In this document: positions 1-33,797 of the stretch, one piece after another
Layout of the letters: every line of letters starts with the position of its first letter
How positions within the stretch are numbered: the first letter of the stretch is position 1
NCBI GenBank assembly: GCA_025450405.1
Contig: JANWHL010000085.1
Span: 1 to 33,797, forward strand
From: Ktedonobacterales bacterium
GTDB lineage: Bacteria; Chloroflexota; Ktedonobacteria; Ktedonobacterales; JADMIN01
Length of the DNA stretch: 33,797 bases
Reading direction: 5' to 3'
Program-made: the position numbers and the translations under genes
Notes under the pieces: model-generated
Database searches by the model: none
What the model was told of the DNA's origin: nothing
What the model saw: only the letters and a program-made list of their open reading frames with translations

Positions 1-111
1 CTGGACGAGAGCATGGCGCGGGCGGCGGACCGGGTCGCCCGCGCCGCCGCGCGCGCGCACCGGCACAGCCTGATCGGGGCGCGGCTCCCGGGCGGGTGGC
101 CGGGCGCCTGA
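1..111 (+). CDS. C-terminal fragment of an unidentified protein cut by the window edge (…LDESMARAADRVARAAARAHRHSLIGARLPGGWPGA*)
   Basis: Frame 1 is open from base 1 to TGA at 109-111; Ala/Arg-rich but plausible coding end. No family recognised. Confidence 0.4.
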   Translation: MDESMARAADRVARAAARAHRHSLIGARLPGGWPGA

Positions 112-149
112 AGGGAGCCGGGCGCCTGAAGGGAGCCGGGCGCCTGAAG
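101..149. repeat. 18-bp tandem repeat (cgggcgcctgaagggagc), about 2.7 copies
   Basis: Copies at 101-118 and 119-136, partial copy 137-149; read directly. Confidence 0.95.
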
Positions 150-255
150 ACGCGGCGGGCGTCCGGTGGACGCCCCTACCAAGCCTCCGGCTACGATGGC
201 CACCTACGTGGCCTAAGCGGAGTTGGTGTGAGACCTGGTTGGGGTCATCGTCGCC

Positions 256-300
256 TCGTGCGCCGAGTCGGCCATTATTGTCGTGCGCCGAGTCGGCCAT
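256..300. repeat. 20-bp direct repeat tcgtgcgccgagtcggccat, two copies 5 bp apart
   Basis: Identical copies at 256-275 and 281-300, at the 3' end of the MFS gene. Confidence 0.95.
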
Positions 301-1615
301 CAGTGTCGGCCCGGGTGGCGCCGCCCGCCGGACGTGGCGGCAGCGAGCGGATGTTCCGGACGGGCGAGACTATCAGCCAGAGCGACGCGAGCATCACGCC
401 GCACGCGCCGACCGCCAGGGCGAGGCGCGGGGTGGTGATGGTCGCCAGGCCGCCCGCGATCAGCGCGCCCAGCGGACCCACCCCCTGTTCCAGCACCCGC
501 AACGTGGCCGCCGCCCGCCCGAGCATGCGTTCGGGCACGACCGCCTGGCGCAGGCTGGTCTGGGTGATCAGATGGATGGCGATAAAGGCATCACCGAGAA
601 TCTGGGGCGCCGCCATCATGGCGTATGCCACCACCGGCGGGCCACCGGCCAGCGGGATGAGCAGGTCCAGGGCACCGTACACCAGCAGCGTGCCGGCCAG
701 CGTGCGACCAAGACCAAAGCGCCGCGCGACCCGCTCGGCCACGAGCGAGCCGACGAGCGCGCTGATGCCTCCCAGGCCGACCAGGGTACCCACGGCGGCG
801 GCGGAGAGGTGGAGCGTTCGGATAGCAAAGAAGGCGTAGAGCGTGGCGATGAAGTACCCGAAGAACTCGAACGTAGCCATGCTGCCGGCGAGCGCGCGCA
901 GCACCGTATGGCCGACCACCAGGCGCACGCCGTCCAGCGCCTCGCGCGCCAGGCCACTGGACGCTTGGCCGCGGACCGGCCGCGCGGGCTCGGGCACGCG
1001 GATCAGCCGGAGGCTGACCGCTGAAACGACAAACGAGGCCGCGTCAAAGACGATGGCAATGGGTGCGCCGATCCACTGCACGAGCACGCCCGCGACCGAT
1101 GGGCCGCCGATCTCGGCCACGGAGTCGCCAACACCCAGCTTGCCGTTGGCCTCCACCAGGTGGCTCGATGGAACCAGGCCCGGCAGGAAGGCGTGGCCCG
1201 CCACCTCCGCGAAGACCGTGAGCACGCCGACCAGGAACACGACCGCGAAGAGTTGCCAGATGGCGAGCCAGTGGAACGCGAACGCCACGGGGATGGTCAG
1301 GAGCAAGGCCGCGCGCCCGAGATCCGCCGCGATGAGGATGGGCCGGCGCGGGAGGCGATCCACCCAGACGCCCGCCGGGAGGCCGACCAGCAGCACCGGC
1401 GCGGCGCCAAGCGCCGTCAGCAGGCCCATCTGGCCGGCGGTGGCTCCCAGCATGAGCAGGGCGGCCAGCGGGATCGCCGTGCCGCTGATGTGCGAGCCGA
1501 AGGTGGAGACGGTGCGCCCGATCCAGAGCGAGACGAAATCTGGCCGGCGCCAGAGTGAGACGGTGTCGGCCGGATCCGCCGGCGCGCTCGCGCCCGTGGT
1601 GACGCCCTGGTTCAC
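275..1615 (-). CDS. MFS transporter (446 aa)
   Basis: Many hydrophobic helices; typical MFS layout (WRRPDFVSLWIGRTVSTFGSHISGTAIPLAALLM…GLPAGVWVDRLPRRPILI). Confidence 0.9.
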   Translation of the reverse strand: MNQGVTTGASAPADPADTVSLWRRPDFVSLWIGRTVSTFGSHISGTAIPLAALLMLGATAGQMGLLTALGAAPVLLVGLPAGVWVDRLPRRPILIAADLGRAALLLTIPVAFAFHWLAIWQLFAVVFLVGVLTVFAEVAGHAFLPGLVPSSHLVEANGKLGVGDSVAEIGGPSVAGVLVQWIGAPIAIVFDAASFVVSAVSLRLIRVPEPARPVRGQASSGLAREALDGVRLVVGHTVLRALAGSMATFEFFGYFIATLYAFFAIRTLHLSAAAVGTLVGLGGISALVGSLVAERVARRFGLGRTLAGTLLVYGALDLLIPLAGGPPVVAYAMMAAPQILGDAFIAIHLITQTSLRQAVVPERMLGRAAATLRVLEQGVGPLGALIAGGLATITTPRLALAVGACGVMLASLWLIVSPVRNIRSLPPRPAGGATRADTDGRLGARQ

Positions 1616-1752
1616 GCCCTGCTCCCGCGTGGGGGCCGCCGCGGCGGCTCAGACGCGCCGAACGATGCGGCGCGGACTCTCGCACCTACGGTACCACGCG
1701 CGGATTACAGGGTTGTGATCCCGTGGCGACTGGGGCCGCCGGCGCGCCGCGA

Positions 1753-2601
1753 TTACCGGAAGCGCGCGGGCAGGCGACGTCGCAGCGCCGCTACCGGGTA
1801 GAGGGGATCGGGCGGCAGGCCGCGGGCCGCCCGGTTCACGGCCCGCAACAGGGTGCTCCGCTGCCGGCGGTCGCGCACGACCACGACGATCAGGCGGGCC
1901 AGCGCGCTGGGGGAGACCGCGGGTGCGGTGACGGCGGCGCGGGTCTCGGCGCTCAGAATGACGTACGCATGGTGGCTTGACGCGCGCCGGTCCACGAGGA
2001 CATCATCCAGCAAGTGGGCATGGTGGGCGTCGAGGACGACGACCAGCGGATGGGGACTGCGGCGCAGAACGCCCAGGGCCGCGGTCTCGTCCGCCGCCGC
2101 GACGACTCGATAGCCCGCGGCGGCGAGCATGGCGCTGAGGCGCGCGCGCGCCCGAGGGTCCTTTTCCACCACCAGCACGTGCGTGCCGATGCGCGTGCCC
2201 AGGTTCCACCCCCACCGCGCGCTGAAGCCGAGCGCCGCCAGCGGCGCGAGCACGGCCAGCGCGAGCACACCCAGCATGGCGTGGGGCGCGAGGTTCGTGG
2301 CGATCTGGGGGAGGCGCGCGGCCACCACCGCGACCGCCGGCAAGCCTGATATGCCCAGGGCGGTGCAGGTGCCGAGCATGACCGCCCAGGCCCAGCGGTG
2401 CGCCATGCCCGCCAGCGAGATGGCCGCGAGACCGGTGGCATACGCGACGGCGAGGGCCGCCAGCAGCGCGATGGATGCCGGCGGAGCGGCGCCACGCACG
2501 CCGGGGACGCAGCCGACGCAGGCGCCGGACACCCCCAGCACCACGGAGACACCGAGCAGGAGCAGGCTGACCACCGCGAGCGCGCGGACGATGTGGACCA
2601 C
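1753..2601 (-). CDS. Membrane protein with C-terminal receiver (REC)-like domain, GTG start
   Basis: About 4 N-terminal hydrophobic segments, then THVLVVEKDPRARARLSAMLAAAGYRVVAAADETAALGVLRRSPHPLVVVLDAHH…VILSAE, resembling a response-regulator receiver. GTG at 2599-2601 precedes the hydrophobic N-terminus. Confidence 0.65.
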   Translation of the reverse strand: MVHIVRALAVVSLLLLGVSVVLGVSGACVGCVPGVRGAAPPASIALLAALAVAYATGLAAISLAGMAHRWAWAVMLGTCTALGISGLPAVAVVAARLPQIATNLAPHAMLGVLALAVLAPLAALGFSARWGWNLGTRIGTHVLVVEKDPRARARLSAMLAAAGYRVVAAADETAALGVLRRSPHPLVVVLDAHHAHLLDDVLVDRRASSHHAYVILSAETRAAVTAPAVSPSALARLIVVVVRDRRQRSTLLRAVNRAARGLPPDPLYPVAALRRRLPARFR

Positions 2602-2702
2602 GGGACACCTCCAGACTCTCGCGCTGTTCGCCGGATGCCCGGGCACGGGCGTAACCGCCCACGCATGGGCATAGCCACGACGTGGGCCAGGGAGGCTCGG
2701 CC

Positions 2703-2742
2703 AGGGGGCACGGGCGCGACCAAGGGGGCACGGGCGCGACCA
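2703..2742. repeat. 20-bp tandem repeat agggggcacgggcgcgacca x2
   Basis: Perfect copies 2703-2722 and 2723-2742 in the divergent intergenic region. Confidence 0.95.
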
Positions 2743-2904
2743 GGGGCGGAGGCCGGGGCAGAAAGGGTCCACCCGGAGTGTCGGCTCGGGACATGCTCAA
2801 CTGTACGGGGCGGGCAGCATACGCCATGCCAACCCAGCCGTTGCCGGCGCACGCGTATACTCACGCTGGTCACCGGTGGAAACGGCAGCGGATGGAGATG
2901 GAAC

Positions 2905-4215
2905 ATGGCGAGTGGGACAACCAGACTCAGCACAGCCCCCTATCGCGGCACACGCGACTTCCTGCCGGACGAGATGTCCGTGCGCGGGCAGGTCTACGGG
3001 CGTCTCTTTGCGGTCATCGAGTCGTTCGGGTACGTGCGCTACGACGGCCCGACCCTCGAGCCGGTGGAGATCTACGAGGCGAAATCGGGGCAGGAGCTGG
3101 TCAACGAGCAGCTCTACCGCCTCACCGACCGTGGCGGCCGCACGCTGGCCCTGCGCCCGGAGATGACTCCCACCGTGGCGCGCATGGTCGCCGGCCACGC
3201 CGCGCGCATCGCGCTCCCCGCCCGCTGGTATTCGTTCGCCCACTTCCACCGCTACGAGCGTCCCCAGCGGGGTCGTGTGCGTGAGCACTGGCAGATCAAC
3301 GTGGACATCTTCGGCGCGGAATCGCCTGAGGCCGAGGTGGAGATCTTCGCGCTCATCCACCGCATGTTCGCCGCGCTGGGCGCCGCGCCCGCGGACTACG
3401 TGTTGCGCGCGAGCGACCGCGCGCTGGTCCAGGCGGCCCTGGTGCGCTATGCTGGCATTGGGCACGAGGCGATGCGCGAAGTCTTCCGCGTGCTGGACCG
3501 CTGGGAGAAGTATCCGCTGGCGGAGAACCAGGCGCTGCTGGCCGCGGCTGGCCTCACCGCCGACCAGATCGCGCGCGTGGGCGAGGTGGTGGGCATGGAT
3601 TTCGCGCGCTTCCGGGATCTGGTGACTGACGCCGAGCTGGACGCCTCCAACCTCGGGCGCATCCTCCGCGACGGCCTGCTGGATGGGCCGCTGGCGTTCG
3701 ATCCGCTGATCGTGCGCGGCTTCGAGTACTACACCTCCACGGTCTTCGAGGTCTTCGACAGCGCGCCCGAGAATCGCCGCTCGCTCTTTGGTGGCGGGCG
3801 CTACGACAACCTGGCCGGTCTCTTCAGCGATCGCCGCATCCCCGGCATCGGGTTCGGGATGGGGGATGTCACGCTCTTCGACTTCCTCGGGACGCACGGC
3901 CTCCTCCCCGAAGCGCGGACCGCGCCGGACGTGGCGCTCCTGCCATTGGAAGCGGCCAGCCGCACCGAGCTGCTGACGCTCGCGGCCGAGCTGCGCGCGG
4001 CGGGGCTGCGGGTGGTCACGCCGCTCGCGAGCCGGGGTGTGGGCAAGGACCTGAAGGACGCCGCGCGACAGGGGGCACGGTACGCGGTCCTGCTGCTGCC
4101 CGACGAGCTGGCCCGCGGCGCGGTGATTGTGCGCGACCTCGCGCGCGGGGAGCAGCGCGAGGTGCCGCGCGAGCGTGTGGTGGAGGTGGTGCGGGCGGAG
4201 GCGACCCTCTCGTAA
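2905..4215 (+). CDS. hisS: Histidyl-tRNA synthetase (436 aa)
   Basis: Class II aaRS motifs: GTRDFLPDEM, LRPEMTPTVARM, RYERPQRGR, LIVRGFEYYTSTVFEVF, GGGRYDNL, GIGFGMGDV; C-terminal anticodon-binding-like domain. ATG at 2905. Confidence 0.87.
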   Translation: MASGTTRLSTAPYRGTRDFLPDEMSVRGQVYGRLFAVIESFGYVRYDGPTLEPVEIYEAKSGQELVNEQLYRLTDRGGRTLALRPEMTPTVARMVAGHAARIALPARWYSFAHFHRYERPQRGRVREHWQINVDIFGAESPEAEVEIFALIHRMFAALGAAPADYVLRASDRALVQAALVRYAGIGHEAMREVFRVLDRWEKYPLAENQALLAAAGLTADQIARVGEVVGMDFARFRDLVTDAELDASNLGRILRDGLLDGPLAFDPLIVRGFEYYTSTVFEVFDSAPENRRSLFGGGRYDNLAGLFSDRRIPGIGFGMGDVTLFDFLGTHGLLPEARTAPDVALLPLEAASRTELLTLAAELRAAGLRVVTPLASRGVGKDLKDAARQGARYAVLLLPDELARGAVIVRDLARGEQREVPRERVVEVVRAEATLS

Positions 4216-4248
4216 GAGGACACAATCGCGCGCCGCGCGACCACCGGC

Positions 4249-5028
4249 TTAGCTGCCGAGATAGACGATGCGGGCCTCCATGGCCACGCGGCCAGGCGCC
4301 GCCGCCGTGCCGAGGAAGACGGGATCGCCTGGCAGGAAGTTGAGCCGCTGGATGTCGCACGGGCAATGCGAGAGGTGCTCGCTGATGGTCACGATCAGCG
4401 CCGGGTGGTTGAAGGGCGTCGGATCGGTCATGTGGAGGCCCTCGTTAAAGATGAGCACGCCCGACCGCAATTGTTCGAGGGTGATGTTGCCGGGCAGCGG
4501 CACGCCCGTGAGCGACTTGATGATCGAGACCGCCCCCGAGAAGCAGCCCTTGCGCGTGGGCGTGTCGGCGGTGTAGAGGGGCGCGGTGGGCCCGACGCCC
4601 GTAAACTGACCAGGGGTCGCGGTGACCACCGGGTGCAGGGGGTCTTGCGTGTAGAGCGTCCAGCCTGCCACTGTTTGCTGGTCATCGGGATTGCAATTCT
4701 TGAAGGTCTCTACCAGATACGCGACGTCAGCTTTCCCGGTGCCGATCTCGCCGATCAGCCCGTTCATCACGCACTTCAAATACGGATTGAACTCGACCGC
4801 GTCGCTGGGCTGGTAGCTGTAATTGAGGCCCTGGGCGCGACACACCGATGCCACGGTGGTGCCCTCCGGCACAGGCGTTCCGCTGTGGCCAACGTTGATC
4901 CCGCCGACCCCACAACTGGCCAGAGCGCTCGCGGCGCCCATCATCAGCGCGGCGGCGAGCGCCGCCCGGCGCGCCAGCGCTCCTGGAAACCGGTCTCTCA
5001 GGACCGACCCCACGCGGCGATGTTCCAT
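4249..5028 (-). CDS. Putative secreted lipoprotein, function unknown (259 aa)
   Basis: Basic N-terminus, hydrophobic stretch and lipobox-like ALASC; multiple Cys in the mature part. ATG at 5026-5028 preceded by a purine-rich (AGGAGGG) site. Confidence 0.7.
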   Translation of the reverse strand: MEHRRVGSVLRDRFPGALARRAALAAALMMGAASALASCGVGGINVGHSGTPVPEGTTVASVCRAQGLNYSYQPSDAVEFNPYLKCVMNGLIGEIGTGKADVAYLVETFKNCNPDDQQTVAGWTLYTQDPLHPVVTATPGQFTGVGPTAPLYTADTPTRKGCFSGAVSIIKSLTGVPLPGNITLEQLRSGVLIFNEGLHMTDPTPFNHPALIVTISEHLSHCPCDIQRLNFLPGDPVFLGTAAAPGRVAMEARIVYLGS

Positions 5029-5255
5029 GCGGCTACCCTCCTGGCGAACGCTGATACGTGCCGGGAGGCGGCGCTTGCGCAATCTGTGCCAGCGTGGGGC
5101 GTGGGGGCTGGGAACTGGGGCACCGAACGATCGTCGCGGCGTCGTACTATATCGGTAGCCGCGCCAGATCGATGGCCGCGCCCGGCAGCTGGCGCGCATC
5201 CCTTGGCGCGTGTGGGGAAGCGATGCGGCACGTGCGCGGCCGCGGGAGTACGCAG

Positions 5256-8200
5256 ATGGCGGTGACCTTCGGCAAACCGATCGTCTGCCCGGTGATCGTC
5301 GGCCGGGATTGGCATCTCGCCGCGCTGCGCCGCTGTGTGGACGATGTGCGCGCCGGCGCCGGCCAGGTGCTGTTGGTTCCTGGAGAAGCGGGCGTCGGCA
5401 AGTCGCGGCTAGTTGGCGAGCTACGGACGCTCTGCCAGCGCGAGGGCTGGCTGGTGCTGGAGGGCGGCTGCTTCGAGCATGCGCGCTCCCTGCCGTACGG
5501 ACCGCTCCTCGACCTCTTGCGCGGGTATGCGGTGGCGCGGACCCCTGAGGAGTTGACCGCGAGTCTTGGCTCCTCTGCCCGCGACGTGGCGGCGCTCCTG
5601 CCCGAGCTTGCCTCTCGTCTCCCCGCGATGCCGCCCGAGCCACCCCTGGGACCCGAGCAAGCGAAGCGCCACCGTTTCGACGCGCTCGCCCAGGTCTTCG
5701 TCGATCTCGCCGCGCGCGCGCCGCTCCTCGTGGTGGTGGAGGATCTCCACTGGGCCGACGTCGCCAGTGTCGAGTTCCTCGCCTGGCTCGCTCCGCGACT
5801 CCCCTCTCGCCCGATCTTGCTCGCCTTGACCTATCGCGGCGACGAGATCGGCAGTGCTCCGCGGCACCTGCTGGCCCAGCTCGACCGCGCCCGCGTGGCG
5901 AGCGAGCTCCCGCTCGAGCCGCTCAGCGCCGCCGAGGTCGCCGACATGCTCAGCGCCACCTTCCAGCTCGTGCGCCCAGTGCGTGCGGACTTCCTGACGG
6001 CGCTCTACGGCCTCACCGAAGGCAATCCGTTCTTCGTCGAAGAGAGCCTCAAGTCGCTGGTCATGGCGGGCGAGATTTTCTATGAAGACGGTCGCTGGGA
6101 TCGCAAGGCTGTCGATGAGCTGCACATCCCACGGAGCGTTCAGGACGCCGTCCGCCGGCGCTCGAAGCATCTCAGCGCCACGGGCCGCGACCTGCTCGCC
6201 GTGGCCGCCGTCGCCGGCCAGCGCTTCGCCTTCGCGCTGCTGGCCGATGTCACCGCCCTGCCCGAGGCCGTGCTGCTGCCCGCGCTCAAGGAATTGGTGG
6301 CGGCTCAGCTCATCGTCGAAGTCTCGGCCGAGCGCTTCGGCTTTCGCCACGCCCTGACGCGTCAGGCGATCTACGGCGAGCTGCTCGCGCGCGAGCGCCG
6401 CACGCGACATCGTCAGGTCGCGGATGCGATCGAACGACTGTACGGCCGGACGTCCGAGGAGGTCCTCGCGGACCTCGCCTACCACACCTACGCGGCCGAG
6501 GACTGGGAACGGGCGCTGGACTTTGCCGTACGGGCCGGCGAGCGATCACTCGCCCTCTACGCCCCGCGCGCGGCGGTCGACCACTTTTCGCGCGCCCTGG
6601 TTGCCGCCGCCCATCTCGGCCGCGATCCGGCGCTGTCGGTCTACCGCGGTCGCGGCCAGGCATTCGAGATCCTCGGCGATCTGCCCGCGGCGCGGAGCGA
6701 CTACGAAGCGGCGCTGCGCGCGGCGCGCGCGGCCAGCCTCTGGCGCGAGGAGTGGCACGTCCTGCTCGATCTGGGATTGCTTTGGTCTGGTGAGGACTAT
6801 GCCCAGACGGGCGAGTATTATCGGCAGGCGCACGAGCTGGCGACGCGTGAAGGCGACCGCGAGTCGGTGGCGCACAGCCTGAATCGGCTGGGCAACTGGC
6901 ACCTGAACGTGGACGAGCCGCACGAGGCACTGCGCGATCACGAACGGGCACTGGCCATCTTCACGGCGGACGGCCTGACGCGCGGGATCGCCGAAACCGA
7001 GGATCTCCTCGGCATGGCGGGACTCCTCAGCAACGAGCCCGCGCGCGGCGCCCAGGCCTGCGCCCGCGCCATCCCCATCTGGCGCGAGCTGGGGGACCGG
7101 CGCATGCTCTCGTCCACCCTGACCACGCGTGCGGTCAGCGGGCTGGTGTACCAAACGGAGGCCATGCGGGCTATCGCCGCCGACCGTGCGGGCGATCTGT
7201 CCGCCGCGGAAGAGGCGTTGCGGCTGGCGCGCGACATCCAGTGGCGAGCTGGCGAGGCATTCGCGCTCATCACTCTGGCCGCCTGCCTTGGGCCGCGTGG
7301 CGAGCTCGGCCGCGCCCTGGAGATGCTGGTGGAAGGCCAGGTGGTCGCCGAAGAGATCGGCCACCGCCAGTGGATGGCGGGAAACAACTGGGCGCTCGCG
7401 CACGTGTATCTCGACCTGGGCGCCCTCGACGCGGCCCGCGAGGCGGTTGAGCGGTCTTGGACGCTCGCCTGTCAGCTCGACTCGGCGCACTGGCGCGGCG
7501 CTGCCGCCGGCTGCCTCGCCTCGGTCTGTATTGCCCAAGGCGACCTCCAGCGCGCGGCGGCCGTGCTCGACGCGGCGTTGCCGCCGGGGACACCGCCCCG
7601 CTCCTATGGACGCCTGGAAGCCCTGCGTGGGCGGATCGAGCTCGATCTGGCCCGCGGCGATGCGTCCGCCGCCCTCGCCGCTTGCGTGGACCAGGGAGCG
7701 CTCGCCCCCCTCGACCAGGGCGACATGCCGCGCCTGCGCTTGCTCGCCGGTCTGGCGCTCGAAGCGCTCGATCGGCGGGACGAGGCCCGCGCCGCCCTCG
7801 AGGCGGCGCTCGTCGTGGCCCGCGCGCAGGGCTGGCGCATGCTCCACTGGCGCATCGGCGCACGGCTGGCCGCGCTCTATCGCGAAGCAGGTCGCCAGGA
7901 GCAAGCGGATCGGCACGCCGCCGAGGCGCGCGCGCTGATCGACGCTGTCGCCGCCAGCGTGCCCGATGAGAGTCTCCGCCGCGGGTTCCTCGCCAGCGCG
8001 CTCGCCGCGCTTCCCAGCCCCCCAGCCCGCCCCGCCGTACGCCCGGAAACGCCCGCGTTTGGCGGCCTCACCGCCCGCGAGCGCGAGGTGGCCCGCCTGG
8101 TCGCCGCCGGTAAGTCGAACCGCGCCATCGCCGCGGAGTTGGTGCTCAGCGAGCGCACCGTGGAGTCGCACGTCACCAACATCCTCGGCAAGCTCGGCTT

Positions 8201-8261
8201 CACATCGCGCACGCAGATCGCCACCTGGGCGCTGGCGGCCAGCCTCGCCACCAGCGGCTGA
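5256..8261 (+). CDS. AAA-ATPase/TPR LuxR-family transcriptional regulator (~1001 aa)
   Basis: Walker [15 protein letters not shown], Walker B-like [15 protein letters not shown]-rich middle, C-terminal Lux[56 protein letters not shown]. In-frame alternative start at 5223. Confidence 0.92.
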
Positions 8262-8279
8262 TGCCATAGTCCGCATCGA

Positions 8280-8325
8280 GTGGGAGAGGGGCCGGGGTCC
8301 CCCAGTGGGGGCTGGGGGTGAGATC
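8280..8325. repeat. Possible REP-like intergenic element (gtgggagaggggccggggtcccccagtgggggctgggggtgag)
   Basis: Contains ccccc-agt-ggggg stem (8299-8311) and resembles gggagaggggc…gctgggggtgag intergenic repeats recalled from Chloroflexota; only one copy seen here. Confidence 0.3.
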
Positions 8326-8502
8326 TCCGTACCCACCACCGCCGCCAGTGGCATATCTCCGTACCGCCCTCGCTCGTGATTCCGTAGTTCCCACGATGCC
8401 GGGCACGGCAGATTCAGGTACGCTGGTCACTGATGGCGCCGCGGCACGGGGCTGGGGCGCCGGTGAACCGGCATCGTCAACGCGGAAAGGACCAGGCACC
8501 AC

Positions 8503-8796
8503 ATGTACGGCACGATCGCGCGGATGCACATCCGGCCAGGCGCCGACCAGGAGTTCCAACGGCAGTTGAGCGCCTACGAATCGCTCAACGTTCCCGGCTT
8601 CGTGAGTACCTCCATGTATCGGACGGACGCCGATCCCACCGTCTTTTACATGGTCGTCGCGTTTGAGTCGAAGGACGCATACTGGGCCAACGCCCGCAGC
8701 CCCGAGCAGGATGCGCGTTTTAAGGAGATGCGCGCTCTGCTGGCGAGCGATCCGGAGTGGCACGACGGTGAGATTGTGGGATCCGTCACCCAGTAG
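8503..8796 (+). CDS. Small dimeric alpha/beta-barrel (ABM / antibiotic biosynthesis monooxygenase-like) protein, 97 aa
   Basis: MYGTIARMHIRPGADQEFQRQL…GFVSTSMYRTDADPTVFYMVVAFESKDAYWANARSPEQDARFKEMRALL matches the ABM-fold pattern. Confidence 0.72.
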   Translation: MYGTIARMHIRPGADQEFQRQLSAYESLNVPGFVSTSMYRTDADPTVFYMVVAFESKDAYWANARSPEQDARFKEMRALLASDPEWHDGEIVGSVTQ

Positions 8797-8803
8797 CGCG
8801 CCA

Positions 8804-8831
8804 GGCCGCGCCGCCGTGCGGCGGCGCGGCC
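8804..8831. terminator. Perfect 13-bp inverted repeat hairpin (ggccgcgccgccg-tg-cggcggcgcggcc)
   Basis: Arms 8804-8816 and 8819-8831, just after the stop at 8796. No T-tract, so terminator or attenuator role is inferred. Confidence 0.55.
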
Positions 8832-8854
8832 CATCGCTGGCCAGGAGGACGACA

Positions 8855-9403
8855 ATGACGACGCCATCAGTGGAATCGCCCGAGCCCGCGCGCACCCTCG
8901 CCGCCTTTGACGCGGCGCGCGACACGTTTCTGGCGGCGTTCGCCCAGACACCCGACGCCGCGCTCGCCTACGTGCCGCCGGGCGACGAGTACGCCCTCGG
9001 CGCGCTGCTCCAGCATCTGTGCGATCCCATCGATCGCTACCTTGACGTGTACGACCGCATCCGACGCGCCGGCTACGGAGCGGTGGATCTCGCCGCCGAT
9101 CCGGAGTACGCGACGAACGAAGCGGCGCGCCACGCGGCCGTTGTCGCCGCGCGGCCGACGGGCGCCGACCGTCCGCGCCTGCTGGCCGCGCTTCACGACG
9201 CCCACCAGCGCGTACGAGGCACCTTCGGCGAGCTCGACGCCGCGACCTTCGCGCGCCAGGCCCCCGTCACCTACGCCGCCGGCACCGCGCCGTATCCCAC
9301 CGGCGCGCGCGACATCGTGGGCTGGCTCGCCGACCACTACGACGAGCACACCGCCCAGGTGGCCAGCATGCTCACCGGCTGGGACCACGAGTCGTCATTG
9401 TGA
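8855..9403 (+). CDS. DinB-family protein (182 aa)
   Basis: Four-helix DinB-like pattern (LGALLQHLCDPIDRYLDVYDRI … DIVGWLADHYDEHTAQVASML); ATG at 8855 with GGAGGA upstream. Confidence 0.78.
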   Translation: MTTPSVESPEPARTLAAFDAARDTFLAAFAQTPDAALAYVPPGDEYALGALLQHLCDPIDRYLDVYDRIRRAGYGAVDLAADPEYATNEAARHAAVVAARPTGADRPRLLAALHDAHQRVRGTFGELDAATFARQAPVTYAAGTAPYPTGARDIVGWLADHYDEHTAQVASMLTGWDHESSL

Positions 9404-9525
9404 TCCGCCCGCGGCCACGTGCCCTGGCGCGCCCGTCGCGTCGCGTTACCCGCGCCGTTCACGGCCCTCGCCCGCCAATCACCATCCGCGCCCAGCGGCG
9501 GACGCGCACTCCGAGGAGCATCCCC

Positions 9526-9930
9526 ATGCCTCAGCCTGACACCGACATCTCGCGCCCGCCCGCTCCCACGCGGGACGCCCAGGCGCGGGCGACACTGACC
9601 GCCGTGGAGCGCTTCAACGACGCGATGAATCACCACGACGTCGACGCGGCCATGGCGCTCATGACCGACGATTGTCTGTTCGAGAATACGTCGCCCGCGC
9701 CTGATGGTACGCCCTTCCGGGGCCAGGTGGCAGTGCGCGCCTATTGGGCGGAGCTCTTCCGGTCAACCCCTGACGCGCACTTCGAGGCGGAGGAGGTGTT
9801 CGCCACCGGCGATCGCTGCACGGTGCGCTGGCGCTATTCCTTCAACGGCACCAGGCATGTGCGTGGCGTGGATGTGATCCGGGTCCGCGACGGCAAGATC
9901 GCGGAGAAACTGGCTTACGTGAAGGGGTAA
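9526..9930 (+). CDS. SnoaL-like / NTF2-like protein (134 aa)
   Basis: AVERFNDAMNHHDVDAAMALMTDDCLFENTSPAPDGTPFRGQVAVRAYWAELF…CTVRWRYSFNG…GVDVIRVRDGKIAEKLAYVKG is a typical SnoaL/NTF2 pattern. Confidence 0.85.
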   Translation: MPQPDTDISRPPAPTRDAQARATLTAVERFNDAMNHHDVDAAMALMTDDCLFENTSPAPDGTPFRGQVAVRAYWAELFRSTPDAHFEAEEVFATGDRCTVRWRYSFNGTRHVRGVDVIRVRDGKIAEKLAYVKG

Positions 9931-10010
9931 TACGAGCGTGACGCACACGCGACGATAACATCTAGGCCCCGCCTCCAGGGGCGGAGGCTGGCAGAAAGGG
10001 AAGAGCAACC

Positions 10011-11450
10011 ATGTCAGTAGCGGAACGCGGTGCGCAACCCAGCGGCGGCACGGCCGTCGCGGGTCTCGACCAATCGAAAGTCGCCACCTTCAAGACCAGT
10101 CTGCGCGGCGAGTTGATCCAGCGCGGCGATGAGGGTTACGACGCCGCGCGCAAAGTCTACAACGGGATGATCGACAAGCACCCGGCCATGATCGCGCGCT
10201 GCGCCGACGTGGCCGATGTCATTGCGGCGGTCAACTTTGGCCGTGAGAACAACCTCCTCGTGTCCATTCGGGGCGGCGGCCACAACGCCGCGGGCCTGGG
10301 TATCTGCGATGATGGCGTGGTCATCGATCTCGCGCGGATCCACTACACCCGCGTCGATCCCGACGCGAAGACTGTCGAGGTTGGGGGCGGCACCACCTGG
10401 GGCGATGTCGACCATGCCACGCACGCCTATGGCCTGGCCGTCCCCAGCGGCATCATCTCCACGACCGGCGTGGGCGGGCTCACGTTGGGCGGGGGCCTGG
10501 GCTACCTGAGTCGTAAGTGCGGCCTCACCATCGACAACCTCATCGCCGCCGACGTCGTGCTGGCCGATGGCCGCGTGGTGCGGGCCGACGAGCGCCAGCA
10601 CCCCGATCTCTTCTGGGCGCTCCGTGGTGGTGGGGGCAACTTCGGCGTTGTCACGTCCTTTGTCTACAGGGCCCATCCGATCCACACCGACTATGCCGGC
10701 CCCATGTTATGGGAAATGGACCAGGCCCCCGAGGTCATGCGCTGGTATCGCGACTTCATCGCTCAGGCGCCGGATGACCTCAACGGGTTCTTCGCATTTC
10801 TGGTCGTGCCGCCGGGCCCGCCATTCCCCGAACATCTCCACAAGAAGACCATGTGCGGCGTGGTGTGGTGCTACACCGGCCCGATGGAGCGGGCGGAGGA
10901 CACGTTCAAACCAATTCGCGGCTTCCTCAAGCCCGCGCTGGACCTGGTCGGACCAATCCCGCATCCTGCCCTGCAGAGCATGTTCGATGCGCTCTACGCG
11001 CCCGGAGACCAGTGGTACTGGAAGGCGGACTTCGTGGACGAGCTGAGCGATGAGGCTATCCAGCGCCACGTGAAGCACGGTTCCCAGCTTCCGACCATGC
11101 AATCGACCATGCACCTCTATCCGATTAATGGCGCGGTGCATCGGGTGGGCAAGAACGACACCGCGTGGAGCTACCGGGAATCCACCTGGGCAGAGGTCAT
11201 CGTGGGTGTCGATCCCGACCCGGCGCAAAAGGACCGGCTCACCGCCTGGGCGAGAGCGTACTGGGAGGATCTGCATCCCCTATCGGCGGGCGGCGCGTAC
11301 GTGAACTTCATGATGGACGAAGGGGAGGAGCGCGTCAAAGCCAGCTATCGCGATAATTATGACCGCCTGGTGAGCGTGAAGACCCGGTACGATCCGAGCA
11401 ATTTCTTCCGCGTCAACCAGAATATCCAGCCGCCGGCGGCGGGCGCCTAG
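10011..11450 (+). CDS. FAD-binding oxidoreductase with BBE domain (479 aa)
   Basis: PCMH-type FAD domain (LLVSIRGGGHNAAGLGICDDGVVIDLARI … GGLTLGGGLGYLSRKCGLTIDNL … HPDLFWALRGGGGNFGVVT) and C-terminal BBE motif (NYDRLVSVKTRYDPSNFFRVNQNI). Confidence 0.93.
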   Translation: MSVAERGAQPSGGTAVAGLDQSKVATFKTSLRGELIQRGDEGYDAARKVYNGMIDKHPAMIARCADVADVIAAVNFGRENNLLVSIRGGGHNAAGLGICDDGVVIDLARIHYTRVDPDAKTVEVGGGTTWGDVDHATHAYGLAVPSGIISTTGVGGLTLGGGLGYLSRKCGLTIDNLIAADVVLADGRVVRADERQHPDLFWALRGGGGNFGVVTSFVYRAHPIHTDYAGPMLWEMDQAPEVMRWYRDFIAQAPDDLNGFFAFLVVPPGPPFPEHLHKKTMCGVVWCYTGPMERAEDTFKPIRGFLKPALDLVGPIPHPALQSMFDALYAPGDQWYWKADFVDELSDEAIQRHVKHGSQLPTMQSTMHLYPINGAVHRVGKNDTAWSYRESTWAEVIVGVDPDPAQKDRLTAWARAYWEDLHPLSAGGAYVNFMMDEGEERVKASYRDNYDRLVSVKTRYDPSNFFRVNQNIQPPAAGA

Positions 11451-11484
11451 GCCTAGACGTTACGAGGCAACCAGGGCGCGATCA

Positions 11485-13002
11485 TTAGGGCACGCGGCTG
11501 GGGACTTCCGCGGGCTCGGACGGCGCCGCGAGCGGGAGCAGATCGCCCAGCCCCCAGGTGCGGCGGGTGCTCAACGCCCCGTGGAGCGCCATCTGGGCCG
11601 CGTAGTAGCCGCACATCCCGTGGACCGCGGCGCCCGGCGGTGTGGAGGAGGAGCAGAGATAGAGACCCGGCACGGGCGTCGCGTAGGGAATGGGCGAGAT
11701 GGTGGGGCGGGTGAAGAGCTGCCAGAAATCGCTCACCCCGCCGGAGATGTCGCCGCCGATGTAGTTCGGGTTATATGCCTGCATCTCGACGGCGTTCATG
11801 GTATGGCGCGCGAGGATACGGTCGCGGAAGCCGGGAGCGAAGCGCTCGATCTGCGCCTCGATGCGAGTGGTCATGTCGGCCGTGGACCCGCTCGGAACGT
11901 GGCAATAGGCCCAGACGGTCTGGGTACCGTCGGGTGCGCGCGTGGGGTCGAAGAGGCTCTGCTGGGCGAGCAGCACGTATGGCCGGTCGGGCTCCTCACC
12001 GCGCCAGACGGTCCGTTCGCCAGCGGCCATCTCGCGCAGCGTGCCGCCCAGGTGGACGGTGCCCGCGCGCGCGCAGTCCGTCGCCGCCCAGGGGATCGGC
12101 CCATTGATCGCAAGGTCGAGCTTGAAGACGCCGGGACCATAGCGGAAGCGCCCCAGCCGGCCCGCGAAGCCGGCGGGCAGACGGTCGCCCGCCATCTGGA
12201 GCAGCTGGCGCGGGGTCACGTCGCAGAGAACGGCGCGGGCGGGCGGCAGCTCGCTCAGCGAGCCAATCTCGGTCCCGGTCACGATTGTCCCGCCCAGCTC
12301 GCGCAGATAGGCCGCCAGGGCGGCCACAATGGCCTGCGACCCGCCGCGGGCCATGGGCCAGCCAACGGCGTGACCGAGCAAGGCCAGCATGACGCCGAAT
12401 GAGGCGCTGGGGGGCTGTTCGAGCGGGAGCATGGCATGGGCGCTGATGCCGGCCAGCAGGGCACGGGCGGGCTCGTCGCGGAAACGTGCCTCGGCCAGGC
12501 CGCGCGCTGAGCGCACCGCCGATAGGCCGAAGCGACTGAGCGCGAAGGGATGGAACGCCAGCGCGGGGCGGATCGGCCCGAGAAACGCGCGGATGATGGT
12601 CTCCCAATCGCGAACGAACGGGCCCATGAGGCGCTGATAGGCGGGCCCATCCGCGCCCAGCCCGGCGGCCGTCGCCGCCACGGAGCGCTCCAGCACGGCC
12701 GCGGTGCCGTCGTCGAAGGGGTGCGCCAGGGGGGCCGGCGGCTGGATCCACTCCAGGCCGTAGCGCTCCAGCGGCAGGGTTCGGAAGAAGGGCGACCCCG
12801 CGCCCATGGGATGGATGGCGGAGCAGACATCGTGCGTGACACCCGGGAGGGTGAGCTCCGCGGACCGGCACCCGCCGCCGATGGTCGGCTTTGCCTCGTA
12901 GACGACCACCGAATGACCCGCGCGGGCCAGGGTGACCGCCGCCGCCAGGCCATTCGGTCCGGAGCCGACGACGACGGCGTCGTAGCCACTGCGTGCGGCC
13001 AT
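11485..13002 (-). CDS. NAD(P)/FAD-dependent oxidoreductase, PYROXD2/phytoene-desaturase-like (505 aa)
   Basis: N-terminal Rossmann DAVVVGSGPNGLAAAVTLARAGHSVVVYEAKPTIGGGCRSAELTLPGVTHDVCSAIHPMG; C-terminal GLYLCSSSTPPGAAVHGMCGYYAA. Confidence 0.9.
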   Translation of the reverse strand: MAARSGYDAVVVGSGPNGLAAAVTLARAGHSVVVYEAKPTIGGGCRSAELTLPGVTHDVCSAIHPMGAGSPFFRTLPLERYGLEWIQPPAPLAHPFDDGTAAVLERSVAATAAGLGADGPAYQRLMGPFVRDWETIIRAFLGPIRPALAFHPFALSRFGLSAVRSARGLAEARFRDEPARALLAGISAHAMLPLEQPPSASFGVMLALLGHAVGWPMARGGSQAIVAALAAYLRELGGTIVTGTEIGSLSELPPARAVLCDVTPRQLLQMAGDRLPAGFAGRLGRFRYGPGVFKLDLAINGPIPWAATDCARAGTVHLGGTLREMAAGERTVWRGEEPDRPYVLLAQQSLFDPTRAPDGTQTVWAYCHVPSGSTADMTTRIEAQIERFAPGFRDRILARHTMNAVEMQAYNPNYIGGDISGGVSDFWQLFTRPTISPIPYATPVPGLYLCSSSTPPGAAVHGMCGYYAAQMALHGALSTRRTWGLGDLLPLAAPSEPAEVPSRVP

Positions 13003-13045
13003 GCGCTCTTCGCGTCCTTTCACGTGAGGAGACCTCTGGGACGAT

Positions 13046-13858
13046 CTATCGTGCCGGCGCGCGGCGGCGAGTGAGCCAGCGCACCGGAGCCGCCAGCACA
13101 TACAGCATTGTGCGCACGGCGGAGTTCATCCAGATATTACGCGCCTCGCGCCACTGCACGTGCTTGTCCACGCACACACGCTCCATGACGACTGGCTCTT
13201 TCACGCCAAAATAGGCGGCCAACGAGCGCAGCGTGTGCTCCCAGAAGCGGTCCTCCTGGCGGTGCCCACCGCCAAACCGGAGCCCCAACTCATAGATGGG
13301 GTCGTTGGCGCGCATCAGCACCTGGGCCTGGGCAACCGTGACCCCGTCGCTGGGATCGACAAAGCTGCTGAAGGTGATCCAGCCCGCGAACACATGGCCC
13401 TGCGGAGTCATCAGGGTGAACGACTCGTCGTCGGCGTAGAGCACGAGCACACCCGTGGAGAGCGGCATGCCCGAGACGGTGATGTTGAGCACGGCGGTTT
13501 CGCCCGGCGCGATGCCGGTGAGCGGACCATAGAAGCGATTGCGCGGGGGCCAGAATTCGGCGAAGTGTTCTTTCCACGCGCGGACGACGGTGAGGGGGTC
13601 CACGTTGGCGCCGACCAGGCGAATGCGGTAGGTCTTCTGCCACATCTGGCCGAAGCCCTGCAGCGGGCCGACGATGCGCCGGCCATTGACGTTGATGGTG
13701 ATGGCCCCTTCGGGGGCTTCGGCGATGCGCAGGGTGGTCACGCCGCGGGCCCAGTTGGCGGCGTCGCGCGGGAGCGCGGCGTCCGCCGGCGGCGTGTCGC
13801 CGGTCGCGGGGGCATCCACTTGCGCGTCGTCCGCGGGCGTGGGAGCGGGAGTAGACAT
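13046..13858 (-). CDS. Uncharacterised protein (270 aa)
   Basis: ATG at 13856-13858 preceded by aggaggaat; globular central region; only a faint resemblance to SRPBCC/DUF1990-like proteins, not asserted. Confidence 0.7.
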   Translation of the reverse strand: MSTPAPTPADDAQVDAPATGDTPPADAALPRDAANWARGVTTLRIAEAPEGAITINVNGRRIVGPLQGFGQMWQKTYRIRLVGANVDPLTVVRAWKEHFAEFWPPRNRFYGPLTGIAPGETAVLNITVSGMPLSTGVLVLYADDESFTLMTPQGHVFAGWITFSSFVDPSDGVTVAQAQVLMRANDPIYELGLRFGGGHRQEDRFWEHTLRSLAAYFGVKEPVVMERVCVDKHVQWREARNIWMNSAVRTMLYVLAAPVRWLTRRRAPAR

Positions 13859-14343
13859 GGCGGGATTCCTCCTGGGAACCGAGGCCGAATCGAGACTAAT
13901 GAGGGCGTGATGAACCACGACCGCTCTGGAGGGCGGCCGCGCGCGACGGTGGCGGGGTGCGGGGCCATGTGGTCCGGGGGGAACTCGGCAACACCAGCGG
14001 CGGCCAACGCCGCGCTTTCGGTCGCGTAGATGCCGATGGCCTCGTTCAGGCGCGTGAGCTCGAAGATGTGCTGGTAGTGGTCGCTCAGGCCAAAAGCCAG
14101 CATGCGCTGCTTCTGCCGGTTGATGCGGATGAGCAACGTCACGAGCAGGCCGATCCCGCTACTGTTCATGTACTGGAGCCCGCTGAAGTTGAGGATGATC
14201 GCGCGCACGCCGGGGCCGCTGACCTGGGCGTACGCATCCATCAGGATGGCTTCAGCGGCGGCGGTGAGATCGCCCTGAATGTCGATGATGCCGCAGGTCG
14301 GGCTGACGCGGCGGACGGACATCCGCAAAGGGGCGTCGGGCAT
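13738..14343 (-). CDS. STAS-domain protein (anti-sigma factor antagonist-like) with long basic C-terminal tail
   Basis: STAS pattern GIIDIQGDLTAAAEAILMDAY…RAIILNFSGLQYMNSSGIGLLVTLL…LAFGLSDHYQHIFELTRLNEAIGIYATESAALAA; ATG 14341-14343 with aggagg. Tail overlaps the next gene. Confidence 0.82.
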   Translation of the reverse strand: MPDAPLRMSVRRVSPTCGIIDIQGDLTAAAEAILMDAYAQVSGPGVRAIILNFSGLQYMNSSGIGLLVTLLIRINRQKQRMLAFGLSDHYQHIFELTRLNEAIGIYATESAALAAAGVAEFPPDHMAPHPATVARGRPPERSWFITPSLVSIRPRFPGGIPPCLLPLPRPRTTRKWMPPRPATRRRRTPRSRATPPTGPAA

Positions 14344-14360
14344 GGGGAACCTCCTCGGTA

Positions 14361-14412
14361 CACTGGGCGGATTCACTGGGCGGATTCACTGGGCGGATTC
14401 ACTGGGCGGATT
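14361..14412. repeat. 13-bp tandem repeat cactgggcggatt x4
   Basis: Four identical copies at 14361-14373, 14374-14386, 14387-14399, 14400-14412, between two STAS genes. Confidence 0.98.
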
Positions 14413-14414
14413 GA

Positions 14415-14771
14415 CTACGCCGACTTCGCGCTGGCCAGGGCAAGCTCTTCATCCGGGAAGATGCTCATGAAGTCGGTCAGGCGGGTGATGCGGAAGATCT
14501 CGACATAGTGGTCGCTCAAGCCGAACGCCAGCAGAGCGCGGTTGGATTTGCGCGCCCGGACCAGCAGGCCGACGATCAGCGCGATGCCCGAGCTGTTGAT
14601 GTAGTCCACGTCGTGGAAATTGAGCGCGATGGGCCGCGGTCCGCACGCCTCCGCGCGCGCGTATGCCGCCCCCAGGGTTTCGTCGGACGCGGATGAGATG
14701 TCGCCATGGAGGTCCACAACCGTCGCGATGGGACCGCAGCGCACGTCGGCCTCAAGATGCCTCGCCGTCAC
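14415..14771 (-). CDS. STAS-domain protein (anti-sigma factor antagonist-like), 118 aa, GTG start
   Basis: ATVVDLHGDISSASDETLGAAY…IALNFHDVDYINSSGIALIVGLLVRARKSNRALLAFGLSDHYVEIFRITRLTDFMSIFPDEELALASA; start overlaps the upstream stop by 20 nt. Confidence 0.88.
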   Translation of the reverse strand: MTARHLEADVRCGPIATVVDLHGDISSASDETLGAAYARAEACGPRPIALNFHDVDYINSSGIALIVGLLVRARKSNRALLAFGLSDHYVEIFRITRLTDFMSIFPDEELALASAKSA

Positions 14772-16491
14772 GGGGTCCTCCTTCCAGGCGCATGATCAGC
14801 TCGATGGTGTGGTGCGTCTCGTCACTGGTGACACGCATTTCGTCCACCAGATTCTGGATCAGGAACAACCCCCACCCGCGCGGAGTCTGGCGCTCGGCCA
14901 GCTTGGCTTCGAGATCGGGCGTTTGCGGAGTGGGGATGGGTCGATTGCCGCCCTGGTCGCGGATGCGCACCATCACCGCGCGGTCGCTGCGCAGTACTTC
15001 GATGTAGACGGGTAACTCAGCCGTATAGCCGTTGCCATGCTCCATGGCGTTCATCGTGGCCTCGGCCACCGCCGTCTTCAGATGCTCCAGCTGCTTGGGT
15101 GTCAGGCCAAGCGGGCGCAACACTTCGGCTACCTGGTCCATGGCATCGCGCTCATTGCCGGGTTCGCTCGGCAGGCTAAATGTGGCCAGGGTGCTCCAGT
15201 CTTCGTCCGCCACCGGGGCGGCCGTCTCCGGCGCGGTGGGCGCATTGGGCGCCTCCGGCGTGTCGGGCGCGGGCTCCGCCAGCGCGATCGGCGCCGCCAG
15301 ACTGGCCGAGCGGGACGCGCCGGGCGCCGCGTCGGCGGCGGAGTTGAGGCTCGCACGCCGTAACGTGACGAATGTCACATCGTCCTCCTGTTCCCAACCC
15401 GGACCGGTGAACTCGCCCAACTGGTCCAGGAGCGCATCGATCAGCATCTTGCCGCCCTCGTGGCTGGCAACGAATGCCGCGAGTCGCGGGAAGCCAAACA
15501 TCTCGCCGGTGGGGCTATGCGCCTCCACCAGGCCATCGCTGTGGAAGAGAATACTATCGCCAGCCGCCAGGATGAGCGCGTTTTCCTCGTACGCCATGCC
15601 TGGCATGAGCCCCAGCGGCATCCCGCGGGCTTGCAGCTCTTCGGCGCCGTCGTCGTGGCGCCGATACGGCAGGTCATGGCCGGCGTTCGCGAAGACCAGG
15701 CGGCCAGACGTGGGGTCGAGCAGCCCGTAGAAGCAGGTGACGAACATCTTGGCCGGGATGTCGGGGCAGAGGAGGTTATTGGCACGCTCCAGCACCGCGC
15801 CAGGCGACGTGTTCTCCTGAGCGGCGGCGCGCAGGATGCTGCGGGTGGTGGCCATCACCAGCGCGGCGGGCACGCCTTTGTCCGTGACATCGCCAATGAC
15901 GATGCCCAGCCGGCCATCGGGGAAGGCGAGGAAGTCATAGAAGTCGCCACCAACCGCTCGAGCCGCCTGGTAGTACGCCGCGAACTCCCAGCCGGCGATA
16001 TCGGGCAGTTCTTTCGGCAGCAGCGTTTGCTGGATCAACCGCGCGACGCGCAGCTCTTGCTCCAGACGTTCGCGCGCTCGGATCTCCATCTGCTGTTCGC
16101 GCACCAGCTGGGCCACGCGCAATGCTGGCGCGGCCTGCGTGGCGAGGTCGTTGAGGAGGCCACGGTCATACGTCGAATAGTCCTGCTCGCTCAGCCGCGG
16201 CCCGAGATTCAGCAGCCCGACAAGCTCGCCCTGGCTGACCAGCGGCACGACCAGCCGTACCCCCGCGGCCCGCAACTGGGTGAGCGCGGGCGAGTCGAGG
16301 TGGATCTTGTCGATCTCCACCGCGCCCGGCGCGCTCAAAAAGTAGGGGATGAGCGGATCGTTGGGCGCGATCTCGACGGGTGGGGACTCGCCGCCGCGCA
16401 CGCCGTGGCTTGTAGGCTTCCGGGCGACCACTTCGTCGCGCTGTCCCCGAGGTTTCAACCCGAGCCGGAGGCTTTCAAAGAAGCTGGCCAT
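14752..16491 (-). CDS. GAF-like / SpoIIE-type PP2C phosphatase / HATPase_c (RsbW-like) fusion protein (579 aa)
   Basis: GAF-like N-terminus; phosphatase motifs VGGDFYDF, IGDVTDKGVPAALVMA, NAGHDLPY, HSDGLVEA, EDDVTFVTL; C-terminal N-box TAVAEATMNAMEHGNGY, G1 VRIRDQGG, G2 GWGLFLIQNLVD. Confidence 0.94.
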   Translation of the reverse strand: MASFFESLRLGLKPRGQRDEVVARKPTSHGVRGGESPPVEIAPNDPLIPYFLSAPGAVEIDKIHLDSPALTQLRAAGVRLVVPLVSQGELVGLLNLGPRLSEQDYSTYDRGLLNDLATQAAPALRVAQLVREQQMEIRARERLEQELRVARLIQQTLLPKELPDIAGWEFAAYYQAARAVGGDFYDFLAFPDGRLGIVIGDVTDKGVPAALVMATTRSILRAAAQENTSPGAVLERANNLLCPDIPAKMFVTCFYGLLDPTSGRLVFANAGHDLPYRRHDDGAEELQARGMPLGLMPGMAYEENALILAAGDSILFHSDGLVEAHSPTGEMFGFPRLAAFVASHEGGKMLIDALLDQLGEFTGPGWEQEDDVTFVTLRRASLNSAADAAPGASRSASLAAPIALAEPAPDTPEAPNAPTAPETAAPVADEDWSTLATFSLPSEPGNERDAMDQVAEVLRPLGLTPKQLEHLKTAVAEATMNAMEHGNGYTAELPVYIEVLRSDRAVMVRIRDQGGNRPIPTPQTPDLEAKLAERQTPRGWGLFLIQNLVDEMRVTSDETHHTIELIMRLEGGPRDGEAS

Positions 16492-16635
16492 ACTGACTCC
16501 ATCTGGCTGGACCACGCCCAGACCACTCGATGCTCTCGACGGATGGTCTCGACTTATCCCGTCGTTGTCCCTATCGTACCGTGCCAGCGTCCCCTTAACG
16601 TTACGAGACGCGCTACGAGCCACCCCATTGTAACA

Positions 16636-18138
16636 TTACCGGGACGCATCGTCCGTAGCGGCGCGCTCCCACTCCGTGGCGCCCGGCGCGCCCAGCCCGC
16701 GTCCCTCCGGCGCGAGTGCTACGATCTCGAGCTCGTGGGCCAGACGCCGCGCGGCGATGCCCACTATCGCCGTGTACGTGGGGTACGCGAGCTCCACATC
16801 CGCCAGCTGCTCGACCCGCAATCCCGTGGTCATTCCCGCCGCCACGAGCTGGAGGATCTCCACGGCCTGTTCGCCGACGATGTGGGCGCCGAGCACCTGC
16901 CGTGAAGCGCGCGAGACCACCAGTTCGCAGAACCCGTCCGTGCGTCCATCGATGACCGCCCGATCCAGCTCCGCGTACGGCACGTGCGCCACCGCGCAGT
17001 CGTCGATCGCGCGCGCCCGCGCCTCTGTCAACCCGACACTGCCATACTCGGGATCGGTGAACCCGCCGTGTGGGACGATGCGGTGCGCGCCGCGGCCAGT
17101 CGCGCCCAGCACGGCGTTCTCGGCCGCGAGCGTGGCCTCCGCGTTGGCGCTCTGGACGAGCATCATCCGCCCGGTGATATCGCCCGCGGCGTAGATGTGG
17201 CCGGCGGTGGTGCGCAGCGTGTCGTCCACGGCCACATAGCCGCGCTCGGCGCGCACGCCCGCCGCCGCCAGATCGAGCGCCTCGACATTCCCCGGCCAGC
17301 CGACGGCCAGGATGACGCGCTCCACCTCGACCGCCCGCGACTCCCCAGCATGCTCATAGCGGAGACGGAGCCGCTCCCCGCCAGGGCCAGCGCCCAGGTC
17401 GGTCCCAGGGTCGCCGCCAGCAGCGCGCTCGATGCCGCTGATGCCCGTGATGGTGGTCGTGATGGCAATCCCGCGGCGGGCAAACGCGCTCGCGACCCCG
17501 CGCGAGACCGCTTCGTCCTCGCCGCCGAGGATGCGCGGCCCCACCTCGAACAGGTGGACCTCGGCGCCAAAGGCCGCGAAGATGGAGGCCAGTTGGCAGC
17601 CGGTCGCCGCCCCACCCACAATGGCCACGGACCGAGGAAGCGCCGACAGCGACCAGACATCGCTGTGGGTCAGGGCCAACTCGGCGCCGGGGAAGTCGAG
17701 ACGCCGCGCGTGGCCGCCCACACAGAGAATGATCCACTCGGCCGTGAGCGACGTGCCATCCGCGAGCGCGAGGGTGTGCGGATTGACGAAGCGGGCGCCC
17801 CCGGCATCGTCCCGCACCGTCACGCCGCTCTGTTCCAGGTGCGCGCGGAGCTGCTTTTTCTCATGGATGCGATAGACGAGATCGTGCGTCCGGGCGATGA
17901 GGGCCCCGAAATCCACCGCGGGCCGATCGCCGCGCAGGCCGTACGCGGCGTATTGGTCGGCGTCGCGGACCAGGCGCGCGGCGTGGGCGAGCATGCGGGT
18001 CGGCACGCACCCATCATTGGTGCAGGTTCCGCCCAGGTTGCCACGCTCCACCAGGGCGACACTGACCCCTAATTCGCGGGCACGGAGAGCGGCGGTCACG
18101 CCGGCCGGGCCGCCGCCGACCACCACGACATCGTACAT
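16636..18138 (-). CDS. FAD-dependent pyridine nucleotide-disulfide oxidoreductase (dihydrolipoyl dehydrogenase/MerA-like), 500 aa
   Basis: VVVVGGGPAGVTAALRARELGVSVALVERGNLGGTCTNDGCVPTRML, second Rossmann VAIVGGAATGCQLASIFAAFGAEVHLFE, GHIYAAGDITG. Confidence 0.92.
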   Translation of the reverse strand: MYDVVVVGGGPAGVTAALRARELGVSVALVERGNLGGTCTNDGCVPTRMLAHAARLVRDADQYAAYGLRGDRPAVDFGALIARTHDLVYRIHEKKQLRAHLEQSGVTVRDDAGGARFVNPHTLALADGTSLTAEWIILCVGGHARRLDFPGAELALTHSDVWSLSALPRSVAIVGGAATGCQLASIFAAFGAEVHLFEVGPRILGGEDEAVSRGVASAFARRGIAITTTITGISGIERAAGGDPGTDLGAGPGGERLRLRYEHAGESRAVEVERVILAVGWPGNVEALDLAAAGVRAERGYVAVDDTLRTTAGHIYAAGDITGRMMLVQSANAEATLAAENAVLGATGRGAHRIVPHGGFTDPEYGSVGLTEARARAIDDCAVAHVPYAELDRAVIDGRTDGFCELVVSRASRQVLGAHIVGEQAVEILQLVAAGMTTGLRVEQLADVELAYPTYTAIVGIAARRLAHELEIVALAPEGRGLGAPGATEWERAATDDASR

Positions 18139-18272
18139 GGCTGGCTCATTTCTCGTGGACGTCTCGTGGCCGTCTTGTGGGTGCCGCCGCGCGGACCACC
18201 GCGACCGCGCCCGGTCTTTGACCGCGCTCGGTCGACAATGCGCAATGGTCCTTGATACCGTACCACCGCGGC

Positions 18273-18286
18273 GTCGCGCTCGCGAC
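18273..18286. promoter_or_regulatory. 14-bp palindrome gtcgcg-ct-cgcgac in intergenic region
   Basis: Arms 18273-18278 and 18281-18286, between two minus-strand genes; could be an operator or short hairpin. Confidence 0.3.
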
Positions 18287-18323
18287 ACCAGACGCGTTAC
18301 GACGGCGGTAACTGGGGGACCAC

Positions 18324-19670
18324 CTACCGCTGGCCGGGCGCCATTTCGCCGGACGATCTGGTGCCGTCGGCGGTCTCGGTGCCGGCCACGCCCGCGGGGG
18401 CCGGCGTGCGCAGCCAGAGCGTGACATGCGCGGGCCGGATGGTGGAGGCCACGGTCTCGAGCAAATGCTCGCGCAGGCGCGGCAGGTCCACTTCCTCGCG
18501 CAGGGTCGCGCTGAAGTTGGCGAGGGCACGGGACGCGTCGTACCGGGCCCGGTAGAAGCGCCGATCGATGGTCGTCTGGACGCGGCCGCGCAGCGGCTGG
18601 AAGAGCGCGGCGATCAGCAGGGTGGACGCGACAATTGCCACCGCATTCTCCGCGCCGGTGAGGGCACGGACCGCTGCCTGGAGCGCGGCGACCGCGCCAA
18701 AGTAGACCGCGGCGAGGACGGCGCTCACCAGGCCATAGACCAGGGCGCGATTGATGATGAAGTCAATATCGAACAGGCGATAGCGCAGGATCGCCACACT
18801 GATGGAGACGGGAATGCAGAGCATGCCGGCCACCGCGCCCACGCCCAGCAGGATGCGCGGCAAAGGACCGGTTTGGTCGGACGGCGGGAGGAACACCGGC
18901 AGGGCAAAGGCCACGATGGCGTAGATGATGAGCGCCGCCGCCGTGCCGAACACGACCCACTTCGCCTGCTCGCGCTGCGCCGGGGTTGAGACCCACCAAT
19001 AGCGATAGAGCTGCGATACACCGACGGAGGCCACAAACGCGAGAAAGGCGAGCAAGAGCAGCGGCAGCGGAAAGGTGGTGGGGCTCACCGGCAGCTGGGG
19101 GAACAGAAACTCGGGGATCTGCGGCACCAGCCAGAGCAGCGCCGCCCAGCGCATCCAGCGCGGCGCGAACGTTCCCCCCGGAAAGAGATAGACGAACAGG
19201 CTCAGGCAGGCGGAGCCGGCGAAGCGTGCCACCCCCACTGGCAGCGCCCAAGCGGGATTGGCGGCGCCGAGGGCGGCCGGCACGTCGGGGAAACGCGCCA
19301 CACCGAACAGTACCAGGGTGAACGCCGTAAAGAGCGCCATACGGTCGCGGGGCAGACGCCACCAGATCATCAGGCCCAACACGAACCAGATCAGGGCTGA
19401 GACGGAATCGATACCAACCAGGAATGTGGCGTACCCAGCGAGCGTCAGGTGGAGTGCGGGGAGGGCGGGCACGTCGGCGGGAGTGAGCTGTCCCGGTGCA
19501 CAGGCCGGACCCACGCAGGTGCGCGCCAGTTGGGCCAACCGCGGCGGCACGCCCGCGACAAACAGCGCCACGACCGGCACCGCCACCGCCAGCCAGAGCA
19601 CGCGGCCGATCACCAGGCCACGTCCGCTCGCCGACTCGCCCTGACGTGAGGTCCCACTGCCTCCAGCCAT
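18324..19670 (-). CDS. Multi-TM sensor-like membrane protein lacking a kinase domain (448 aa)
   Basis: About 8 hydrophobic helices followed by QTTIDRRFYRARYDASRALANFSATLREEVDLPRLREHLLETVASTIRPAHVTLWLR, a signature seen upstream of GAF/kinase modules in sensor kinases; no H-box or HATPase follows. Confidence 0.75.
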   Translation of the reverse strand: MAGGSGTSRQGESASGRGLVIGRVLWLAVAVPVVALFVAGVPPRLAQLARTCVGPACAPGQLTPADVPALPALHLTLAGYATFLVGIDSVSALIWFVLGLMIWWRLPRDRMALFTAFTLVLFGVARFPDVPAALGAANPAWALPVGVARFAGSACLSLFVYLFPGGTFAPRWMRWAALLWLVPQIPEFLFPQLPVSPTTFPLPLLLLAFLAFVASVGVSQLYRYWWVSTPAQREQAKWVVFGTAAALIIYAIVAFALPVFLPPSDQTGPLPRILLGVGAVAGMLCIPVSISVAILRYRLFDIDFIINRALVYGLVSAVLAAVYFGAVAALQAAVRALTGAENAVAIVASTLLIAALFQPLRGRVQTTIDRRFYRARYDASRALANFSATLREEVDLPRLREHLLETVASTIRPAHVTLWLRTPAPAGVAGTETADGTRSSGEMAPGQR

Positions 19671-19816
19671 AGATGGTCCTCCAGCGTGGGCGGCGGGCGC
19701 GAACATCCTCAGGCGCCCCCAGCCCATGCATAAGGATACCGCGGGAGTCCAAGCGCCGTCTCACGGCACGATCCACTCGGCTGGGCGCGCGGGCGGTCCC
19801 AGACGGATCCCGCGGG

Positions 19817-21826
19817 TCAACACGACGGGATGGTGAGGACAATTGGCGATGAATGGCCAGCGGCGGTGAGAGTCGCGGTCGCCCGCGACGCCTGGGTTCG
19901 CGGGGCGAGCCAGAGGAGGATCGGGAGCGTCTTCCCAGGATTCACCACGCCGCGCAGGCCATTACTGCGCACACCTGGGGGCACGGCGAGGGTGAAGGTT
20001 TTGACCGAGGTGGTCGCATTATAGAGGCCGAGGGTGGTGTTGACGCCGCAGTGGAGCGAGAGCGTGCCGACCAGCGGCACGATGGCGGCGCCAGTGGACG
20101 GAGGAGCGGGTTTCGCCGTCGTCGCGGCCGTGGTCGGCCGCGCGGTGGTGGGCGCCGGGGTAGCGGCGGTGGTCCCGGTCGTGTCGCTCAGGCTGGTGGT
20201 GGGCACCACGGCCACCGTCTGTGTGGCCTGGATACTGGCCACGCCAGCCCCCTGGCCCGCGTCGCTCGCACGCGTGTCGGCGGTGAGCAAGGGGCCGAGG
20301 ATCTGCACGGTGAGCGCGAGCGCCAGCAGCAGCAGCGAGAACGCCGTGGACAGCAGCCACAAGCGGCGAATGTCGGAGCGCGCGGCGACCGCCTCAGGGA
20401 GCAAACGATGCGCCACACCGAACGCGGAGCGGCGGCGGCGGTCCGCTGGGCGGGCGACGGCCGCACCAGTGGTGGTCTCCCACCGGGTTGGCGGCTCCCG
20501 CTCGGCGTCGTCGAGGGTGGGCAGCCCGACGATGGATGGTGTGCGCGCGACCGGTGTGCGCATGACCGGTGCCCGAGTGGCTGGCGACAGCGGCAAGTGT
20601 GTCACGGCGGGAACACCGCCATGGGCGTTCGGGGTAGGCGTCCATGGCACCATGCCCGTTCGGGAATGCCCATCCGTCGGGCGCGGGGCCAGCGCCCACG
20701 CCCACGAGCTGGCACCTTCCAGGTGAATAGGTGCCACCGCTTGCGTGTCCTCGGCGAGCCAGTGCTCGATGACGCCAAGATCGTCACGTAAGCGTTCGAG
20801 GCAGTGAGCAAAAGCGCTGGTCGCGAGCGCCTCAAAGAACAACGGCGCGGCCTCCGCGGGCGTTCCGGGAGTTGTCGTGTCCGCGGTGCCGAGAGCCAGG
20901 ACCGCCGCGATGCGCGCGCACCCCGTGATGGTGGGAGCCGCGCGGATCAGCTGGTCCGCGCGGGCGCGCGCCGCCCGACGCTGTCCCGCAAATAAGGCGT
21001 CGCGCAAGGCTGGCGCGGCAACCCGACCCAGATGCAGGAGCGCGTGCAGCCAGGTGCGCACGTCCACATCCGGCGCATCGCGCACCACCCCGCGCAGCGA
21101 CTCGGCCAGCAAGGGATTCTCGCCCTCGATGCCACCCAGCATACTCGCCAGGTCTTCGACCGCCGCGCCAAAGTCCGCCACCCGGAGGGCCACCGCCCGC
21201 TCGGTTTGGTTGGCGATCGCGACCTCGCGCGCCCCGCCCATCACGGAGTGCCCGGCCACGTGCGGCCCAGCGGAGTCGTGTGTCCAGAAGGCCGCGTGCG
21301 GCCACGGCGGGAGCGGCGGTCGGTCCCCACCTGAGCCGGCTGACTCTGGCCGAGACAGCCCTGGCCCCGAGGTCTCTGGCCCCGCAGGGTCTGGCCGCAA
21401 GGGGTCGCCGGACTCCGGCGACGCTGGCGCGACTGGAGCGGGGCGATCAGTCGCGCTGGCGGCACGCCCGGCCCGCGCCTCCGTGGTGCCGGACGCGGCT
21501 TCGTGCGCGGCGCGCTCCATACCGGACGTGTCATCAAGCGCGTCGTTGCGGGCACCCGCATCAGGTGGAGCGGGTGCCACGGAGTGTCCCGTGGTGGTGG
21601 ATGCGTCCCGCGCGACCGCGTCCCGCGCGACCCGGTCCATGTCCGCCGCGGAGGGACTGGCCGCTGGCTCTTCGTCGGCGGTTGGACGCGACTGGGGCGG
21701 CCGTGCCGTCGAATCAGCCGGCGCGTGGGGAGGGCGGACGCGCACGAAGTCCGAGAGATGATCGAGCCTCAGGCGGATCGCTCGCCGCTGTTTCGCCGTC
21801 TGGCTGGTAGTGTCTTCGAGAGCCAT
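19817..21826 (-). CDS. Uncharacterised membrane protein: long low-complexity cytosolic part, single TM, Thr/Pro-rich stalk, Ig-like C-terminal domain (669 aa)
   Basis: TM LWLLSTAFSLLLLALALTVQIL; Thr/Ala/Pro-rich stalk; C-terminal beta-rich stretch GTLSLHCGVNTTLGLYNATTSVKTFTLAV…IVLTIPSC*. Confidence 0.75.
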   Translation of the reverse strand: MALEDTTSQTAKQRRAIRLRLDHLSDFVRVRPPHAPADSTARPPQSRPTADEEPAASPSAADMDRVARDAVARDASTTTGHSVAPAPPDAGARNDALDDTSGMERAAHEAASGTTEARAGRAASATDRPAPVAPASPESGDPLRPDPAGPETSGPGLSRPESAGSGGDRPPLPPWPHAAFWTHDSAGPHVAGHSVMGGAREVAIANQTERAVALRVADFGAAVEDLASMLGGIEGENPLLAESLRGVVRDAPDVDVRTWLHALLHLGRVAAPALRDALFAGQRRAARARADQLIRAAPTITGCARIAAVLALGTADTTTPGTPAEAAPLFFEALATSAFAHCLERLRDDLGVIEHWLAEDTQAVAPIHLEGASSWAWALAPRPTDGHSRTGMVPWTPTPNAHGGVPAVTHLPLSPATRAPVMRTPVARTPSIVGLPTLDDAEREPPTRWETTTGAAVARPADRRRRSAFGVAHRLLPEAVAARSDIRRLWLLSTAFSLLLLALALTVQILGPLLTADTRASDAGQGAGVASIQATQTVAVVPTTSLSDTTGTTAATPAPTTARPTTAATTAKPAPPSTGAAIVPLVGTLSLHCGVNTTLGLYNATTSVKTFTLAVPPGVRSNGLRGVVNPGKTLPILLWLAPRTQASRATATLTAAGHSSPIVLTIPSC

Positions 21827-22035
21827 CCGGTCGCTCACTTCTCCGTGCCGTCCCAGGCGGTGGCGTGACACACCGCCGGCACGCGCGTACCCGTCGCGTG
21901 GGCACATTATGTACGATGCGGTGGCGCGGCTGCCTCAGCCGTAGCAAGAACGCGGCCCGAAAGTCCCACGAAGACCCGCGCCGGTCCACGGCGGCGGTCG
22001 CCCTGGGAGGCGGATGGTTGCGGTCGCGCCAGTAT

Positions 22036-22078
22036 TTACTCGGAGTCGACGCGTGCCGGAAGTTACTCGGCGTCGACG
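22036..22078. repeat. 16-bp imperfect direct repeat ttactcggMgtcgacg covering a stop-codon region
   Basis: Copies at 22036-22051 and 22063-22078; the second contains the last codons and stop of the 22063-23007 gene. Confidence 0.85.
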
Positions 22079-23007
22079 ATCATGGGGTTGCGGATGATCG
22101 AGGAGTTCTTGCCGGTGCGCTGGGAGATCGGCTGCTGCGGGCCGATGCCGCCAAGTCGCGGCGTGCCGGCGCCGTCCGGAGCGTCGAGCATGACGAGCGC
22201 CTGGTGTAGGGTGTCCAGGTCGCGGAGGAAACAGGCCACGGCGCTGGCCGCGGAGCCTTTCTCGTGGGCGTTGTTGAAGCGGCGATACATCGCCTCGCCA
22301 GCGGCCTGGGCGGCCTGGGCCATCGGGTCGTTGGTGTTGACCGCGAACGCGTCCTCGTAGATCTCGTCCCAGCTGTTCCAGCGGCCGCGCAGGGGTTTCC
22401 ATCCGAGCTGGCTATCGCTGACGGTGCGCCACTTCTCCTCGGTGAACTGTGTCCAATCGGATATCAGGCGCGCGTACGAGCCCAGCAGTTCGTGGAGCTC
22501 TTCGGATCGGGCATCGCCGCCCTGACCGTAGTCATCGCCGCCCTGCGCGTCGTAGCCCTGGCCGTAGCCGGCGCCGATCGCGCCGTAGCCCTGGCCGTAA
22601 CCGCCCATGCCCGCGGCCACCACACCACCGAGATTGCCCGGATGCAGGCCGCCTTCTTCGGTGGCGAACATGTCGGGCCGGAGACCGCCGATGATGATCT
22701 CCTCCGTGCCCAGAGCGTCGAGCAGGCGCCAGGCCAGTCGGGGATTGCGCATCACCCAACCGGTTTTGCGCAGCAGGAACGCTGACGAGAAGATGAAGTT
22801 GACCGCGAACCAGAGCAGGGACTTGGCGGCGATCCAGATCAGGACGAAGAGAATGGCCGAGTTGTAGACCGGCCGCAAGGAGATCCCGCCGACGAACACC
22901 CAGATGATGATCGCGAACAGCAGACTCGGGTCACGCAGCGGATTGATCAGATTGACGAGAGCCGACCCGATGCCGCCGCGCTTCGCCCGCCGCTTGGACC
23001 TCGCCAT
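22063..23007 (-). CDS. Membrane protein with Gly/Tyr/Gln-rich linker and C-terminal alpha-helical domain (314 aa)
   Basis: Hydrophobic helices LLFAIIIWVFVGGISL and AILFVLIWIAAKSLLWFAVNFIF; low-complexity GMGGYGQGYGAIGAGYGQGYDAQGGDDYGQGG; ordered helical C-terminus. Confidence 0.78.
   Translation of the reverse strand: MARSKRRAKRGGIGSALVNLINPLRDPSLLFAIIIWVFVGGISLRPVYNSAILFVLIWIAAKSLLWFAVNFIFSSAFLLRKTGWVMRNPRLAWRLLDALGTEEIIIGGLRPDMFATEEGGLHPGNLGGVVAAGMGGYGQGYGAIGAGYGQGYDAQGGDDYGQGGDARSEELHELLGSYARLISDWTQFTEEKWRTVSDSQLGWKPLRGRWNSWDEIYEDAFAVNTNDPMAQAAQAAGEAMYRRFNNAHEKGSAASAVACFLRDLDTLHQALVMLDAPDGAGTPRLGGIGPQQPISQRTGKNSSIIRNPMIVDAE
22551..22599. repeat. 33-bp-period repeat in coding DNA (cgtagccctggccgta) encoding YGQGY
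   Basis: Identical 16-mers at 22551-22566 and 22584-22599. Confidence 0.85.
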
Positions 23008-23173
23008 CTCCGCCCTCCACCAATCGCCTCGGGTTCGGGGATCACCGGCACGCCAGCGGCGCGCGCGTCACCCGGGCGCGTGCACCGCCCACGCCTAGGG
23101 CTCGATTGTAGCATGGTGCTCAGCGCGGTCGCAACGACGCGGGACGGTTAGGCCAGTACCGGCCGGGCGCCGT

Positions 23174-23189
23174 ACACGCTCGGGCGTGT
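23174..23189. terminator. Short hairpin acacgc-tcgg-gcgtgt downstream of TetR gene
   Basis: 6-bp stem starting 5 nt after the TetR stop (minus strand); no T-tract. Confidence 0.35.
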
Positions 23190-23194
23190 CAGGC

Positions 23195-23920
23195 TTAGGA
23201 AGAAAGTACCGAGCGACGCGCGGTGCGCGGTACCGCGACGCCGTCCAGATAGAGCGTCATGACGCTGGCCGCCACGGCCTGATGCTCAGCATCGGTGCGC
23301 GCGGTGTGGCCGCCCCTGGCGGTGAAGCCATCGAGCAGGACAAGAAAAGCCCGCGCGGCCACCTGGGAGTCGGCTGGCCGCAGCTCGCCACACTGGATGC
23401 CGGTCCGCACCATCCGCTCAATCGGCGCCACGATTTCGTCGTTATAGATGGTACGGACGCGTGCCGCCCAATCCGGCCCCAGCAGCGCGTCGGCGTCGCG
23501 CAGGGTTGGCTCCAGCGTGGTGTCGGCATGGCGGAAGTAGCCGAGCGCCAGCTCATAGAGCCGCTCGCCCACGGTGAGGGGCGCCTGCGTCACGGCCCGA
23601 ATGTAGCCACCCACCTCGCGCAGTACATCCAGCAGAACCGCGGCGTAGAGTCCCTCTTTCGCCCCAAAGTGGTAGTAAAGCGTGGGCTTGGAGACGCCAA
23701 CCGCGGCGGCGATCTCCCCTACGGAGACGTCCGCGTAGCCGCGGCGCAGGAAAAGCGCGCGGGCATGGCGCAAGACGCGCTCGTGGGTTTGGGCATCCGC
23801 GGCATCCGTGCGGCGATACCCCGGCGGACGTCCGCGTCTCGCGCGGGGTAGTGTCGCGACCAGGGATTCACCATCCGCGGCCACGCTATCCACCACTATG
23901 CCATCCGCGCCCACGTCCAT
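23195..23920 (-). CDS. TetR/AcrR-family transcriptional regulator (241 aa)
   Basis: HTH RVLRHARALFLRRGYADVSVGEIAAAVGVSKPTLYYHFGAKEGLYAAVL. Confidence 0.94.
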   Translation of the reverse strand: MDVGADGIVVDSVAADGESLVATLPRARRGRPPGYRRTDAADAQTHERVLRHARALFLRRGYADVSVGEIAAAVGVSKPTLYYHFGAKEGLYAAVLLDVLREVGGYIRAVTQAPLTVGERLYELALGYFRHADTTLEPTLRDADALLGPDWAARVRTIYNDEIVAPIERMVRTGIQCGELRPADSQVAARAFLVLLDGFTARGGHTARTDAEHQAVAASVMTLYLDGVAVPRTARRSVLSS

Positions 23921-24500
23921 AACCTCTCAATGTGCGACGACCAAACCACGAGCCGATGCCGATGGAGTCCCGGGCGCCCGACGCCGCGCGCGGTGTTGGG
24001 CGGGAAACACACTGTGTACTATAGGCCACGCGGTTAGGTTCCGCCACGCGGGTTCCCGCCGGGGAAGCGGTCCCAGCGGTGGTTGGGGTGTCGGGCGTGT
24101 GGGCGTGGCTCAGCCATCGTCTTGGAGCGCCGCGGGTCGGGCGCATGTGGCGCGTATAATGATGGGCGTGCCCAGCAATGGGCGCGCGGTGACCCAGGTG
24201 TATGAGAGCATTCGTTCCCAATCGGCGTATATATCCGTAGATCAGGCGGACCACGACGGTCCGCCATTCGCGCTCGCGCGCTACCGGATGGACCCCACGG
24301 GGCACGGTCTGGTATGACACGTGCGCAGTGGGGGTCGCGGCCGCCCGCTCGACGAGTGAGGCGCCACGGCACGCAGCCGCCAACCGCGCGGTCTCCGCGG
24401 TGGTGGATCGGGGGGAGAGGCCCAGGCGTGTAGAAAGGAGCGCGGCGCGACCTGCCGGTTGGCGACCTGATCCCCACACCTCAGGCATCCCAACTGGCGC

Positions 24501-25508
24501 GTGCCGCGTACGGGCGTGAAATTGGACGAGCGACCGGCACTCTCGGTGCAGGATGTCAGCGCGGCCGCGCGGGCGGTCATCGATAACGTAGAGAAAGTGA
24601 TCGTCGGCAAGGATGAGGCGGTACGCCTCACGCTCATCGCCATCATGTGCAACGGCCACATTCTCATCGAGGATGTCCCTGGCGTCGGCAAGACCGTGCT
24701 CACCAAGGCGGTCGCGCGCTCCATCGGCTGCACGTTCAAACGCATCCAGTTCACCCCAGACCTGCTCCCCAGCGATGTCACCGGCGTTTCGGTCTACAAC
24801 CAGAAGACGGGCGAATTCGAGTATCACCCCGGCCCGATCGTCAGCCAGTTCGTGCTGGGGGATGAGATCAACCGCGCCACCCCCAAGACCCAATCGGCCC
24901 TCCTCGAGGCGATGGAGGAGGGCCAGATCACGGTGGACGGCAAGACCTATCGGCTGCCGACTCCCTTCATCGTCATGGCCACCGAGAACCCCATCGAGTA
25001 CGAGGGGACGTTCCCACTCCCAGAGGCCCAGCTTGACCGCTTTCTGCTCAACATCCACCTGGGGTATCCCTCGAACGAGGACGAGGTCAAGATCCTCGAG
25101 CAGCAGCAACGCTCGCACCCGATCGACACCCTCGGGCAGATCCTGAGCGCCGAAGACCTCGTCGGCATTCAGCGCGACGTGCGCGAGGTGCGCGTGGATC
25201 GCGAAATTCGCGAGTACATCGTGGCCCTGGTCTCCGCCACGCGCGACCACCCCAATGTGTATCTCGGCGTCAGCCCGCGCGGCTCGCTCGCCCTCTTCCA
25301 CACCACCCAGGCGCGGGCCGTCCTGGAGGGCCGCGATTACGTCATCCCCGACGACGTGAAACACATGGCGCGGGCCACGCTCGCGCACCGGTTGATTGTG
25401 GCGCCGGCCGCCCGCGTCCGCGGCATTCTCGCCCCCGCCGTGATTGAAGAGATCATCGGCACGGTCCCCGTGCCCGGCGGCCCCTGGTCCGCCGATCGGA
25501 GACGGTGA
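24501..25508 (+). CDS. MoxR-family AAA+ ATPase (335 aa), GTG start
   Basis: [93 protein letters not shown]. Confidence 0.96.
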
Positions 25509-25512
25509 TCGT

Positions 25513-26709
25513 ATGCGCATCTGGCAGATCGCTGGTCTGACGGCGATCCTGGGGATCATGGCCGTGGCGACCGGCTGGAAGCCGCTGTACGTGCTGGCGT
25601 ACGGGCTGGCCGCCGCGCTCGTGCTCTCCTCGGTCTGGATGGCGCTCAGCCTGCAGGGCATCGCCTTCTCGCGCACCACACCCGTGGCGCGCGCCACGGT
25701 GGGCGAGCGCCTGGAGGAGCGCCTGGCCATCGAGAACCGCTCCTGGTTCCCCAAGCTCTGGGTCCAGGTCAGCGACGGCTCGACGCTCCCCGGACACCAC
25801 GCGGGCTATGTTTCGAGCATCGGGCCGCACAAGCGCATCACCTGGCGCGCCCGCACGCTCTGCCGCCGCCGCGGCCGCTATGTGTTGGGACCGGTCGAGG
25901 CGACCACCGGCGACCCGCTCGGCCTGTTCCAGCACTCGTTGCCGCTCGCTCCCGCGTATCCGCTGCTGGTGCTGCCAGCGGTGCTGCCGCTGCGCACGCT
26001 GGCGCTCTTCCAGGGTGTGTTGCCGGGGCGCGGGCGGGGCTCGCGGCGCTCGCTGCAGACGGCCACGAACGTCGTGACCGTCCGCGACTATGTGCCGGGC
26101 GACCCGCTCACGCGCATCCACTGGCCGACGACCGCCCGGCACGGACAGTTCATGGTCAAGGAGTTCGATCTCGACCCGACCATCGACGCCACCATCCTGA
26201 TCGACCTCGACACCGCCGCTCAGGCTGGCAGTGGCGATGACTCCACCGAAGAAGTCGCCGTCACCATCGCGGCCAGCATCGCCACCTACCTGCTGCGCCA
26301 GGAAGAGCTGGCCGTCTCGCTCAGCATCTCGGGTATGCCGGAGGGCATCCTCCAGCTTGACCGCGGCCAGCGCCAGCTGGACCGCATCCTGGAGTTGCTG
26401 GCGGTGGCGCGGCCGATCGCGCGCGTGAGCCTGGCCGAAGCGCTGGCCACCGAGGAGGTGAGGCTGGCGCGCCACAGCGTGCTGATCATCATCACGCCGT
26501 CGGCCGATGGCGATTGGCCAGACGCCGTCTATCACCTTCAGCGGCGTGGCATCCACCCGCTGGTCATCACCCTCGACCCACAGAGCTTCGATCGCAACCA
26601 CCCCGGCAACGCCTTCGCGCTGGAGGCCCTCCGGGGCATCGGCGCGCCGGTGATATCCCTGCGCTTTGGCGACGATGTGGCCGGCGCGCTGGAGCGAGGT
26701 CCGCGCTAA
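25513..26709 (+). CDS. DUF58 domain-containing protein (398 aa)
   Basis: Two N-terminal TMs, then RDYVPGDPLTRIHWPTTARHGQFMVKEFDLDPTIDATILIDLD, the DUF58 signature; follows moxR by 4 nt. Confidence 0.94.
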   Translation: MRIWQIAGLTAILGIMAVATGWKPLYVLAYGLAAALVLSSVWMALSLQGIAFSRTTPVARATVGERLEERLAIENRSWFPKLWVQVSDGSTLPGHHAGYVSSIGPHKRITWRARTLCRRRGRYVLGPVEATTGDPLGLFQHSLPLAPAYPLLVLPAVLPLRTLALFQGVLPGRGRGSRRSLQTATNVVTVRDYVPGDPLTRIHWPTTARHGQFMVKEFDLDPTIDATILIDLDTAAQAGSGDDSTEEVAVTIAASIATYLLRQEELAVSLSISGMPEGILQLDRGQRQLDRILELLAVARPIARVSLAEALATEEVRLARHSVLIIITPSADGDWPDAVYHLQRRGIHPLVITLDPQSFDRNHPGNAFALEALRGIGAPVISLRFGDDVAGALERGPR

Positions 26710-26719
26710 GGAGAGGCCG

Positions 26720-29170
26720 ATGCAGACCATCACCCCCACCCCGGTGCGGCCCGACGGAACGGTGCCGGCCACCGAACAGAGCCTGCTGGCGCGCCTGCGC
26801 GAGCGCGTGCCTCTGCGTCTGGTCCGCGGCACCGAAAGCCGGCTGATGCTGACGTGGAACTCACGCCCGATCTTTCTGTTCTGGCCCGAAGATGGCTGGC
26901 TCGCGGTGTTCCTGCTGAGTTTTTGTGTCTACATCACCATCCTGAGCATTCAGAGTGTGACCCCGGCCTGGGCACCAGGCATGGGCATCCTCACCGCCAC
27001 CACCGTGCTGGGGCTGTTCCTCGGGCTGGTCGCCGCGCTGCAGCGGCTGATCCCCCAATATTACGTGCATTCGGCCTTCGCGCTGCTTGGCGGCTATGTC
27101 GCCTTTGCGGAGACGGCCAGCGTCGCGACCCATGGTGACCGGTTGGCGCTGCTCAACCGGCTGGGCCTCTGGTATCACCAGGCCACCCACAATCTGCCGA
27201 GTAACGACAACGCGATCTTTCTGCTCTTCCTGGCCGTCCTGAGCTTCCTGCTGGCGTACATCAGCATGTGGCTGGTGCTGCGCTCGCACCGGCCGCTGCT
27301 GGCGCTCATCGCCAACGGGGTGGTGCTGCTGATCAATCTGAATTTCGCCAGCGACGACAAATTGGTCTTTCTCGTCCTCTTCCTGCTCGCCGGCCTGCTC
27401 CTGCTCGTCCGCTTCAGCCTGGCGGAGAACATGCGCCACTGGCGCCTCGGTGGCCTGCGCTTCTCACCCGACCTGAGCTGGGACGTCATGCAGACTGGGG
27501 CGATTTTCGCCGTGATTGTGCTCTTGCTGGCCTATCTGCTGCCCGCGGCATCCCCCACCTCGGGGGTCGCGAAGTTCTTCAGCAATCCGCGCGGACCCTT
27601 TGGGGCGATCGAGCAGCGCTTCGAGAGTCTGTTCAACAGTGTCAACGGGCCCGGCAATGGCAACGGCCTCAGCTTCTTCAGCGGCAATCTCCCCCTCAAG
27701 GGGACGGTCGATCTCCCCAACGCCGAGGTCTTGCGCTACACGAGCGACGCGCCGAACCAATACCTGGTCACGCAGACGTTTGACACGTTCGACGGCCACG
27801 TCTGGACGCAGAGCCTTGGGCGCGCCGTCAACGTCCGCGCGAATGAGCTGCTGCCCATCGACACGTCCAACGTGCGCATCATCAACCAGACGCTCTTTCT
27901 GACCCACATCGGCACTGGCTCACGCCAGCTTTTTGCCGGTGACCTGCCAGCCTCGTTCAGCGTGCCCAGCGACGTCTCCCAGACGCTGGAGGGCAACACG
28001 ATCACGTCCTATTACAGCCAGGACGACCTGATCGCCGGGCAGCGCTACACCGCGTCGTCCTACGTCCCCACCGCCACGATCGGGCAATTGGAGAATGTGC
28101 CATTTCCGGGGCTTGGCGGCGGCAGCTATCCGCCCGACGTGCTCTCGGACTACCTGAACAACGACAATACCTCGATCGACCCGTTGGTGGCGCAGACTGC
28201 CCAGCAATGGACGCGCGGCACGACCACCATGTATGACGCCGCCATAGCGATCGAGTCGCATCTGCGGGTCTTCACCTACAGCACGCACAACGGCGAGGTG
28301 CCGAGCAACGAGGATGCCGTGGTCTGGTTCCTCCAGAACAAGAAGGGCTTCTGCACCTTCTTCGCCTCGGCGATGGCCCTGATGGCCCGCTCGCTCGGGA
28401 TTCCCGCGCGCGTCGCCGAGGGCTTTACCAACGGGCAGCTCGACGACGTGCAGAAGAATTATGTCGTGCGCGGCACCGATGCCCACGTCTGGACGCAACT
28501 CTATTTCGCGGGTTACGGCTGGATTGACTTCGAGCCGACGCAGACGTTCAACGTCATCACCCGCGCCACGCCAGGCGGCACGGCCACCGCGACGGGCGCA
28601 ACCGGCACCACGACGCCAGGCGGCCCCCAACCGACGAAGACCCGCGGCTCGCGCCCGCTGCCCACCGAGAGCCTGGGCGGCGGTGGTGGGGGGGGGGGAG
28701 GCGCGGTGTTGCGCGACCTGGGCATCTCCCTCGCGTTCCTTGCCGCCCTCGTGCTGTTGCTGATCGCCGCGTTCGCGATCTACTGGCGCGCGCTCTATCG
28801 CGGCCTGCCACCGATCGCGGCCGCGTTCGGTCGCGCAGCGCGACTGGGCGCCTGGGTGGGGGTGCCGCCGCGGCCGAATCAGACGCCGTATGAATACGCC
28901 GACGCGGTGGGCCAACTGGTTCCGGAAGCCAGCGAACCGCTCCACCGCCTGAGCGAGCTCTACGTCGCGGAACGGTGGGGCGGCGCCCGCGCGTCCGCCG
29001 ACGAGGCGAGTACGCCGTATGCGCACGCCCGTCGTGCCCTGACGCAGGCGATCACACGCCGCCTGACCGGGGTGGTACGGCTGGTGCGCGATCGGCTGCG
29101 GTCGTATCTGGGCGGTGGGCGGAGCGCAGCGCGCCAGAGCGACGACGACGACTTCATCTTCGACGGGTGA
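26720..29170 (+). CDS. Transglutaminase-like (TgpA-type) membrane protein (816 aa)
   Basis: Multi-TM N-terminus; transglutaminase core KKGFCTFFASAMALMARSLGIPARVAEGF … TDAHVWTQLYFAGYGWIDFEPT; C-terminal TM and DUF4129-like region (YEYADAVG…LSELYVAERWG). Confidence 0.94.
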   Translation: MQTITPTPVRPDGTVPATEQSLLARLRERVPLRLVRGTESRLMLTWNSRPIFLFWPEDGWLAVFLLSFCVYITILSIQSVTPAWAPGMGILTATTVLGLFLGLVAALQRLIPQYYVHSAFALLGGYVAFAETASVATHGDRLALLNRLGLWYHQATHNLPSNDNAIFLLFLAVLSFLLAYISMWLVLRSHRPLLALIANGVVLLINLNFASDDKLVFLVLFLLAGLLLLVRFSLAENMRHWRLGGLRFSPDLSWDVMQTGAIFAVIVLLLAYLLPAASPTSGVAKFFSNPRGPFGAIEQRFESLFNSVNGPGNGNGLSFFSGNLPLKGTVDLPNAEVLRYTSDAPNQYLVTQTFDTFDGHVWTQSLGRAVNVRANELLPIDTSNVRIINQTLFLTHIGTGSRQLFAGDLPASFSVPSDVSQTLEGNTITSYYSQDDLIAGQRYTASSYVPTATIGQLENVPFPGLGGGSYPPDVLSDYLNNDNTSIDPLVAQTAQQWTRGTTTMYDAAIAIESHLRVFTYSTHNGEVPSNEDAVVWFLQNKKGFCTFFASAMALMARSLGIPARVAEGFTNGQLDDVQKNYVVRGTDAHVWTQLYFAGYGWIDFEPTQTFNVITRATPGGTATATGATGTTTPGGPQPTKTRGSRPLPTESLGGGGGGGGGAVLRDLGISLAFLAALVLLLIAAFAIYWRALYRGLPPIAAAFGRAARLGAWVGVPPRPNQTPYEYADAVGQLVPEASEPLHRLSELYVAERWGGARASADEASTPYAHARRALTQAITRRLTGVVRLVRDRLRSYLGGGRSAARQSDDDDFIFDG
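28688..28698. repeat. G11 homopolymer inside the transglutaminase gene
   Basis: Eleven consecutive G in codons for LGGGGGGGGGAVL. Confidence 0.95.
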
Positions 29171-29265
29171 TGGTGTGACATACTGGGCCACGAGCGTGCC
29201 GCGCGTGGGCCGGCGCCGTGTTGGGCGAGTCGGGCGGGTCGCGGCGACGAGAAGGGATTGCCAGC

Positions 29266-30465
29266 GTGGCAACGCAGCCCAAGACCGCACAGCCCAACTA
29301 CGCACGACGCCTCGCCCAGACGCGCGTCCGCCTCGAAAGCGAACAACTTGACGGTTTGCTGGTCGCCAACCACCACAATCGGCGCTATCTGACCGGTTTC
29401 CCCACCGAAGACCACGATATTGTGGAGACGGCGGGGTGGGCGCTGGTGACCCCCAAGCGTCTGGCCCTGGTGACGACCACCTTCGCGATCATCGGCCTAG
29501 AAGCCACGGTGACGCCGAGCGGGGCCGAAGTGCTGCGCTTTGATACGCGTTCGGCGTGGGAGATCGTCGCCGAGACAGCGGCCGAGGATGGTGTTCAGAG
29601 GCTGGGGTTCGAAGCGAGTTACTTCTCGTACGAGCGCTATGACCGGCTGCGGACCGCCCTCCGCCGCCGCTCCCGCCGCGGCGGCCCGCGCGTGGAGATG
29701 GTGCCCGCGAAGAGTGTGATCGAGCACGTCCGGGCACTCAAGGACCCCGCCGAGGTCGCCGCCATTCGCAAAGCCGGGGCGATCGCCGAGGAGGCGTTCG
29801 AGCGCCTGGTGCCGACGCTCCGGCCCGGCATGACCGAGCGCGAGATCGCGCGGCGGCTCGAGACCCTGATGGTGGATCAGGGCGCGCTGGGGCCGAGTTT
29901 CCCGACGATTGTGGCCGCCGGGCAAAATGCCGCTCAACCCCACGCCGTCGCGGGCGACCGCCAGGTGCGCGCGGGTGAGCCGCTGCTGATCGACTTTGGC
30001 GCTTACGCGGACGGGTATTGCTCGGACTTCACGCGCACCATCACGCTGGGCGAACCAGAGCCGCGGCTGGTGGACCTCTACGCCATCGTGCGCGAAGCCC
30101 AGTCGGCGGCCGAGCGCGCCCTGGCGGAGGGCGTGCGCCGCGGGCGCGACGTGGATCACGCGGCGCGCGAGGTGATCGAGAAGGCGGGCTATGGCGACCA
30201 TTACCTCCACGGCACGGGACACGGGGTGGGCATGGCCGTGCATGAGCTCCCCTCGCTGACACGAGCGCGTCCCGACCGCGGCCTCACCAGCGCGGACCTG
30301 GCCAAGATCGAGCACCTGGAGCCGGGCCACGTGGTCACCGTGGAACCGGGGATCTATCTGGAGGACTGGGGCGGCGTGCGCCTGGAGGACATGCTGCTGA
30401 TCACCGAGAGTGGGGCGACGGTGCTGAACGAGCGCAATCCGGAGCGGGTGCGTGTTGTCGCCTGA
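29266..30465 (+). CDS. M24-family metallopeptidase / Xaa-Pro aminopeptidase (399 aa; upstream GTG at 29218 also possible)
   Basis: LLIDFGAYADGYCSDFTRTITLG, HGTGHGVGMAVHELPS, VVTVEPGIYLEDWGGVRLEDM: M24 metal ligands. Confidence 0.92.
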   Translation: MATQPKTAQPNYARRLAQTRVRLESEQLDGLLVANHHNRRYLTGFPTEDHDIVETAGWALVTPKRLALVTTTFAIIGLEATVTPSGAEVLRFDTRSAWEIVAETAAEDGVQRLGFEASYFSYERYDRLRTALRRRSRRGGPRVEMVPAKSVIEHVRALKDPAEVAAIRKAGAIAEEAFERLVPTLRPGMTEREIARRLETLMVDQGALGPSFPTIVAAGQNAAQPHAVAGDRQVRAGEPLLIDFGAYADGYCSDFTRTITLGEPEPRLVDLYAIVREAQSAAERALAEGVRRGRDVDHAAREVIEKAGYGDHYLHGTGHGVGMAVHELPSLTRARPDRGLTSADLAKIEHLEPGHVVTVEPGIYLEDWGGVRLEDMLLITESGATVLNERNPERVRVVA

Positions 30466-30543
30466 GGCCGCGTGCCCGCGCCGCCGCGCGGACGCCCGTA
30501 CCCAGCACGTTGGTCCCGGACGCGTCGAACGGTCGGACGCGTC

Positions 30544-30573
30544 GAGGCGCCGGACGACGCTGTCCGGCGCCTC
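30544..30573. terminator. Perfect 12-bp inverted repeat hairpin (gaggcgccggac-gacgct-gtccggcgcctc)
   Basis: Arms 30544-30555 and 30562-30573, downstream of the M24 peptidase stop; no T-tract. Confidence 0.55.
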
Positions 30574-30698
30574 AAGGGAGGTGGGTGCGAGCCTGGTGGG
30601 GCGCGCGTTGGTGTGGATGCTACAGGGGTGTCACTCATTGCGGGCGGTACGCTGTCGCACTCCGTGGGGTGGCTACACGGCGGCACTGCGTGCTGTCA

Positions 30699-30893
30699 CT
30701 ACGCGGACTGTCCGGTCATCTCGCCTTCGTCATCCGGGGACTGGACCACCGTCTCGATTGGACGCGAACCCGCCGACACGCGACAATCGCGGCAGAGGAT
30801 TTGCATCGTGCGAGCGGGCGGCGCGTTGCGGGTGCCGGCGAGCTGCCACATCTCCGCGCTCTGAATGGGTCGTCCACACTCGTCGCAGCGCAT
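30699..30893 (-). CDS. Small zinc-ribbon-like protein (64 aa)
   Basis: MRCDECGRPIQSAEMWQLAGTRNAPPARTMQILCRDCRVSAG: CxxC…CxxC; Shine-Dalgarno gaggagg a few nt before ATG 30891-30893. Confidence 0.72.
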   Translation of the reverse strand: MRCDECGRPIQSAEMWQLAGTRNAPPARTMQILCRDCRVSAGSRPIETVVQSPDDEGEMTGQSA

Positions 30894-31118
30894 CGGGGAC
30901 CTCCTCGTAGACTGGCTCGCGCCCAATCTGGGCACGATCGTGCGGGAGAGGCCCTGGCGCGCTTCCACGCGCAACCAGGCGATGCCTGGGTCGCGGCCGG
31001 TTCACGCGACCCTGCGCATCCGTACCGCAGGCAGTATACCACAATCCACGAACCAATCGCGGAGACAAGCTGGCGTCGCGAGCGGTTCGACGTCGCGTTC
31101 GAAAGGGAGTTGCCCGCT

Positions 31119-32147
31119 GTGACTACGCCTACCACGCCCGAGCAATCCTCGCCCGAGCAATCCCCGCGCGAGCAATCCAGGCCCGCGCTGCCCACGCTCG
31201 ACGACGTGCGCGCCGCGCGGGGCCGCATCGCCGGCCTGGCGCACCGCACGCCCCTCACCACTGCCCACAGTGTGGGCGCCCTGGTCCAGCCGCCGGTGGA
31301 TCTGTATCTCAAGGAGGAGCAGCGCCAGAAAACGGGGTCGTTCAAGGCGCGCGGGGTCCTGAATCGGGTCGCCACGCTGGATGAGGTGCGGCGCGGGCGG
31401 GGACTGGTCACGGTGTCGGCGGGCAATCACGCGGCGGCGGTCAGCTGGGCGGCGGCCGCGCGCGGGATTCCGGCCACCGTGTTCATGCGCATGGGCGCCG
31501 CGACCAACAAGGTCGCGGCCACTCGGGCTTATGGCGCTACCGTGGACCTTGAAGCGAAGGACAACACGGAGGCGTTCGACCGCGCCCACGCGGCGGAGCG
31601 CGAGCGTGGACTGACCTTTGTCCACCCGTTCGACGACCCGATGGTGATTGCCGGAACGGCGACGGTTGGCGCCGAGATCCTCGAAGACCTGCCCGAGCCC
31701 GACCTGGTCGTGGTGCCGGTGGGCGGCGGAGGGCTGATCTCCGGCGTGGCGCTCGCGATCAAGGAGACACGGCCAGCGACGCGTGTGGTGGGCGTCGAGC
31801 CCGTGGGCGCGCCGACGGTGACCCAGGCGCTGGCCGCCGGCCGGCCCGTCACGCTGGGTCCACCGGACACCATCGCCGACGGCCTCGCGGCGCCGTTTAC
31901 CGGCGCTCATAACCTCGCGGCGATCCAGCGATACGTGGATGAGGTGGTGCTGGTGACCGACGACGAGATCCGCCATGCCATGCGCCTGCTGCTGGAGCGC
32001 GCGAAGCTGCTGGCGGAGCCGGCGGGCGCGGCGGCCCTGGCGGCGTTGCTGGCGGGGAAGGTCTCCGTGACCGCGGGCCAGCGCGTGGTGGTGGTGGTGA
32101 GCGGCGGTAACATGGACGTGACGAAATTGGGTGAAATGCTGCGTTGA
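31119..32147 (+). CDS. Threonine dehydratase-like PLP-dependent enzyme (342 aa), GTG start
   Basis: PLP lysine motif KTGSFKARG, SAGNHAAAVSWAA, glycine loop PVGGGGLISG; aagggag Shine-Dalgarno before GTG 31119. No ACT domain. Confidence 0.92.
   Translation: MTTPTTPEQSSPEQSPREQSRPALPTLDDVRAARGRIAGLAHRTPLTTAHSVGALVQPPVDLYLKEEQRQKTGSFKARGVLNRVATLDEVRRGRGLVTVSAGNHAAAVSWAAAARGIPATVFMRMGAATNKVAATRAYGATVDLEAKDNTEAFDRAHAAERERGLTFVHPFDDPMVIAGTATVGAEILEDLPEPDLVVVPVGGGGLISGVALAIKETRPATRVVGVEPVGAPTVTQALAAGRPVTLGPPDTIADGLAAPFTGAHNLAAIQRYVDEVVLVTDDEIRHAMRLLLERAKLLAEPAGAAALAALLAGKVSVTAGQRVVVVVSGGNMDVTKLGEMLR
31139..31178. repeat. 15-bp-period in-frame repeat (cgagcaatcc x3) encoding EQS-type pentapeptides
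   Basis: Copies at 31139-31148, 31154-31163, 31169-31178. Confidence 0.9.
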
Positions 32148-32180
32148 TCAACGTATGGTACGGATGACTCAGCCTGTTCT

Positions 32181-32206
32181 GGCCCCTTGGCATCAGCCAG
32201 GGGGCC
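32181..32206. terminator. 11-bp hairpin (ggccccttggc-atca-gccagggggcc, one G·T) after threonine dehydratase gene
   Basis: Arms 32181-32191 and 32196-32206, 34 nt after the stop. Confidence 0.55.
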
Positions 32207-32215
32207 TGCTATACT
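32187..32215 (+). promoter_or_regulatory. Sigma70-like promoter TTGGCA-N17-TATACT
   Basis: -35-like 32187-32192, -10-like 32210-32215, 17-nt spacer, 43 nt upstream of ATG 32259. Confidence 0.55.
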
Positions 32216-32258
32216 GCGCGTGCCGCTCAGCAATAATCTCCTTCGGCGGAGGACGCGC

Positions 32259-33491
32259 ATGCCAGATATCTTCGATCAGCGCCGCGACGAGCATCTCAAA
32301 AAATCGCAGGCCTTCCTCCAGGAGGCCAACAACCTCTTCCGCGACGACCTGCTCTATCGCTCGGCCCTGGCCGATGCCGTCTCGGCCATCAAGCACAGTC
32401 TCCAGGGGTACCTCTGGATGCGTGTGGCGGCCGCGCCCGCGGGAGAGCAGCGCCAGCGCTGGCAGGAGGTCGCGCTGAACGGCAGCATGCCGCAGCTGTT
32501 GCGCGCCAGCGAGGAAGCCGGCCTGCAAACCGGGGATGTGCGCCGGACCGTCCTGGATATGAACGACCGGCGGAACGAGCGCACGCACGACTCGCCGCGC
32601 AGCCTGATCACCCCGGACCAGGCTGAGCAAGCGGTGCGGATCGCGCGCGCCGTGTATGACCGCGTGCTGCGCGCCAGCGGGCGCGCGCCAGTGGGCGTTG
32701 GCACCGCTGCCAGCGCTGGCAAGTCCACCGCCGCGGCCGCCACCCAGACGGGCACCCGGCCCACCGAGCCGGTACGGGTTGGGCCCGCAATCGCGGGCGG
32801 CTCCTCGGCCGGTACGCTGGCCCCGCGGCCACCGACGCCCACTCCGGCGGGCGACCGGGCCCCGGCCAATGGCAAGACGGCCGCGCCGGACGCCGAATCA
32901 ACCCCGCCGGTGGTCCCGGCAGTGCCCGACGATCCGGACGATGGCCCGCTCGGCCCGCTATCAGACGACCCGCTGCCGCTCCGTCACCGCCGGGGAACGG
33001 CCTGGCGCTGGATCGGGCTGGCCGCCGCGGTGGTGATCAGCGCGGTCATGGGAGCCGCCGTGACGTATCCCGTCGCGGCGGGGGATGTGCCGTCCTGGGT
33101 GCCGATCCGCGGCTATCTCCCGGGCCCGGCCACCACGGCCACGTCGATGCCCACGCCTACCATCACGGCCGTCCCGATCCCTAGCGGCCCCATTCAGCTC
33201 GGCACGCTGGTGATCACCGTCGCGGCCTGCGGGACGACGCCGCGCACCCTCACGCTCGAGAACACCGGGCCGACGGCGGTCGCCTGGGCGGCGGGGAGCC
33301 CGGATGTGCCAGGCAGCGCGCTGGCGCTGGTGACGGCCAAGGGTGCGGGTGCCGCGCGGCCCACGCTCGCGGGCCGGCTCACGGCGCACGGCAGCGTCGC
33401 GTTCGCGCTGGCGGCGCCGGCCACTGGCCCCGCGCACGTGGTCGTGATCGCCGACGCCGGGACGGCGGAGGTGGCCCTCGCGCCGTGCTGA
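32259..33491 (+). CDS. HEPN-like N-terminal domain, Pro/Ala-rich linker, single TM, Ig-like C-terminal domain (410 aa)
   Basis: Helical N-terminus with YRSALADAVSAIKHSLQGYLWMRV and RxxxxH-type DRRNERTHD; TM WIGLAAAVVISAVMGAAVTYPVA; C-terminal beta-rich stretch ITVAACGTTPRTLTLENTG…TAEVALAPC*. Confidence 0.75.
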   Translation: MPDIFDQRRDEHLKKSQAFLQEANNLFRDDLLYRSALADAVSAIKHSLQGYLWMRVAAAPAGEQRQRWQEVALNGSMPQLLRASEEAGLQTGDVRRTVLDMNDRRNERTHDSPRSLITPDQAEQAVRIARAVYDRVLRASGRAPVGVGTAASAGKSTAAAATQTGTRPTEPVRVGPAIAGGSSAGTLAPRPPTPTPAGDRAPANGKTAAPDAESTPPVVPAVPDDPDDGPLGPLSDDPLPLRHRRGTAWRWIGLAAAVVISAVMGAAVTYPVAAGDVPSWVPIRGYLPGPATTATSMPTPTITAVPIPSGPIQLGTLVITVAACGTTPRTLTLENTGPTAVAWAAGSPDVPGSALALVTAKGAGAARPTLAGRLTAHGSVAFALAAPATGPAHVVVIADAGTAEVALAPC

Positions 33492-33528
33492 GCCGACCGC
33501 GCCACACGGCGGCCGCAGGTGTGGGCCG

Positions 33529-33797
33529 TCAGACGGTGGGGTACGGTGTGGGCGTGGGCAGACCCCAGTATTGGCCGGCCCCGTAGCTCGGCGCCAGGAA
33601 TACGTAGGTGTAGGCGTTCCACGCCGCCTCCGGAGTTAAGCTGTCCCATTTCAGGGTTGCCGCCGTCCGTGCCGTGACATCCGCGGACCCATAAGCGGAC
33701 ATGACGATGTTGCCGTAGTCATCCTGAAAAGGACCGAGCACACCCACATCCACATCGTTGACCGCCACGCCACTGGTCCACAGGGCCTTGAGCGCGC
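33529..33797 (-). CDS. C-terminal fragment of an unidentified protein running off the window (…ALKALWTSGVAVNDVDVGVLGPFQDDYGNIVMSAYGSADVTARTAATLKWDSLTPEAAWNAYTYVFLAPSYGAGQYWGLPTPTPYPTV*)
   Basis: Frame stays open to the window edge upstream of the listed GTG; ordinary protein-like composition. Confidence 0.65.
   Translation of the reverse strand, partial: ALKALWTSGVAVNDVDVGVLGPFQDDYGNIVMSAYGSADVTARTAATLKWDSLTPEAAWNAYTYVFLAPSYGAGQYWGLPTPTPYPTV

Follow-up and report, generated by a model that had tools for sequence, protein, structure and literature searches.

What can a HEPN-like domain be doing on the same polypeptide as a membrane helix and a putative extracytoplasmic domain? The question arises from a gene carried on a 33,797-nt stretch of DNA (the window) from a Ktedonobacterales bacterium, whose genome is a 3.4-Mb draft, 58% complete, with matching relatives among the Ktedonobacterales or Ktedonobacteria. 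A preliminary description, based on the sequence, had read the gene product as an N-terminal HEPN domain followed by a Pro/Ala/Thr linker, one transmembrane (TM) helix and a beta-rich C-terminal domain. Its reading frame, with start, stop and 410 amino acids, is confirmed (Table 1), and the linker, helix and beta-rich domain were all recovered, by composition, hydropathy and structural modelling. That the full architecture recurs in other genera, at 34–38% identity, argues that the gene is real. Our analysis indicates that the architecture is very probably receptor-like, and the best explanation of the protein, which we consider probable, is a receptor-like, single-pass, membrane-tethered RNase.

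Table 1. Features of the HEPN–TM–Ig gene and its predicted product (coordinates in the window)
Feature	Coordinates	Strand	Details	Basis
GGAGG ribosome-binding site	32248..32252	+	6 nt upstream of the ATG	sequence
Whole gene	32259..33491	+	410 aa: HEPN - linker - TM - stalk - Ig-like domain; starts with ATG at 32259, stops with TGA (last base 33491), 410 codons	sequence, homologues
HEPN domain, predicted cytosolic	32259..32678	+	residues 1-140	Pfam PF05168, AlphaFold pLDDT 91, Foldseek PDB
D39-A-V-S-A-I-K45, candidate auxiliary active-site acid	32373..32393	+	core helix 2 (33-58), invariant	
RNERTHD (R105 N106 H110 D111), HEPN Rx4H motif	32571..32591	+	end of core helix 3; invariant in 5 genera	
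Disordered Pro/Ala/Thr/Gly-rich linker	32682..32993	+	basic patch RHRR at its end, on the predicted cytosolic side of the TM	
Single transmembrane helix	33006..33074	+	about residues 250-272	hydropathy; basic residues ahead of it in every homologue
Juxtamembrane segment (conserved GxxPxW) and Pro/Thr stalk, predicted extracytoplasmic	33075..33191	+		
Ig-like beta-sandwich, predicted ectodomain	33192..33488	+	conserved Cys324, Cys410	model, Foldseek, kinase ectodomains

The identity of the N-terminal domain was addressed with both profiles and structural models. Taken in isolation, it matches Pfam family PF05168 (E=1.4e-4, 22.5 bits for a cut-off of 22), and the same family is matched by 4/4 complete homologues (best E=1.3e-4); the full-length window protein scores 17.6 bits, under the cut-off. 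The AlphaFold model of residues 1–140 (pLDDT 91, pTM 0.88) is all-helical, with helices at 4–28, 33–58, 63–74, 77–86, 95–106 and 119–139 which form two alpha-hairpins, and includes a helical insert (63–86) separating core helices 2 and 3. HEPN domains have a core of four helices arranged as two alpha-hairpins, and helices 2 and 3 are often separated by an insert (PMC3710099). In a Foldseek search of the PDB with this model, the top six structures (2hsb, 1wol, 7bxo, 2q00, 6m6u and 3o10) are all HEPN or HEPN-toxin proteins, including HepT (7bxo and 6m6u) and sacsin (3o10). Their TM-scores are 0.51–0.66, and those of other helical bundles ~0.35 or less. The match with 2hsb has TM-scores of 0.66/0.73 and a probability of 1.00; E-values in this search are modest, the best being 0.0095 and none going down to 0.001.

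Comparison of the N-domain profile with those of local HepT and other HEPN families (HepT, MNT-HEPN fusions and a conserved Ktedonobacterial PF05168 protein) gave no significant alignment. In the MNT-HEPN comparison RNERTHD was aligned with RDALVHD, but with E=0.27, and a PDB sequence search with the profile returned chance matches only. The HEPN assignment, originally made by eye, is nevertheless upheld by the Pfam matches of the complete homologues, by the confidence of the model and by the six best Foldseek structures. As modelled, the N-terminal domain is a HEPN fold; AlphaFold and Foldseek, which might have revealed a different one, agree on this.

Is the domain equipped to cleave RNA? 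The preliminary description had pointed to an RxxxxH-type motif and to the sequence following it, and both are present: RNERTHD is followed by a final helix carrying ITPDQAEQAVRIARAVYDRVL. R105-N106-x3-H110-D111 is unchanged in all five genera covering the motif, and both the Arg and the His are kept in every homologue in which these positions are covered. This is conservation within a shallow family, since homologues are few (five genera). In the model, R105 and N106 close core helix 3 (95–106) and H110 is located in the loop ahead of the last helix. The HEPN Rx4-6H motif is located where helix 3 ends and in the loop which follows, and the residue after the motif Arg, here N106, is typically polar where Rx4-6H is conserved (PMC3710099). 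We infer that R105 and H110 are placed in the active-site groove. D39, which may act as the auxiliary active-site acid, and K45 are also invariant, in helix 33–58, with a Dx5K spacing compared to the Ex3[KR] typical of helix 2 in HEPN domains, and an invariant E11xxxK15 is located in helix 1.

In characterized HEPN proteins, the His is essential in RNase L, RloC and PrrC, the Arg is needed in KEN and PrrC, and the RNase products carry a 2',3'-cyclic phosphate (PMC3710099). By analogy, the domain would most likely be a metal-independent endoRNase using R105/H110; judged from sequence and model, the balance tips slightly towards a catalytically active RNase. The alternative which survives best is that the HEPN domain lacks catalytic activity and serves as a helical adaptor or binds RNA, and that the protein is a membrane scaffold docking RNA or a cytosolic partner such as a kinase or the adjacent oxidoreductase (see below). 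Many invariant N-domain residues (W68, Q69, P78, G88, ADAVS and LQGYL) indeed lie outside the motif, some HEPN domains are thought to be non-catalytic, and 2hsb, the closest solved fold, is from a group which typically lacks the motif His (PMC3710099). However, HEPN domains considered non-catalytic have lost the motif wholly or partly (PMC3710099), whereas R105, N106, H110 and D111 are kept at the catalytic position in five genera, and we regard a scaffold of this type as unlikely.

Residues 142–245 of the linker are 65% P/A/T/S/G, and the Kyte-Doolittle profile (19-residue window) includes one hydrophobic segment, with a maximum of 2.06 at residue 251. In all homologues the TM segment is hydrophobic, is preceded by basic residues and is followed by a Cys pair, a conserved pattern which fits an orientation with the HEPN domain inside and the C-terminal domain outside. 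Cys324 and Cys410 likely form a disulfide. The ectodomain model, of moderate confidence (pLDDT 66), is all beta with 8 strands, and its Foldseek matches are Ig-like folds with TM-scores of about 0.4–0.6 (MSP, complement macroglobulin-type domains, adaptin appendage and factor XIII). Together, the charge bias, the Cys pair, the 8-strand model and the Foldseek matches support the proposed layout, in which the N-terminus would be inside, the TM helix single and the C-terminal, Ig-like ectodomain outside.

This ectodomain is also found on other proteins. A profile of the TM plus ectodomain also matches Ser/Thr kinases of these bacteria (L028, L034 and L035), of which L035 resides in the window's own genome. 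Pfam confirmed their kinase domains and placed related ectodomains near the BACON and HYDIN-like Ig families. A search with the kinase ectodomains gave matches in 10/11 genomes of the bacterial family, the best in each genome being a kinase-sized frame of 566–644 aa. When compared with 14 kinase-type ectodomains using hhalign, the ectodomain of the HEPN protein scored 40.2 (E=8e-7), while the maximum in 60 column-shuffled control comparisons was 19.4. By this sequence criterion, the ectodomains of the HEPN protein and the Ser/Thr kinases are homologous. Like the window protein, these Ktedonobacterales kinases (L035, L034, L028 and others) include a cytosolic effector, a Pro-rich linker, a single TM, a Pro/Thr stalk and, as the last element, a BACON/HYDIN-like Ig domain that has one Cys in an early strand and another near the C-terminus. 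They differ in carrying a protein kinase in place of the HEPN domain, and the window ectodomain sequence forms a distinct branch. The same kind of module is also found after a zinc ribbon (L051) and after a helical domain (L050 and L052). Since the TM-ectodomain module is shared and the cytosolic parts differ, the HEPN protein is one of a receptor-like set and, as its outside part is common to receptor kinases, it resembles a receptor ending in an RNase rather than in a kinase.

Two other groups of frames with related modules were observed. L050 (a 434-aa frame on the - strand) and L052:547-1767 include a helical N-terminal domain of ~200 aa, a Pro-rich linker, a TM and a BACON-like ectodomain. 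In these two genera the same receptor module may carry yet another effector or adaptor. L046, L047 and L048 are frames of 218–238 aa which combine a TM and a kinase-type Ig ectodomain with no recognisable effector domain. They are possibly decoys or co-receptors.

Among the genomes covered, the full HEPN–TM–Ig architecture is restricted to one Ktedonobacterales family, where it is present in 5/11 genomes representing five genera, including that of the window. Among the relatives, from four other genera, three are complete genes (the identity of 34–38% given above extends over their full length) and one is split over two contigs; a scan of genome contigs gave only these four. The other 6/11 family genomes gave no match to the gene, nor did the remainder of a 400-genome phylum sample, phages, plasmids or viral contigs. 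Three weak N-domain matches outside the family were rejected as chance: L011, a sensor histidine kinase, L012, which is of the same size and is matched over the same short stretch, and L013, a frame opposite better gene candidates. On the anchor-gene tree, the distribution of the gene needs two gains or losses, which is no better than chance (126/500 shuffles as low).

In the window, the genes upstream encode an M24 peptidase and a PLP-dependent enzyme, and the surroundings are of a housekeeping type. In four other genomes (G002, G003, G005 and G006) the HEPN gene is followed immediately, on the same strand, by a FAD oxidoreductase gene, and the same oxidoreductase occurs in G004, G007, G008 and G010 with no detectable HEPN gene beside it. 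This FAD-dependent oxidoreductase has the coordinates L015:9420-10658 and L017:9299-10669. Neither in the window nor at the homologous loci is there a nucleotidyltransferase or other small antitoxin gene next to the HEPN gene, no defence gene or link to mobile elements was seen in these neighbourhoods, and PADLOC assigned 0 families to 4 members of the HEPN–TM–Ig family. The connection to toxin-antitoxin and defence systems raised in the preliminary description is thus supported neither by the neighbourhood nor by PADLOC.

These observations bear on two other explanations. As an anti-phage abortive-infection effector, the protein would sense phage through its ectodomain or membrane part and kill the cell by HEPN-mediated RNA cutting. 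HEPN RNases are common defence effectors (PMC3710099), and a patchy presence with two changes on the tree might be expected of such a system. However, two changes are indistinguishable from chance, the gene occupies a conserved chromosomal position alongside the same oxidoreductase in four genera, and homologues are absent from phages, plasmids and viral contigs. With fitting neighbours and PADLOC matches missing, we rejected a defence island, and an abortive-infection role appears improbable. A membrane-bound HEPN toxin of a toxin-antitoxin pair is very improbable and was rejected because the partner gene is missing, the neighbours being instead the genes listed above (M24 peptidase and PLP-dependent enzyme upstream in the window, FAD oxidoreductase downstream in other genera), even though the best fold matches include HepT toxins. 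Indeed, the window protein shares the HEPN fold and the RNx3H motif with the HepT toxins of MntA/HepT systems, but it is membrane tethered, has no significant profile match to local HepT and, as the nucleotidyltransferase (MNT) partner is absent, is not part of a HepT/MntA pair.

We therefore return to the receptor-like RNase and to its relationship with known systems. Three groups of bacterial TM-HEPN proteins with potential external domains were reported in 2013 and were proposed to function in stimulus-dependent RNA degradation (Anantharaman et al., PMC3710099). The window protein resembles them in the predicted location of HEPN at the inner membrane face and in its potential external domain, and resembles group 3 in having an N-terminal HEPN followed by TM (PMC3710099). 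In contrast, in group 1 the TM is N-terminal and bears a WP signature and the HEPN is of the DUF4145 type, in group 2 an Abi2/SWT1 HEPN is C-terminal to the TM helix, and group 3 proteins combine a TM pair with a Zn-ribbon at the C-terminus (PMC3710099). With one TM C-terminal to the HEPN domain, a Pro/Thr stalk, an all-beta Ig-like ectodomain with two Cys only and a likely disulfide, the window protein has none of these layouts, and no description of the three groups includes a single TM together with an Ig-like ectodomain common to receptor kinases. Of the unusual architecture initially suggested, the specific layout is therefore new, but the more general idea of a bacterial membrane HEPN RNase with an external sensor was already published in 2013 (PMC3710099). 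A literature search, largely without subscription journals, found no paper on HEPN in Ktedonobacter and nothing relevant on membrane-anchored HEPN ectodomains.

Another parallel is provided by eukaryotic Ire1, likewise a single-pass protein, in which a sensor domain faces the non-cytosolic side and the RNase, of the HEPN superfamily (KEN), is cytosolic. Ire1 differs in including a kinase between TM and HEPN (Pfam identifies HEPN and no kinase in the window protein), and the window protein differs in the reversed order of its termini, in its canonical rather than circularly permuted HEPN and in its unrelated sensor; the resemblance is one of analogy only. HEPN RNases usually function as dimers, and an outside change could thus act through HEPN association. 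Whether it came from a ligand, wall tension, misfolded protein or clustering, such a change would modify how the ectodomains associate, and this would bring the HEPN domains together or apart at the inner membrane face and, in an Ire1-like manner by analogy, would switch local RNA cleavage. Cleavage at this location is suggested by HEPN biochemistry (PMC3710099), and control by an outside signal via clustering by the parallel with Ire1 and by the 2013 TM-HEPN proposal. We consider control of HEPN activity by the ectodomain to be a tentative possibility. That the protein is a bacterial receptor RNase in which an extracytoplasmic signal directly switches membrane RNA decay, an Ire1 counterpart which arose by independent fusion, is somewhat more doubtful still. 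If the HEPN domain were active and gated from outside, a single protein would link the cell surface to RNA cleavage in bacteria, with no kinase or transcription factor in between. The presence of kinase and HEPN on related receptor modules offers a ready experimental comparison between phosphorylation and RNA decay, which would probe the 2013 proposal that bacterial membrane HEPN proteins degrade RNA in a stimulus-dependent way.

Several additional features were noted. A conserved PF05168 HEPN protein (L078-L098, e.g. L079:1477-2136, - strand) is present in most sampled Ktedonobacterales genomes. It often has a length of ~200 aa, an acidic extension at the N-terminus and the signature YNHDLRALG / FHPEAFYADTPPEEAD, and is without a clear Rx4H. 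Proteins of ~300 aa in which a HepT-like domain comes after an apparent nucleotidyltransferase domain (L105-L113) occur in many Ktedonobacterales, several of them with RDALVHD. In the window itself, a convergent frame on the - strand (33520-33797, listed as 33529-33795) crosses the window edge and, by eye, has a PTPTPYPTV-like C-terminal end. A further gene of the window (14752-16623, - strand) encodes a GAF - SpoIIE phosphatase - HATPase fusion, which combines phosphatase and anti-sigma kinase-like domains in one protein.
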